Notes under the pieces: generated by a model
The model's database searches: none
Told to the model about the DNA's origin: nothing
Seen by the model: only the letters and a program-made list of their open reading frames with translations
Position numbers and translations under genes: made by a program
Part shown: piece after piece, positions 1 through 58,231 of the stretch
How positions within the stretch are numbered: position 1 is the first letter of the stretch
Layout: every line of letters begins with the position of its first letter
NCBI GenBank assembly: GCA_019694215.1
Contig: JAIBCK010000008.1
Coordinates: 1 to 58,231, forward strand
DNA length: 58,231 nucleotides
From: Thermoflexales bacterium
GTDB lineage: Bacteria; Chloroflexota; Anaerolineae; J036; Brachytrichaceae
Direction of reading: 5' to 3'

Positions 1-137
1 GCCGGCGGCCGACCGCGGTCGGATGCTTCCACCCATGGTATATTTACCGGCTGTGAACCTTCCGGCGGGCGTCCTTTGGCGACCCGCCTGAATTCGTCTG
101 TGCCGCAGACCGGCGGCCGCCAAGGATGGTGTGGTAA
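1..137 (+). promoter_or_regulatory. rpoB upstream region
   Basis: No gene is recognisable. A TATATT at about 39-44 could be the -10 box, giving a leader of roughly 90 nt. The leader contains a short GGCGGG/CCCGCC hairpin (about 64-89) and an AAGGATG ribosome-binding-like stretch about 10 nt before the rpoB ATG. The promoter assignment is a guess from sequence alone. Confidence 0.35.
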
Positions 138-4058
<3,921 letters not shown>

Positions 4059-4077
4059 TCCAATGATGTGACGCAAC

Positions 4078-4123
4078 AGCGGGGCCACCGATCCGCCCGG
4101 GTCGGTGGCCCCGCTCCCTTTTT
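4078..4123 (+). terminator. Rho-independent terminator of rpoB
   Basis: A perfect 14-bp stem (4078-4091 with 4102-4115, 10-nt loop) is followed by CCCTTTTT. It lies 20 nt after the rpoB stop and closes rpoB as the last gene of its transcript. Confidence 0.95.
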
Positions 4124-4133
4124 CGGACCGAGG

Positions 4134-4766
4134 CTACGGGGCAGGTGGCCGGGGGCCAGCCGAGATGTCGCGCACGGCACTCACGAGCGCGCGGCTCCAG
4201 CTCAGGGATTCGTCTGCGCTGAGGGTGTGGCAGGCCTGCTCGAAGCGCCGCCGGGTCAGCGGCGTCATCTGCGTGACAGGCAGGGCCGAGTCGACGACCT
4301 CGGGGTGAGCCTCCACCCAGCGCTGTCCGCGTTCGCGCTGAAGAAGTAGCAGCTCGGGCAGGCCGTCCACGATCACGCCCAGGCGTGTCATGTCCTCATC
4401 GTAGAACGCCAGGACCAGGTCTGGGGTGGGATTGTCTGCCGGGGCGAGTGCGGCGGCGACGTCGGGATCAGTCGTTGTGCGAAAGATGCGCAACTCGACC
4501 TTGCGGGTTTCCATCGACAGCCGACCAAGCAACGGCAGATCCCGCACGGTGGCATGGCGGGTTTCATCTGCCAGCGCAGCCACCCTGAGCGTCCGCGGGC
4601 GCGTGCGAAAGCCATCCAGGTCATCGCGCGTGAATGCCTGACCGGATCGCACCAGATTGGCGCGAAATGCTTCACGATTGGCCACGATCGACGCCACGTA
4701 GCGGTCGATGCGAAGGCCGGTTTCAAACATCGCCGCAGACAGCACCGGCAACCCTATGTCGGTCAT
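4134..4766 (-). CDS. Thioredoxin-like fold protein lacking redox cysteines
   Basis: This 210-residue protein is probably cytosolic. Its layout resembles the Thioredoxin_9 family: an N-terminal helical MFETGLRIDRYVASIVANRE segment, then a beta strand and helix (VAALADETRHATVRDLPLL), a second strand with RIFRTTTDPDV, and a LVLAFYDEDMTRLGVIVDG strand pair. In that family the WCGDA motif sits where ADETRHAT is found here, so the active-site cysteine is missing. GGAGAGGAAA precedes the ATG. A TATAAT lies 52 nt upstream of the start. The fold assignment is from remembered pattern only, and the function is unknown. Confidence 0.55.
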   Translation of the reverse strand: MTDIGLPVLSAAMFETGLRIDRYVASIVANREAFRANLVRSGQAFTRDDLDGFRTRPRTLRVAALADETRHATVRDLPLLGRLSMETRKVELRIFRTTTDPDVAAALAPADNPTPDLVLAFYDEDMTRLGVIVDGLPELLLLQRERGQRWVEAHPEVVDSALPVTQMTPLTRRRFEQACHTLSADESLSWSRALVSAVRDISAGPRPPAP

Positions 4767-4818
4767 TTTCCTCTCCCCACGTCACCCCGCCGAATGCGGT
4801 GCGACGTCCCAGGTGGGG

Positions 4819-4824
4819 ATTATA
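4819..4824 (-). promoter_or_regulatory. -10 box for the thioredoxin-like gene
   Basis: A perfect TATAAT on the minus strand, 52 nt before the ATG at 4766, implies a short leader of about 45 nt carrying a GGAGAGG ribosome-binding site. Confidence 0.5.
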
Positions 4825-4832
4825 CGGATGGG

Positions 4833-5441
4833 TCAGGGTTTGGCGACGGGCTGCATGTAGCTGGCGGCGCCCCAACCCGTTACCCCATCGGTGTCCTTGA
4901 GCTGCCACCAGATCAGGTCACTTGCGTTGGCGGGGCCGCCCACGACCTCATACACGTTGCCCTCCGGCAGGCCTCTGATGCGCTCACCGCCGACGGCGGG
5001 CTCCTTGCGGAAATTCAGCCCGGTGGGTCCGGTGTTGATGATCTTGACATACCCGCCGACGCGGATCGCGCTGGTGCCTGGCGCACCGGTCGGGACTGGC
5101 GTCGGTGAGGGGATGGGCGTGTTGGTCGGGGCCGTCCAGGGTGTGGCCGTGGGCGGGATGCGCTCAGTGGGGACGGCCGTCGCGATCGCAAAGGTCGCCG
5201 TCGGCGCAAGACCGATGTTGAGCTTGGCCGGCCGGTTGGCGTTGACGAAACTGGCGGCAGCGCCGCACACGAGCAGCACCAGTGCCACGCTGACCAGAGC
5301 CGGAATCCAGGCCGGGGTGGCCTGGCGCGGGGTCTCGCGTGGCGCGCGCGGCAGGCGTGTGAAGGGGCGCAGGTCCTGCTCCCAATCGATGTCCTTATCG
5401 TTGACGCCGCCGGGCTTGTCCGGCATTTTCTGGGCAGACAT
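4833..5441 (-). CDS. Membrane-anchored SH3-domain protein
   Basis: The protein has 202 residues. About 45 charged cytoplasmic residues are followed by one transmembrane helix (about 46-68, IPALVSVALVLLVCGAAA). An extracytoplasmic Thr/Pro-rich linker (about 80-120, repeated TPT/PTPVPTG) comes next, then a bacterial SH3-type domain (GLNFRKEPAVGGERIRGLPEGNVYEVV and WWQLKDTDGVTGWGAASYMQP). Such domains usually bind peptidoglycan or envelope ligands. The linker style is common in Chloroflexota. The ATG at 5441 follows a TATAAT by 8 nt, so the mRNA is probably leaderless. The ligand and role are unknown. Confidence 0.75.
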   Translation of the reverse strand: MSAQKMPDKPGGVNDKDIDWEQDLRPFTRLPRAPRETPRQATPAWIPALVSVALVLLVCGAAASFVNANRPAKLNIGLAPTATFAIATAVPTERIPPTATPWTAPTNTPIPSPTPVPTGAPGTSAIRVGGYVKIINTGPTGLNFRKEPAVGGERIRGLPEGNVYEVVGGPANASDLIWWQLKDTDGVTGWGAASYMQPVAKP

Positions 5442-5449
5442 TGAGGCGG

Positions 5450-5455
5450 ATTATA
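5450..5455 (-). promoter_or_regulatory. -10 box of a leaderless transcript
   Basis: A perfect TATAAT on the minus strand ends 8 nt before the ATG at 5441. There is no room for a ribosome-binding site, which implies leaderless transcription. Confidence 0.65.
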
Positions 5456-5494
5456 CGGGGCGGATGCCGCTCGATGCCAAAGGCATGCCGATAC

Positions 5495-5866
5495 TCAGTA
5501 TCGGTCCAGGGCTTCGAGCCGATCGTCGTCGATGCCAAAGTGATGGGCCAGCTCGTGCAGGACGGTTCGCTTGACCTCCGCGCGCAGCGCAGGCAGGCTG
5601 TCGCAGGCGTCCTCGTGGGCGCGTTGAAAGATCGTGATCAGGTCGGGTGCCGTCAGCATGTAGTCTCCGCTGCGCTCGGTCAGTGGGATGCCGACATACA
5701 ACCCGAACAGGTCCCCTTCGTCCGGGTCGGCGTCCTCGAGGTCGGCCGGCGTGGGCGCGTATCGCACTGCGAACTCCAGGTTGCTCACCCGCTCGCTGAT
5801 CGCTGCCGGCAGGGCGTCGACGACCTCCCAGACCAGCGTCTCGAAGTGCTTGCGCGGGATCCGCAT
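5495..5866 (-). CDS. Minimal zincin metallopeptidase family protein
   Basis: This is a 123-residue member of the small DUF1025/zincin_1 metallopeptidase family. The zinc motif is HELAHHFGIDDDRL near the C terminus (HExxHxxGxxD). Upstream are the family's LFGLYVGIPLTER and PDLITIFQRAHED strands. There is no signal peptide, so it is likely cytosolic. The start lies 7 nt after the DUF2085 gene with an AGGGGA ribosome-binding site, making it the last gene of a three-gene operon. The substrate is unknown in the family. Confidence 0.85.
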   Translation of the reverse strand: MRIPRKHFETLVWEVVDALPAAISERVSNLEFAVRYAPTPADLEDADPDEGDLFGLYVGIPLTERSGDYMLTAPDLITIFQRAHEDACDSLPALRAEVKRTVLHELAHHFGIDDDRLEALDRY

Positions 5867-5873
5867 GGGTCCC

Positions 5874-6683
5874 CTAGAATGGCAGGTTGTAGGTCACCGT
5901 CAGCCACTGCCGCAGCAGGACGATGGCCATCACCTCGTTGAAGGCGATGAAGAGACCCACCGCAGCCGGACCCCACAGCGCGCGCGGATCGCTGAAGCGG
6001 TTGTTCTGTTTGCGGAACTGTAGGACCAGCAGGCCACTCACGACGGCCAGCAGGCCAAAGGCGCCGAGGCCGCTCAACAGCGCGAGCGGGCCATACAGGA
6101 AATCGGGCTGGAGGCCAACGACGACGGTGACGAGGGCGGCCAGGCCGAGCAGGACGAAGACGTCGCGCCAGTTCGCTACGCTGGCCACCTCGTCGAGCAG
6201 CTCCATCTTCCACAACGAGCTGTTGACCAGAGGCACGACAAAGGCACCCAGGGCCACGCCCATGCCCGCCCCGGTGATCAGACGGAGCAGGTTGTTCGGC
6301 ATGTAAAACAGCATTTCGTTGCGCGCCAGCAGGTAGTACGAATTGAAGCCGTCAAACGCCCAGGCCGCGGCCAGTGCGAGCAGGACAAAGGCCTGCGGAA
6401 AGCGCGGGAAGAGCGACACGCGCCGCGAATCAAACGCGACGTAGAAGCCGATGGTCACCAGTGCGGCCAGGAACATCCCGGTGTCGCGCGCGCACAACGG
6501 AAGCTGATTGCCATCCAGGATGAATGAGCGGGCCGGGATGCGATGACAGACCGCGTAGCCGACCAGGTTGGCGGCCTGTCCCACGACCTGCGGAAAGAGC
6601 AGACCGGCCGCAGCGGCGGCAGCCAGAATGATGAACGGCCAGCGGTTGACGACGCGTATGGGGTTTCTGGGTTGTGCGGTCAT
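5874..6683 (-). CDS. DUF2085 multi-pass membrane protein
   Basis: This 269-residue integral membrane protein has about six hydrophobic segments. It carries the two hallmark DUF2085 motifs, CHRIPARS after the first helix and LCARDTG before the second. I chose the ATG at 6683 (MTAQPRN) because it overlaps the stop of the upstream gene by ATGA. A longer reading would add 18 uncharacteristic residues. It is the middle gene of an operon with a NuoL/M/N-like protein and a mini-metallopeptidase. A second DUF2085 gene lies at 15120-15794. The biochemical role of the family is not established. Confidence 0.85.
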   Translation of the reverse strand: MTAQPRNPIRVVNRWPFIILAAAAAAGLLFPQVVGQAANLVGYAVCHRIPARSFILDGNQLPLCARDTGMFLAALVTIGFYVAFDSRRVSLFPRFPQAFVLLALAAAWAFDGFNSYYLLARNEMLFYMPNNLLRLITGAGMGVALGAFVVPLVNSSLWKMELLDEVASVANWRDVFVLLGLAALVTVVVGLQPDFLYGPLALLSGLGAFGLLAVVSGLLVLQFRKQNNRFSDPRALWGPAAVGLFIAFNEVMAIVLLRQWLTVTYNLPF

Positions 6684-8296
6684 GGGCCAGGGCTCCGGGA
6701 GGTGAGCAGGACGAACAGCGCGAGCGCCAGCGTCCACAACAGCGCCCCTTCGCTCTCAAGTACGACAAAGAGCTCGCCAAGGGGCTGGCTGAGTCGTCCG
6801 GCCGCGGCAGCGAGCGGATCGAGCGCCCAACGGAAGGAAAGCACATTGCTGATCGCGTCGCCGACCGCGCCAGTGCTGGCGGGCAGCCGCGCGCGGAGAC
6901 GGTCACGGAAGCGCCACAACAATGCACCTGCGGCGATCCCGATCCCCAGACATGCCCAGCCCACGGTACTGAGGCTGGACACGGCGGCGGTGAGGTCGCC
7001 GTCCATCAGGCCGGGCGCGACGCCCAGCGCGAGCGCGGTCAGGGCGAGGAGCAGCACCCCCGCCAATGCCAGGGTGGCATCAAGGCGCACTTCGGGGCGC
7101 TGTGAGAGGCCTTCCTCCCAGGCCCGCGTGGCAAAGGCGGTCAGGGCAGCAAATGCAAGTGTGACGGCCATGGCGGTGACGACTGGGCCGGGTCCGCTCG
7201 CCCCATCGAACAGGGCGGTGAGCGCGCCCGCCCTCCCGAGGAAGCCGGCAGTGAGCGGAAGCCCCAGCAGGGTTGCCGCGCCCAGGCCGAGGGCGACGGG
7301 GACGAGGCGGCGATACGTGGCGTGTGCGAGCAACTCGGACATGCGCCGACGCAGTAGCCCCGTGCCGAGCACAAAGCCGATCACGGTCGCCGCCAGCGGC
7401 ACGGCCTGCCAGGCGGCGGCACTGAGCGTGCCCAACGCCAGAATCCCAGACAACGCCCGACGCGAGGCGCGCGCGAAATGCCCATCGAAAACCGCCCGCA
7501 GCAGTGTGACCAGAGCGGCGAAGAGCATCACGGCGAAGGTCCAGGCCGGCAACGGCGCGGCGCCCAGTTGTGTCAGGCGCATCAGGAGGATCATGCCGCC
7601 CAGACCCGCCCCGTGCGACGCCCACAGGTCGGTGTCTGCGCGGGTCAGGTCCGCGTCGACGCCATTGGGGCGTGTCTGCCGCGCGACCAGGACGGCATGG
7701 CGGAGGACGACGGCGACGGCGAAGAACCCGCTGTGGCGGCGCGTGAATTGGACGAGCGGGAAGTACTGCGTCGCGTCGGCCAGGGAGGCGGCCGCCATGA
7801 CGATGATCAGCAGCGCGCACGTCCAGAGCGCGGCATCGAGCGCGACGCGATGAGCATCTTCACCGCGGGCGAAGCGGCGTGCCGCGGTAAACGCGTCGGT
7901 CAGGCCGAGCCCGATCAAGAGCGCCATGCCGCTGTAGGCGAAGGCGGTCATGGACAGCGCGCCAAATGCGCAGGCTGCCAATAGCCGCGGCCACGACGCA
8001 CTGCGGCGGGTGAGGGCACTGGCGAACTGGGCGATGGCCAGCGCAAAGACAACGGCGGCCCCGGGCGCATCTGGCCGCAGTACCACCAACTCACCCAGCG
8101 TCGATGTCGGGAGCCAGGCCCCGAGCAGGCGCTCGTCCCAGCCAATGCCAAACAGCATCACTCCGGCGAGCAACGTGGTGAGCGCGCTGAACCCAAGGTC
8201 CGGCAGCCACTGATACGGCCGCAGGCGGGGAAAGAGCAAGAAGGCCAGCCCCAGCGCAGCGCCGAGGGCGGGCAGAAACACGATCGCGACCGTCAT
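6680..8296 (-). CDS. NuoL/M/N-like proton-antiporter family membrane protein
   Basis: This 538-residue polytopic protein has around 14 predicted helices. It looks like a divergent member of the proton-conducting family of complex I/Mrp subunits. The segment LGLPLTAGFLGRAGALTALF matches the usual LAGIPPLAGFFGK helix. Internal YSGMALLIGLGLTDAFTAAR and AYRRLVPVALG-type segments sit where the family has its own conserved helices. No other complex I gene is nearby, so it may be an orphan subunit. It starts with an ATG 9 nt after a TACACT box (leaderless style) and overlaps the DUF2085 gene by 4 nt. Confidence 0.6.
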   Translation of the reverse strand: MTVAIVFLPALGAALGLAFLLFPRLRPYQWLPDLGFSALTTLLAGVMLFGIGWDERLLGAWLPTSTLGELVVLRPDAPGAAVVFALAIAQFASALTRRSASWPRLLAACAFGALSMTAFAYSGMALLIGLGLTDAFTAARRFARGEDAHRVALDAALWTCALLIIVMAAASLADATQYFPLVQFTRRHSGFFAVAVVLRHAVLVARQTRPNGVDADLTRADTDLWASHGAGLGGMILLMRLTQLGAAPLPAWTFAVMLFAALVTLLRAVFDGHFARASRRALSGILALGTLSAAAWQAVPLAATVIGFVLGTGLLRRRMSELLAHATYRRLVPVALGLGAATLLGLPLTAGFLGRAGALTALFDGASGPGPVVTAMAVTLAFAALTAFATRAWEEGLSQRPEVRLDATLALAGVLLLALTALALGVAPGLMDGDLTAAVSSLSTVGWACLGIGIAAGALLWRFRDRLRARLPASTGAVGDAISNVLSFRWALDPLAAAAGRLSQPLGELFVVLESEGALLWTLALALFVLLTSRSPGP

Positions 8297-8305
8297 TGCG
8301 CGGCG

Positions 8306-8311
8306 AGTGTA
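8306..8311 (-). promoter_or_regulatory. -10 box (TACACT) before the NuoL/M/N-like operon
   Basis: TACACT on the minus strand fits TANNNT and ends 9 nt before the ATG at 8296, as for the other leaderless starts in this window. Confidence 0.45.
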
Positions 8312-8366
8312 CCATGCAGCGCGCGTGCGGGACGGCGCCCTGTCTGTGCGCGTCCGCGTGCGTCGA

Positions 8367-9461
8367 TCAGGCGAAGGCGGCTGTGGGCGTGTGACCGTGC
8401 ACGGGCTCCAGGGCCACGTGTCTTCCGCTCTGGGCCGACTCGATGATGCCGTGCATGGCGTCCAGCACGTGATAGGCGAGCGCGGCGTTTGCGCGGTGGG
8501 GACGGCCGGAGCGGATCGCCGCGGCCATTTCGATCACCCCCAGCCCGCGGCTGTTCTCGGTGTGGGGATGCGTGAGCGGCGGGGTGATGGCGGGCGCGTC
8601 GTCGGCATTGCGCACGGTGATCGGGCCGCCAAACGTATTCGGGTCCGGCGCGATCAACGTGCCGCGCGTGCCAAACACCTCGATCGACGGCCGGTAGGGC
8701 TCCCACAGGTCAAAGCTGGTGACCAGCGTGGCGACCGGGCCGGAGGCAAACTCGACCAGCGCCGCGACGTGTGAGGGTGCATCGACCGTGAAGCGCTCGC
8801 CGGCTTTGGGGCCCTTCATCACCGTGCGGGTGGGGTGGGTGATGCGCGTCGCACCCGACACCCGGGCGATCGGCCCAAACAGCGTGATCAGGGCGGTCAG
8901 GTAGTACGGCCCCATGTCAAACAGCGGGCCGGCGCCCTGCTTGAAGAGAAAAGCGGGATCGGGATGCCATTGATCCGGGCCGCGCGAGAGCATGCAGGCC
9001 GCGGCGGCGACGGGCCGGCCGATGACGCCCTCGGCCAGGAGCTGACGCGTGGTCTGATACCCCGCGCCCAGCACCGTGTCGGGCGCGGCGCCGGCCTCCA
9101 GCCCGCGCGCGGCGGCCTCGTTGAGGATCAGCCGCGCGTCCTCACGGCTGATGGCGAGTGGCTTCTCGTTGTAGACGGACTTGCCAGACCGCAAGGCGCC
9201 CAACGCAACGGTGCCATGCGCGGCCGGCACGGTCAGGTTGACGATCAGCTCGATCGAGGGATCACTCAGCACGGCGTCGACGGTCGTCGCGCGCGGGATG
9301 CCAAACCGGGCGGCCTTCTCCTCCGCGCGCGTCTGGATCAGGTCGGCAACGGCGACCAGCGCGATGGACGGGCTGCGAGTGAGGTTTGTCAGGTAGATAT
9401 CGCTGATCACGCCGCAGCCGATGATGGCGGTCCGCACAGGCGGGAAGGTGTTCTGGGTCAT
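8367..9461 (-). CDS. Gfo/Idh/MocA family NAD(P)-dependent oxidoreductase
   Basis: This 364-residue protein has an N-terminal Rossmann fold (TAIIGCGVISDIYLTNL, GxGxx motif), the family's EKP catalytic-lysine motif (SVYNEKPLA), and a C-terminal alpha/beta substrate domain with DMGPYYLTALITLFGP. Members oxidise or epimerise sugars, inositols and related polyols; the substrate here cannot be read from sequence. The ATG at 9461 (MTQNTF) starts 8 nt after the mgtE stop, so the two are likely cotranscribed. The open frame extends much further upstream but only as out-of-frame mgtE sequence. Confidence 0.9.
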   Translation of the reverse strand: MTQNTFPPVRTAIIGCGVISDIYLTNLTRSPSIALVAVADLIQTRAEEKAARFGIPRATTVDAVLSDPSIELIVNLTVPAAHGTVALGALRSGKSVYNEKPLAISREDARLILNEAAARGLEAGAAPDTVLGAGYQTTRQLLAEGVIGRPVAAAACMLSRGPDQWHPDPAFLFKQGAGPLFDMGPYYLTALITLFGPIARVSGATRITHPTRTVMKGPKAGERFTVDAPSHVAALVEFASGPVATLVTSFDLWEPYRPSIEVFGTRGTLIAPDPNTFGGPITVRNADDAPAITPPLTHPHTENSRGLGVIEMAAAIRSGRPHRANAALAYHVLDAMHGIIESAQSGRHVALEPVHGHTPTAAFA

Positions 9462-9469
9462 GAGAGAGG

Positions 9470-10831
9470 TCAGCGCAGCCAGGCCAGCATGGCCGTGGCC
9501 AGGCCGAGTGAGAAGCCGAAGCCGCAGCAGTCCGTAAAGGTGGTCACGATCACTGCGGAGGCCAGGGCCGGGTCCAGATTGAATTTCTTGAGGATGAAGG
9601 GGATGGCGGTCCCGGCCAGCCCGGCGACGACGAGGTTGCCCATCATCGCGACGCCGATGACGACGCCGAGGACGGCGTTGTTCTGCCAGAGCGCGACACC
9701 GCCGCCGACGACCAGCGCCACGGCGAGCCCCTGCAGCAGCCCGAGCAGCGTCTCCTTGGCAATCACGCGCGCGCTGTCGCGCAGCGTGACCTCGCCCGTT
9801 GCGAGACCGCGCACGAGAATCGTGATGCGCTGGGTGGCCGCATTGCCACCCTGGCCGGCGACCATGCTCTGCATGGCGGCCAGAATGGCGACCTGGGCGA
9901 TGGTGCTCTCGAACAGGCTCACCACCCAGGCGGCCAGAAAGGCCGTCCCAAGGTTGATATACAACCACGGCATGCGGCGTTTGAGCGACAGGGAGAGCGG
10001 GCTGAAGACCTTCTCCTCGTCGGGCATACCGGCCAGGCGGAAGGCATCCTCGGTGGCCTCCTCGTCGATGACGTCGACGATGTCGTCGACCGTGATGACA
10101 CCCAGCAGGCGCTTTTCGGCATCCACAACCGGCAGGGCGAGGAAGCCGTGCCGTTTGAGCAGGCGCGCCACCTCCTCCTGATCCGTGCCCGCCGGGACGC
10201 TGATCACGGTGGTGTTCATGAACTGGTCGACGCGGGTGTTGGGCGAGGCAGCGATCATGCCGCGCAGTGAGACCACGCCGCACAACCGTCGCTCCCGATC
10301 CACGACAAACAAGTAGTACGGCAGCTCCTCACCAGGCTGCCACTGGCGCAGCGCCTCGATGGCGTCACGGGCGGTCATCTGCGGGCGCAGGGTGAGGAAG
10401 CTGGTGGTCATCAGACCGCCGGCTGATTCGTCCGGATGGATGAGCAGCGGACGAACATCATCCGCTTCCTCCATCTCGGCCAGAACCTGCTCCTTGCGTT
10501 TCTCGGGCAGGTCGCCGATGACATCCGCGGCGTCATCGGGCTCCATCTCGTCCAGCACGCGGGCGAGCGTGGTGTTGTCGACGCGCTCGGCGAGCTCGGC
10601 CTGGTCCTCGGTGTCGAGGTTGGCCATGATCTCGGCCGAGTCCTCGGGTTCCAGGCGCGGCAGCAGCGTCGCCTGGTCCTCGACATCGAGCTCGTCAAAG
10701 ACGTCGGCGACCTCGACGGGTTCCTTCAGGCTTTCAAGCGCGGCGATGGCAGCGACAACGTCGTCGTGGTCGAGGGCGTCGCGCACCTTGTCGAGCGTCT
10801 CTTCGACGGTGGGGCGGGGAAGTGTGGTCAT
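9470..10831 (-). CDS. mgtE: Magnesium transporter MgtE
   Basis: This 453-residue Mg2+ channel/transporter has the standard layout. An N-terminal superhelical MgtE_N domain (about 1-130, repeated LDxED and MEPDDAADVI motifs) is followed by two CBS domains (about 140-260) that gate the channel. A plug helix precedes five C-terminal membrane helices with the QSMVAGQGGNAATQ pore motif and TTFTDCCGFGF (metal-site aspartate). A GTGGAG ribosome-binding site precedes the ATG. I looked for an M-box riboswitch in the 135 nt upstream and saw only an 8-bp GCCTCCGG/CCGGAGGC hairpin (10862-10883). Confidence 0.97.
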   Translation of the reverse strand: MTTLPRPTVEETLDKVRDALDHDDVVAAIAALESLKEPVEVADVFDELDVEDQATLLPRLEPEDSAEIMANLDTEDQAELAERVDNTTLARVLDEMEPDDAADVIGDLPEKRKEQVLAEMEEADDVRPLLIHPDESAGGLMTTSFLTLRPQMTARDAIEALRQWQPGEELPYYLFVVDRERRLCGVVSLRGMIAASPNTRVDQFMNTTVISVPAGTDQEEVARLLKRHGFLALPVVDAEKRLLGVITVDDIVDVIDEEATEDAFRLAGMPDEEKVFSPLSLSLKRRMPWLYINLGTAFLAAWVVSLFESTIAQVAILAAMQSMVAGQGGNAATQRITILVRGLATGEVTLRDSARVIAKETLLGLLQGLAVALVVGGGVALWQNNAVLGVVIGVAMMGNLVVAGLAGTAIPFILKKFNLDPALASAVIVTTFTDCCGFGFSLGLATAMLAWLR

Positions 10832-10967
10832 GGCAGCTCCACGGAAAGGCGCGGGACGGGCCGGCCTCCGGGAGCGCCGGAGGCTCAGACGCGATCCGCG
10901 CCGCGTTTATGCGGCAACGAACTGTCCGAGTTCATGGATTGGGAAACCTGTTCCTTTACGTTGTGCA

Positions 10968-12425
10968 TCAGCCCACCCGGAAGACCAGGCCTTCCCGGGG
11001 ACCAATGCGAATCTCGGCCTGATGCCCGGCCACGGCGTAGGACGCCGTCGTGCCGAACTCGGCAATGAGCATTGAACCATCGCGAATCTGGGGCACCGCA
11101 GCGACGTTCAGCCGCACCGTCGTCCCAGCCTCGCCGGCATTGAACACGGCAATTATCTTCTCTTCGCCGCGCTTGCGCAAGATCGCGACGACATCTCCCG
11201 CGGCGTGCAGGATGCCGAACTCGCCGTCGCGCAGGGCGCGGAAGCGCGCCCGCAACGCGATCGCACGCTTGACATAGTCGCGCAGCGAGTTGTCCCAGCG
11301 CGCGGTCTCCCAGGGGAAGCCGCGCCGGTTGTCGGGATCCTTGGCACCCAGCATGCCCACTTCGTCGCCGTAATAGATGCTGGGTGCGCCGGGGTAGCAC
11401 ATCTGGCACAACGTGGCGAGCTTGAGCGCGTTGACGTCGCCCCGAGCGATCGAGAGGAAGCGCGCCGTGTCATGGCTGTCGAGGACGTTGAGCTGGGCGA
11501 GGTTGATCGACCAGTCGTACAGCCCGAGGTTGCGCAGGAGCATGCCCGCGAAACCGGCAGCGTCGACCGGCCGCACCGGCGCATAGCCCACATCGGCGGC
11601 GAGCTTCTCATCCAGATTCCGCCCAACGAAGAAACCCAGGCAGGCCTTGGTGAACTGGTAGTTCATCACCCCGTCGAACTGGTCACCGCGCAGCCAGCGC
11701 TGCGCCTCGTGCCAGATCTCGCCGACGATGTAGGCCTCGGGGTTGACCGCCTTGACGCGCGCCCGGAAAGTGCTCCAGAAGCTGTCGTCGTTGATCTCGG
11801 CGGGGACATCGAGCCGCCAGCCGTCTGCGCCCTGTTCGATCCAGTATTCGGCCACGCGAAAGATGTACTCGCGCACCGCCGGCGTGTTGGTGTTGAACTT
11901 TGGCAGGTCGGGGATGCCCCACCAGGCCTCGTAGCCGAGCGGCTTCTTCTCCTCGTAGGCGTGCAGCGGGAAGTGGTTGAAATGGAACCAGTCCAGAAAC
12001 GGGGATTCGCGCCCATTCTCCAGCGCGTGGTTGAAGTAGTAGAAGCCGCGGCTGGCGTGGTTGAAAACGCCATCGATGACCACCTTCATGCCCCGGGCGT
12101 GCGCGGCGTCGAGCAGCACCTTGAAGGCCTCGTTGCCGCCCAGGATGGGGTCGATGCGGTAGTAGTCGTGGGTGTGATAGCGGTGGTTGGCCGTGCTCTG
12201 AAAGATCGGCGTGAAGTAGATGGCCGTGGCGCCGAGGTCCTGCAGGTAATCCAGCTTCTCGACCACGCCGAGCAGGTCGCCGCCCTTGAAGCCGCGGGTG
12301 GTGGGCGCATGGTCCCAAGCTTCGAGGTGGCTGGGCTTGGTGAGGGCGGCCGAGCTCGCGAAGCGATCCGGGAAGATCTGGTAGAAAACGGCGTGGGGCA
12401 CCCACGCAGGGGTCGTGATGTTCAT
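10968..12425 (-). CDS. GH13 alpha-amylase family protein (neopullulanase/cyclomaltodextrinase-like)
   Basis: This 485-residue cytosolic glycoside hydrolase family 13 enzyme shows the (beta/alpha)8 conserved regions in order: DGVFNH (region I), DGWRLDVPAE (II, nucleophile Asp), GEIWHEAQRW (III, acid/base Glu) and NVLDSHDTARF (IV). A beta-sandwich C domain follows. YQIFPDRFASS at the N terminus and the absence of a secretion signal fit neopullulanase, maltogenic amylase or cyclodextrinase, which hydrolyse internalised maltodextrins. The usual N-terminal dimerisation domain is lacking. The start is the ATG at 12425 (MNITTP); residues upstream in the open frame look non-coding. A TAAAAT box lies 35 nt upstream of the ATG. 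Confidence 0.88.
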   Translation of the reverse strand: MNITTPAWVPHAVFYQIFPDRFASSAALTKPSHLEAWDHAPTTRGFKGGDLLGVVEKLDYLQDLGATAIYFTPIFQSTANHRYHTHDYYRIDPILGGNEAFKVLLDAAHARGMKVVIDGVFNHASRGFYYFNHALENGRESPFLDWFHFNHFPLHAYEEKKPLGYEAWWGIPDLPKFNTNTPAVREYIFRVAEYWIEQGADGWRLDVPAEINDDSFWSTFRARVKAVNPEAYIVGEIWHEAQRWLRGDQFDGVMNYQFTKACLGFFVGRNLDEKLAADVGYAPVRPVDAAGFAGMLLRNLGLYDWSINLAQLNVLDSHDTARFLSIARGDVNALKLATLCQMCYPGAPSIYYGDEVGMLGAKDPDNRRGFPWETARWDNSLRDYVKRAIALRARFRALRDGEFGILHAAGDVVAILRKRGEEKIIAVFNAGEAGTTVRLNVAAVPQIRDGSMLIAEFGTTASYAVAGHQAEIRIGPREGLVFRVG

Positions 12426-12460
12426 GGTCTGACGGCGGGGCTGACCCCAGGCCGGCAGGC

Positions 12461-12466
12461 ATTTTA
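12461..12466 (-). promoter_or_regulatory. Putative -10 box (TAAAAT) for the GH13 gene
   Basis: TAAAAT on the minus strand, 35 nt before the ATG at 12425. It lies between the hsp20 terminator and the GH13 start. Confidence 0.4.
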
Positions 12467-12490
12467 GTCGCTTCCCGATGCCTTGCCGCC

Positions 12491-12524
12491 AAAACGATCG
12501 ACCCCGATCCATGGTTCGGGGTCG
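12491..12524 (-). terminator. Terminator of hsp20
   Basis: On the minus strand a 9-bp stem CGACCCCGA/TCGGGGTCG (12524-12516 with 12507-12499) is followed by ATCGTTTT. A second small CGCCCG/CGGGCG hairpin (12545-12558) lies right at the hsp20 stop. Confidence 0.75.
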
Positions 12525-12560
12525 GCGGTGTTATTCGGTTGTGACGCCCGTTCGGGCGGA

Positions 12561-13028
12561 TTACTTGACGGCGATCTTGACGGTCTTGGGCTTGACCACT
12601 TCGGCCTTGGGCACCGAGAGGGTGAGCACGCCGTTCTCGAACTCGGCCGTGGCCTTGTCGCTCTGAATCTCCGTCGGGAGGCTCAGCACGCGCTGGAACG
12701 CGTTGTGCCGGATCTCGCGGAAGTGATAGCGGTTGCCCTCCTGCGGCGCAGCCTCGTTGTCCTTGACCTCACCCTTGAGGGTGACCACGCCATTCTCGAT
12801 GCTGACATCGACGTTCTCCGGCTTCCAACCGGGCAGGGCGGCCTTCACGACATAGCCGTTCTCGTTCTCCAGAACATCCAGGGCCGGGGCATCGACGTTT
12901 GTGCCGTGCAGGCTGCCGAGCCACTGGCTCGGGCTGACCACGGCGTTCTCCATCATCTGGTTGACGATGTCGCGGAGCGACAGCATCTCGGGGGCCGGCG
13001 CAAAGGTCGTGCGAATCAAACGTGTCAT
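12561..13028 (-). CDS. hsp20: Hsp20/alpha-crystallin small heat shock protein
   Basis: This 155-residue ATP-independent holdase chaperone has a short N-terminal arm (about 1-45), an alpha-crystallin domain (about 46-140) with LPGWKPENVDVSIENGVVTLKGE and the closing FENGVLTLSVPKAE strand, and a short tail without a clear IxI motif. GGAGGT lies 6 nt before the ATG, one of the strongest ribosome-binding sites in the window, fitting burst synthesis. No CIRCE element is visible upstream; TACTGT (13103-13108, minus strand) is a possible -10. Confidence 0.95.
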   Translation of the reverse strand: MTRLIRTTFAPAPEMLSLRDIVNQMMENAVVSPSQWLGSLHGTNVDAPALDVLENENGYVVKAALPGWKPENVDVSIENGVVTLKGEVKDNEAAPQEGNRYHFREIRHNAFQRVLSLPTEIQSDKATAEFENGVLTLSVPKAEVVKPKTVKIAVK

Positions 13029-13149
13029 CTTGTTACCTCCAATTTTCCATCATTCGCGCCGTCACAGCGGCGCATCCAACGTGATGGTGACACGATAGGC
13101 GGACAGTATTGGAGGAACGCCGACGCCGTATTAGCGTCGCATTGGCGGG

Positions 13150-13668
13150 CTACTGGCCGGCCAGTTTTCGCAGCATGCGCGCCAGCGAGGCGAGCTGATC
13201 GCCGAGCGGCGTCCCGGCCAGGCTGACCGTGACGGGGACATCGGCCCGCACGGGCACGACGGTGTCCACGGTGATGCTGGTGTTGATCGTGACCGGGGCC
13301 TTGAGGTTGACCGGAATGTTGGTCTTGATGGGCAGGTCGAAAGTGAGCACGCCGAGCACGGGCACCTCGCGCTGAACCTGCACGACGGTGTCGATGGGCA
13401 GGTTCTGATTGATCGGCACTTCGAGGGACTGGTTGATCGGCACCTGGGCGCGGATCGGCACGGTCTGGCTGATGCGCACCGTGGTCGTCAGGGCGGCCCT
13501 GCTGGCGTTTTCGAGCTGGCTGGCGGCCTCGCCGGCGTAGGTGCGGGCGGCCATCAGGCCAGCCACGATCACGCCGAGGATGACGATGTTGAGGGCCAGC
13601 GACAGCCCCGCCACGAGCCAAAGCGCCAGGGGGGCGGACGGATGGGCGGGGCCGTTGCTGCGTGTCAT
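13150..13668 (-). CDS. Membrane-anchored protein with VPI-rich beta repeats
   Basis: This 172-residue protein of unknown function has one transmembrane helix at about 13-40, a short coiled segment, and then about 100 residues of short alternating strands dominated by V-P-I/V-x-x repeats (VPIRAQVPINQSLEVPINQNLPI, then VPVRADVPVTV). It ends in a helical tail. The repeats suggest a stacked beta or beta-helical extracytoplasmic domain. The start lies 2 nt after the mtnP stop, so it is probably cotranscribed with mtnP. I do not recognise a named family. Confidence 0.7.
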   Translation of the reverse strand: MTRSNGPAHPSAPLALWLVAGLSLALNIVILGVIVAGLMAARTYAGEAASQLENASRAALTTTVRISQTVPIRAQVPINQSLEVPINQNLPIDTVVQVQREVPVLGVLTFDLPIKTNIPVNLKAPVTINTSITVDTVVPVRADVPVTVSLAGTPLGDQLASLARMLRKLAGQ

Positions 13669-13670
13669 GG

Positions 13671-14555
13671 CTACTTGAGGTACTTCCCGACGAGCAGGTC
13701 GAGGCGGGCGCGACTCTCTGGGCCGATGCGGTCGCGCGCGGTCATGATGGCGTTCTGCGTCGCGCCTTCGGTCTCATGCGGGAGGGTCGGGATGACGCTC
13801 GCCAAACGCACGATGGCCTGCTGCGCGATGTTGAGGTTGGCGTGCAGGCGCTCGATCACGACTTCGACCGTGACCGGCTCCTCCTCCTCATGCCACACGT
13901 CGTAGTCGGTGACGTGGGCCATGATGGCGAAGTCGATCTCCGCTTCGCGGGCGAGAAAGGCCTCGGGCGAGGCGGTCATGCCGATGATGTCGCAGCCCCA
14001 GCCGCGGAAGGCCAGGCTCTCGGCGCGGGTGCTGAAGCGCGGGCCCTCGATGGTGATGAGCGTGCCGGCGCGGTGCACGGTACCGCCCGCCGCGGCCGCG
14101 GCGTCGGCGACGGCGGCGCTCAGGCGGGCGGAGAAGGGATGCGCGACCGAGACATGCCCGACCATGCCGTTGTCAAAGAAGGAGCCGACGCGGCGCCCGC
14201 GGGTGAAGTCAAAGAGTTGGTCGGGTACGACGATGTGGCGGGGGGACATGGCCTCGCGCAGGCTGCCGCAGGCGCTGACGCTGACGATGTGCCGCGCGCC
14301 GAGCTGCTTCAGCGCGTGGATGTTGGCGCGATAGGGCACCTCGCTCGGGTTGAGGCGATGGCCGCGGCCGTGGCGGGGCAGAAAGCCCACCCGTCGGCCG
14401 GCCAGCGTGCCGACGATGATGGCATCGGACGGATCGCCGAAGGGCGTCGAGAGGCGAACCTCCTCGACGTTGGACAGGCCCGGCATGGCATACAGGCCGC
14501 TGCCGCCGATCACGGCGAAATCCAGGGCGGATTGGGTCTTCAGGGACGTCATCAT
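13671..14555 (-). CDS. mtnP: S-methyl-5'-thioadenosine phosphorylase
   Basis: This 294-residue purine nucleoside phosphorylase superfamily enzyme cleaves methylthioadenosine to adenine and methylthioribose-1-phosphate in methionine salvage. Visible motifs are AVIGGSGLYAMPGL (phosphate loop), RHGRGHRLNPSEVPYRANI, SVSACGSLRE, TLITIEGPRFSTRAES and the GMTASPEAFLAREAEIDFA block containing the purine and ribose sites, then HVTDYDVWHEEEEPV. The MTAP-type NPSEVPYRANI sequence favours mtnP over punA. It is probably the first gene of an mtnP-membrane protein pair. Confidence 0.95.
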   Translation of the reverse strand: MMTSLKTQSALDFAVIGGSGLYAMPGLSNVEEVRLSTPFGDPSDAIIVGTLAGRRVGFLPRHGRGHRLNPSEVPYRANIHALKQLGARHIVSVSACGSLREAMSPRHIVVPDQLFDFTRGRRVGSFFDNGMVGHVSVAHPFSARLSAAVADAAAAAGGTVHRAGTLITIEGPRFSTRAESLAFRGWGCDIIGMTASPEAFLAREAEIDFAIMAHVTDYDVWHEEEEPVTVEVVIERLHANLNIAQQAIVRLASVIPTLPHETEGATQNAIMTARDRIGPESRARLDLLVGKYLK

Positions 14556-14577
14556 TCTCCTTTGGCTTGTGGCTGCG

Positions 14578-15123
14578 CTACTTGAATTCGCTCAGCACCC
14601 GGCTGAGGTTGACTGCGCCCGCGATCACCCTCCGTACGCGGCCGCTTTCATCGACGATGTAAGTGGCGGGCAGGCCGAGCACGCCGTAGCTGTCGCCCGT
14701 GACGCCGCGCGGATCGAGCGCAATGACGTAGTCGACGTTGCGCGCCTGCACAAAGGCCTGCACGGCCTCAACCTTGTCCTGGGTGGCGATGCCGACAAAG
14801 ACGACGTCCTTGCCCGCGGCCCGCAGCTGACGGTTGGCCTCGACCAGGTCGGGCGTCTCCGCGACGCACGGCCCGCACCACGAGGCCCAGAAGTTGATCA
14901 GCACCGGGCGTCCCTTGAACTGGCTGAGCGACACGGTCTTGCCATCGAGCGTCTCGAGGCTGAACTCGGGGGCCTGATTGCCTTCCCGTACGAGCCGGGA
15001 CACGGGGGCAACGGTAGATGGTGAATTCCCAGCGTTTGACTGAAGGACGAGGTAGGCCGCGCCAAAACCGAACAGCGCGGCGAAGAAGGCCATCACGGCC
15101 AGTTTTATCGGAAAGCCTTTCAT
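14578..15123 (-). CDS. TlpA/ResA-type membrane-anchored thioredoxin
   Basis: This 181-residue protein has an N-terminal membrane anchor or signal (about 5-28) and an extracytoplasmic thioredoxin fold of the AhpC-TSA/Redoxin type: APEFSLETLDGKTVSLSQFKG, then WASWCGPC (CxxC redox site) and a cis-Pro region LGLPATYIVDESG. Such proteins reduce apocytochrome c or other envelope thiols. The window also encodes a CxxCH cytochrome c and a CuA subunit that would need such a helper. The ATG at 15123 overlaps the upstream DUF2085 stop (ATGA). Confidence 0.9.
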   Translation of the reverse strand: MKGFPIKLAVMAFFAALFGFGAAYLVLQSNAGNSPSTVAPVSRLVREGNQAPEFSLETLDGKTVSLSQFKGRPVLINFWASWCGPCVAETPDLVEANRQLRAAGKDVVFVGIATQDKVEAVQAFVQARNVDYVIALDPRGVTGDSYGVLGLPATYIVDESGRVRRVIAGAVNLSRVLSEFK

Positions 15124-15794
15124 GGTTGTGCGGGCGTTGCCTCGCGCTCGGCGCCCCCTGGCGTGATGAAGCCCTCCTGAATGAGCGGGAAGATCAGCCA
15201 GGCGACGCTGGTGCCAAACAGCGCCCCGGTCAGCAGGCGCAACCACCATGTGCTCTCGCGGAAAGAAATCAGGTTGAGGGGCGGCTGACTGAACAACTGC
15301 GAAAACCCATCCAGGCCGATGGGGACGATGCCGAGCAGGATGAACAGCCACCAGGGCAGGGGTTTGGCGCGGCGGCGGGTCTGCGCAAACAGGATGCCGT
15401 TCAAGGCCATCGCAAAGTAGATGGCCACATCGCGCTCGCACAACGCCACCTTGTAGCCGACGGTCTCGTTGCCCAGAAAGTCGCGCGCGGCCAGGGTGCC
15501 CTCGACGGTGCCCGGGTTGATGCCGGTTGCGCGCTCGAACACGCCGTCGCCTTCGCCACGCGGGTACTCCACGCGCTCGCCAAAGAGAAAAAAGGAGCGA
15601 AACGCGTAGGTGTGGCAGGTGAAGCGGTAGACGGTGTAAATGAGCTGGGCGGGGCCGGGTGCGCCTGCCTTCATTAGAACGGGGGCGAGAAAGGGTAGGC
15701 TGCTGTAGAAGAGGAGGCCGCTGACCAGCAGGGCGACCCAGTGTCGGGTCAGCACAATGCCGATGCGCTCGGCGCGACCAGTGGGTGCGTTCAC
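15120..15794 (-). CDS. DUF2085 membrane protein
   Basis: This 224-residue protein has about five membrane helices. The DUF2085-type cysteine pair is present as FTCHTYAFRSFFLFG after the first helix and ALCERDVAIYFAM before the second. It is related in plan to the DUF2085 protein at 5874-6683 but with a longer loop between the motifs. I chose the GTG at 15794 (VNAPTGR), which follows a perfect TATAAT by 6 nt, rather than the ATG nine codons upstream, which would place the -10 box inside the gene. It is translationally coupled to the TlpA-type gene. Confidence 0.8.
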   Translation of the reverse strand: MNAPTGRAERIGIVLTRHWVALLVSGLLFYSSLPFLAPVLMKAGAPGPAQLIYTVYRFTCHTYAFRSFFLFGERVEYPRGEGDGVFERATGINPGTVEGTLAARDFLGNETVGYKVALCERDVAIYFAMALNGILFAQTRRRAKPLPWWLFILLGIVPIGLDGFSQLFSQPPLNLISFRESTWWLRLLTGALFGTSVAWLIFPLIQEGFITPGGAEREATPAQP

Positions 15795-15800
15795 GCGACG

Positions 15801-15831
15801 ATTATACGGGGCCGACCACACTCGCTACAAT
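15801..15831. promoter_or_regulatory. Divergent leaderless promoters
   Basis: Minus strand: TATAAT (15806-15801) ends 6 nt before the GTG at 15794. Plus strand: TACAAT (15826-15831) ends 7 nt before the GTG at 15839. Both genes therefore probably start transcription at or next to their initiation codons, from a 44-nt intergenic space. Confidence 0.7.
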
Positions 15832-15838
15832 ACCCCGC

Positions 15839-16873
15839 GTGCCTGTTCTCCCTGCGCTCATCACGTTTGGCGTTGCGTTTGTGCTGTCATGGCTGGGGGC
15901 CCGTGCGGCGATTCATCTGGGCCAGCACTGGGGCATCGCCGATGCGCCCGGTGGCCGGCGCCAGCACGCCCGCCTGACGCCGCGCCTTGGCGTTCTGCCG
16001 CTTTCGGTAGGGTTTGTCGGTGCGGCGCTGGTGGCGCAGGGGTTTGCGCTGCCGACGCAGGATCCGAATGAAGGGGCGCGCGTGCTGGGCGCGCTGGGCG
16101 GCGTGGTCGTTCTGGCGGTGGCGGGGCTCGCGGATGACCGTTGGCAGCTCTCCGCCGGAAAGCAGTTTCTGGCACAGTTGCTCGCGGCAGGCATCGCCAT
16201 CGCGGCCCTCATCTTCATCGAGCGCTTCACCAATCCGTTCACCGGGCAGGCCCTGATCCTGCCGGGCGTCATCGTTGTGGCGCTCAGCCTGTTCTGGTTC
16301 ATGGGCATGATGAACACCGTCAACTGGCTGGATGGCGTGGATGGGCTGGCTTCGACCGTTGCGCTTATCGCCGCGGGTGTGACGGCCGCCCACATGATTC
16401 GCGAGGGCCAATACAGCGTGGCGCTGCTGCCGATCGGGCTGGCCGGGACGCTGCTCGGCTTTCTCGTCTTCAACCGGCCGCCGGCGCGCATCTTTCTGGG
16501 GAGTGGGGCGACAACGTTGGGCTTTCTGCTGGCCTGCGTCGGCATCATCGCCGGCGCCAAGATCGCGCTGTTGATGCTGGTGTTTGGCCTGCCGATCGCG
16601 GATGTGGCCTGGCAGATCTTCGACCGCGCGCGCTCGGGCCGCAATCCGACGGCTGGCGACCGTGGCCATCTGCACTTTCGCCTCGTGGACGCGGGATGGC
16701 CGGCTGGCCGCATCGTGGCGCTTTACGCGGCGGCCTGCGGCGCCTTTGGCCTGTTTGCGCTGGTGCCCCAGTCACCGGTGGTGAAGCTCGTGACGTTGGG
16801 GCTGCTCTTCGGTGCCGTGATCCTGGTGCTGGTGGTGCTCTCCGCACGCACACGGCCTCGCGGTGAGGGCTGA
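15839..16873 (+). CDS. Polyprenyl-phosphate N-acetylhexosamine-1-phosphate transferase (WecA/TagO/MraY family)
   Basis: This 344-residue polytopic enzyme of the MraY/WecA family transfers a sugar-1-phosphate from a UDP-sugar to undecaprenyl phosphate at the inner membrane face. Signature loops are GIADAPGGRRQHARLTPRLG, LADDRWQLSAGKQFLAQ, the Mg-binding MMNTVNWLDGVDGLA, VFNRPPARIFLGSGATTLGF and DRGHLHFRLVDAG. NWLDGVDGL and the HxH motif place it with glycosyltransferase family 4 (WecA/TagO) rather than MraY proper. The GTG start is set by the TACAAT box 7 nt upstream. Confidence 0.92.
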   Translation: MPVLPALITFGVAFVLSWLGARAAIHLGQHWGIADAPGGRRQHARLTPRLGVLPLSVGFVGAALVAQGFALPTQDPNEGARVLGALGGVVVLAVAGLADDRWQLSAGKQFLAQLLAAGIAIAALIFIERFTNPFTGQALILPGVIVVALSLFWFMGMMNTVNWLDGVDGLASTVALIAAGVTAAHMIREGQYSVALLPIGLAGTLLGFLVFNRPPARIFLGSGATTLGFLLACVGIIAGAKIALLMLVFGLPIADVAWQIFDRARSGRNPTAGDRGHLHFRLVDAGWPAGRIVALYAAACGAFGLFALVPQSPVVKLVTLGLLFGAVILVLVVLSARTRPRGEG

Positions 16874-16905
16874 CCGACACGCCGGTGTATGATGCGCGCC
16901 GAACT

Positions 16906-17388
16906 ATGGCTGCATCGAATCATCGAGACGAACAACGAATTGAAATCATCGCCCGTGGTGTGCTGATCGGACCGCGCGGCGTCCTGCTGTGCCGACCCTC
17001 TAGCGGCGGGTACTGCTACCTGCCTGGCGGGCACATCGAGTTCGGCGAGACCGCCCATACGGCACTGGAACGCGAGATCATGGAGGAGCTGGGCATGAAG
17101 GCGAAGGCGGATCGCTTTCTCGGCGCGATCGAGTGCGCGTTCTCGCAGCGGCACGGTTCGGGGGAGCGACGCCATCACGAGATCAACCTCGTCTATGCGC
17201 TTAGCTCCAGCCTGATCACACGGCGGGCGAACCTCACCTCGGCGGAGCCGGACATCGAGTTCTTCTGGCACAGCGCGCATGCGCTGGCCGAAGTCAACCT
17301 GCTGCCCAGGCAGCTGCGTCTGCTCGTGCCGCGCTGGTCGATCGGCAAGGTCGAGCCGTGGGCGAGCGAGTTCCCGACCGCAAAATAG
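16906..17388 (+). CDS. Nudix hydrolase
   Basis: This 160-residue Nudix-fold pyrophosphohydrolase contains the full Nudix box GHIEFGETAHTALEREIMEELG (G-x5-E-x7-REU-x-EE-x-G). The YCYLPGGHIE and HEINLVYAL strands suggest an (d)NTP- or nucleotide-sugar-type member. The substrate is not predictable. I place the start at the ATG at 16906, 12 nt after a TATGAT box; a GTG at 16885 would put that box inside the gene. It is followed 24 nt later by the Trm112-like gene. Confidence 0.9.
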   Translation: MAASNHRDEQRIEIIARGVLIGPRGVLLCRPSSGGYCYLPGGHIEFGETAHTALEREIMEELGMKAKADRFLGAIECAFSQRHGSGERRHHEINLVYALSSSLITRRANLTSAEPDIEFFWHSAHALAEVNLLPRQLRLLVPRWSIGKVEPWASEFPTAK

Positions 17389-17412
17389 AATCTCCAAGGA
17401 GCAACCAAGACC

Positions 17413-17661
17413 ATGGCTTCACCCATCAGTGCCGAATTACTGGCGATCCTGCGCTGTCCGTTCTGCGTTTCGACGGCCACGCGCGTCGCGGGCGATGACC
17501 CCGGCCGCCTCGAGCTGTACAAGGATGCGTGGCTGATCGAGCGGGAGCACGGGCGCAAGTACCCGATCCGGGACGGCATTCCCATCATGCTGGTCGAGGA
17601 AGGCGAGAAGTGGATCAGCGTCAAGCCCGAGGACCTGCCCGTCCCGCCGCCTGCCGAATAA
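17413..17661 (+). CDS. Trm112 family protein
   Basis: This 82-residue protein of the Trm112/YcaR family acts as a small activator or partner of methyltransferases and other enzymes. It has the N-terminal LLAILRCPFC zinc-ribbon half and the diagnostic RKYPIRDGIPIMLVEEGEKW. The second cysteine pair usual in zinc-binding members is absent (the intervening strand has no CxxC), so it probably does not bind zinc tightly. AAGGAG lies upstream of the ATG. Confidence 0.9.
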   Translation: MASPISAELLAILRCPFCVSTATRVAGDDPGRLELYKDAWLIEREHGRKYPIRDGIPIMLVEEGEKWISVKPEDLPVPPPAE

Positions 17662-17674
17662 CGCTTGAAAGACA

Positions 17675-17702
17675 GGCGCGCGCCGTTTCGCAGGCGCGCG
17701 CC
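17675..17702. repeat. Perfect 10-bp inverted repeat
   Basis: GGCGCGCGCC (17675-17684) and the same palindromic decamer (17693-17702) flank an 8-nt loop between the Trm112 stop and the next GTG. There is no T-run, so it could be a weak terminator, an mRNA-stabilising hairpin or an operator. Confidence 0.6.
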
Positions 17703-17713
17703 CACGTCACGCC

Positions 17714-18670
17714 GTGTGGCTCCGCCCCTTTCGCGCCCTGACCTTGCTTTTGGCTGTGGGGGGCGTTGCTGCCATTGTGGCGGCCTCGCGGGTCGCCCCG
17801 CGTGAGGTGACGCGGATCGGCGCGCTTGCGCCATCCATGAACTACGCCTTTGTGCGCCTGCGCGGGGTGATCCTTGATTTCGCCACCGTCGATGCGCAGG
17901 AGGGCTATCTCGCCTTCACCGTGCAGGACGAGAGCGGGCAGGTGCGTGTGCAGGCATATCGCCAGGCTGCCGCAACGCTGTTTGCCGAGGGCGTCGTCCC
18001 AGCACCCGGTGATCGCGCCCGTGTGGATGGCACGCTGCGCCTGCGCGATGGTGAGGCCAGTCTCACCCTGAATGGTGCCGATGGCCTGCTGCTGGAACGT
18101 GCGGTCCCGGAGGAGATCGGCCTCGCGGACCTCAGCCGGGTTCGTTTGGGGGAGCGCATTGCGACGCGTGGCCAGTTGCGGCGCGCCCGCGACCTCGGAG
18201 GTCGTTGGCTGTTGACGTTGCGCGATGGGACCGCCGAGGCGGATGTGCTGCTCTCCGACGCGGCGCCGATCCCTGAGGTGGGGAGCTGGGTGCGCGTGAT
18301 TGGCGGGGTGGGGGAGTATCGCGGCGAACGCCAGGTGCTGGTCGCATCCGGAAATCTCACCCGGATCGGGGCACCGGCTGTTGAGGCGCTTCCCCTGGGT
18401 GCAGTCTCCCGCGCGTTGGAGGGCCAGTGGGTGACGACGCGCGGGCGCGTGTCCGCGGTGTCGTCATTTCGAGGGGGCGTTCGGCTGGCGCTGACCGAGG
18501 GGGAGAGCGCGCTCACGCTGACCGCCTTCGATGCGGTGTGGGGGCGGGTGCCCTTCTCCACAACGCTGCAGCCCGGCGATGTGTTGTGGGTGTCGGGTCG
18601 TCTCGTCGATTACCGGGGCGCGCTGGAGCTCCAGCCTGAGCTGCCGGCCGACTTCGTGCGCGTGCCCTGA
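17714..18670 (+). CDS. Membrane-anchored protein with three OB-fold-like domains
   Basis: This 318-residue protein has an N-terminal anchor or signal (about 5-25) followed by three similar modules of about 90 residues. Each has a strand carrying VRLRGVILDF, ERIATRGQLRRARDL or QWVTTRGRVSAVSSF and a closing GDxxxVxGxL strand (GDRARVDGTL, GSWVRVIGGV, GDVLWVSGRL). This is the OB-fold nucleic-acid/oligosaccharide-binding pattern. With an extracytoplasmic location, oligosaccharide or protein binding is more likely than nucleic acid. The GTG at 17714 is the first usable start. The function is unknown. Confidence 0.65.
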   Translation: MWLRPFRALTLLLAVGGVAAIVAASRVAPREVTRIGALAPSMNYAFVRLRGVILDFATVDAQEGYLAFTVQDESGQVRVQAYRQAAATLFAEGVVPAPGDRARVDGTLRLRDGEASLTLNGADGLLLERAVPEEIGLADLSRVRLGERIATRGQLRRARDLGGRWLLTLRDGTAEADVLLSDAAPIPEVGSWVRVIGGVGEYRGERQVLVASGNLTRIGAPAVEALPLGAVSRALEGQWVTTRGRVSAVSSFRGGVRLALTEGESALTLTAFDAVWGRVPFSTTLQPGDVLWVSGRLVDYRGALELQPELPADFVRVP

Positions 18671-18679
18671 CCGCCTTGC

Positions 18680-19924
18680 CTATTCCTGAATGAGCAGGTT
18701 GACCCGGTAAATCTGGGTGCTGACGGCGTGGCCCTCCGCGTAGACGCGGATGCGCTGGATGAGTTGTGCATTCCCAAGCTCGCCGGTCAGCAGGTTGACC
18801 GACTCGTAGCTCTCGCGGGTGTTGAGGTCGCGCGCGACGTGTCGGTTGCTCGGGTTGTCACGGATCACATCGGGCAGATCGACCGACGGGCTGCCCTCGG
18901 CATAGAAGCCCTGGAACCACTCGCGCTGGGCACCGGCGCGGTCGATGTAGGTGATGTTGATCATGAGCGGGCACTCGGATCCGAGCGTGCCGCAAACGGG
19001 GAGCTCCTGGTTGAGGATTTTGAATTCCAGGGCCAGGCGGAGCGATTGCCGGCCGGCGACGTTTTCATTGATGATCTGGAACACGCCGGTGCGGCCCCAG
19101 TTCAACCCGGTCCCCGGACGGTCGAGCAGCAGCGAGGGCTCGCCCCCCGGCGCGACGAGCGAGGCATGGCCGTCATTGCCGTTGGTCGATCGGATCTCCG
19201 TCTCCCACGGGTTGAAGTCGGTTGAGAAGCGTGGGTTGCGAATGAGGTCGCGTTCCGGGGCCAGGACGACGAGTTTGGTTGTGCCGGTTGCGAGCGTCGT
19301 GCGTTGTCCAGCCGTGAGCGTCAGGGCCGGTGCGGTGGGCGCGGAAGCGATGAGCGAGCCCTCGCGGGTGAAGGCGCGCGCTTCGCCGGAGGCGATCTCG
19401 ATCGTGTGCACGCCCGCCCCGAGATCGAAGCTGCCAAAGGGGGTTATCACCGTTGTGCGCGCCGGGCGGGTGCTGCGCGGCCGGATGGTGAATTGCGCGC
19501 GCCCCGCGGCCAGGATCAGGACGGTCTCGTCGGGGGCGGCCGAGAGGCCAAAACGTGGCGACTGGGCGCGCCAGACCTGCAGCTGGGTGCGGGCATACGT
19601 CAACACGCTGACGGTGGGGTCACTCGCGTCTGACGGGGTGATGGTGACCATACCCTGCGAGGACGCATCGGGATCGACGAGGATGACCGAACCTTCGTCG
19701 ACTTCGCGCCCCTCGAGGCTGACGACGCGGGCGTCATTCTCCGTGGCAGGTGCAAGGTAGGTCTGAACGCGGCCGGCCTGGAGCCTTACGTAGGTTGTGC
19801 TTGCCACGGTCGCGGAGTTGACGACAGCGGAGACCGTGGCCGGCACGCCGACCACCAGGGCAATCAGAATGGCAAAGGCGGCCAGCAGCACCGTCCAGGC
19901 CGTGCGTTCCGGGCTTCTGCGCAT
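18680..19924 (-). CDS. Membrane-anchored FecR-like/LamG-type envelope protein, function unknown
   Basis: The protein has 414 residues and one N-terminal transmembrane helix (about 11-33). An extracytoplasmic beta-rich region follows that resembles FecR-type sensors (SARTQLQVWRAQSP, AGRAQFTIRP, TTVITPFGSFDLGAGVHTIEIASGEARAF), then a C-terminal jelly-roll-like domain (NPRFSTDFNPWETEIRS onward) with two cysteines. It starts 1 nt after the accC stop, so it is cotranscribed with accC. No partner sigma factor is visible, which argues against classical FecR signalling. Confidence 0.6.
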   Translation of the reverse strand: MRRSPERTAWTVLLAAFAILIALVVGVPATVSAVVNSATVASTTYVRLQAGRVQTYLAPATENDARVVSLEGREVDEGSVILVDPDASSQGMVTITPSDASDPTVSVLTYARTQLQVWRAQSPRFGLSAAPDETVLILAAGRAQFTIRPRSTRPARTTVITPFGSFDLGAGVHTIEIASGEARAFTREGSLIASAPTAPALTLTAGQRTTLATGTTKLVVLAPERDLIRNPRFSTDFNPWETEIRSTNGNDGHASLVAPGGEPSLLLDRPGTGLNWGRTGVFQIINENVAGRQSLRLALEFKILNQELPVCGTLGSECPLMINITYIDRAGAQREWFQGFYAEGSPSVDLPDVIRDNPSNRHVARDLNTRESYESVNLLTGELGNAQLIQRIRVYAEGHAVSTQIYRVNLLIQE

Positions 19925-19925
19925 A

Positions 19926-21431
19926 TCAGCGTCCGCCGCGCGCGGCGGCGTGCGCCGACCACTTCCACGCGCTTCCGCGGGGTTCGTTCGCGCCGCCGAT
20001 CTGGCTGGCGGCTGCCTGGCCCTGGTGATGCTCCACCAGCGTCGCGACCAGCGCGGCGATGTCGGCGCGCTCCTGGTCGGCGTCTTCGATGGTGAAGCGG
20101 TCCTCGACGAAGCGGGTGTCGAATTGGCCGGCCTGGAAGCGCAGCGAACCCACCAGCTGCTGGTGGAACGGGATGTTCGTCTTCACGCCCATGATCAGAA
20201 ACTCATCCAGCGAGCGGCGCATGCGCAGGATGGCCTCCGGGCGCGAATCGCCCCATGTGATGATCTTGGCGATCATCGAGTCGTAATAGGGTGAGATGGC
20301 GAACCCCTCATACACGCCGCTCTCGACGCGCACGCCGGGACCGGTCGGGAACTGGATGCGCGTGATCGTTCCGGTGCTCGGCAGGAAGTTGTTGAAGGGA
20401 TCCTCGGCATTGACGCGGCACTCGATCGCCCAGCCCGTTTGTGAGATATCCTCCTGGCGATAGCGCAGCCGGCGCCCCCGCGCGATGCGGATCTGCTCCT
20501 TGACGATGTCGATGCCTGTGACGCGCTCAGTGACCGGATGCTCCACCTGCAGGCGCGTGTTCATCTCCATGAAATAGAAATTGCCGTGCTTGTCCAGCAG
20601 ACACTCGATGGTGCCGGCGTTGGTGTAGTGCACGGCCTGCGCGGCGCGCAGCGCCATCTGCCCCATGCGCCAGCGCAAGTCAGTGTCCAGGGCGGGAGAG
20701 GGCGACTCCTCAAGCACTTTCTGACGGCGGCGCTGCAGGCTGCACTCGCGCTCGCCGAGGTGGATGATGTTGCCGAACTGGTCGCCCAGCAGCTGAAACT
20801 CGATATGGCGCGCGCCCTCGACCAGCTTCTCGAGGTAGACCGCGCCATCGCCAAACGCGCTCTCCGCTTCGCGCCGGGCGCTGCGGAGCAGGGCGGGCAT
20901 GTCCTCCATGGCGCGCACCTCGCGCTGGCCCTTGCCGCCACCCCCGGCGCTCGCCTTGATCAACAATGGAAAGCCGATGCTTGGTGCGATGGCAAGCAAT
21001 TCGTCATCGCTCAGGTCCGCCTCGCCCTCGGTGCCGGGTACGACATTGACCCCTGCGGCCTTGACCGTCGCGCGCGCGGTGGCTTTGTCGCCCATCTTGG
21101 CGATGGCGGAGGGGGAGGGGCCGACGAAGACGATCCCGTCGTCGGCGCAGGCCTGGGCGAAGTCTTCGCGTTCGGCGAGAAAGCCATAGCCGGGGTGAAT
21201 GGCGTCGGCACCCGCCTTGCGAGCCGCCTCCAGGATCTTGTCGATGCGCAGGTAGGATTCCCGCGAAGGGGCCGGGCCGATGAGATATGCCTCGTCGGCA
21301 AGGCGCACATGCAGGGCGTTGCGGTCGACATCGGAGTACACGGCGACCGTGGCGATGCCCAACTCGTGACAGGCGCGGATGATTCGAACGGCGATTTCCC
21401 CGCGATTCGCGATCAAGAGCTTCTTGAACAT
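19926..21431 (-). CDS. accC: Biotin carboxylase subunit of acyl-CoA carboxylase
   Basis: This 501-residue ATP-grasp biotin carboxylase carboxylates biotin on a carrier protein, feeding acetyl- or propionyl-CoA carboxylation. The ANRGEIAVRI start, HPGYGFLAE, KASAGGGGKGQREV (ATP lid; the usual M or R after the glycines is Q here), ERECSLQRRRQKVLEESPSP, EMNTRLQVEHPVTE and SPYYDSMIAKIITWG are all present. It ends after the biotin carboxylase C-terminal domain plus about 50 extra residues and has no biotinyl domain. No BCCP or carboxyltransferase gene is adjacent. The ATG follows a TATTCT box by 8 nt, so it is leaderless in style. Confidence 0.93.
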   Translation of the reverse strand: MFKKLLIANRGEIAVRIIRACHELGIATVAVYSDVDRNALHVRLADEAYLIGPAPSRESYLRIDKILEAARKAGADAIHPGYGFLAEREDFAQACADDGIVFVGPSPSAIAKMGDKATARATVKAAGVNVVPGTEGEADLSDDELLAIAPSIGFPLLIKASAGGGGKGQREVRAMEDMPALLRSARREAESAFGDGAVYLEKLVEGARHIEFQLLGDQFGNIIHLGERECSLQRRRQKVLEESPSPALDTDLRWRMGQMALRAAQAVHYTNAGTIECLLDKHGNFYFMEMNTRLQVEHPVTERVTGIDIVKEQIRIARGRRLRYRQEDISQTGWAIECRVNAEDPFNNFLPSTGTITRIQFPTGPGVRVESGVYEGFAISPYYDSMIAKIITWGDSRPEAILRMRRSLDEFLIMGVKTNIPFHQQLVGSLRFQAGQFDTRFVEDRFTIEDADQERADIAALVATLVEHHQGQAAASQIGGANEPRGSAWKWSAHAAARGGR

Positions 21432-21438
21432 GCGCGGC

Positions 21439-21445
21439 TAGAATA
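21439..21445. promoter_or_regulatory. Overlapping divergent -10 boxes
   Basis: The 7-bp TAGAATA reads TAGAAT on the plus strand (21439-21444) and TATTCT on the minus strand (21445-21440). The minus copy is 8 nt from the accC ATG. The plus copy is 23 nt from the ATG at 21468, with a GGGGGG ribosome-binding site between. One element may serve both genes. Confidence 0.6.
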
Positions 21446-21467
21446 CCACGCTCAGGGGGGCATCCAA

Positions 21468-23273
21468 ATGGACATTCGTATCGTCAAGCCGACCGGCGCA
21501 CTGGTTCGGGGCAGTCCGACTGCGGAGGGTGTCAACAACATCGTTGGCGTCGCGCACTACGGCGACCTGCTGCGGGGTGCCACGCTGTCCAAGGGCTGGT
21601 GGGCGCTGGCGGGCAGCCGGTTTGTGCTCGCCGCCGAGGCCGTGTCTGCCGGCCCGGGTGCCAACCCGCTTGGCGCGCGTGGGCGGGCTGCGCCGCGCTA
21701 CCAGCCGCTTTCGCAGCGGGATCCGCGCTGGAAGGACCAGTTGCTCGGCAACACGACGGTGCCGACGGTGACCATCGGCGACTATGGCTGTCTGTTGACC
21801 TGCTTCACGATGCTGATCAACTCGGCGCTGGTCAACCCGCTGACACCCGATCAGGTCAACAACCTGCGCAAGGGCAATGGCGGCTACCTGCCGGTGGGTG
21901 CCTACGGTGGCTACGCGGCGCGCTTCAATGTCGATGATGAGACGGCGGGGGCGGTCAAGATCGGGTGGTTTTCCGAGCGCTACGAGCAGGTCGCACCGGA
22001 TGATGTCGTGGCGCGCCTGGTGAGGCATCTCCAGGATGGACAGCCCGCGATTCTGGAGGTTGACTTCTTTCCGTCCGATTCGACGGATCCCGCCTTTCCC
22101 CCCCAGCCCGGCCGCCAGATGCACTTCGTGCTGGCCATTCCAGATGGCGCGTCGCCGTCGTCGATCACGGTCATCGACCCGTGGGATGGCCAGACCAGGT
22201 CAATCACCCCTCGCTTCGGCAAGACGTTGCCCCTGGCCGTTGTGCGGGCCGTGCTGTATGAGAACTGGGCGGACATCCAGCCGCAGCCGCTGCCACCCGG
22301 CCAGCCCGCCCCTCAGCCCGCGCCCGCCCCGCGGCTACCCGCGCCCATCTTGGCTCGGGATATCGGGTTGGGCGTGCATGTGCTGAATGTTGGTCGCAGC
22401 GCGCAACAGGCCTATGACCTCGGTTGCCGATGGTTCACCATCATGGACAGCCCCGACGTGGCCGCCGAGCTGGTGCGCAAGGGTGCCACGGTGCTCTATC
22501 GGCGTTCGCTGCCCAACTACCTGGTGACGCCCGATCAATACATGGCGGCGATTGGCCCGCTGATCCCGGGTGCCTGGTATCTCGGGGTGAATGAAGGTGA
22601 TTCGATCGGCGACGGCGTCAACGACATCCGCAAGCGCGCCGCCTTTGACGTGGCCGTCGCGCGCCTGATCCAGGCGCGAAGTGGGGGACGGGCGAAGTAC
22701 ATCGGCGGCGGCTTTGCCACGGGCACGCCCGATATCACCAACCCCGCGATTTGTGCCGCCCTCCGCGATGGCTACTCGGCTGCCTACAACGAGGGGTTGC
22801 TCCTGTTCAACCTGCACACCTATGTCGGCGCAAAAGAAGGCGCGCGCAGCCTGTTTGCCGAGGATGGCGTGACGTGGTGGGCGAGGCGTTGGGAGTTCCT
22901 GTTCACCCGCTGCGGCTTCGATCCGCGCGTGCGGGGCATCGTGTCCGCCGAATCAGGCCTCGACAATGACGGCGGCTTCATCCACCACAACTACACGCCC
23001 TCGGAATTCAGCGCCTTTGCGCGCCGCTGGCGCGAGGTGCAGGCCCGCCCGGTCATGATCGACAACCGCGACACCCTGGTCGCAGCGGGCAGGGTGCCGC
23101 GCTCGGACTTTGTCGGGCGCTGGAACTCCCCCTATCTCGGCGGAACGTTCTATCAGCTCACGCCGCAGGGCACGCAGGCCTGGGCGCGCTTCAACCTCAC
23201 GCCGTATCTGAACGTGCTGCGCGATGAGATCTGGCCGCTCAAGCCCGACCCGGCCGGCACGGTCTGGGCCTGA
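21468..23273 (+). CDS. C39-like cysteine peptidase fused to a TIM-barrel glycosidase-like domain
   Basis: This is a 601-residue protein. Residues 1-65 resemble a small SH3-like module. Residues about 78-270 form a C39/papain-like peptidase domain: QRDPRWKDQLLG, IGDYGCLLTCFTMLIN with the likely catalytic Cys, MHFVLAIP with His, and VIDPWDG with Asp. A Pro/Ala/Gln linker (about 270-305) leads to a clan-A-like TIM barrel (about 310-600) with YLGVNEGDS and IVSAESGLDN as possible acid/base and nucleophile glutamates. No signal peptide or membrane helix is visible. Similar combinations occur in cell-wall hydrolases and phage-derived lysins. The ATG at 21468 has a GGGGGG ribosome-binding site. Confidence 0.6.
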   Translation: MDIRIVKPTGALVRGSPTAEGVNNIVGVAHYGDLLRGATLSKGWWALAGSRFVLAAEAVSAGPGANPLGARGRAAPRYQPLSQRDPRWKDQLLGNTTVPTVTIGDYGCLLTCFTMLINSALVNPLTPDQVNNLRKGNGGYLPVGAYGGYAARFNVDDETAGAVKIGWFSERYEQVAPDDVVARLVRHLQDGQPAILEVDFFPSDSTDPAFPPQPGRQMHFVLAIPDGASPSSITVIDPWDGQTRSITPRFGKTLPLAVVRAVLYENWADIQPQPLPPGQPAPQPAPAPRLPAPILARDIGLGVHVLNVGRSAQQAYDLGCRWFTIMDSPDVAAELVRKGATVLYRRSLPNYLVTPDQYMAAIGPLIPGAWYLGVNEGDSIGDGVNDIRKRAAFDVAVARLIQARSGGRAKYIGGGFATGTPDITNPAICAALRDGYSAAYNEGLLLFNLHTYVGAKEGARSLFAEDGVTWWARRWEFLFTRCGFDPRVRGIVSAESGLDNDGGFIHHNYTPSEFSAFARRWREVQARPVMIDNRDTLVAAGRVPRSDFVGRWNSPYLGGTFYQLTPQGTQAWARFNLTPYLNVLRDEIWPLKPDPAGTVWA

Positions 23274-23286
23274 GTGCCATCGCGCA

Positions 23287-23321
23287 CCTAGCCCCATACA
23301 AGATACTTGGACTGTGCTAGG
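23287..23321. promoter_or_regulatory. CCTAG dyad with -10-like box upstream of coiled-coil gene 1
   Basis: CCTAG (23287-23291) and CTAGG (23317-23321) form an inverted repeat with 25 nt between. Just inside the left arm is CCTAGCCC-CA-TACAAG, nearly the same as CCTAGCGC-AA-TACAAT on the minus strand at 30266-30251. The rest of the 157-nt gap before the next gene holds nothing recognisable. Confidence 0.45.
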
Positions 23322-23439
23322 TCTGCATTGACGACCTGGCCCGGCGTCGATACCATGCCGTCACATTGACTGGCTGGAATCGATCTTGCGTGTCACAGGA
23401 TGCGCAGCAAACGGTCTCGGCCGGCACCTTGTGACTTAC

Positions 23440-25512
23440 ATGCCGAACCTGCTGAGTGATCCTACTTCGTTGTTGGTGGCCGCCTCCGCCACCCTGCTGG
23501 GCGCATTTCTGCTCGGCCTGCCGTTGATCGGGCTGCTGGCCGGCAAGGCGCGTGTCTGGCGCGCTGAAGCAAAACGGTCTGTTGAAAGTGCGCGACAGGC
23601 CAACCAGGAGCTGGAGCGGGCCATGCGCGTTGCGCAGGAGCGAACCCGTGAGCGCGAGGGCTATCGCGCCCAGTGGCAGAGCGCAAAGGGTCTGCTTGAG
23701 CAGACCCAGGCAGCCCTGGAGGCCGCGCAGAAGCGGGCCCTGGATCTGGATGCGGCAGCGCAGACCACGATCGCGCACAGCGAGCGGGCGCGCCTGATGA
23801 CCCAGGATGCCGAACGTGTCGCCGCCGAGCGCCACCTCACCATCCAAAAACTGGCCGCCCAGCTCGGGGACTTGCAGGCCCGCTACGATCAGACCCAGCG
23901 CCAGGCCTCGGACGCCCAGCATCATGCCACCCGGCTCAACCTTCAAGTGAAGGATTCAAACAGCCGCTTCGAGCGCGCCCAGCGCCTGGCCGCCGAGCAG
24001 CAGGCCGCGATGGCGACGCTCACCCAGCAGCTCAGCCTATCGCAGCAAACGGTCGCGCGCCTGCAGAAGGAAATGGCCGCAGTCGAAACGGCGAGCGCCC
24101 TGCGGCCCGCCATCGAGGCCGAACATCGCCAGTCTCTGGAAGTGTGCGAGGTCCGCATCGCCGAGCTGCGCGGGCAACTGGCCGAACGGGACCGCGACGT
24201 CGAAGCCGCGCGTCGCGACGCCGTCGAGCGCCTGTCCGCCATTGCCACCCTGACGGCCGAGCTGGTTCAGTCCCGCGAAAGCGCCAACCACGCCCGGCTC
24301 TCGCTGTCCGAATATGAGCGACTGCTCGAGCGCGCCGGCCGCGAACTCTCTGCCGCTCAGGCGACGGCGCAGGCGGCGACCGAGCAGGTGGCTGCGCAGG
24401 AGAAGCTGCTGCAGCGCCAGGGCGAGCAAATGACGGCCGCCGCCTCGCGCACGGGGCAGGGGCAGATGGCGGCGCAGCTGGCGACCGCACAGCGTGAGCT
24501 CCAGCGCGCCGAGCAGGTGGCCGCGCAGCGGCTGGCCGTGGCCGATCAGCGCGCGCGGCAGGCCGCCGATCAGGCCACCCTGGCCGAGCGGCTCAAGGCG
24601 CGTCTGGACGAGGCCGAAGCGCGCAGCAACGCCGCCGAGCGCAAGGCCGCCGAGGCGCAGTCCATCATCGAGGCCCTGACGCGCGAGCGCGATGGCCTGG
24701 CCGCCGCACAGCGCACGGCGCGAAGCGAGCTGACCGGGCTGCGCACCGCCTTTGCCGCGGATGCCGATGAGGCTGCGCTGCTCGAACGCGCCCAGGCCCA
24801 GAGCCAGCGCGATGGTGAGCCGGTGCTGACCGTGCTCACCCGCGAGCTGCGCCGGAGCCAGGCCGCCGCCAATCAGGCCACCGACCAGGCGACCAGCCAT
24901 GAGGCCGCGGTGGTCAGCCTGCGCCAGCACGTCAACAGCCTGCAGTCGGCGCTGGAGCGCGCGCAGACCGAGGCCACGGATCGGGCCGGTGCCTGCGAGC
25001 GGCTGGCCACCCAGGTGAGCATGCTCAACCAGCGCCTGGATGCCGCTCAGCGCGACGCCACCCAGCAGCGCGCCATCGTCGAGCGGCTGCGCAAGGGCGC
25101 GAGCGACGAGGACATGCGGCCATCCGCGTCATCCATCCCGTGGCCCACCCGCGAGCCACGGGCACGCACGCGCACGCCGGATCCCGCGCCCGCGCCGGCG
25201 CCCATCCCCGCCGCCGCTCAGAGCGACCTGAGCTATCCCACCTTTTTGCGGCAGGGAACAGGACGTGATGCATCGCGCGACAACACCGATCTAGCATTGT
25301 CCAATGGCACGGTGCAGGCGAAGTTTCAGGGCCTGACAAGGGACATGGCGGAGAAGCTCATCGCGGCCGGCATCCGCACCGTCGACGATCTCAAACTCGC
25401 GTCACCCGAGCGGCTGCGTGACACGATCAAGCCGCCGCTCTTCCGCCGACCGGATTACGCCGGGTGGATCCGCCAGGCCAGACTGATCTCCGAGAGTCGA
25501 CGCATGGACTAG
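23440..25512 (+). CDS. Membrane-anchored long coiled-coil protein with C-terminal helix-hairpin-helix-like module
   Basis: This 690-residue protein has one N-terminal transmembrane helix (about 5-30, LLVAASATLLGAFLLGLPLIGLLAG). About 530 residues follow of nearly uninterrupted Ala/Gln/Glu/Arg-rich coiled coil, then a Pro-rich linker (about 562-590). A compact C-terminal module of about 65 residues (KFQGLTRDMAEKLIAAGIRTVDDLKLASPERL, ending RRPDYAGWIRQARLI) resembles helix-hairpin-helix/DUF4332 folds. The module recurs in the protein at 28136-29290. Starts at GTG 23431 or TTG 23386 are also possible; none has a good ribosome-binding site. It may be an envelope tether or spacer; the function is unknown. 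Confidence 0.75.
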   Translation: MPNLLSDPTSLLVAASATLLGAFLLGLPLIGLLAGKARVWRAEAKRSVESARQANQELERAMRVAQERTREREGYRAQWQSAKGLLEQTQAALEAAQKRALDLDAAAQTTIAHSERARLMTQDAERVAAERHLTIQKLAAQLGDLQARYDQTQRQASDAQHHATRLNLQVKDSNSRFERAQRLAAEQQAAMATLTQQLSLSQQTVARLQKEMAAVETASALRPAIEAEHRQSLEVCEVRIAELRGQLAERDRDVEAARRDAVERLSAIATLTAELVQSRESANHARLSLSEYERLLERAGRELSAAQATAQAATEQVAAQEKLLQRQGEQMTAAASRTGQGQMAAQLATAQRELQRAEQVAAQRLAVADQRARQAADQATLAERLKARLDEAEARSNAAERKAAEAQSIIEALTRERDGLAAAQRTARSELTGLRTAFAADADEAALLERAQAQSQRDGEPVLTVLTRELRRSQAAANQATDQATSHEAAVVSLRQHVNSLQSALERAQTEATDRAGACERLATQVSMLNQRLDAAQRDATQQRAIVERLRKGASDEDMRPSASSIPWPTREPRARTRTPDPAPAPAPIPAAAQSDLSYPTFLRQGTGRDASRDNTDLALSNGTVQAKFQGLTRDMAEKLIAAGIRTVDDLKLASPERLRDTIKPPLFRRPDYAGWIRQARLISESRRMD

Positions 25513-25540
25513 CCGGAAAGGTGTCTGGCGCATGTCGATA

Positions 25541-25574
25541 TAGAATGCTACAATCTGCCTAGCGCGTTACTAGG
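25541..25574 (+). promoter_or_regulatory. Promoter and CCTAG/CTAGG dyad before the HTH-PIN-ATPase operon
   Basis: TAGAAT (25541-25546) and TACAAT (25549-25554) are candidate -10 boxes. They are followed by CCTAGCGCGTTACTAGG, an inverted CCTAG/CTAGG pair with a 7-nt centre (about 25558-25574), ending 11 nt before the ATG at 25586. The dyad is a plausible operator for the HTH protein encoded next. Confidence 0.5.
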
Positions 25575-25585
25575 AAACACGTCGT

Positions 25586-26137
25586 ATGAGCAAGGGCGCA
25601 GCTTCCCCCTTTGACCGGAGTGAATGGCTCACGGTCCGGGAAGCCGCGGATGCAGCAGGCTACAACCAGGAGTACGTTCGGCAACTCGCGCGCGAGGGCG
25701 CGATCGAGGCCCAGAAGCTGGGCTCATCGCTGCTGATCAACCGAGGTTCGCTGATGGACTACCGGTCCGGCATGAGCGGGCAGCCTGCGCGTCGCGGCGC
25801 GACCGCGCGCGCCCCGGAGCCGCCGCCCCGCCTGCCCGGGCTTGCTTCTGCCCGGCCTGCGCCACCCCCGCCACCCGCCATGCCTGCGCTGCCGGAGATC
25901 GACGCGTTGTCCATCGCCGGCACCATCAGCGACGACGACCTGCAGGCGCGCAATGCCGCAGCCATTGCGCTGCTCGAGCGCCTGTCCGCGCCTTCGCCCG
26001 AGGACGGCCAGGCACAACGTGAGACGCTCACCTACCTGGTGAAGGCGCTGGATGACGACCGCGCCGATGGTCGCAAGCTCTTTCCGGATGCGACCACGAC
26101 GGTTCGCCCGGCACCGGCCCGGGGGCGCAAGCCATGA
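25586..26137 (+). CDS. Excisionase/MerR-type HTH protein (putative antitoxin or regulator)
   Basis: This 183-residue protein has an N-terminal helix-turn-helix of the excisionase/DNA-binding-domain class (about 11-58): WLTVREAADAAGYNQEYVRQLAREGAIEAQKLG and a wing-like SSLLINRGSLMDY. A disordered Pro/Ala-rich linker (about 65-110) and a C-terminal helical region (about 115-170) follow. The stop overlaps the start of the PIN-domain gene by ATGA. That coupling and the gene order (DNA-binding protein then PIN) resemble a VapBC-like toxin-antitoxin pair, but the antitoxin assignment is an inference. The CCTAG dyad just upstream may be its binding site. Confidence 0.65.
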   Translation: MSKGAASPFDRSEWLTVREAADAAGYNQEYVRQLAREGAIEAQKLGSSLLINRGSLMDYRSGMSGQPARRGATARAPEPPPRLPGLASARPAPPPPPAMPALPEIDALSIAGTISDDDLQARNAAAIALLERLSAPSPEDGQAQRETLTYLVKALDDDRADGRKLFPDATTTVRPAPARGRKP

Positions 26138-26625
26138 ACATCGTCGACACGCGCACGACCCTGTTCATCCTCGATGCGGGCATGCTCAGCCTGCTGACCA
26201 ACCCGGCCGGCTCCGCCGCGGCGATGGAGTGTCACCGTTGGACGCGTGACCTGCTGCGCCGCGGGGGCCGTTTCGCCATCCCCGAAATCGCGGATTACGA
26301 GGTGCGCCGTGAGCTGCTGCGCGAGGACCTGATGCGCGCGCTCAAAGCACTGGATGACCTGCGCGGTGTGATGTTCTACCTGCCCCTCACCACGGCGGCG
26401 CTGCAGCGCGCGGCCGAGCTGTGGGCGGCGGCGAAGAAATTTGGGCGGCCCGAGCTGGCCGTCGGGTCGCGCGAAGGCGCGCTCGACATGGACGTCATCC
26501 TTGCCGCGCAGGCGCTCGTGGCCGGACGCGCCAGCGGGCTGAACCCCGTCGTCGTGACCACCCATGTCGCGCACCTTGGCATCTTCGCCCAGTCCGACGA
26601 GTGGCACAACCTGCGGGTGGATTGA
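26134..26625 (+). CDS. PIN-domain protein (VapC-like ribonuclease)
   Basis: This 163-residue PIN-domain nuclease has the metal-binding acidic pattern: D14 (LFILDAGML), E51/E56 (IPEIADYE) and D118/D120 (LDMDVILAAQAL). The final strand is TTH144VAHL, where relatives I recall have TTNVGHL, so the fourth acid/amide position is a histidine. It matches the cyanobacterial/Chloroflexota VapC-like subgroup with IPEIADYEVRREL and a long AAELWAxA helix. PIN proteins cut RNA with Mg2+. It overlaps the HTH gene and is followed 6 nt later by the ATPase gene, so it is part of a three-gene operon rather than a free-standing two-gene module. Confidence 0.8.
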   Translation: MNIVDTRTTLFILDAGMLSLLTNPAGSAAAMECHRWTRDLLRRGGRFAIPEIADYEVRRELLREDLMRALKALDDLRGVMFYLPLTTAALQRAAELWAAAKKFGRPELAVGSREGALDMDVILAAQALVAGRASGLNPVVVTTHVAHLGIFAQSDEWHNLRVD

Positions 26626-26631
26626 CCGGCC

Positions 26632-28050
26632 ATGCCGTTCCTCTACACCGCCGCATCCGACCTGCGACGCGCCTGGCCCAACTTTGAGCTGGACCTGCCG
26701 CTCGATTCGCCAGCCGGAGGTGGGCCGAACCCGTTTTACGTCGAGCGCCCGGCCAACCCGATTGCCCGCCTGGAGGAGGAGCTCCTGGCGCCGTATCGGC
26801 TGCCGCCCAAGTACTTCTTCTCGGGCAACCGTGGCTGCGGCAAGTCCAACGAGCTGCGCCGGGTGGCGGGAAATGCCGAAATCCGCGCGCGCTACTTCCC
26901 TGTCCTGTTCAGCATTCGTGATGAGGCGGATGTCAACAACCTGGACTATCGCGACCTGCTGCTGTCCATCGGCGGGCGCATGTATCGCGAGTTCCGGGCA
27001 CGGGGTGGGAAGATCCCAGAGGCGCTCGAGCGCGAACTGACGCACTGGCGAGGGCAGGTGAGCGAGGAGATCGTGCGCACGCGCAAGATGCCCTCTGTCG
27101 ACGTCGATGGCGGGCTGGATGTGTTCTTCGCCCGCCTCGCCACGCGCGTGAAGTTCGAGCCCAGCACGCGCCAGGAGCTGCGCCAGATCATCGAGCGCGG
27201 CATGAGCGAGCTGGCCGAGGCCATCGACCACATCGCCGATGTCATTCAGACCCAGACGCGCAAGACGCCGCTGGTGCTGATCGATGACCTCGACAAGGTT
27301 GACCCGACCACGGCGCGCGCCATCTTTCAGGGCAGCCGCGAGACCATGCTGCGGCCCAACTTCGCCATCGTTTACACGGTGTCGAGCTCGCTCTTCTACA
27401 CCGCCGAGTTTGAGGCGATCCGCGACCGGGCGGTCTTCCTGCCCAACGTAAAATTGCGCAAGCGGGGCTCCAGCCGACGCGACCTCGAGGGCTATGAGAT
27501 CATGCGCGAGACGGTGCGCCGGCGCCTCAACCCCGACCTGATCTCGCCCCGCGCGCTGGATGAGGCCGTCCGTATCAGCGGCGGCGTCTTCCGCGAGCTC
27601 ATGCGCGTGCTGCGTTTTGCCATCACACGCGCGCATCGCACCGGGCGGATCGAGATCGACCACGTGCTGGGCGCCGAGGCCGAGATTCGCGGCGAGTATC
27701 GCCGCATCCTCACCGCCGAGCAGCGCCAGACCCTGCGCGATGTGCGCGCCCGCAACCAGCTCGACGATCCGCAGAAATTGGCGCCGCTGCTTCAGATGCT
27801 GGCCGCCATGGAATACGCCGACGCCGAACCGTGGTGCGACGTGCATCCCGCGCTGGTCAGCCTGCTCGAGGAAGGCGCGGCCAGCCCCGCGCCGCCCACG
27901 GAGTCTGACCCGGTGCCGGCCGATCCGCCCGCCAACACCCGAGCTACCGCGCCGACCCCGGCGCGGCGCAGCGCGTCCGCCACGCGCGCCCGGGCCCGTA
28001 CGGCGGCCCGGCCACGCGATGACGACGACGACGATCGCGCCTTCCGCTAG
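26632..28050 (+). CDS. P-loop ATPase (AAA/STAND-like) of unknown function
   Basis: This 472-residue protein carries an N-terminal PFYVERPANPIARLEEEL lead-in and a Walker A motif GNRGCGKS (65-72). Walker B is LVLIDDLDKVD (D218/D219). A sensor-like TVSSSLFY strand and a helical lid ending FRELMRVLRFAITRAH come next. Residues about 425-472 are low-complexity Pro/Ala/Arg ending in an Asp run. The GxRGxGKSxEL form is typical of KAP/Orc1/STAND-like ATPases used as signal switches or clamp loaders. Position right after HTH and PIN genes suggests it regulates or uses the PIN protein. No transmembrane segment is seen. Confidence 0.75.
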   Translation: MPFLYTAASDLRRAWPNFELDLPLDSPAGGGPNPFYVERPANPIARLEEELLAPYRLPPKYFFSGNRGCGKSNELRRVAGNAEIRARYFPVLFSIRDEADVNNLDYRDLLLSIGGRMYREFRARGGKIPEALERELTHWRGQVSEEIVRTRKMPSVDVDGGLDVFFARLATRVKFEPSTRQELRQIIERGMSELAEAIDHIADVIQTQTRKTPLVLIDDLDKVDPTTARAIFQGSRETMLRPNFAIVYTVSSSLFYTAEFEAIRDRAVFLPNVKLRKRGSSRRDLEGYEIMRETVRRRLNPDLISPRALDEAVRISGGVFRELMRVLRFAITRAHRTGRIEIDHVLGAEAEIRGEYRRILTAEQRQTLRDVRARNQLDDPQKLAPLLQMLAAMEYADAEPWCDVHPALVSLLEEGAASPAPPTESDPVPADPPANTRATAPTPARRSASATRARARTAARPRDDDDDDRAFR

Positions 28051-28079
28051 TTTTGGCGCAGGCGCCGCCACCTCGGCAG

Positions 28080-28116
28080 AAAAAAGCCGCCGCTCAAACT
28101 GAGCGGCGGCTTGCAT
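28080..28116. terminator. Terminator between convergent operons
   Basis: An 11-bp stem GCCGCCGCTCA/TGAGCGGCGGC (28086-28096 and 28100-28110) is flanked on the left by AAAAAA. On the minus strand it is a classic terminator (stem then TTTTTT) for the coiled-coil 2 operon. On the plus strand the T-tract is weak (TTGCATTT). Confidence 0.85.
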
Positions 28117-28135
28117 TTCCCGGTAAGGCGTAGGG

Positions 28136-29290
28136 TCAGGCGACGGGTTGTCCGCTTGCCTCGCGGGCCTGACGGATCCAGTCTGCGTAGTCGGGCTTGC
28201 GCCAGCGCGGCGCACGGATGATCGCCTCCAGCTGGTCGACCGTGGTCGCCGACAAATCGGCGGGGGTGTTGATGCCGTTCTTGGTCAGCTTGAGCGCATA
28301 CATCACCCCGATCCCTTTGATCGCCTGGAGCTTTGAGAACTCGCTGGCCTCCTCGGCGGTGTCCGGGATGGCGCTGCTCGGGATGACGGGCTCGACCAGG
28401 GTTGACCCGGTAGCGTCAGCCGGCGCGTCTGCCACCGTTGGCGGGGCCGTGTCGACGGCGGTCAGGGGCAGGGCCGCGCCGAGCGAGGCGATGCGCTGCC
28501 CAACGCTTTCTGCCGCGCCACTCAGGTCGCCGCGCAGCGCGCGCGTCGCGTCCTCGTCCAGGCGGGGCGGGGCGGGGTTGGGCGCCGTCGAGTCGGTCGC
28601 GTCGGCCAGCCGGCGGCGCAGCGCCGCCATATACGAGCCCAGTGACGATACGCCGCTCTCCAGCTCCGAGGCCGAGAAGTCGACCTCGGCGAGGCGCGCG
28701 CGGTAGCGGCTGATCTGTGCGTTGGCGTTGGCCAGCAGCGACTGGCGCTCACTGGCTGTGCTCTGAAGGTCGGCCAACCGCACCTCGAGGTCGCTCATCC
28801 GCAGGTTGGCCTTGTTGAGCGTGGACTGTCGTTCGGCGACGAGGGCTTCGAGGTTGACGTTGGCGGCACGCAAGGCCTCAACACTTGCGCGCGCCTCCTT
28901 GACCTGCGTGCCAAGGTCCTCGACCTGCTTCTCAGAGGCACGCCAGGCGGCGCGGACCTGATCGAGCTGGCGCTGGATCGAGCGGATCTGATTCTCCAGC
29001 AGGCCGATCTCCTGCTTGCGGGTGTCGAGCTCGCCGAGGGCGCGCTCGCGCTCGCTGACGGCCTGCGCGCGGGCGTTGACCGCTGCCTCGTTCGCCAGTC
29101 GCAGCTGCTCGGCCTCGGCCTTGCGCGAGCGGGCCAGGCGCATCACGCCAAAGCGGCCGGCCGCGATCCCTCCGGCGAAGAGCACCAGCGCCAGCGCAGC
29201 CACGAAGATGGCCAGCGGCACTTCCGGCGCACCCTCCTGAAAAGCGGGCGCAAACGCGGCGGTCAGGGGAAGAAGCATTTGATTGATCAT
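28136..29290 (-). CDS. Membrane-anchored coiled-coil protein 2 with the same C-terminal module
   Basis: This 384-residue protein has an N-terminal transmembrane helix (about 20-45) and about 180 residues of coiled coil (to about 230, EKQVEDLGTQVKEARASVEAL and similar). A linker leads to a C-terminal module (about 320-380) FSKLQAIKGIGVMYALKLTKNGINTPADLSA ending RKPDYADWIRQAR. That end matches the coiled-coil 1 protein (RRPDYAGWIRQAR) position for position. The KGIGVMYALKL segment is a better helix-hairpin-helix fit than its paralogue's. I chose the ATG at 29290, which overlaps the upstream gene (ATGA). The function is unknown. Confidence 0.75.
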   Translation of the reverse strand: MINQMLLPLTAAFAPAFQEGAPEVPLAIFVAALALVLFAGGIAAGRFGVMRLARSRKAEAEQLRLANEAAVNARAQAVSERERALGELDTRKQEIGLLENQIRSIQRQLDQVRAAWRASEKQVEDLGTQVKEARASVEALRAANVNLEALVAERQSTLNKANLRMSDLEVRLADLQSTASERQSLLANANAQISRYRARLAEVDFSASELESGVSSLGSYMAALRRRLADATDSTAPNPAPPRLDEDATRALRGDLSGAAESVGQRIASLGAALPLTAVDTAPPTVADAPADATGSTLVEPVIPSSAIPDTAEEASEFSKLQAIKGIGVMYALKLTKNGINTPADLSATTVDQLEAIIRAPRWRKPDYADWIRQAREASGQPVA

Positions 29291-30240
29291 TGGCTGCGGG
29301 TGGATGACGCGCTCGGCGGTTCCCCGTCGATGCGCAACCGGACGATGTTTCCCAACACGTTGAACCAGAACGGCGAGCCCATGCTCACCGCGACCACGGT
29401 GAAGGCGATGCCGGCCAGCTTGACGAGCCAACCGTCCAGGCTGAGGGGGACGGCGCGCGCATCACCGGCGACCCGGCGATCCGCCTGCCAGCCGACGGGC
29501 AGGGTGGTCAGGTCGACGCGCGTGAGCGCCGCGTTGACCGAGACCAGGGTGTCCCAATTCGTGCCCGGCAGCGCGCCGCGCACGGCTTCGGCAGCGGCCG
29601 CCGAGACGGCGACGCGCGTGTTGCTGTCGGCATAGAGCGAGTTCGCCACCATCAGCATGTCGGCGTTGGTGACCAGCGCGATGGTCACCGCGATGCCAAC
29701 GGTGATCTTCTGAGCCAGGCGCTTGTACCAGCCGGCGACGCGCTCCATGGTGTCGTTGAACCACTTCTCGAGGGCCTCGCGGATCTTGCCGACATCGCCC
29801 GCGGCCGAGTCGATCAGCGTCACCAGCGAGCGCTTGAGGTCGTCATACTCGGGTGGCAGCGAGATGGCGACGTTGCCCAGCTCGGCCATCAGCTTCTGAC
29901 GGTCCGGCGAATCCGGGGCCACCGTGTCGACCAGGCTGTCCATCAGCGCCGAGGCGAACACCGAGGCCGGGATGTAGGGCGGGCGGGGCTTGCGCCGCAG
30001 CAGGCGGTCGAGGGTCGTTGGCTTTGTCAGTGAGGTCACCAACGGGTGAGCGTATACTTGCCCCGCTAGCCGTTCGCCTGCCGGATCATTCAGCATGCCG
30101 CGGATGCCCTGTTCGAGGGTGCGCCCGCGCAGCGAGAAGAATCCCGCAATGGCCTCGTTGAGCATGCTCGTCACAAGACTCAAGGAGAGAAAGAGGAAGA
30201 CGACGCCTATGACGACATCCAATATTGTTGATCCAAGCAT
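29287..30240 (-). CDS. Integral membrane protein of an uncharacterised family
   Basis: This 317-residue protein has an N-terminal helix (about 5-30), then RGRTLEQGIRGMLNDPAG, a cytosolic helical region, and FNDTMERVAGWYKRLAQKITVGIAVTIALVTNADMLMVANSLYAD (second helix). A soluble domain and a third helix ending in AVSMGSPFWFNVLGNIVRLR follow. I recognise this as a widespread bacterial hypothetical family marked by ERVSGWYKR and GxPFWF. I know no established function. It is the first gene of the operon with coiled-coil protein 2. The ATG is 10 nt from a TACAAT box, leaderless in style. Confidence 0.75.
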   Translation of the reverse strand: MLGSTILDVVIGVVFLFLSLSLVTSMLNEAIAGFFSLRGRTLEQGIRGMLNDPAGERLAGQVYAHPLVTSLTKPTTLDRLLRRKPRPPYIPASVFASALMDSLVDTVAPDSPDRQKLMAELGNVAISLPPEYDDLKRSLVTLIDSAAGDVGKIREALEKWFNDTMERVAGWYKRLAQKITVGIAVTIALVTNADMLMVANSLYADSNTRVAVSAAAAEAVRGALPGTNWDTLVSVNAALTRVDLTTLPVGWQADRRVAGDARAVPLSLDGWLVKLAGIAFTVVAVSMGSPFWFNVLGNIVRLRIDGEPPSASSTRSQ

Positions 30241-30250
30241 CTTGGGCGTG

Positions 30251-30266
30251 ATTGTATTGCGCTAGG
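30251..30266 (-). promoter_or_regulatory. CCTAGCGC-AA-TACAAT promoter element
   Basis: On the minus strand CCTAGCGC is followed after 2 nt by TACAAT (30256-30251), which ends 10 nt before the ATG at 30240. The same arrangement is upstream of coiled-coil gene 1 (23287-23302), and the CCTAGCGC octamer recurs before the HTH gene (about 25558). Confidence 0.5.
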
Positions 30267-30286
30267 ATGGCTTGGCAAGCCCTGCC

Positions 30287-30967
30287 GTGAAGGACCTATT
30301 ACGGAACAAGATTTGGCATAGTATCGGGCTAGGCGTCGATCTGCTCTACCCGCCGGCATGCGCTGGATGCGGCGTGATCGGGCGCGGTTGGTGGTGCCCG
30401 GCCTGCGATGCCGCCGTCCACCGCGTGTCCGTCGATGACGTTCGTGACCTCGAACTCCCCGGCGGGCGCACCCTGCGCTGTGTGGCCTGGGCGGTCTACG
30501 AGCCACCGCTGCGCGACGCCATCCACGCCCTCAAATACGACGGCGTGCCGCACGTCGCCGGGCCCCTCGGTCGGGCCATGGTCGCCGCCTGGCAGGCCAG
30601 CCCGCTTGCAGGGTCCATTGACCTGATCGTGCCGACCCCGCTGCACCGCAGCCGGCGGCGCGAGCGCGGCTACAACCAGAGCGCGAAGTTGGCTGCCTCG
30701 GTGGCGCAGGGGCTCGGTGTGCGCATGGCGGCCGGTGCGCTCGAGCGGTGGCGCAGCACCGCCCAGCAGGCCCAGCTGGACCGCGACGCGCGCCAGACGA
30801 ACGTCGCTGGGGCCTTTCGCGCCGGGTCAAAGTCCGTGGCCGGACGAAGCGTCCTTCTCATCGATGACGTCATGACCACTGGCGCGACGCTGCGCGCGTG
30901 CGCCGTTGCCCTGCTGGAGGCCGGCGCGCGGGATGTGGCCGCCCTCACCGCCGCCCGGGCCATCTGA
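30287..30967 (+). CDS. comF: ComF family phosphoribosyltransferase-like protein
   Basis: This 226-residue ComF-type protein has an N-terminal zinc-finger-like double CxxC (CAGCG and CPAC) and a C-terminal type I phosphoribosyltransferase fold with the PRPP loop VLLIDDVMTTGATL. IVPTPLHRSRRRERGYNQS is diagnostic for ComF/GntX. The family is linked to DNA uptake in competent bacteria and to other roles elsewhere. I chose the GTG at 30287; a TTG five codons upstream is possible. It is divergent from the membrane protein operon across a 46-nt gap. Confidence 0.9.
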   Translation: MKDLLRNKIWHSIGLGVDLLYPPACAGCGVIGRGWWCPACDAAVHRVSVDDVRDLELPGGRTLRCVAWAVYEPPLRDAIHALKYDGVPHVAGPLGRAMVAAWQASPLAGSIDLIVPTPLHRSRRRERGYNQSAKLAASVAQGLGVRMAAGALERWRSTAQQAQLDRDARQTNVAGAFRAGSKSVAGRSVLLIDDVMTTGATLRACAVALLEAGARDVAALTAARAI

Positions 30968-31046
30968 CTCCACCATCTCACGTGCATTTCTCGCGCGCCT
31001 CTAATCTTCAGGGGGCATAATATGAGGGTCCTAACTATTCGACCCC

Positions 31047-31616
31047 ATGTCCAATCCACCCGATATCGAGGCCCTGCGCGCTGCCGCCACCGAGCTCACC
31101 ATGCTGGTGGCGGTGATTTCGCGCGTGTCCCGTTTGGACCTGGAGCGGAACCTGCCGCCCGAAATCGGGAGCGCGGTTCAATACGGCGTCCTGCGCATGC
31201 TGCGCTACGCGCCGTCGACGCTGACCGAACTGAGCGGCATGCTTGCGCTCGAGCCGCCCTCGCTCACGCCCGTGGTGGATGCGCTGGAGCGCCATGGCCT
31301 GATCGAGCGTGGGCGGGATCCACATGATCGGCGTCGCACGCCGCTCAGCATCACGCCCAAGGCCGCAGCGTTGCTGGATGGCCTCTCCAGCTTCGACGAC
31401 AGCTACGGCTTGATCCGTGCCCTTCGCGCCATCGGACCCCGCCGCATGTCGGAGTGCCTGAGCCTGCTGCGCGCGCTGCTGCACGAGATGACCGACGACG
31501 CCAACCTCGCGGCGCGCATCGCACGCGGCTTGAAACTGCAGATCTCGGCCGAACCGGCCGAATCGACATCGCACCCGGTCAACACGGGCCGGACCAAGAT
31601 CACAGGAGACGAATGA
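31047..31616 (+). CDS. MarR family transcriptional regulator
   Basis: This 189-residue protein has a MarR winged helix (about 45-115): TLTELSGMLALEPPSLTPVVDALERHGLIERGRDPHDRRRTPLSITPKAAALL, with the DxRRxxxxLT wing signature. Dimerisation helices flank it, and about 25 extra C-terminal residues are disordered. It is the first gene of an export operon, overlapping the adaptor start by ATGA, so it most likely represses its own operon in response to a transported compound. A CATAAT box lies about 25 nt before the ATG. Confidence 0.92.
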   Translation: MSNPPDIEALRAAATELTMLVAVISRVSRLDLERNLPPEIGSAVQYGVLRMLRYAPSTLTELSGMLALEPPSLTPVVDALERHGLIERGRDPHDRRRTPLSITPKAAALLDGLSSFDDSYGLIRALRAIGPRRMSECLSLLRALLHEMTDDANLAARIARGLKLQISAEPAESTSHPVNTGRTKITGDE

Positions 31617-33018
31617 CCTCACCCCTTTCGCTTCGGCGCGGGCTGCCCCTTGCGGCAGGCCTCGCCCTTCTCGCGCTGTCCGCCTGCAGCAATCCCGGCG
31701 CTGCGGTGACCGGTGGAAGCAACACGCGCACCGCCACGCTGGCACGCGGCACGTTGATTGCCAGCGTCACCGCCACCGGAAACATTCAGGCCGAGAGCGA
31801 GACGCGCCTGGGCTTCCTCCAGAGCGGCACCGTGTCGACCGTCACCGTCAAGGTGGGTGACGTGGTCAAGAAGGGGGATGTGCTGGCCCGGCTGGACACC
31901 ACCGACTTCGAGATCGCGCTGGCGCAGTCGCAGGCTTCGCTGGCGCAGGCCCAGGCCGGCCTGATGAACGCCAACGCCGCCTACAGCCGCACGGTCGAGG
32001 GCCCGCGCGCCATCGACATCCAGGCGGCCGAAGCGGCCTACGCTGCGGCGCTGGCCAACTACGACAAGGTCGCGAAAGGCCCGCAGCCAAACGACTACGC
32101 CGCGGCGCAGGCTGCGCTCGACAACGCCGACGCCGCACTACGCCAGGCCCAGAGCGCGTATGACCGCGCCTTCTCGCGCGACCCCGCCGGCATTGCATCC
32201 AGCCCTGCTGCGGTTCAGCTCGAACAGGCCACCAACAACTACCGCTCGGCCAAGGCCCAGCTCGACAAGCTCAAGCAGGGCGCGGACAGCGCGCAGCTCT
32301 CGGCGGCCTGGCAGCAGGTGCAGAACGCAAAGGCGTCGCTCGAGAAGGCAAAGGACCCCGCGCGGGCGTTTGACCTCGACACCGCCGAGGCCGGCCGTCG
32401 CCAGGCACTGGCGCAGATCGATGCCGCCAATGCGCAGGTGCGACAGGCCCAGCGGCGCATCGAACAGGCCGCGCTGACCGCGCCGGTGGCCGGCGTGATC
32501 TCGCTCGTCAACCTGCGGGTGGGGGAGCTGGCCGGCGCCACCCCGACCCTGGCCGTGGTCGACGACTCCGCGCTGCGCATCGATGTCAACGTCGACGAAG
32601 TCGATGTCGCGCGCATCAAGGTCGGTCAGGAAGTCAACATCACGCTGGATTCGCTGCCCGGTGTCGAGATCAAGGGCCGCGTCGATCGCATCGCGCCGAC
32701 CTCGACGCTGGTCAACGGGGTCGTGTCGTACTCCGTGCGCGTGGCCGTGCCGCGCAGCGAGCAGCCGCTCAAGATCGGGATGACGGCCAACGCCGCCATC
32801 GTCCTCGACAAGCGCGACAACGCCGTGCTGGCGCCCAACTGGGCCATCCGCCGCGACCGCGCCTCGGGCAAGTCATATCTCACCGTGCGTGAAGGCGACA
32901 AGAACCGCGAGATCGAGGTTCAGACCGGGCTGCGCAATGACACGTTCAGCGAGATCGTCTCCGGCGCGAACGCAGGCCTGGTCGTGGTCGCGCCCGTCGC
33001 GCCCAACGTGCTGGGGCA

Positions 33019-33022
<4 letters not shown>
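31613..33022 (+). CDS. HlyD/MacA-type efflux adaptor lipoprotein
   Basis: This 469-residue periplasmic-type adaptor has a lipoprotein signal (LALLALSACS, Cys about 24) and a split biotinyl-lipoyl domain (TRLGFLQSGTVSTVTVKVGDVVKKGDVLARLD and ALTAPVAGVISLVNLRVGEL). A long Ala/Gln-rich coiled-coil hairpin (about 95-290) lies between the halves, followed by beta-barrel and membrane-proximal domains. It pairs with the ABC ATPase and two MacB-like permeases directly downstream, overlapping the ATPase gene by ATGA. In a monoderm or atypical envelope it would bridge membrane and exterior rather than reach TolC. Confidence 0.93.
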
Positions 33023-33765
<743 letters not shown>

Positions 33766-33772
33766 GGGCGCG

Positions 33773-35014
33773 ATGTTTCTCGTCGAGACCCTCCAACTCG
33801 CCTTCCAGACCCTGCGCGCCAACAAGATGCGCGCCATCCTGACCCTGCTCGGGATCAGCATCGGGGTGGGGGCCGTCATCGCGCTGATCAGCATCGGCAC
33901 CGGGGTGCGGCGCTATGTCACCGACCAGTTCACCAGCGCCGGGACCAACCTGATCCTGGTGTCACCCGGGCGCATGCAGCGCGGGATGAGCGGCGGCGTC
34001 TTCGCCCAGCCCGCCCAGCTCACGATGTCGGACTGGCAGGCCGTCTCGTCCAACGTTCAAGACACCCTCCTAACCGGGGTGGCCTTCAACCGCTCCACGA
34101 CGATCCTCTACGCCGGCAAGCAATCGGCCGTCACCGTCAACGGCGTGACGCCGTCCGTGGCGGAGATCAACAACTGGACCGTGAGCGCGGGGCGCTTCCT
34201 CGATGAGGCCGACACGTCCAGCCGCGCCCGCGTCATCGTGCTCGGCACCTCTGTCGTCAAGGACCTCTTCGACGACGGCGACGACCCGGTCGGCCAGACC
34301 GTACGCATCAACGGCCTGACTTTTCGTGTGATTGGCACGCTCAATTCAAAAGGCTCGTCGTTTCTCGGCGATCAGGATGCCATCGCCTTCACGCCGATCA
34401 CCACCGCGCAGGAGCGCCTGTTCGGCACGCTCTCAGTGGGCAACAACGGCGAGCGCCTGATCTCGACCATGTATCTGCAGGCCGTGGACGATGCGCACCG
34501 CGCCGGCGTCCAGACCCAGGCCATCAACGTGTTGGCGGACAAGCGCAAGATCGCGCCCGGCGAGGCCAATGACTTCACCGTCATCAGCCAGACCGAGTTG
34601 GTCAACAGCTTTGGCGTCATCCTGTCGGCGCTGACGATCTTCCTGGGGGCCATCGCGGCCATTTCGCTTCTCGTGGGCGGGGTGGGCATCATGAACATCA
34701 TGCTCGTCAGCGTCACCGAGCGCACCCGCGAGATCGGCCTGCGCAAGGCCATCGGCGCAAAATCGAACGCCATCCTGAATCAGTTCCTGGTCGAGGCCGT
34801 TGTGCTTTCCCTGATCGGTGGCGTGGTCGGCATCGGCATCGGCATCGCCGGCGCGGCGCTCGCCACCCAGCTGGCGGGCATCGCCGCCATCGTCGAACCC
34901 GGACCGATCGCGCTGGCGGTCGGTTTCTCAACGCTGGTCGGGTTGTTCTTCGGCCTGTGGCCGGCCCGTCGCGCCAGCCGCCTGAATCCCATCGAAGCCC
35001 TGCGCTTCGAATAA
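33773..35014 (+). CDS. MacB-like ABC permease 1
   Basis: This 413-residue permease has the MacB layout: an N-terminal membrane helix (about 20-45, MRAILTLLGISIGVGAVIALISIGTGV), a periplasmic MacB_PCD core domain (about 50-280), and three C-terminal helices with FtsX-domain motifs GGVGIMNIMLVSVTERTREIGLRKAIGA and PARRASRLNPIEALRFE. No ATPase is fused, so the ATPase comes from the preceding gene. The ATG at 33773 lies 7 nt after the ATPase stop. Confidence 0.93.
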   Translation: MFLVETLQLAFQTLRANKMRAILTLLGISIGVGAVIALISIGTGVRRYVTDQFTSAGTNLILVSPGRMQRGMSGGVFAQPAQLTMSDWQAVSSNVQDTLLTGVAFNRSTTILYAGKQSAVTVNGVTPSVAEINNWTVSAGRFLDEADTSSRARVIVLGTSVVKDLFDDGDDPVGQTVRINGLTFRVIGTLNSKGSSFLGDQDAIAFTPITTAQERLFGTLSVGNNGERLISTMYLQAVDDAHRAGVQTQAINVLADKRKIAPGEANDFTVISQTELVNSFGVILSALTIFLGAIAAISLLVGGVGIMNIMLVSVTERTREIGLRKAIGAKSNAILNQFLVEAVVLSLIGGVVGIGIGIAGAALATQLAGIAAIVEPGPIALAVGFSTLVGLFFGLWPARRASRLNPIEALRFE

Positions 35015-35021
35015 CGCAAAC

Positions 35022-36293
35022 ATGCTGTTCGAGACCCTTCGCGTCGCCCTGCGCGCCATTACCGCCAACAAGCTGCGCTCCGCGCTCACGACGCTTGGCA
35101 TCGTCATCGGTGTGATGTCGGTGATCTCGCTGGTGGCGATGGGCAGCGGCGTCCAGCAGCTGATCACGCGCCAGTTCGAGGCCCAGGGCACCAACCTGGT
35201 CTTTGTCATCCCGATGGCGATCAACACCAAGGGCGGCGAGGCGCGCAGCGGGGCGTTCAACACGCCCGGCAACCGCAACTTCATGACCTCGATCACCGAG
35301 AATGATGTCATTGCGTTGCGCGACCGCAACAAGGTGCCGGATGCCCGCCTGGTCGTTCCAACGATCCGCGTCAATTCCAAGGTCTACGCCGGCCTGATCA
35401 AGACCCAGACCAGCGTGCGCGGGACGACCTACGACTTTCCCGGCCTGCAGGAGCAGAAGCTCGTCTACGGGGCGTGGTGGGAGCCGACGTCGGATGAGGC
35501 CGGCGCGCGGGTGGCCGTGCTCGGCAATGTCGCGTATCGCAAGCTCTTCCCCGGCGGCGGCGACCCGACCGGCGCGGACATCCGCATCGACAGCACCCAG
35601 TTCAAGGTCGTCGGCGTCGTCGCGCAGCGCTCCTCCGGGACGGAGGGCAGTGATGACGATGTCATCAGCGTGCCGTTTGCGACGGCCCGCGACCGGCTGC
35701 AACCGTTGCGCAATGCGCGCGGCGAGCGCCTGGCCGGCTTTGTGCTGATCGAGGCCGAGACCCCCGAGCGCATCCCGGCCGTGATCGCCCAGGCCACCGA
35801 GGTGCTGCGCCAGCGCCACAACATCGAGTTCAACGGCGAGGACGACTTCTCGATTGCCTCGTCGCAGGACATCCAGGGCACGTTCTCGTCCGTGACGGGC
35901 ATCGTCACCATCTTTCTCGCCGTCGTGGCCGGCATCTCGCTCTTCGTCGGTGGGATCGGCATCATGAACATCATGCTGGTCAGCGTCACCGAGCGCACCC
36001 GCGAGATCGGGCTGCGCAAGGCCATCGGGGCCAAGCGCGGCGTGATCCTGGTGCAGTTCCTGTTCGAGGCGGCGCTGATCGGGCTGCTGGGCGGGCTGAC
36101 CGGTGTCGCGCTGGGGTGGGCGGTGGCGACCCTCGTGGCCGTCGCATCCAACGGCCTGTTCCAATCCATCGTGTCGATCGATTCCGTCCTGATCGCGGTC
36201 GGTTTCTCCGCCCTGGTCGGCGTGGTGTTTGGCGTGTATCCCGCCTGGCGCGCGGCCGGGCTCAATCCGATCGACGCCCTGCGCTACGAGTAG
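35022..36293 (+). CDS. MacB-like ABC permease 2
   Basis: This 423-residue paralogue of the preceding permease has the same order: N-terminal helix LRSALTTLGIVIGVMSVISLVAMGSGV, core domain, then GGIGIMNIMLVSVTERTREIGLRKAIGA and PAWRAAGLNPIDALRYE. The core domain differs clearly from permease 1, while the FtsX segment is almost identical. Two non-identical permeases with one ATPase suggest a heterodimeric transporter, in contrast to the MacB homodimer. It is the last gene of the marR operon and converges on dcd. Confidence 0.93.
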   Translation: MLFETLRVALRAITANKLRSALTTLGIVIGVMSVISLVAMGSGVQQLITRQFEAQGTNLVFVIPMAINTKGGEARSGAFNTPGNRNFMTSITENDVIALRDRNKVPDARLVVPTIRVNSKVYAGLIKTQTSVRGTTYDFPGLQEQKLVYGAWWEPTSDEAGARVAVLGNVAYRKLFPGGGDPTGADIRIDSTQFKVVGVVAQRSSGTEGSDDDVISVPFATARDRLQPLRNARGERLAGFVLIEAETPERIPAVIAQATEVLRQRHNIEFNGEDDFSIASSQDIQGTFSSVTGIVTIFLAVVAGISLFVGGIGIMNIMLVSVTERTREIGLRKAIGAKRGVILVQFLFEAALIGLLGGLTGVALGWAVATLVAVASNGLFQSIVSIDSVLIAVGFSALVGVVFGVYPAWRAAGLNPIDALRYE

Positions 36294-36316
36294 GCGCGCC
36301 CGAAAATCGGCCGTCG

Positions 36317-36874
36317 CTATTCGATGCGCGGCAGTGTGATTTCGGTCTGAGCCTGATACTTGCCCTTCTTGTCGCGATAGCTCGCGTCGCACGGGCCGTC
36401 TCCGGCGAAGAACAGCAGCTGCGCGATGCCCTCGTTGGCATACACGCGGGCGGGCAGGGGCGTGGTGTTGCTGATCTCCAGCGTGAGATAGCCCTCCCAC
36501 TCCGGCTCGAGCGGCGTCACGTTGACAATCAACCCGCACCGGGCGTAGGTGCTCTTGCCCACGCACACCACCAGCACATCGCGCGGGATGCGGAAGCGCT
36601 CGACGGTCTGGCTCAGCACAAATGAGTTGGGCGGGATGATGCAGACCTCCCCCTTGAAGTCGATGAACGACTGGGGGACGAAGTGCTTCGGATCGACCAC
36701 CGCCGAATTGACGTTGGTGAAGATCTTGAAGGCGTCGCTGACCCGGATGTCATAGCCATACGATGAGACGCCGTAGCTGATCACACCCTGCCGCACCGAG
36801 TGCTCGACGAAGGGCATGATCATGCCGTGTTCGAGGGCCATTCTGCGGATCCAGTTGTCGGGTTTGATTCCCAT
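36317..36874 (-). CDS. dcd: dCTP deaminase
   Basis: This 185-residue trimeric dCTP deaminase or bifunctional deaminase/dUTPase produces dUTP for thymidylate synthesis. Motifs are [20 protein letters not shown], the catalytic region [39 protein letters not shown] and EGIAQLLFF, plus a C-terminal tail [13 protein letters not shown] that closes over nucleotide. It begins 15 nt after argS, so the two are cotranscribed. The bifunctional activity cannot be read with confidence. Confidence 0.95.
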
Positions 36875-36889
36875 CTCAGGCTCCTTGTG

Positions 36890-38662
36890 CTACATGCGTT
36901 CGGGGGTGGTCATGCCCATCAGCCGCAGCGCGCGCGCCAGCGATTGCTGGGCCACCCGGCACAGCTTGAGCCGCGGGTGCAGCGTCTCGACCGGGGTTCC
37001 CAACACGCGACAGGACTCGTAGAACTTGCTGAAGGCCGTGGCCAGGCCCTGCGCGTAGGTCGTCAGGTGATGGGGTTGCAGCGTTGTGGCAACCAGCTCG
37101 ACGATCTCGGGCAGCTCGAGCACCTTGCGCACCAGGTCCAGCTCCGCCGGCTCGCCCGGCAGCGGCTGTGTGCTCTCCAGGGCGGCCTCGACATCGATGC
37201 CGTGCTCCTCGGCCGCCCGCCGCAGCAGCGACGCGATGCGGGCATGACCATACTGCACGTAGAAGACCGGGTTCTCGTTCTTCTGCTCGGTCAGCAGGCC
37301 AATGTCAAACGTGAACTTCGTGTCGATCGAGCGCGAGAGCATGATGTAGCGGAAGGCATCCGCGCCGATCTCCGAAACGACGTCGTCGATCCAGATGGCG
37401 TTGCCCTTGCGCTTCCCCATGCGCACCTCGACGCCGCCGCGCATCAGCGTGATGAAGCGGTAGATCAGGATGCGAATCGCGCCGTCGGGCAGGCCCAGCG
37501 CGCGCGCCGCGGTCATCACGCGTGACACGTCGGCCTGGTGGTCCTCGCCCCAGACATACACGGCCGGGAAGTAGCCGCGGGTCACGACCTTGTCGTAGGC
37601 ATACGGGATGTCGCTCGCGAAATAGGTTGGTCGCTCGTCTGGGTTGGCGATGACGGCCGCGGAGCGAATCACCACGGCTTGCAGTGGCAGGGCCTTGGCC
37701 TTGCCCTCGCCGGCTTCGGCATCGTCGCCGCTCTCGGCGTACTCGTCGTCGCTCTTGCGCTTGCCCTGGCCGGCCCGGATCGGGCTGCCGTCTTCGCTGA
37801 ACCACAGCGCCCCGTCGTGCTCGACCAGCAGGCCCTTTTCGCGCAAGATGCCCAGCGCGTGTTCGGACTTGCCGCTGGTGTACAGGCTGCGCTCGCTGAA
37901 GAAGCGGTCGTAGCGGATGTCGATGCGCGCCAGCGCGGCGCGGATGCGGGCCATTACCTTGTCGATGCCAAGGGCACCCAGCGCGCGCAGGGCGGCGTCG
38001 CGATCCATGTTCAGGTAATGGTCCCCCGCTTCGGCGGCGATCTCGGCGGCGACTTCGAGCGCGTCCTCGCCGGTGTAGGCTTTCTCCGGCAGCGGCGCGG
38101 CGACGCCCAACGCGCGGGCGTAGTGGGCGTACAGGCTCGCGCCAAACGTACGGACCTGACTCCCCGCATCGTTGACATACCACTCGCGCTGCACAGCGTA
38201 GCCGGCCGCTTCGAGCACATTGGCCAGCGTGTCGCCGACCACCACGTTGCGTCCAGTGCCGATCGTGGCATAGCCGGTCGGGTTGGCGCTGCCGTGCTCG
38301 ACCTGCGCGGCATGGCCATGACCGAGGTCGATGTTGCCCCAGGCGTCTCCGGCCCGCAGGATGGCATCCGCCTGGGCGTTGAGAAACGCCGGCGTGAGAC
38401 GAAAGTTGATGTAGCCGGCAACCACTTCGAGCGTGGCGCTGTCGGTCCGGATGCGGTGCGCAATCTTGTTGGCGACCTGGACCGGCGGCATGCGGGTGAC
38501 CCGGGCCAGCTGCATCGGGACCGAGCAGGCGTAGTCGCCCATCTCGGGACGCGGCCGCGTCAGCGCGATGGCGGGAATCTCAAACGGAGGAAGCTCGCCC
38601 GCGGCCTGGCACGCCCGGATGGCGTCGGCGATGCATGCGCACAGCGTGTCTCGAATCATCAC
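36890..38662 (-). CDS. argS: Arginyl-tRNA synthetase with degenerate HIGH motif
   Basis: This 590-residue class I synthetase has the ArgRS N-terminal domain (about 1-110), a Rossmann catalytic domain and a C-terminal anticodon-binding helical domain ending LKLCRVAQQSLARALRLMGMTTPERM. YFASDIPYAYDK, VYVWGEDHQADVSRV and the EYYVNDAG-like REWYVNDAG identify ArgRS. The HIGH signature is replaced: ANPTGYATIGTGRN, with T133-I-G-T136 where HVGH is expected, so both histidines are gone. The KMSKS loop reads RMGKRKGN (415-419 MGKRK). A GTG start at 38662 is preceded by AAAGGA. It may be the only ArgRS or a repurposed paralogue. Confidence 0.88.
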   Translation of the reverse strand: MMIRDTLCACIADAIRACQAAGELPPFEIPAIALTRPRPEMGDYACSVPMQLARVTRMPPVQVANKIAHRIRTDSATLEVVAGYINFRLTPAFLNAQADAILRAGDAWGNIDLGHGHAAQVEHGSANPTGYATIGTGRNVVVGDTLANVLEAAGYAVQREWYVNDAGSQVRTFGASLYAHYARALGVAAPLPEKAYTGEDALEVAAEIAAEAGDHYLNMDRDAALRALGALGIDKVMARIRAALARIDIRYDRFFSERSLYTSGKSEHALGILREKGLLVEHDGALWFSEDGSPIRAGQGKRKSDDEYAESGDDAEAGEGKAKALPLQAVVIRSAAVIANPDERPTYFASDIPYAYDKVVTRGYFPAVYVWGEDHQADVSRVMTAARALGLPDGAIRILIYRFITLMRGGVEVRMGKRKGNAIWIDDVVSEIGADAFRYIMLSRSIDTKFTFDIGLLTEQKNENPVFYVQYGHARIASLLRRAAEEHGIDVEAALESTQPLPGEPAELDLVRKVLELPEIVELVATTLQPHHLTTYAQGLATAFSKFYESCRVLGTPVETLHPRLKLCRVAQQSLARALRLMGMTTPERM

Positions 38663-38719
38663 AGTGGTTGGTGGTCCTTTTCCAGTCTTGGCGCGGCTGC
38701 CCTCGGCGGCCGCCGAAGG

Positions 38720-38725
38720 ATTATA
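38720..38725 (-). promoter_or_regulatory. -10 box for argS-dcd inside the MFS stop region
   Basis: A perfect TATAAT on the minus strand overlaps the TAA stop of the upstream MFS gene and lies 57 nt before the argS GTG. It gives argS-dcd its own promoter with a leader of about 50 nt. Confidence 0.5.
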
Positions 38726-40004
38726 GCGAGCGGGGCTCTGCCGCAGCGGCCCTGCGGATCTCGCTCCGCATGGCCAACAGCCACAGCCCGGTTGCGATGA
38801 CGGTGGCCGCGACGCCGGACAGCACGCCCAGCGTTTCGCCGCTTGCGCTGGCGACAGCGCCGACCACCACCGTCGAGAGCGAGGTCGTCACCGAGAAAGT
38901 CATCCCATCCACGGCCAGCACGCGCCCGCGCAGCTGGTCGGGCGTCTCGCGCTGCACGGCCATGCGGCTGAACGCCCACACACTCCCGCCGCCGAGATGC
39001 GCCACGGCGAGGCCCAGCGCGCCCACCCACGCCGAATCGGACACGGCGAAGACGGCATAGCCCAGCGCGCAGAAGAAGAACGCGCCCAGCATCGTGCGGG
39101 CGTAGTCGCGCAGGGAGTGCGGCGCGAACAGGCTGGTCGCGATGAGCGGTCCAACGAAGGCACCCAACCCGCGGCCGGCATACAGCCACGACGTGCCGAT
39201 GTCGCCGGCGTGATAGCGATTGAACGCATACACGCTGTACAGCCCGATCCCGCCCAGCGTCAGCGCCCAGATCGCCTTGGTCAGTGAGAGCAGCAGGACG
39301 CGACGGTGGCCCATGAGGAAGCGGAAGCCATCCGTGAGCGCGCGCGCGGCGCCCGTGCTGCTGAGCGCCTGTCGCCCATCGCTCAGGTTGAAGCGCCCGC
39401 TGATCTGGCTCAGAAAAAGCGCCGACAGCGCAAAGGACGCCGAGTTGGCGATGAACGAGGCATCGCGCCCGAAAGCCTGTGCCACCACGCCGCCCAGCGC
39501 GGCGCCGACAAAGACGCTGCTCGCCCACGTCGACTGCTGCAGGGCGTTGGCGGTCTGCAGCTCGCCCGGCTGGCACAGGTTGGGCAGGGCGGCCGCCGTG
39601 GCCGGGTCAAAGAACGCGCCACCCACGCTCAGCATCAGGGTCCCCGCGTAGGCGATCCACAGCCACTCCGGTGTCCGGATCAACAGAAAGCTCAACGCGA
39701 TCACGGCGCGGGCGAGGTCGGAGATGATCATCACCCTCTTGCGGTCAAAGCGGTCGGCGACGTAGCCGCCCAGGAAGACGCCGGTGAGGGCGGCTGGGAG
39801 CATCTGAAAAACGACCGTCAGGCTCGTCGCGAGCGGGTTGCCGCTCAGCGAGACGATCAGGCCGAGCAGGGCGACGCTGTTGAACCAGTCGCCGAGCTGC
39901 GAGATGGTCTGCGCCAACCACAGGTTGCGCACGTCGGGGTTGCGCTTCAGGAGTTGGATGTAGCCCGGCATGCCGCGCGGGAGGGTGTTGACGAGATCGG
40001 CCAC
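38721..40004 (-). CDS. MFS transporter (EntS/macrolide-exporter type)
   Basis: This 427-residue major facilitator has 12 predicted helices. The NVRNLWLAQTISQLGDWFNSVALLGLIVSLSGNPLATSL start, LGGYVADRFDRKRVMIISDLARA loop (MFS motif A) and QRETPDQLRGRVLAVDGM central loop match the MFS_3/EntS group of siderophore or macrolide exporters. The start is a GTG at 40004 placed 6 nt after a TAGAAT box. The substrate is not predictable. Confidence 0.9.
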   Translation of the reverse strand: MADLVNTLPRGMPGYIQLLKRNPDVRNLWLAQTISQLGDWFNSVALLGLIVSLSGNPLATSLTVVFQMLPAALTGVFLGGYVADRFDRKRVMIISDLARAVIALSFLLIRTPEWLWIAYAGTLMLSVGGAFFDPATAAALPNLCQPGELQTANALQQSTWASSVFVGAALGGVVAQAFGRDASFIANSASFALSALFLSQISGRFNLSDGRQALSSTGAARALTDGFRFLMGHRRVLLLSLTKAIWALTLGGIGLYSVYAFNRYHAGDIGTSWLYAGRGLGAFVGPLIATSLFAPHSLRDYARTMLGAFFFCALGYAVFAVSDSAWVGALGLAVAHLGGGSVWAFSRMAVQRETPDQLRGRVLAVDGMTFSVTTSLSTVVVGAVASASGETLGVLSGVAATVIATGLWLLAMRSEIRRAAAAEPRSL

Positions 40005-40010
40005 CCGGGC

Positions 40011-40041
40011 ATTCTACGGTCTGCACAGGCCGTCGTACAAT
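40011..40041. promoter_or_regulatory. Divergent leaderless promoters
   Basis: Minus strand: TAGAAT (40016-40011) ends 6 nt before the GTG at 40004. Plus strand: TACAAT (40036-40041) ends 9 nt before the ATG at 40051. The 46-nt gap has the same design as the one at 15795-15838. Confidence 0.65.
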
Positions 40042-40050
40042 CACCGGCGC

Positions 40051-41556
40051 ATGCGCCGTTTCCTACCACTCACCGTTGTCCTCGTCCTCGCCGCCTGCGT
40101 CAAGACAGGCGCGGCGGGCGGCATCCTGCCCACCTCGACGCCCGGGCCGACACGCTCGGGCCCATCCGGCCAGCTCGTGGCGCCCGTGCTCCCGGTGCTG
40201 GATGGCGCACCACAGCGACCGTTGTACACGCTCAACGTCACGCTCGACTACCGCAACAGCGCCCTGGTCACCCAGCAGCGCATCGAGTTCAAGAATCCGA
40301 CCGGCGCGGATACCAAGGAGCTGCGCTTTCTCATTCCGCCCGCGCGGCGGGGCGAAATCGACATCAAGGACGTGCGCGTGTTCGGGTCGGCCAACCCCTT
40401 GACCTACACCCTGACCCAGTCGAACACGGTGCTGGTCGTCCCGCTGCCGGCCCCGCTCGGTGCGCGGGATGCCATCGCGATGGCCTTTGAGTTCACGGTC
40501 AAGATCCCGCTCCAGGAGCAGGCCGCCGGGATCGGCGGCGACGACAGTTCGCGCGGTCCCTCCTCACTCACGGCCGGGCATTGGTATCTCATGCTGGCAC
40601 CCTGGCGCAGCGAGGGCGGCTGGGACACGCCCGCCTACGCGCCGATTGGCGATCCGTATACCGGCGAGTTGGCCGACTACATCGCGAACATCCTCGCGCC
40701 CGAGGGCGTCATCGTGGCCGGGGCCGGCGACGAGACCCGCGAGGGCCGCCAGTGGCGCTACCGCCTCAACAACGCGCGCGTCTTCGCCTTTGCCGCCAGC
40801 GACACCTTCAAGATCGACCAGTCCAACGTCGACGGGGTCAACTTCGTGATGTATTCGTATCCCCAGCATCAGAAGTTCGCCGAGGACGTGCTGATCACCG
40901 CCGAGCGCTCGGTCAAGCTGTATTCCGAGCTGTACGGGCCGTATCCCTTCAAGACGCTGCGCATCGTCGAGACCGGCCGCGCGCAAGGGCAGGAGTATAG
41001 TGCCTTCGTTGGGCTCGGCCAGGCGCTGTTCACGGGCTATTCCGGCAGTGGCGCGCGGCATGACATCATCGCCACCACCGCCCATGAGGTCGCGCATCAG
41101 TGGTGGTTCCAGGCGGTGGGCAACGACCAGATCCGCCAGCCGTGGATGGACGAGTCATTCGCGCGCATGTCCGAGTACCGCTACTACCAGCGCTACTACC
41201 CGGCCGATGCCGACTGGTGGATGAAGTACTTCATCACCTACAGCGAGGCGAAGGGTGCCATCGACCAGTCGCTCTACGAATACAAGGATGCCCGTTCCTA
41301 CATCGACGCGGTTTACCGGCGCGGCTTTCAGTTCCTCAACGACGTCCGCGCAAAGGTGGGTGATGCCGCCTATGACAGCGCGGTCAAGGCCTATTTCAAT
41401 CAGGCGCAGAATGCCACAGCGTCGCGGGATGCCTTCTTCGACGCGCTCGCCGCGCGCGCAACGGTCGATCTCACGCCGCTGACGCGCAGCTACTTCGCGG
41501 TCCCGCCCGCGTTGCCCTGCAAGCTCAGCAACAACGCGGCGGGCTGCCGACGCTAG
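40051..41556 (+). CDS. M1-like zinc aminopeptidase lipoprotein
   Basis: This 501-residue extracytoplasmic peptidase has a lipoprotein signal (VVLVLAACVK, Cys about 14) and a short Thr/Pro linker. An M1-type N-terminal beta domain (about 50-280) precedes a thermolysin-like domain with H345EVAH349 and E368 (HEVAHQWWFQAVGND...WMDESFARM, the HExxH-x18-E gluzincin motif). The GAMEN exopeptidase motif is not evident; EYSAFVGLG lies near its position, so activity may differ from classical aminopeptidases. ATG start 9 nt after TACAAT. Likely role: peptide scavenging or envelope proteolysis. Confidence 0.88.
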   Translation: MRRFLPLTVVLVLAACVKTGAAGGILPTSTPGPTRSGPSGQLVAPVLPVLDGAPQRPLYTLNVTLDYRNSALVTQQRIEFKNPTGADTKELRFLIPPARRGEIDIKDVRVFGSANPLTYTLTQSNTVLVVPLPAPLGARDAIAMAFEFTVKIPLQEQAAGIGGDDSSRGPSSLTAGHWYLMLAPWRSEGGWDTPAYAPIGDPYTGELADYIANILAPEGVIVAGAGDETREGRQWRYRLNNARVFAFAASDTFKIDQSNVDGVNFVMYSYPQHQKFAEDVLITAERSVKLYSELYGPYPFKTLRIVETGRAQGQEYSAFVGLGQALFTGYSGSGARHDIIATTAHEVAHQWWFQAVGNDQIRQPWMDESFARMSEYRYYQRYYPADADWWMKYFITYSEAKGAIDQSLYEYKDARSYIDAVYRRGFQFLNDVRAKVGDAAYDSAVKAYFNQAQNATASRDAFFDALAARATVDLTPLTRSYFAVPPALPCKLSNNAAGCRR

Positions 41557-41561
41557 GTCGG

Positions 41562-43208
41562 CTAGACGATCACGGCGTCGACGACTGGCCGGCGGCGCGT
41601 CTCCTGCGAGATGGCGCGCTGGGTGAGCTCGACAGCGCGCTCGCGCAGCTTCTGCGTCGAGGCCGCGCCCATGCCGTTCAGGCCTTCGCCGATGGTCGTG
41701 GCGATGCGGTCGATCAGCTCGCGCGAGTCGTTGGCGAACACCCAGCCGCGCGTGAGGAGCTCCGGCTTGCCGGAGACCAGCCCCTGTTCGTTACGCCGCG
41801 CGACGAGGATGACATAGCCATCCCGTGCGAGTGAGGCGCGCTCGGCGATGACCTGCGGCCCGATCTCGCCCACGCTGTTGCCATCGACGTACACGTAGCC
41901 GCCGGGCACGCGCTCGCCGAGCTGGGCCTCGCCATTCGAGAAATCGATGGTTGTGCCGTTCTCCACCACGAAGACGTTCTCCGGGGCGATCCCGACCTCG
42001 AGGGCCAGCCGCTTGTGGGCGTGGAGCATGCGCAGCTCACCATGCACTGGGATGAAGTACTTCGGTTTGACCAGGCTCAGCAGCAGCTTCTGCTCCTCCT
42101 GGCAGGCGTGACCGGAGACGTGCACCTTGCTGTGCGCGGTGGTGACGACGTTGGCGCCCTTCTGGAAGAGCCGGTTGATGATGCGATGAACATATTCGTC
42201 GTTGCCCGGGATGGGGTGGGCGGAGAGGACGAAGGTGTCGCCCGGCTGGGCGGTGATCGACGGGTGCTTGCCCGTCGCGATCCGCCCGAGCACGGCGCTG
42301 GGCTCGCCCTGCGTGCCCGTCGCCATGAAGGCGACATCCTGCGGCGGCATCTTGAGCGCGTCATCGAGCTTGACGATCAGGCCGTCCGGCACGGTGAGAT
42401 AGCCCATCTTCTGGGCCAGCCGCACGTTCTCGGACATGCTGGCGCCGGCGACGGCGAGCTTGCGGCCGTAGATCTCGCACACGTTGACGACCTGCTGCAC
42501 GCGCGAGATGAGCGAGGCGAAGGTGGCGACGAAGATGCGGCCGGGCGCGTCACGGAAGACGTGCTCCAGGGCCGGCTCGATCTCGCGCTCGCTCGGCGTG
42601 ATGCCGGGCACCTCGGCGTTGGTGCTGTCCGAGAACAGCGCCAGCACGCCGCGAGCGCTGAACTCTGCCAGTTTGGCAAAGTCGCTGGTCTCGCCGTCGA
42701 CGGGCGAATGGTCGAACTTGAAGTCGCCGCTGTGCACGACCAGCCCGGCCGGCGTCGTCACGGCCACGCCGACGTTGTCCGGGATGCTGTGGCACATGCG
42801 GAAGAGCTCGACCTTGAAGGGGCCGACCTGGAACGTCGCATCCACGCCCACGCTGTTCACCGTGGCGCGGTCCATGAGCTTGGCTTCGCGCAGCTTGGCC
42901 TCGATCAGGCCCTTCGTCAGCGGCGTGGCGTAGAGCGGCACCCCGGGGAAGTCCTTGACCACGAACTCGACGGCGCCGATGTGGTCCTCGTGGCCGTGCG
43001 TGATGACGATGCCGCGGACCTGGTCGCGCCGGTCGCGCAGAAAGCCGTAGTCGGGCAGGACCGAGTCGATGCCGTGCATGTCGGACTCGGGGAACATGAT
43101 GCCCGCGTCGATGATCAGAATGTTGTTGCCGTAGGTGAGGGCCATCATGTTCTTGCCCACTTCACCCAGCCCACCGATGGGCGTCCACGTTAGGGTTTGC
43201 GATGTCAT
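41562..43208 (-). CDS. rnj: Ribonuclease J
   Basis: This 548-residue metallo-beta-lactamase/beta-CASP nuclease acts in mRNA decay and rRNA maturation, with 5' exo- and endonuclease activity. Motifs are GGLGEVGKNMMAL at the start, ITHGHEDHIGAV (HxHxDH), VVHSGDFKFDHSP, FSDSTNAEVPG, the beta-CASP segment MATGTQGEPSAVLGRIA, HVSGHACQEEQKL, FIPVHGELRML and a C-terminal dimerisation domain. It converges on the peptidase lipoprotein gene with only 5 nt between the stops. Confidence 0.97.
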   Translation of the reverse strand: MTSQTLTWTPIGGLGEVGKNMMALTYGNNILIIDAGIMFPESDMHGIDSVLPDYGFLRDRRDQVRGIVITHGHEDHIGAVEFVVKDFPGVPLYATPLTKGLIEAKLREAKLMDRATVNSVGVDATFQVGPFKVELFRMCHSIPDNVGVAVTTPAGLVVHSGDFKFDHSPVDGETSDFAKLAEFSARGVLALFSDSTNAEVPGITPSEREIEPALEHVFRDAPGRIFVATFASLISRVQQVVNVCEIYGRKLAVAGASMSENVRLAQKMGYLTVPDGLIVKLDDALKMPPQDVAFMATGTQGEPSAVLGRIATGKHPSITAQPGDTFVLSAHPIPGNDEYVHRIINRLFQKGANVVTTAHSKVHVSGHACQEEQKLLLSLVKPKYFIPVHGELRMLHAHKRLALEVGIAPENVFVVENGTTIDFSNGEAQLGERVPGGYVYVDGNSVGEIGPQVIAERASLARDGYVILVARRNEQGLVSGKPELLTRGWVFANDSRELIDRIATTIGEGLNGMGAASTQKLRERAVELTQRAISQETRRRPVVDAVIV

Positions 43209-43396
43209 AAAGTTATTCTTGCGTTACTCCGAAAAAAGGTTCAATCCTGGCTGACGTTGCAAGGCGCGAGGATTCGGGGGGACAAAAACGTGCCTCCCGC
43301 GGGGGAAAGGTTTGCTCTCCGAGCGGCCGAGCCGCAATCAACGACGCAACGAAAATCCAAATTGCGTCGGCATTCTACCATCCGCCGTCGCTCTCA
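43209..43396. other. RNase J upstream non-coding region
   Basis: About 190 nt with no supportable gene. It presumably holds the RNase J promoter. It then runs into the tandem repeat. I saw no clear RNA structure. Confidence 0.4.
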
Positions 43397-43650
43397 CAGA
43401 AGAACGAAGGGACGCAGGTCATCGAAGAAGAACGGGGGTGGGCGAGTTACCGCCGTCGGCTCAAGCCTGCTTCGGTCCTCCGTCCTCCGTCTTCCGTCGA
43501 CGGCCGTCCGCCGTCCCTATCAACAGAAGAACGAAGGGACGAAGGTCAACGAAGACGAACGGGGGTGGGCGAGTTACCGCCGTCGGCTCAAGCCTGCTTC
43601 GGTCCTCCGTCATCCGTCTTCCGTCGACGGCCGACGGCCGACGGCCGACC
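43397..43650. repeat. 127-bp tandem direct repeat, two copies, with 7-mer microrepeats
   Basis: Copy 1 starts at 43397 and copy 2 at 43524, an exact 127-bp period, with only scattered differences over the first 110 bp or so. Both begin CAGAAGAACGAAGGGACG and contain GTTACCGCCGTCGGCTCAAG. Each ends in short degenerate units (CCTCCGT, CTTCCGT, CGGCCGA), which in copy 2 expand to three CGGCCGA units (43627-43647). The right end encodes the last residues of the small membrane protein gene on the minus strand. Confidence 0.9.
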
Positions 43651-43924
43651 GCCGTCCGCCGACCAACACCAATGCCCCCGCCATCGACGCGGCGAAACCG
43701 CCGCCAAACAGGAGGGGGCCGGCCGCGTCACTCGGCAAGGGTTGGCCGCACAGCGCGTACCACAGGATCTCAGGCGTGCGCGCGAGCGCTTGCAGGTCGC
43801 GCGCATACAGCGCGCCAAACAGGACGAAGGTGAGGCCGAAGCTGAGCAGCAGGACGCCGATCAGCGTGATCGTGAAGCCGCGCTGCGAGGTGGCGGGGCC
43901 CGGGGTGGGGTCGGGGGCGCTCAT
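43610..43924 (-). CDS. Small two-helix membrane protein after the oxidase operon
   Basis: This 104-residue protein has a Pro/Thr N terminus, a transmembrane helix at about 17-40 (FTITLIGVLLLSFGLTFVLFGALYA) and another at about 70-90. It lies 52 nt after the cytochrome c gene on the same strand, so it may be a late member of the oxidase operon. Its last 14 or so residues (RRSAVGRRPSTEDG) are encoded by the intergenic repeat, which suggests the repeat entered the 3' end and replaced the original stop. Coding status is moderately supported; the family is unknown. Confidence 0.5.
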   Translation of the reverse strand: MSAPDPTPGPATSQRGFTITLIGVLLLSFGLTFVLFGALYARDLQALARTPEILWYALCGQPLPSDAAGPLLFGGGFAASMAGALVLVGGRRSAVGRRPSTEDG

Positions 43925-43976
43925 GGTCGTCCGATGGGGCGACGCGCGCCGCCCCATCGGCCAGGGGTTCAGCGAC

Positions 43977-44735
43977 CTATTTCTGGGCCAGGTCCTTCTC
44001 CAGGTAGGCGAGCAGGTCGGCCATCTGCTGTGCGCTCAGCGCCTGCGCGAACGTGCTCGGCATGATGTTCTGCGTGTAGCCGTCGACGACGAAGGCGTTG
44101 GGCTTGGTGATGCTCTCATAGAGATACGACTTCGCATCCACGCCCTTCTCGCGCGTGGCGGCCGTGTTCCAGATGCCATACAGGCTTGGCCCAACAAGCT
44201 TGACGTCCTTGGCGATCGCGTGGCAGCTCGAGCAACCGTTCGAGGCGAACAGCATCTTGCCATTTGCGGCATTGCCAGCAGGGAGCGCCGCGGCCCCGGT
44301 GGGCAGCTTGCCGGGCTCGGCCACCGCCGCCGGCACCGCCGTTGGCTTGGGCTTCACGGCAAGGCTGTCCGGCTGATACAGGCGCAGGATGGCTGGCAGG
44401 CTGACGTGGCGACCTTCCGGCGCAAAGGACATGGGGATCAGGATCAGGGCGATGGAGGTCGCCACGAACCCGAAGAACGCCAGCTGATCCTTCGGGTTGG
44501 CGAGCGGTGGCGGCCGGATGGCCGTCGTCGGCGCGTCGGCACCGTCCGTAAACGTCTTGAGCGTCGCCGCATCCCATGCGGCGAGTTGGGCGGCCTTCGT
44601 GTTGTTCCGGGCCAGGAAGCGGGTCAACGCATTGATCACGACGCTGCCGACATAGCCCATCCCAATCGTGGTGAAGAAGAGCAGGGCACCCGCGGCGATC
44701 ACCGCCAGCAACAGGATAAGGGGATTGTCAATCAT
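43977..44735 (-). CDS. Membrane-anchored cytochrome c of the ba3 oxidase operon
   Basis: This 252-residue protein has an N-terminal membrane helix (about 5-33) and a second hydrophobic segment at about 88-105. A Pro/Ala linker leads to a class I cytochrome c domain (about 150-250) with the haem motif CSSCH and a likely Met ligand in QNIMPSTFAQALS. It is the natural electron donor to the CuA site of the oxidase encoded directly upstream (17-nt gap). The TlpA-type thioredoxin at 14578-15123 could serve its maturation. Confidence 0.9.
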   Translation of the reverse strand: MIDNPLILLLAVIAAGALLFFTTIGMGYVGSVVINALTRFLARNNTKAAQLAAWDAATLKTFTDGADAPTTAIRPPPLANPKDQLAFFGFVATSIALILIPMSFAPEGRHVSLPAILRLYQPDSLAVKPKPTAVPAAVAEPGKLPTGAAALPAGNAANGKMLFASNGCSSCHAIAKDVKLVGPSLYGIWNTAATREKGVDAKSYLYESITKPNAFVVDGYTQNIMPSTFAQALSAQQMADLLAYLEKDLAQK

Positions 44736-44752
44736 GGTGTTGTTCTCTTGCG

Positions 44753-46468
44753 TTAGGGTACCGGCACGCCGCTGGGCAGCCAGCGCAGGATCTGGAAGCC
44801 CTCGGTGACGCTCAGCGCCTCAGCGATGACGGGCAGCCAGGCGATCAGGGTCAGGGCGACGAGAATGCCCACCCACACGCCCCAGCGGTTGAGGATGGCG
44901 GGCACGCGCTCGGGCGCGCGCGTATCAATGGTCGGCGCGTCCGTCACCGGCCTGGGCGCGCCGATCAGGGTCGCCCCCAGGTTGATCAGCAGCAGGATCA
45001 CCGAGATCAGCAGGATGACGCCGGCGACCGCCGCACCGTTCAGCCAGAACTTGGCGGCCTCGTTCAGGAAGGGCGAGATGCCGGTCAGCGACCGCCGCGG
45101 CACACCGTTCAAACCCGACTCCGCCATGGTGTGGCCAAACAGCATCATGCCGAGCCCCCAGGTGTAGACCTGGGCCAGCGCCATCTTCTTGCTGAACAGC
45201 GCCCGTCCGCGGATCATCGGGACAAGCCAGTACGCGATGCCGATATACGTCAGCGCGACGATGCCGCCCACGGTCTGATGGAAGTGGCCGGGCACCCACG
45301 AGGTGTTGTGCACGGTGATGTTCAACTGCGCCGAGGCCTGGATCAGCCCGGAGAAGCCGCCCATCATGAACAGGATGAGCCCGATCAGTTGTGCGGCGAC
45401 CACCGGATCGTTCCACTGCAGGGTCGCCATCCAGCCAAACAAACCGCGCCCGCCGCGCGCGCGGCCCGCCGCTTCGAGCGTCGCGCCGATGTTGAACGCG
45501 GTCATGAAGCTTGGGATGGCCACCAGCAGCGTGAAGAAGGTGTGGATGGCCTTGTTGACCTCGCTTACGCCGGGGTCCGCAAACAGGTGATGCACCCCGG
45601 TCGGCAGGGCGAAGATCATCAGCATGAGGAAGGCCACACGGGCCAGCGGGTCCGAGAAGAGTTTGACGCCGGTCTGGTTGGGCAGAAGCGTGTAAATGCT
45701 GATGTAGGCCGGGACGAGCCAGTAATACACCAGCGGATGCCCGAAGAACCAGAACAGCACGCGCGACAGCTGCGGGTCGGTGCGGGTGATCAGGCCGAGC
45801 GAGGCCGGCAGGAGCAACGCAACGACTTCAACCGCGACCCCGACACTCGAGACGATGAACATCCAGTGGTTGGCCACGGCGGCGAAGACGGCCAGCGGCA
45901 GCGCTTCGCCCTTGTGTTCCTTGCGCCACAGGTTGGCAGTGACGATGACGTTGGCTGCCGTGATCCAACAACCCAGCACGAGCAGCACCAGCCCAATGTA
46001 GAAGAGCGGTGGCGCGATCAGCGGCGGGTAGAACGTGTAGAGCACCGCCGAGCGCTGTGGATCGGTCAGCAGCACGTAGAGCATCGCCAGCAGGCCCAAA
46101 AGCATGCTGACAAATCCCACCCACGCCAGTGGCAGGCTCCACAGCTTGCGCTGCAACGAGCGCCCGGTCATGAAGTAGGAAAAACCGGAGATGAAGATGA
46201 AGGTGAAAAACAGCGCGTTCAGCGTGCCGTGCGCGGTGAGCGCCTGGTAGTAGTAGCTGAAGACCGGGATGGCCGCGTCCGGGAAGGCCTCGACAAAGCC
46301 CGGCGCGCGGTGAAATGCCTGGAAAGGCCCGAGCAGGGCACCAATCGCCAGCGCCGAAAACGCGGTGATCATGTGCGCGCCGACCAGCGCGCGCTCGTCC
46401 TTCACCAGGGCGAGCTTCGGAAACGCGATTGCGGGCGCGTTGCCCGCCTTCTCAAGGGTTGCTTGCAT
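44753..46468 (-). CDS. cbaA: ba3-type cytochrome c oxidase subunit I
   Basis: This 571-residue haem-copper oxidase subunit of the B (ba3) family has about 13 helices. The haem and CuB ligands are visible: TAHGTLNALFF (low-spin haem His), FWFFGHPLVYYWLVPAYI (CuB His and crosslink Tyr), GVHHLFADPG (CuB HH), and VHNTSWVPGHFHQTVGG (haem a3 and low-spin His). It matches Thermus ba3 subunit I across GRGLFGW and VPRR. ba3 oxidases have high O2 affinity and a single K-type proton channel. Start at ATG 46468 (MQATLEK); the 11 upstream codons look non-native. Confidence 0.95.
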   Translation of the reverse strand: MQATLEKAGNAPAIAFPKLALVKDERALVGAHMITAFSALAIGALLGPFQAFHRAPGFVEAFPDAAIPVFSYYYQALTAHGTLNALFFTFIFISGFSYFMTGRSLQRKLWSLPLAWVGFVSMLLGLLAMLYVLLTDPQRSAVLYTFYPPLIAPPLFYIGLVLLVLGCWITAANVIVTANLWRKEHKGEALPLAVFAAVANHWMFIVSSVGVAVEVVALLLPASLGLITRTDPQLSRVLFWFFGHPLVYYWLVPAYISIYTLLPNQTGVKLFSDPLARVAFLMLMIFALPTGVHHLFADPGVSEVNKAIHTFFTLLVAIPSFMTAFNIGATLEAAGRARGGRGLFGWMATLQWNDPVVAAQLIGLILFMMGGFSGLIQASAQLNITVHNTSWVPGHFHQTVGGIVALTYIGIAYWLVPMIRGRALFSKKMALAQVYTWGLGMMLFGHTMAESGLNGVPRRSLTGISPFLNEAAKFWLNGAAVAGVILLISVILLLINLGATLIGAPRPVTDAPTIDTRAPERVPAILNRWGVWVGILVALTLIAWLPVIAEALSVTEGFQILRWLPSGVPVP

Positions 46469-46478
46469 GGTGGCCTCG

Positions 46479-46973
46479 CTACTCCACGATGACGGTGCCA
46501 TACATCACCTGGTGACCGGCGCCGCAGTAGTGGTTGCAAATGATCTTGTATTCGCCCGGCTGCATAAACGTGACCGTCGCGCGGGCGATCTGCCCGGGCA
46601 CGACCTCCAGGTTGATGCTGTGGTCCTCGATGTAGAAACCGTGGTTGACATCCAGGCTGGTGACGTAGAAGGTCACTTCGGAGCGCGCCGGGATGCGGAT
46701 CTGCGGCGGAACGCCCAGCGGCCCGGCCTCGCGGCCCGCGTCAAACTGCCACATCTTGGCGGTGGCATACAGCTCGTAGCGCGCGCCGCCCAGCGACTTG
46801 AGACCCGGTTTGGCGAACGGCGTGTTGGCCAGGTTGTTCGGATCCACCCGGGCGACGGGTGAGGGCAGGCGGATGCCAAACGCCAACAGGCCGACCAGCA
46901 TCGCGGCGGCAAACACCCCCAGCGTGACGGCGACGGCAGTGAGCCAGGCGCGTTCGTATCGATTGATGTGCAT
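46479..46973 (-). CDS. cbaB: ba3-type cytochrome c oxidase subunit II (CuA)
   Basis: This 164-residue subunit II has a single N-terminal membrane helix (about 12-35) and an extracytoplasmic cupredoxin domain. CuA ligands are visible: DVNHGFYIEDHSINL (His) and ICNHYCGAGHQVMYG (two Cys, His, Met), the compact ba3/B-family form. It receives electrons from cytochrome c. Gaps of 10 nt to subunit I and 12 nt to the upstream small subunit indicate one operon. Confidence 0.95.
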   Translation of the reverse strand: MHINRYERAWLTAVAVTLGVFAAAMLVGLLAFGIRLPSPVARVDPNNLANTPFAKPGLKSLGGARYELYATAKMWQFDAGREAGPLGVPPQIRIPARSEVTFYVTSLDVNHGFYIEDHSINLEVVPGQIARATVTFMQPGEYKIICNHYCGAGHQVMYGTVIVE

Positions 46974-46985
46974 GATGACCTCCCC

Positions 46986-47147
46986 CTAGCCGGCAATGCC
47001 GCGCTCGATGACCGTGACATACCAGAGGTAGGCCCAGTACAAGATATAGCCAGCCAGCATCAGAAAGAGAAAAGCCGCCGCCCCGCGCGGGGTTTGCGGC
47101 TCCTTGTGGCGCCGCTCAGCGGTGGGCGTGGTTTCGGGTTCCGACAT
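46986..47147 (-). CDS. ba3-type cytochrome c oxidase small subunit IIa
   Basis: This 53-residue protein has about 22 charged residues and then one transmembrane helix, PRGAAAFLFLMLAGYILYWAYLWYVTVIERG. This resembles the Thermus ba3 subunit IIa (a single helix with PKGA at its start and an aromatic-rich end). Start at ATG 47147 (MSEPETT) with AAGGAG upstream. It is the first gene of the oxidase operon. Confidence rests on position and helix pattern. Confidence 0.8.
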   Translation of the reverse strand: MSEPETTPTAERRHKEPQTPRGAAAFLFLMLAGYILYWAYLWYVTVIERGIAG

Positions 47148-47192
47148 AAATGACTCCTTGTGCAATGTGGTGCGACAGACTTGCAATGGTTC

Positions 47193-47336
47193 AGCCTATT
47201 GCGGGACCGTGTCCCCGTCCCTCTCCGTCCGGGTGCTGTCTCCTGCCCGACTGGCCAGACCTGATGCGAATGGCCAACCGTCGAGTCACCATTTGGCTGG
47301 TTGGCGGGCGACACGGCGCTCCCCGCAACGTATCGT
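47193..47336. promoter_or_regulatory. Divergent oxidase/CBS promoter region with TGGCCA boxes
   Basis: TAGGCT (47198-47193, minus) is a possible -10 for the oxidase operon and TATCGT (47331-47336, plus) for the CBS gene. Between them ACTGGCCA (about 47250-47257) and AATGGCCA (about 47269-47276) match the octamer found in promoters at 48.9, 49.5, 51.2 and 54.5 kb. AATGGCCA-ACCGTCG closely resembles AATGGCCA-TCTGTCGG at 51213. Confidence 0.45.
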
Positions 47337-47360
47337 CGGGGACAGCAGGAGCAACTATCC

Positions 47361-47798
47361 ATGGTCAACTACCAAGTACTGGACTGGATGACGCCCAATC
47401 CAATCACGATCACGCCAAAGACCACGCTGCCCGAGGCGCACCGCCTGATGAAGGAACGCAAGGTGCGGCGTCTGCCGGTGCTGGAGAACGGCAAGCTGGT
47501 CGGGATCGTCACCCTGGGCGATATCCGCGAGGCCGAACCGTCCGCGGCCACCACCCTCAGCGTGTGGGAGCTGAACTATCTGCTCGATACGCTGACCGTC
47601 GACAAGATCATGCGACGCAACATCGTCTCGGTCACGCCGCGCACGAGCATCCGCGAGGCCGCCTCGCTCATGCTCGCCCACAAGGTCAGTGGCATGCCGG
47701 TCGTCGACAATGATCGTTTGGTCGGCGTCATCACCGAGTCGGACATCTTCCGCATGCTGGTCCGCGAAATGCTGCCCGAGCCGCCAAAAGCCGGCTGA
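47361..47798 (+). CDS. Two-CBS-domain protein
   Basis: This 145-residue protein consists of a tandem CBS pair (Bateman module): DWMTPNPITITPKTTLPEAHRLMKERKVRRLPVLENGKLVGIVTLGDI and KIMRRNIVSVTPRTSIREAASLMLAHKVSGMPVVDNDRLVGVITESDI. Such stand-alone modules bind AMP/ATP, NAD or SAM and modulate partner proteins. Similar small CBS proteins are prominent members of mycobacterial hypoxia regulons. The ATG at 47361 has CAGGAG upstream. It is divergent from the oxidase operon. Confidence 0.93.
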   Translation: MVNYQVLDWMTPNPITITPKTTLPEAHRLMKERKVRRLPVLENGKLVGIVTLGDIREAEPSAATTLSVWELNYLLDTLTVDKIMRRNIVSVTPRTSIREAASLMLAHKVSGMPVVDNDRLVGVITESDIFRMLVREMLPEPPKAG

Positions 47799-47831
47799 GC
47801 CGGCCTCCCTTTCTTATCCAGACCTTTCACG

Positions 47832-47875
47832 GCTGGCGCATGACCTGTCACGGTTGTGCGCCAGCTTTGTTTTTT
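47832..47875 (+). terminator. Terminator of the CBS gene
   Basis: Stem GCTGGCGCA/TGCGCCAGC (47832-47840 with 47857-47865, 16-nt loop) followed by TTTGTTTTTT. Confidence 0.9.
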
Positions 47876-48194
47876 CCGCTCGACTCCGGAAGCTCGAGCC
47901 ACGATGTGCGGAAATGGCTTGAAAAGGCGGCTGCGGCGATGGGAAAAACGAAACACCGCTCGCGAACTCATCTCAGGGGGAGGGGAAGAGAGATGAACCC
48001 GCAAGTGGCGTTGAGATGACCTTACGCGGGTTGGCGGCGCGCGAGCATGAGAGACGAATGAGACGGCTCTCATGATTCCGAGCAAATCGCGTGACGTCGC
48101 GCGCGCATCCAGCCTGGCTGGCCGGAGGGGCGGGAGTCGCGGGGCGCAGCGCAAGGCGCGGAGCGGCAACCCGGGCCAAATCGATCCGGAAAAA
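47876..48194. other. Non-coding stretch between two facing terminators
   Basis: About 320 nt with no supportable ORF. It contains several short hairpins: TCATCTC/GAGATGA (47968-47974 with 47990-47996) and AACCCGC/GCGGGTT (about 47997-48032). The space is bounded by the CBS terminator and the DoxX terminator. A small RNA is possible; I see no promoter that would decide it. Confidence 0.3.
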
Positions 48195-48224
48195 CGAGGC
48201 AGCGGACGGTTTCCCGTCCGCTGC
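48190..48224 (-). terminator. Terminator of the DoxX-like gene
   Basis: A perfect 11-bp stem GCAGCGGACGG/CCGTCCGCTGC (48199-48209 and 48214-48224, 4-nt loop), followed on the minus strand by CTCGTTTTT. It lies 31 nt after the stop at 48256. Confidence 0.92.
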
Positions 48225-48255
48225 CCAGAAGACTATTCGGTTGTGCGGCGGATTG

Positions 48256-48852
48256 TTACTTTCCTGCCGAAGGAGCCGGGACCGCCTTGGCGGGGGCATC
48301 CTCACCGCGCCAGGGCACGCCCAGCCAGCGGAGGAGGAAGAAGTCCGCGCCGATGTAGCCAGCGACCTTCCAGGCCAGGATGACCAGGCCGCCGACGGCC
48401 ATCATCCACGGGTTGGTGCTCGCCGTGCCGGCCATCATGAAGTTCCAGTTCATGAACGTGCCGAAGAAGGCGGCGATGCCCGTGAAGGCACCGACGATCA
48501 GGCCGATGCCGACGAAGAGCTCACCGTAGGCGACCAGCGGCCCGAACCAGGTCCAGGACTGCGACGCATACAGGCTCTTGATGAAGTCGCGATACCAGTC
48601 GATCGAGATGGCGGGCTTGGCCGTGCCAACGGGATCGGCGATCATGCGCTCCCACGTGGCCTTCAGCGATGTGCCGGTGAGCCAGCCCTGCTCGGTCACC
48701 TTGTGCGACGCGGCGTTGACCCAGTCGATGCCGAGCAGAACGCGCACGACCAGCCAGATTACCGACGAGCGCGTGTCGGAGAACAGGAACTTTGCGAACT
48801 TGGGCTCATCGACGATGCGCCCGCGACCAATCGGATTCTTGAGAGTTGCCAT
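48256..48852 (-). CDS. DoxX-like membrane protein
   Basis: This 198-residue protein has four predicted helices in the DoxX/TQO-small-subunit-like pattern (VIWLVVRVLLGIDWVNAASHKV, FGPLVAYGELFVGIGLIVGAFTGIAAFFGTFMNWNFMMAG, then MMAVGGLVILAWKVAGYIGADFFLLRWLG). DoxX proteins are linked to thiosulfate:quinone oxidoreductase and oxidative-stress membrane complexes. Start at ATG 48852 with GAGG upstream. A perfect GCTGCA/TGCAGC dyad is centred on its -10 box, and a tandem octamer lies further upstream. Confidence 0.85.
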   Translation of the reverse strand: MATLKNPIGRGRIVDEPKFAKFLFSDTRSSVIWLVVRVLLGIDWVNAASHKVTEQGWLTGTSLKATWERMIADPVGTAKPAISIDWYRDFIKSLYASQSWTWFGPLVAYGELFVGIGLIVGAFTGIAAFFGTFMNWNFMMAGTASTNPWMMAVGGLVILAWKVAGYIGADFFLLRWLGVPWRGEDAPAKAVPAPSAGK

Positions 48853-48869
48853 TTGATTAATACCTCGCT

Positions 48870-48887
48870 GCTGCAAGAATATGCAGC
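48870..48887 (-). promoter_or_regulatory. DoxX promoter: -10 inside a perfect dyad
   Basis: GCTGCA-TATTCT-TGCAGC on the minus strand. The TATTCT (48881-48876) is a TANNNT -10 box exactly centred between 6-bp inverted arms, 23 nt before the ATG. It looks like an operator that would occlude RNA polymerase. Confidence 0.5.
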
Positions 48888-48923
48888 AATCCCAATCATG
48901 GCTCAGACTTTCGGGCAATAACT

Positions 48924-48943
48924 GACTGGTCAACTGGCCAGTC
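48924..48943. promoter_or_regulatory. Tandem octamer ACTGGTCA-ACTGGCCA upstream of the DoxX gene
   Basis: ACTGGTCA (48925-48932) and ACTGGCCA (48933-48940) are adjacent 8-bp direct repeats, embedded in GACTGG...CCAGTC inverted arms. They lie about 45 nt upstream of the DoxX -10. The same tandem arrangement occurs at 49459-49474. Confidence 0.55.
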
Positions 48944-48960
48944 GCTCAAACGCCGGTCGG

Positions 48961-49401
48961 CTACAACCCTGCCACGTTGCCCGTGGTCGCGCGCGGTCCG
49001 CGCCGGTGGCCGTTTGGAGCTGGGATCGGGCCGAGCGCCAGGCGGCGCAGCGTGGCCAGCACGTGATCAGGTGGATCGGTCTTGCTGACGAAAAGGTCCG
49101 CGCCCGCCGCAATCGCGGCCCGGGCCGCCAGTACATAGCCGCTCATCGCCACGATTTGCGGCCCGTGACCATCCCGCCGAAGGGCGGCCACGCCCTGACG
49201 TGGATCAAAACCGGGCAGTTCCCAGTCCACCAGGACGATGTCGGGGTGCCGCATGGCGACGGCGTCCATCAGCTCGCCGCTCGTCCGCGCGCTGCCCAGC
49301 GGGGTGAAGTCGGGTTGGACGCTCAGCAGGGCCGTGAGCGCCCGGACGACATCGGGATGGTCGTCGGCGATCAGCACACCGGCCTTGCCTGCGCTTTCCA
49401 T
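48961..49401 (-). CDS. Single-domain response regulator (receiver only)
   Basis: This 146-residue protein is a CheY-like receiver: VLIADDHPDVVRALTALL (acidic pair), IVLVDWELPG (phosphoacceptor Asp), VAMSGY (Ser/Thr switch) and LFVSKTDPP (Lys). About 25 Arg/Pro/Gly residues follow and no output domain. It is divergent from the PAS kinase across 139 nt, so it may be an alternative target or phosphate sink. I chose the ATG at 49401 because TACCGT lies 7 nt upstream (leaderless). An ATG six codons earlier is possible. Confidence 0.85.
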   Translation of the reverse strand: MESAGKAGVLIADDHPDVVRALTALLSVQPDFTPLGSARTSGELMDAVAMRHPDIVLVDWELPGFDPRQGVAALRRDGHGPQIVAMSGYVLAARAAIAAGADLFVSKTDPPDHVLATLRRLALGPIPAPNGHRRGPRATTGNVAGL

Positions 49402-49458
49402 AGGCGGGACGGTAGGCATACGCCCGGGTGTGGATAACCCCCAGGCCGCCGGTCCGCA

Positions 49459-49522
49459 CCTGGTCACCTGGCCAGTTTGCGCTGACCGAATCGCCAGCCC
49501 GCCACCGGGTCAATGCGATAAT
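49459..49522. promoter_or_regulatory. Shared regulatory region of receiver and kinase genes
   Basis: The tandem octamer CCTGGTCA-CCTGGCCA (49459-49474) lies about midway between the minus-strand -10 TACCGT (49414-49409) and the plus-strand -10 GATAAT (49517-49522), 40-50 bp from each. The position suits an activator site serving both genes. Confidence 0.5.
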
Positions 49523-49540
49523 GCGGGTGTCTCATTTCGT

Positions 49541-50572
49541 ATGACGATCTCAGCCAATGTCGCGCACCTGCTCGTGCAGGTCGTGGATGCCACCAGCGAC
49601 GCCGTCCTGATCATCGACGGGGGGCAGAACATCATCTATGCCAACCACGGGGTGACGATCGTGTTTGGCCATGACGCCGCTTCGCTGATCGGCCAACCGC
49701 TTGACCTGCTTCTGCCGGCGCGCTACCAATCCCGACACGCCGCCCTGGTGCGTGGCTTTGGCGAGGCGCCCGAGCAGGCCCGCCGCATGGGCGAACGCCG
49801 CGACATCGTCGGCGTTCGCCAAAATGGTGAGGAGTTCCCCGCCGAGGCAGGCATCACGCGCATCACGGAGGGTGGGGAGACGTACTACTCCGTCATCCTG
49901 CGCGACATCAGTGACCGCCGTCGCCGCGATGAGGAACTGCGCCTCAAGTCCAATCAGCTGGCCGTGATGTCCGAGCGCACCCGGCTTGCGCGCGATCTGC
50001 ATGATGCCGTCACCCAATCGCTTTTCTCGGCGAGCATCATGGCCGAACTGCTGCCCCAGACCTGGGAGCGCGACCTCGAGGCCGGCCGGCGCCAGCTCGA
50101 GGACATCCGCCGCCTAAACCGCAGTGCGCTGGCCGAGATGCGTTCGCTGCTCATCGAACTGCGCCCCTCCGCGCTCACCGAGAGCAGACTCTCGGACCTG
50201 ATCCGTCAGCTCGCCAACGCATCCTCGTCGCGGCTCGGCATCCAGATCGACGTCCAGGCCGATGAGCAGACCCGCCTGCCCGGCGATGTGCAGGTGGCTT
50301 TCTACCGTATTGCGCAGGAATCGCTTCACAACGTCGCAAAGCACAGCCGGGCCACCGAGGCGAGCATCCAGATCAACACCCGCCAGAGCGGGGCGATGAT
50401 GCTGATCCATGATAATGGGACAGGCTTCAACCTGAATGCCGTGGCCGGGACCAACTTCGGGCTGCGCATCATGCGCGAGCGGGCGGCGGAGATCGGTGCC
50501 GCGCTCGACATCGACAGCGCAGTCGGCACCGGGACCGACATCCTGTTGACTTGGGAGTGGCAAGAGAAATGA
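49541..50572 (+). CDS. PAS-domain histidine kinase (HisKA_3, NarL partner class)
   Basis: This 343-residue soluble sensor kinase has a PAS domain (about 10-125), a HisKA_3 dimerisation domain with ERTRLARDLH154DAVTQSLF, and an HATPase domain (EVAFYRIAQESLHNVAKHSRAT, HDNGTGF, FGLRIMRERA). No membrane segment is present, so it senses a cytosolic cue. The PAS sequence follows FixL closely. PARYQSRH66AAL aligns with the FixL haem ligand (EPDRSRH200) and R86 with FixL R220. An O2/NO-sensing haem PAS is therefore plausible but unproven. The gene overlaps the response regulator (ATGA). Confidence 0.92.
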   Translation: MTISANVAHLLVQVVDATSDAVLIIDGGQNIIYANHGVTIVFGHDAASLIGQPLDLLLPARYQSRHAALVRGFGEAPEQARRMGERRDIVGVRQNGEEFPAEAGITRITEGGETYYSVILRDISDRRRRDEELRLKSNQLAVMSERTRLARDLHDAVTQSLFSASIMAELLPQTWERDLEAGRRQLEDIRRLNRSALAEMRSLLIELRPSALTESRLSDLIRQLANASSSRLGIQIDVQADEQTRLPGDVQVAFYRIAQESLHNVAKHSRATEASIQINTRQSGAMMLIHDNGTGFNLNAVAGTNFGLRIMRERAAEIGAALDIDSAVGTGTDILLTWEWQEK

Positions 50573-51213
50573 TTCGAGTGCTCGTGGTGGATGATCACGT
50601 CATGGTCCGCAAGGGCCTGGTCGCGCTGCTGGAGGCCTATGAGGACCTGGCGCTGGCCGGCGAGGCCCCGGATGGCGAACAAGCGGTGCTGTTATATGAG
50701 CACACCCAGCCCGATGTCGTCCTCATGGACATGCTCATGCCGCGCATGGATGGCATCGAAGCCACCGCGGCGATCCGGGCGCGTTTCCCGGCGGCGCGCA
50801 TCATTGCCTTGACCAGCTTTGACACCGACGACCTGGTGCAGCGCTCGCTGCAGGCCGGCGCGACGGGCTACCTGCTCAAGACCGCCTCGGCCGACGATCT
50901 GGCCAAGGCCATCCGGGCCGCCCACCAGGGCAAGCGCACGCTTGGGCCTGAGGCCGCAGACGCCCTCATCCGCACGATGAACCGTCCGCCCGAACCGGGC
51001 AGTGACCTTACCGAACGCGAGCGCGAGATCCTTGGCCACATGGTTGAGGGCCTCAACAATACGGACATCTCCGCCCGCATGCACCTCAGTGCCTCCACGG
51101 TCAAGTTTCACGTCAGCGCCATCCTGTCCAAGCTCGGGGTGGGCAACCGGGTCGAGGCTGTCGCCTTTGCCATCCGCCGCAACATCGGCGTGCGCCCGGA
51201 CACGACGGCCTGA
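50569..51213 (+). CDS. NarL/FixJ-family response regulator
   Basis: This 214-residue protein has a receiver domain (VLVVDDHVMVRKGL, VVLMDMLMPRMDG with the phosphoacceptor Asp, ALTSF, LLKTA) and a LuxR-type HTH (about 145-205): LTEREREILGHMVEGLNNTDISARMHLSASTVKFHVSAILSKLGV. It is translationally coupled to the PAS kinase, so it is its cognate output. The repeated NCTGRYCA octamer in nearby promoters is the best candidate for its binding site. Confidence 0.96.
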   Translation: MIRVLVVDDHVMVRKGLVALLEAYEDLALAGEAPDGEQAVLLYEHTQPDVVLMDMLMPRMDGIEATAAIRARFPAARIIALTSFDTDDLVQRSLQAGATGYLLKTASADDLAKAIRAAHQGKRTLGPEAADALIRTMNRPPEPGSDLTEREREILGHMVEGLNNTDISARMHLSASTVKFHVSAILSKLGVGNRVEAVAFAIRRNIGVRPDTTA

Positions 51214-51214
51214 A

Positions 51215-51302
51215 TGGCCATCTGTCGGCGCGAAACTGACCATTCGGACAGGCCAGGTTCGGACCCTTGCCTGACGATCCAATGACGCAGACGCGGTAGG
51301 GT
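51215..51302 (+). promoter_or_regulatory. Promoter of the universal stress protein array
   Basis: AATGGCCA-TCTGTCGG (51213-51228) and ACTGACCA-TTCGGACA (51235-51250) are two similar boxes 22 bp apart. TAGGGT (51297-51302) is a TANNNT -10 candidate, followed by GGTGGAGG and the ATG at 51320. The boxes are related to the octamer in neighbouring promoters. Confidence 0.45.
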
Positions 51303-51319
51303 CAGGGTGGAGGTGCCCC

Positions 51320-51763
51320 ATGTTCACCAAGATTCTGGTGCCCTTGGATGGTTCCGTTATGGCTGAAGCCGCGCTGCGCCCGGCTGCCGAGTTCGCTCGC
51401 TGCATGGGTGCCGAATTGATTCTGGCAACCGTGCATGAAGATCTTCCCCTGCGCTACTACCCGACCGATGCGGGGGTGATCCAGGCCGCGCTCGATGACG
51501 CGCGCGCCGACGCCACGCACTATGTGCATGCCCAGGCCGAGTTGCTACGCGAGCGCGAGTACAACGCCCACGCCGTCGCCATCGAGGGGACGAACGTGGC
51601 GGCCGCGATCCTGGACTACTCGGAGAAACATGGCATCGACCTGATCGCCATGTCCACGCACGGCCGGAGCGGGTTGACCCGCTTCCTGATGGGCAGTGTC
51701 GCGGATCGCATCACGCACTCGGCCAAGGTGCCGGTGCTGCTCGTTCGCCCGGACCTGAGCTAG
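51320..51763 (+). CDS. Universal stress protein A-family, copy 1
   Basis: This 147-residue single-domain UspA protein has [16 protein letters not shown] at the start and the ATP-binding signature [19 protein letters not shown] (G-x2-G-x9-G-S), ending VPVLLVRP. The ATP-binding (UspFG-like) subclass usually responds to energy or oxygen limitation. It is the first of four adjacent paralogues (gaps 24, 15 and 57 nt) and has a GGTGGAGG ribosome-binding site. Confidence 0.96.
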
Positions 51764-51787
51764 CGTCCGCACCCACGGGAGGCTGCC

Positions 51788-52237
51788 GTGTATCAGCGCA
51801 TTCTCGTTCCGTTGGACGGATCCGAGTTCGCCGAGCTCGCCCTCGATGCCGCGCGCGCTGTCGCGCTGCCGTGTCCCGCCGAGATCATCCTGATGCGCGT
51901 GGCCGGACATCCGGTCACACATTTCTACGTCGAGGCCACCGACATCATCGCGCTCCCGACCGATGACTCGGTCGAGCATTGCGCCGCCTATCTGGCCGAG
52001 AAAGTGCGCGCGCTCGCTGCAGAGGGCATCACGGCGCGCTTCCAGGTTGGGCAGGGGATGGCCGCAGACGAAATCCTGCGTCAGGCAGAGTTGAACTCCG
52101 TCAATCTCATTGTCATCGCCACCCATGGGCGGAGCGGGTTTGGCCGTTGGCGTCTTGGCAGCGTCGCGGACCGGGTCACCCAGGGTTCACGGGTGCCCGT
52201 CCTGCTCGTGCGGCGGGGCGATCCACCGGCGGCCTGA
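51788..52237 (+). CDS. Universal stress protein A-family, copy 2
   Basis: This 149-residue paralogue of copy 1 begins with a GTG ([19 protein letters not shown]). The nucleotide motif is THGRSGFGRWRLGSVADRV. The middle region (HPVTHFYVEATDIIALP) differs strongly from its neighbours, so ligand or partner specificity may differ. GGAGG precedes the start. Confidence 0.96.
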   Translation: MYQRILVPLDGSEFAELALDAARAVALPCPAEIILMRVAGHPVTHFYVEATDIIALPTDDSVEHCAAYLAEKVRALAAEGITARFQVGQGMAADEILRQAELNSVNLIVIATHGRSGFGRWRLGSVADRVTQGSRVPVLLVRRGDPPAA

Positions 52238-52252
52238 AGGCGCCCAACGATC

Positions 52253-52702
52253 ATGTATCACCGCATTCTGATTCCGCTCGATGGCAGCCCGCTGGGCGAG
52301 TCTGCGCTCGATGTGGCCGTTCCGCTCGCGCGCTGCATGGATGCCGCGCTGGTGCTGCTCAGCGTGCCCGACCACCCGATGCTCGAGTACTACGTCGACC
52401 AGCCCATCGTACTGGCGGACCTGCGCGTGCGGGATGCCGAGCGCGCAAGCGCCTATCTGGAGGCCGTAGCGACGCGCCTGCGCGCCACCGTGACGCGGGT
52501 CGAGACGCGCATCGCCGAGGGCGCGGTCGCGGATGCCATCCTCATGACGGCCCGCAGCGAAGACGCCGATCTCATCGTGATGGCCACGCACGGACGCTCC
52601 GGGATGGGGCGTTTTCTGCTCGGCAGCGTGGCCGATCATGTCACTCGACGGGTTTCGATCCCCGTCATGTTGATACGACCTGGGCCGAACAAGCCCGGCT
52701 AG
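52253..52702 (+). CDS. Universal stress protein A-family, copy 3
   Basis: This 149-residue UspA protein has RILIPLDGSPLGESAL and THGRSGMGRFLLGSVADHV (ATP signature intact). It is closest to copy 2 in the DHPMLEYYVDQPIVL middle segment. It lies 15 nt downstream of copy 2 and is surely cotranscribed. Confidence 0.96.
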   Translation: MYHRILIPLDGSPLGESALDVAVPLARCMDAALVLLSVPDHPMLEYYVDQPIVLADLRVRDAERASAYLEAVATRLRATVTRVETRIAEGAVADAILMTARSEDADLIVMATHGRSGMGRFLLGSVADHVTRRVSIPVMLIRPGPNKPG

Positions 52703-52759
52703 CCCGGGCAGTTGCCCGACAACTGCGGCGATCATCGCCTGCGGAGGAGTACTCACGTC

Positions 52760-53242
52760 ATGTTCTCAAAGATCCTGGTTCCATTGGACGGCTCCGAGTT
52801 CGCCGAGCAGGCGCTCGTGCATGCCGGGGCGCTGGCGCGTTGTTTTGGCGCGACGGTGGCGCTGACCGAGGTCGTTGACCGGATCGATCAAACGGTCTTT
52901 GTTTCCCCGCCGGTCGAATATGACGGCGCACACTTCAACCCTACCTGGTCGGCCGAACAGCGCACGGCCGTGCTTACCAACCCGCTGGCCGCGCGAGCCG
53001 AGGAATATCTGGCCGCGGTCGCGCGACGGCTGCGTGAGACCGGCCTGAACGTCGAGCACGAGGTGCTGGAGGGTCCAACGGCGGAAACGTTGCTGCGGCA
53101 TCTCGAGGTGATCGGAGCCGGCATCGTGGTGATGTCCACCCATGGCCGGGGCGGCCTGGCCCGCGCCCTGATCGGCAGCGTCGCCGATCGCGTCAGCCGG
53201 CACGCCCACGTCCCCGTCCTGCTCGTTCGTCCGCCGGAATAG
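52760..53242 (+). CDS. Universal stress protein A-family, copy 4
   Basis: This 160-residue UspA protein is slightly longer, with an insertion around DQTVFVSPPVEYDGAHFNPTW. The ATP motif is THGRGGLARALIGSVADRV. Start at ATG 52760 (MFSKIL) with GGAGGAG upstream. The 57-nt gap before it is the largest in the array. Confidence 0.96.
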   Translation: MFSKILVPLDGSEFAEQALVHAGALARCFGATVALTEVVDRIDQTVFVSPPVEYDGAHFNPTWSAEQRTAVLTNPLAARAEEYLAAVARRLRETGLNVEHEVLEGPTAETLLRHLEVIGAGIVVMSTHGRGGLARALIGSVADRVSRHAHVPVLLVRPPE

Positions 53243-53305
53243 TTGCGGGCGTTCGTCGTTCGAACGCATCTTCGGGGCGGCTAGAATCAGGCTTGAGACA
53301 GCCTC

Positions 53306-54520
53306 ATGTTTGATGCCAGCAAGGTCCGACAGGACTTCCCCCTCCTCACGCGCGGCGACACCGTCTTTTTGGATTCGGCGGCCTCCTCTCAAAAACCGGA
53401 GGCGGTCCTCCGCGCGATGGACGATGTCTATCGCCGGGGCTACGCCAATGTTCATCGCGGTGTGTATGCCTGGAGCGAGGCGGCCACCGCGGCCTATGAT
53501 GCCGCCCGCGCCGAGGTCGCCGACTTCCTGGGGGCACCCTCGCCGGAAGAAATCGTCTTCACCCGCAACGCAACGGAATCACTCAACCTGCTAGCCTACA
53601 GCTATGGCCGCACCTTTCTGAAGGCGGGCGACGAGATCATCCTGAGCGAGCTCGAGCACCACGCCAACTTCGTGCCCTGGCTGGTGCTGGCCAGGGAGCG
53701 CGGGGTGGTGCTGCGCTTCTGGCCCGTCGGCGTGGATGGCACGCTGTCGCTCGCAGCGCTCGACGCCCTCATCACGCCGCGCACGCGCCTGATCACGTTT
53801 GCGCAAGTCTCGAATGTGCTGGGCACCATCACCGACCCGCGCCCGGTCGTGGCGCGCGCCCGCGCAGTGGGGGCGCGGGTGATTGTGGATGGGGCGCAGT
53901 CGGCCCCACACATGCCCGTGAACGTGGCCGACCTCGGCGTCGACTTCTTCGTGTGTTCCGGTCACAAGATGCTCGGCCCCACCGGCATCGGCGTGCTGTA
54001 TGGGCGGCGCGAGCTGCTGGAGGCCATGCCCCCGTTTCTGACCGGCGGGGACATGATCTCGCGGGTCTCATTTGAGGGCGCGACGTGGAATGAGGTCCCG
54101 CTCAAGTTCGAAGCGGGCACGCCGGCGTTTGTCGAAGCGATCGGGCTGGGGGCCGCGGTGCGCTATCTCAGCGCGCTGGGCATGGCCAACGTGCGCGCGC
54201 ATGAAATCGAGATCACCGACTACGCGCTGGAGCGGCTGTCCGAGGTGCCGGGGTTGCGAATTCTCGGCCCGGACACGGCTGACCGGCACGGCGGCGCGAT
54301 TGCCTTTACGCTGCCGCGCGTCCACCCGCACGACCTGGCGTCGCTGCTCGACCAGCGCGGCATCGCGGTACGGGCCGGGCATCATTGCGCCCAGCCTCTG
54401 CACGAACGCCTCGGGATCACCGCGTCCACGCGGGCGAGTTTCTACGTCTATTCGATGCCACAGGATGTCGATGCGCTGATCGAAGGAATCGAAAGCGCCC
54501 GGAAAACCCTGCGCGCCTAG
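53306..54520 (+). CDS. sufS: SufS-type cysteine desulfurase
   Basis: This 404-residue PLP-dependent desulfurase supplies sulfur for Fe-S clusters. Motifs are FLDSAASSQKP and NATESLNLLAYSYG, then ELEHHANFVPW, DGAQSAPHMPV, SGHKMLGPTGIGVLYGR (PLP lysine) and the catalytic-cysteine loop RAGHHCAQPLHERLGI. ASFYVYSMPQDVDAL near the end is the SufS/Csd form. No other suf gene is adjacent. A TAGAAT box lies 18 nt before the ATG. Confidence 0.95.
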   Translation: MFDASKVRQDFPLLTRGDTVFLDSAASSQKPEAVLRAMDDVYRRGYANVHRGVYAWSEAATAAYDAARAEVADFLGAPSPEEIVFTRNATESLNLLAYSYGRTFLKAGDEIILSELEHHANFVPWLVLARERGVVLRFWPVGVDGTLSLAALDALITPRTRLITFAQVSNVLGTITDPRPVVARARAVGARVIVDGAQSAPHMPVNVADLGVDFFVCSGHKMLGPTGIGVLYGRRELLEAMPPFLTGGDMISRVSFEGATWNEVPLKFEAGTPAFVEAIGLGAAVRYLSALGMANVRAHEIEITDYALERLSEVPGLRILGPDTADRHGGAIAFTLPRVHPHDLASLLDQRGIAVRAGHHCAQPLHERLGITASTRASFYVYSMPQDVDALIEGIESARKTLRA

Positions 54521-54540
54521 CCAACCGGCGAAACGAAAAC

Positions 54541-54554
54541 TGACCACCTGGCTA
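54541..54554 (+). promoter_or_regulatory. Octamer pair upstream of the multicopper oxidase
   Basis: ACTGACCA-CCTGGCTA (about 54539-54554) repeats the 8-bp-phased NCTGRYCA pattern seen at 48925 and 49459, about 107 nt before the ATG. TGATAA at about 54576 may mark the promoter. Confidence 0.4.
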
Positions 54555-54660
54555 TCGAAAAACGGCCGGACCCTGTGATAAGACGGTGTCTTGTGTCGCG
54601 CTGGCCCGCGAGTCCGGCGCAACGTTCTCAGGTAGAAGGCATAGAGAGGAAACCCTAAAA

Positions 54661-55734
54661 ATGGCAAGCACGAAGATTCCCAACCGACGAGATTTCATCA
54701 AGATGGCAGGCCTGGCCGGCGTTGGCCTTGGCACGGCCGCCTGCGCGACCCCTGCGAATGTGGCGACGCGCAATGCCCCGGTCGCGGCGACGGCCGCCGC
54801 CAGCGATGCGCACGCGAGCGAACAGGCCACGGCTGCCGCCAAGGCTGCTGCGCCCGCCCAGCAGGACCACGACATGGATGGCGACCATGAGAAGGCGGTC
54901 AAGGCATTTCTGGCCAATGCTGGCAAGGACGAGAAGTTCTGGAAGAACAAGGTGACGCCGAAGATGGACGGCAACGTCAAGGTCTTCGAGATCACGGCCT
55001 CGGAAGTGACCTGGGAGGTCATGGCCGGGCAGAAGGTCACCGGCATGGGCTACAACGGTGCCGTGCCTGGCCCCGAGATCCGCGTCACCGAGGGTGACAC
55101 CGTCCGTGTGGTGCTGACCAACAAGCTCAAGGAGAGCACGGCCATCCACTTCCACGGCTGTCTGCTTCCGAACAAGGTCGATGGCGTGCCGTTCGTCACG
55201 CAGCCGGTTGTCAAGCCGGGCGAGACCTTCGCGTATGAGTTCGTGGCCAAGAACCCCGGTTCGCACATGTATCACTCGCACCACAATGCCGCGGCGCAGG
55301 TCACCGCCGGCCTGATGGCGCCGTTCATCATCGAACCGAAGGACAAGTCCAAGGACCCGAAGTACGATTCCGACTACACCATCATCCTGAACGACACGAT
55401 TGGTGGTTTCACGCTGAACGGGAAGGGCTTCCCGAACACGCAGCCGATCGTGGCCAAGAAGGGCGAGCGCATCCGCGTGCGCTACATGAATGAGGGCCTG
55501 ATGATCCACCCGATGCACCTGCACGGCATCGAGCAGCTCGTCTTCAGCAAGGACGGCTGGAACCTTCCGCAGCCCTTCTACTGCGACACGTTGAACGTGG
55601 CTCCGGGCGAGCGCTGGGACGTCATCATCGAAGCGCACACCGAGGGCGTGTGGGCGTATCACTGCCACATTCTGACCCACGCCGAGTCGCCTGCCGGCAT
55701 GTTCGGCATGGTCACTGTGCTGATCGTGCAGTAG
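54661..55734 (+). CDS. Two-domain laccase-like multicopper oxidase, Tat-exported
   Basis: This 357-residue protein has a Tat/lipoprotein signal (NRRDFIKMAGLAGVGLGTAAC) and an Ala/His-rich linker. Two cupredoxin domains carry all laccase copper motifs: H163FHG, H202MYHSHHN, H283PMHLHG and H334CHILTH with M347. The type 1 copper Cys335 is only in domain 2 and domain 1 has none, which is the type B two-domain oxidase layout (as in small laccases) and not that of NirK. Such enzymes form trimers with trinuclear sites between subunits and oxidise metals or phenols with O2. GAGAGGAAA lies before the ATG. Confidence 0.88.
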   Translation: MASTKIPNRRDFIKMAGLAGVGLGTAACATPANVATRNAPVAATAAASDAHASEQATAAAKAAAPAQQDHDMDGDHEKAVKAFLANAGKDEKFWKNKVTPKMDGNVKVFEITASEVTWEVMAGQKVTGMGYNGAVPGPEIRVTEGDTVRVVLTNKLKESTAIHFHGCLLPNKVDGVPFVTQPVVKPGETFAYEFVAKNPGSHMYHSHHNAAAQVTAGLMAPFIIEPKDKSKDPKYDSDYTIILNDTIGGFTLNGKGFPNTQPIVAKKGERIRVRYMNEGLMIHPMHLHGIEQLVFSKDGWNLPQPFYCDTLNVAPGERWDVIIEAHTEGVWAYHCHILTHAESPAGMFGMVTVLIVQ

Positions 55735-55758
55735 GCCTGTTCGATTCAGCTCTGAAAT

Positions 55759-55796
55759 GCGCGCCGACGGCAAGCCCGTCGGCGCGCTTCTATTTT
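55759..55796. terminator. Terminator of the multicopper oxidase gene
   Basis: Stem GCGCGCCGACGG/CCGTCGGCGCGC (55759-55770 and 55776-55787, 5-nt loop) followed by TTCTATTTT. It lies between convergent genes. Confidence 0.88.
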
Positions 55797-55812
55797 CGTT
55801 GTGCGGCCAGGA

Positions 55813-56277
55813 TCAGGGCGGCGGCGGCTGACGGCCCCGGGCGACGGGCAGGTTGGTTGGCCAGGTCGGGTTGACCGTGCGAATGCGTGGCCACAGCAGC
55901 GCGATGAAGAGCGCGAGCGCGGCAAGTTCGAGCAACGTCGCCAGCGCAGCAAGGAGGCCGGCCTGCGCGCCGACAAACGGTGCGAGCGTACCCAGGATCA
56001 CGCCGATGTTGATCAGCCCGGCCGCGACCCAGACCAGCTTCGCCCAGCGGCCCGCCGAACCATCCGGCAGGCGAGGGAAGATCGAAAACCCAACGCCGAC
56101 GGCAAACTGAATGAGCCAACCCACCAGCAGCGTGTGCAGGTGGCTTTCGCGCAGCAGCAGCAGCGAGCTGCTTCCGCCGCCGCCTTTTGCCCACAGCGCC
56201 AGCGCGGCGAGGGTGAAGCCGAGGCCAAGGTGCAGTGTGGCCGCCCGGGTCAGGAAGACGGAGGGGATGGACCTCAT
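55813..56277 (-). CDS. 4-TM membrane protein A of a paralogous pair
   Basis: This 154-residue protein has four helices: HLGLGFTLAALALWA; HLHTLLVGWLIQFAVGVGFSIFPRLPDG; KLVWVAAGLINIGVILGTLAPF; LLELAALALFIALLWPRI. HxH followed by VGWLxQxxVGVxxxxFPR recurs in its neighbour and recalls haem-copper oxidase subunit I or NnrS-type helices with haem/metal-binding His. The ATG at 56277 overlaps the upstream stop (ATGA). The function is unknown; placement beside the oxidase, laccase and globin genes suggests a redox or NO-related role. Confidence 0.7.
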   Translation of the reverse strand: MRSIPSVFLTRAATLHLGLGFTLAALALWAKGGGGSSSLLLLRESHLHTLLVGWLIQFAVGVGFSIFPRLPDGSAGRWAKLVWVAAGLINIGVILGTLAPFVGAQAGLLAALATLLELAALALFIALLWPRIRTVNPTWPTNLPVARGRQPPPP

Positions 56278-56717
56278 GACGCGGCGGGTGGGCGCGGCCG
56301 GGGTGGGCGCAGGCGCGGCCACAGCAGCGCGACAAACAGCCATGCGGCGATCGCCTGCGCGAGCGCGCTGAGCATCAGGGCCAGGCCCGCCCAGGCGGAC
56401 CCGCCGAAAGCCGGCCCCACTTCGCCCAGCAGCCTGAGCACCAGCCCGCCATTGAGCAGGCCCATCCCGATCCAGCCCGAGGGCGTCGCCCAGACCGCGC
56501 CGCTCTGCGGCGGCAGGGGAAAGAGCCAGATCGCGACCCCGACGATGAGCTGGGTGAGCCAGCCCACGGTCAGGAAGTGCATGGCCGGATAACGCAATGC
56601 CGCCAGCCGCGCGTCCAGCCCCAGCGGCTCCGCGGCGGCCGCCAGAAGGAAGGCGCTCAACCCGAGCAGCAGGTTGACAAAGGCCAGCCGGATGAACGCG
56701 CGGGTCTGGAGTTTCAT
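56274..56717 (-). CDS. 4-TM membrane protein B of a paralogous pair
   Basis: This 147-residue protein has the same four-helix plan as its downstream partner: FIRLAFVNLLLGLSAFLLAAA, MHFLTVGWLTQLIVGVAIWLFPLPPQ, GWIGMGLLNGGLVLRLLG, and a fourth helix ending VALLWPRLRPP. The conserved core VGWLxQxxVGV and the preceding His are shared, suggesting duplication and a heterodimer. The ATG at 56717 is 8 nt after TAAAGT (TANNNT), again leaderless in style. Confidence 0.7.
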   Translation of the reverse strand: MKLQTRAFIRLAFVNLLLGLSAFLLAAAAEPLGLDARLAALRYPAMHFLTVGWLTQLIVGVAIWLFPLPPQSGAVWATPSGWIGMGLLNGGLVLRLLGEVGPAFGGSAWAGLALMLSALAQAIAAWLFVALLWPRLRPPRPRPPAAS

Positions 56718-56846
56718 GCGCCCGGACTTTACCGCAGCGCAGCCGGGTGGCCGGCGTTTTCCGCCCGCCTGGCTGGTGCATCGGCGGTGTCAGTGGATAA
56801 TCTGAAGCGCGAGCCGGCCGACAGGTGTGGCCCGCCAGGAGAAACG

Positions 56847-57251
56847 ATGAACGCGAACCAAGTCAAGTTGCTGAAAGAGACCTTCAAGACGATCGAGCCG
56901 ATGGCTGACGAGACGGGTGAGTTGCTGTACACCAAGCTCTTCGAGATCGATCCGTCGCTGCGCCCCCTCTTCAAAGGCGATATCAAGGCGCAGGGTCGCA
57001 TGGTGTTCACCGCCATCGGTCTGGCCATCGCGGGCCTCGACAAGCCTGAGGCGATGAACGATCAGGTGCGCTCGCTCGGGTCACGCCATGTGAACTACGG
57101 CGTACAGCCGCGCGACGTCAACACCTTTGGGGCGGCCTTCCTGTGGGCGCTCGAACAGACCCTCGGCCCGGCCTTCACCCCCGAAGTCAAGGATGCGTGG
57201 ATCTCCGCCTACGGCGTGCTGTCCGTGGCCATGCGGCGGGCGACGGCCTGA
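56847..57251 (+). CDS. Single-domain haemoglobin (Vgb/cytoglobin-like)
   Basis: This 134-residue globin without a reductase domain has the helix A-E start QVKLLKETFKTIEPMADETGELLYTKLFEIDPSLRPLFKGD. The proximal-His region is LGSRHVNYGVQPRDVNTFGAAFLWALEQTLG, and the C-terminal DAWISAYGVLSVAMRR matches Vitreoscilla haemoglobin. Such proteins buffer O2 or dioxygenate NO. Start at ATG 56847 with CAGGAG upstream; GATAAT about 45 nt upstream is a possible -10. It fits the respiratory/NO theme of the region. Confidence 0.94.
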   Translation: MNANQVKLLKETFKTIEPMADETGELLYTKLFEIDPSLRPLFKGDIKAQGRMVFTAIGLAIAGLDKPEAMNDQVRSLGSRHVNYGVQPRDVNTFGAAFLWALEQTLGPAFTPEVKDAWISAYGVLSVAMRRATA

Positions 57252-57280
57252 GCGCGCCGCAAAACGAACGCAGTCAATAG

Positions 57281-57321
57281 AAACGCGAGGGCGGAACAGC
57301 CGCCCCCGCGTTTGCGTTTTT
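57281..57321. terminator. Terminator between globin and CDF genes
   Basis: A 14-bp stem with one mismatch, AAACGCGAGGGCGG/CCGCCCCCGCGTTT (57281-57294 and 57300-57313), followed by GCGTTTTT. It can act for the globin and, less well, for the convergent transporter. Confidence 0.88.
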
Positions 57322-57334
57322 CGGCCAACGTGCG

Positions 57335-58231
57335 CTACAGCGTCTGGTCGGCGTCGGCGGCCGGATCGCCCTGCGGTTCGAGGTGGGTGAAGACGTGCGT
57401 GCCGCGGACCGCCTGGCGCAGCTCCTCCTCGATCTTTTCGAGCAGAGCATGCCCGCGCGAGACCGACCACTCCGGCGGGACCAGGACGTGCAGGGAGATG
57501 AAATTGCGCTCGCCCGACTGACGCGTGCGCAACGCATGGAATTGAATCCCCTGGGCGCGATGGACATCCAGGATGGCCTGCACCCTGGCGAGGTCGGCGG
57601 GGGCGATGGCGGTGTCGAGCAGGCCGAGCGCCGAACGCCGAATGAGCTGCACGCCCGTCCAGATGATGTTGGCCCCCATCACCAACGCGATGATCGGATC
57701 CAGGATCAGCCAGCCCGTGATCGAGACGATGATCACGCCAACCAGCACCGCGCCTGAAGTCCAGACATCGGTCATAAGGTGGTGGGCATCGGCTTCCAGC
57801 GCGATCGAGTGATGCTCGCGGCTGGCGCGCAGCAGGATGCGGGCCACGACCAGGTTGATCACCGATGCAGCAGCCGAGAGCAGCACGCCGAGGTCCATGG
57901 ATTCCAGCGCGACGGGCTTGAGCAGGCGGGGCAGGGCGCTGGTGATGATCGAAACGGCCGCCAGGATGATCAGTGCGCCCTCCGCGCCGCTGGCGAAATA
58001 CTCAGCCTTGGTGTGACCGTAGCTGTGCTCCTCGTCCGGCGGGCGGGCGGCATAACGCAGCAGGATCAGCGTCAGCGTGGCGGCCGCCAGGTTGACCAGC
58101 GACTCGAGCGCGTCGGAGAGCAGTCCGACCGAGCCGGTCAGCAGATAGGCCAGCCCCTTGAGCAGGATGGTGGCCAGGGCGGCGGCGATGGAGAGAAGCG
58201 CATAGCGGGAAATATCGACCCGCTTCGGCTG
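57335..58231 (-). CDS. Cation diffusion facilitator transporter (5' end outside window)
   Basis: The frame stays open to the window edge, giving 298 residues and lacking probably only a few N-terminal ones. Six membrane helices and a C-terminal cytosolic ferredoxin-like domain ([12 protein letters not shown]) are seen. The metal site in helix 5 is [10 protein letters not shown] (HxxxD). In helix 2 the usual DxxxD/HxxxD is SDALESLVN, so the site offers Asp/Glu and Asn. [15 protein letters not shown] is a typical CDF loop. It exports Zn, Fe, Mn or similar in exchange for protons. An ATG at 57898 is internal and not the start. Confidence 0.9.

Follow-up and report, generated by a model that had tools for sequence, protein, structure and literature searches.

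Do the genes for a PIN-domain protein, an ATPase, two membrane-anchored coiled-coil proteins (CC1 and CC2) and a protein with three transmembrane segments (3TM), which lie together in a Thermoflexales genome (Anaerolineae, Chloroflexota; 3.4 Mb, G000), make up a single device, and on what would such a device act? The initial annotation of this locus had proposed a membrane-anchored scaffold that controls an RNase, the PIN protein, through the ATPase. In this work, we have compared the genes of the window (the whole stretch of DNA analysed, 58,231 nucleotides) with their relatives in the genus, the order and the phylum.

Layout and conservation of the block

The six genes described in the initial annotation are all present, at the positions and in the order it gave. 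They form two convergent operons, CC1, HTH, PIN and ATPase on the forward strand, and CC2 and 3TM on the opposite strand, where the coordinates bear out the ATGA overlap reported for the last two. A hydrolase-like gene upstream had been missed and belongs to the same conserved order. The features are as follows.

21468-23273, + strand: hydrolase-like protein, a weak C39-like peptidase followed by a C-terminal region, with no evident signal peptide
23288-23301, + strand: CTAGNNCNATACAA promoter-like motif upstream of CC1, conserved in the congener
23440-25512, + strand: CC1, with an N-terminal transmembrane (TM) segment, a long coiled coil and a C-terminal helix-hairpin-helix (HhH) module
25586-26137, + strand: HTH antitoxin-like protein, HTH_17/excisionase, with the constant C-terminal tail ..LDDDRADGRKLFP
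26134-26625, + strand: predicted PIN-domain toxin, in a 4-nt ATGA overlap with the HTH gene
26632-28050, + strand: AAA+ switch ATPase, with GNRGCGKS, LVLIDDLDK, a C-terminal winged helix, a WCDVHP motif and a disordered tail
28084-28112, bidirectional: terminator hairpin, a 13-pair stem with T tracts, between the convergent operons
28136-29290, - strand: CC2, with a TM segment, a coiled coil and an HhH module (PF14520, 29.1 bits)
29287-30240, - strand: 3TM membrane protein, in ATGA overlap with CC2, with conserved motifs around WF(N/D)..M.R..GWYKR and GAPFWF(D/N)
30252-30265, - strand: CTAGNNCNATACAA promoter-like motif upstream of 3TM, overlapping a TTGCCA-16-TACAAT promoter call

The whole block is retained with the same gene order in a congener (G005, Thermoflexales; locus L041). 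There the hydrolase-like gene is on a separate contig, and since this contig overlaps the block contig by exactly 127 nt, the gene is in place in the congener too. Between the two genomes the six block genes are under purifying selection, with dN/dS values, calculated without the hydrolase-like gene, of 0.075 for PIN, 0.084 for the ATPase, 0.205 for 3TM, 0.214 for HTH, 0.254 for CC2 and 0.314 for CC1. In a genome from another genus of the same family (G003) every part is present, divided over three loci: the hydrolase-like gene, CC1 and the ATPase in a single run, the first two with an ATGA overlap (L020), the HTH-PIN pair (L039), and the 3TM-CC2 pair (L040). The full block is kept within the genus and not beyond it. 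Our results show a core in which the ATPase gene is co-inherited with the hydrolase-like and CC1 genes and faces the operon of CC2 and 3TM. Among the 28 genomes of the order, PIN and 3TM are found only in the window genome, the congener and G003, and the ATPase family in 13, mostly as distant members.

An Rfam scan of the window gave no match, PADLOC run on the block proteins returned only coiled-coil cross-hits and weak mad1 and mad8 hits, with no anti-phage system assigned, and no description of the operon was found in a partial search of the literature. The recurrence of promoter elements claimed earlier holds in that CTAGNNCNATACAA has just two occurrences in the 3.4-Mb genome, before CC1 and before 3TM, and is present upstream of CC1 in the congener as well, but the pattern was derived from the very sites it describes and is therefore post hoc.

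The HTH-PIN pair

The HTH protein is recognised by Pfam HTH_17 (28.5 bits; cut-off 27) and by the NCBIfam model 'excise' (29.4; cut-off 28.8). The window PIN protein reaches 18.3 bits against PF01850, below the cut-off of 23.6 that its G003 orthologue passes with 25.8, and residues D14, D118 and D120 are invariant; a PDB sequence search with the PIN profile gave no useful match. In a survey of the phylum the family was present in 16 of 400 genomes. At ten other Chloroflexota PIN loci a small gene lies immediately upstream, usually with a 4-nt overlap, and none of the ten has an ATPase of this family nearby. The overlap is common to the window, the congener, G003, most Chloroflexota loci and two plasmids, and HTH-PIN pairs are also carried by cyanobacterial plasmids of Pseudanabaena and Nostoc. 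The upstream partners begin in varied ways (with HTH_17, with an RHH-like start, for example MTSLTIELPPDLYERL, or otherwise) and end alike, in a tail such as ..DANRTSYRKLFP. With a tail profile made from the window, congener and G003 proteins, nine of the ten distant members outscored all shuffled sequences, L181 being the exception.

Having a PIN fold with its acidic residues, an overlapping gene for a DNA-binding protein and an autonomous, modular distribution, the HTH-PIN pair is, as judged from sequence, a type II toxin-antitoxin (TA) pair of a known, VapBC-like kind, for which toxicity and neutralisation are predicted. A PIN/truncated MerR combination was already listed as a type II system of the VapBC class by Makarova et al. 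2009 (PMC2701414). As in that type, a MerR-like HTH antitoxin gene stands directly upstream of the PIN gene, and a further small domain is presumed to bind PIN. Here, in contrast, the PIN-binding-like tail, which stays constant, is at the C-terminus and in other genomes is fused to different DNA-binding heads, and the pair seems to have been inserted into an ATPase operon. Because G003 and the other ATPase loci have no HTH-PIN between scaffold and ATPase, its placement is best read as an insertion between CC1 and the ATPase gene, a loss in G003 being a possible alternative.

What remains of the proposed control of the PIN RNase by the ATPase? The initial annotation had named as its own counter-evidence that the two would be found mostly apart in other genomes, and apart is how they are found: in G003, at 74 of 75 other ATPase loci and at 10 of 10 other PIN loci, the HTH-PIN genes forming an autonomous TA pair. 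This leaves the idea that the ATPase controls PIN unsupported. The theme of a membrane-scaffolded ATPase with 3TM has fared better, CC1 and the ATPase, and CC2 and 3TM, being adjacent in G003, and 3TM lying near the ATPase at nine loci outside the genus.

The ATPase, its candidate scaffold and its neighbours

The ATPase gene begins 6 nt after PIN. In 27 homologues the GNRGCGKS P-loop and LVLIDDLDK Walker B regions are invariant or nearly so, and a C-terminal W.D.HP motif is common to all. A structure model (pLDDT 74, pTM 0.73) matches TnsC, ORC/Cdc6, PABY2304, CED-4 and NRC4 with Z scores of 14-16.6 over about 250-290 residues, and as modelled the protein is an AAA+ ATPase of ORC/TnsC/CED-4-like fold, with an ASCE core and a C-terminal winged helix. 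This common fold tells nothing about function. The P-loop, Walker B and winged helix of the predicted model are shared with STAND and initiator AAA+ proteins (TnsC, ORC/Cdc6, PABY2304, CED-4); unlike these, the window protein is below every Pfam cut-off (at best AAA_16, 20.3 against 32.6, and KAP, 15.9 against 20), stands outside any transposon, replication or apoptosome context, and is linked to scaffold and cell-wall genes. Some of its relatives do pass cut-offs, L021 for AAA_16 and L016 for NPHP3_N and KAP. No GxP STAND motif was seen in the ATPase, and its profile gave no useful match in a PDB sequence search. Assignment to the NCBIfam Sll1717 P-loop ATPases was rejected (19.1 against a cut-off of 75 bits), as was a phage origin, phage records giving no match.

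The family is patchily distributed, in 65 of 298 genomes of the class. We surveyed 75 other ATPase loci (61 from genome contigs, plus others). A TPR 'partner' domain is present at 64, mostly in the next gene downstream and fused to TPRs, a MraZ-like gene at 49, a histidine kinase and a NarL-type regulator at many, and a GH25 lysozyme with an SH3 domain, identified with Pfam, at nine. PIN is adjacent at one locus, that of the congener. A 3TM relative lies within about 10 kb at ten (the congener and nine outside the genus), and of the eight loci where GH25 immediately precedes the ATPase, seven also have 3TM downstream, the eighth locus ending early. The partner domain had no match in the window genome, the congener or G003, in a search run without a positive control; the coiled-coil proteins may therefore take the scaffold role in the window genome and G003, and the window version may work differently. 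A relation of the partner domain to an inactive STAND protein was discarded, as hhalign found no similarity to the ATPase.

Hydropathy gives one TM segment each in CC1 and CC2. In G003 too, CC1 adjoins the ATPase (L020) and CC2 is paired with 3TM (L040). The terminal module that the two proteins were said to share is real (local alignment score 104, against 23 ± 4.5 for shuffles), but by its sequence it is a generic HhH module, too common to prove a pairing: 90 of 400 genomes of Chloroflexota have it, the window genome holds three further matches, and related modules terminate many TM-coiled-coil proteins of the phylum. This frequency makes it weak evidence for linking CC1 with CC2.

The hydrolase-like gene keeps its site upstream of CC1 in the congener and in G003. 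Its assignment as a hydrolase is weak, the protein reaching 15.6 bits against PF13529 (cut-off 24), and a PDB sequence search with the C39-like profile gave no useful match. A relation to GH25 was considered and rejected by profile comparison.

The 3TM family and a proposed envelope-associated reading of the block

Hydropathy places three TM segments in the 3TM protein. The family has no entry in Pfam, NCBIfam or PHROG, and a fold search with a modest model (pLDDT 69) gave no Foldseek match at E <= 0.001, the best Z being 5.0. Plasmids carrying relatives of about 30% identity come from Rhizobium, Hymenobacter, Vitreoscilla, Caballeronia, Paracoccus and cyanobacteria. The 3TM relative is followed by a gene for an N-acetylmuramoyl-L-alanine amidase in Hymenobacter and Caballeronia and preceded by one for a cell wall hydrolase in R. 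phaseoli, and in Rhizobium NXC14 a patatin gene lies beside it; the relatives of Vitreoscilla, Paracoccus, R. rosettiformans and Agrobacterium had no cell-wall hydrolase beside them. One cell-wall hydrolase was counted among 113 genes in control stretches taken from these plasmids. These neighbours outside Chloroflexota come from plasmid records only and are a small sample, and the amidase pairs of Caballeronia and Hymenobacter resemble each other (44% and 60%) and may represent one event. A simple hydropathy measure shows no clear signal peptide in the hydrolases. The neighbourhoods point to 3TM as an unnamed, widespread membrane family that recurs beside putatively leaderless cell-wall hydrolases, including those of Proteobacteria and Bacteroidota.

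In phage holin-endolysin pairs, a membrane protein releases a wall hydrolase that has no leader. The 3TM relatives may resemble such pairs, as multi-TM proteins adjoining a putatively leaderless wall hydrolase; they differ in being chromosomal or plasmid genes, in the larger 3TM protein with its soluble domain, and in the additional ATPase and scaffold genes.

We propose, tentatively, that the block is composite, a TA pair within a chloroflexotal set of ATPase, coiled-coil, hydrolase-like and 3TM genes which would form an envelope-associated system, rebuilt here with coiled-coil/HhH proteins, that acts on the cell wall. The mechanism that we prefer, possible though somewhat short of probable, is read from gene neighbourhoods: the ATPase would be a switch for assembly, driven by nucleotide, on a scaffold tethered to the membrane and built from coiled coils in this genome and from TPR partners elsewhere in Anaerolineae. 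Together with 3TM it would time the access of a cytoplasmic, leaderless enzyme to the wall, or its action there. The outcome under stress would be a remodelled envelope or regulated lysis, themes made likelier by the recurrence of 3TM relatives beside cell-wall hydrolases. The PIN pair would be an independent stress or addiction module, which may share transcription with the ATPase but would not be its output. This composite reading is favoured by the separation of PIN from the ATPase in G003 and at 74 of 75 loci, by the stand-alone, also plasmid-borne HTH-PIN pairs, and by the hydrolase-like/CC1/ATPase run and 3TM-CC2 pair kept in G003. It also agrees with ATPase operons that carry TPR partner, MraZ-like, GH25-SH3 and 3TM genes (the last at seven of the eight GH25-upstream loci), with 3TM relatives adjoining wall hydrolases against about one per 113 control genes, with purifying selection on the six genes, and with the ATPase fold match (Z 14-16.6). 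Against it are the weak hydrolase assignment of 21468-23273, the failure to find the TPR partner in either the window genome or G003 (again without a positive control), the unlinking of 3TM-CC2 from the ATPase in G003, and the presence of 3TM near the ATPase at just 10 of 75 loci, other 3TM paralogues lying in unrelated contexts.

Could the block instead serve against invaders? In an abortive-infection system of STAND type, the ATPase would sense infection, the scaffold would assemble, and a lytic or other effector would kill the cell. CED-4- and NRC-like folds are among the top ATPase matches, a TIR-pentapeptide gene lies upstream of the ATPase at L043, and one relative on a cyanobacterial plasmid stands beside NB-ARC, TIR and WD40 genes. 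Two-gene STAND conflict systems have been described by Kaur et al. 2021 (PMC8195603), and as in their nSTAND2 systems a conserved second gene, which could be a degenerate partner, comes after the ATPase gene in the relatives; here, however, the window block has no second STAND gene, and the relatives' partner domain has no detectable similarity to the ATPase. The coiled-coil or weak PADLOC matches without family assignment, the synteny, strongly conserved throughout Anaerolineae, with genes for a histidine kinase, a NarL regulator and a MraZ-like protein, and the failure to match phage records argue against this reading, which we hold to be doubtful.

It is unlikely that the ATPase-CC1 genes, the TA pair and 3TM-CC2 are chance neighbours with unrelated jobs, adjacent in one genus. 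Their three separate places in G003 and the generic HhH module agree with this. In opposition to it, 3TM lies near the ATPase at nine loci outside the genus, which with L163 show about four distinct arrangements, against a chance expectation that we estimate at about 0.4 (for about 1.5 3TM genes per genome), and the same rare CTAGNNCNATACAA motif precedes CC1 and 3TM. A housekeeping role in regulating division or cell morphology, without lysis, would suit the MraZ-like gene next to the ATPase at 49 of 75 loci and a small 3TM paralogue near a dcw cluster, Rex and MreB-like genes at L169 (names assigned by eye), but seems quite unlikely given the patchy presence of the ATPase in the class (65 of 298 genomes). 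That membrane scaffold and ATPase govern the PIN RNase as a single device is highly improbable, despite the tight spacing of HTH, PIN and ATPase (overlap, 6 nt) and the low dN/dS of PIN and ATPase against the congener (0.075 and 0.084), which marks strong conservation, as PIN and ATPase are adjacent in one genus only, the PIN gene comes with an antitoxin of its own, and in G003 PIN is unlinked from the ATPase.

Our analysis separates a known TA module from a little-described chloroflexotal ATPase operon. It is conceivable, if doubtful, that the latter belongs to a non-phage bacterial device: an ORC/CED-4-like ATPase, placed on a scaffold anchored in the membrane, would gate leaderless wall hydrolases via 3TM, for programmed envelope lysis or remodelling, and the hydrolases (GH25, amidase, cell wall hydrolase, C39-like) would be exchangeable across phyla. 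If the link between 3TM and the hydrolases is true, it would be a non-phage route by which a STAND-like switch gates the bacterium's own wall hydrolases.

Features of the block

The pattern CTAGNNCNATACAA, built post hoc from the two sites themselves, occurs at window positions 23288 and 30252, its only two copies in the genome, each lying upstream of a block gene. The architecture of transmembrane segment, coiled coil and C-terminal helix-hairpin-helix module is common in Chloroflexota, where such proteins are found in multiple copies (L187-L201).

Neighbours of the 3-TM membrane protein family

In three plasmid records, from Hymenobacter, Caballeronia and Rhizobium phaseoli (L217, L219 and L224), a gene of this family directly adjoins one that encodes either an amidase or a cell wall hydrolase, in each case leaderless. 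At L153:6333-10032, a relative diverges from genes that by eye alone resemble contractile tail sheath and tube genes of the injection-system type.

Neighbours of the AAA+ ATPase

On cyanobacterial plasmids (L016-L018), distant relatives of the ATPase are followed by WD40-repeat or other giant proteins, and in L016 NB-ARC and TIR genes lie close by. At L043:8831-13067, a TIR-pentapeptide protein precedes the ATPase relative, which is followed by a stand-alone partner domain (a conserved domain, usually TPR-fused) and a ParA-like ATPase. In a second arrangement (L091, L163), a 3-TM relative lies upstream of the genes for the partner protein, a histidine kinase, an MraZ-like protein and the ATPase. 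The conserved Anaerolineae locus (L046-L096) contains a histidine kinase, a NarL regulator, an extra MraZ-like gene, the ATPase and TPR proteins. The partner domain, N-terminal in these TPR proteins, is undescribed.
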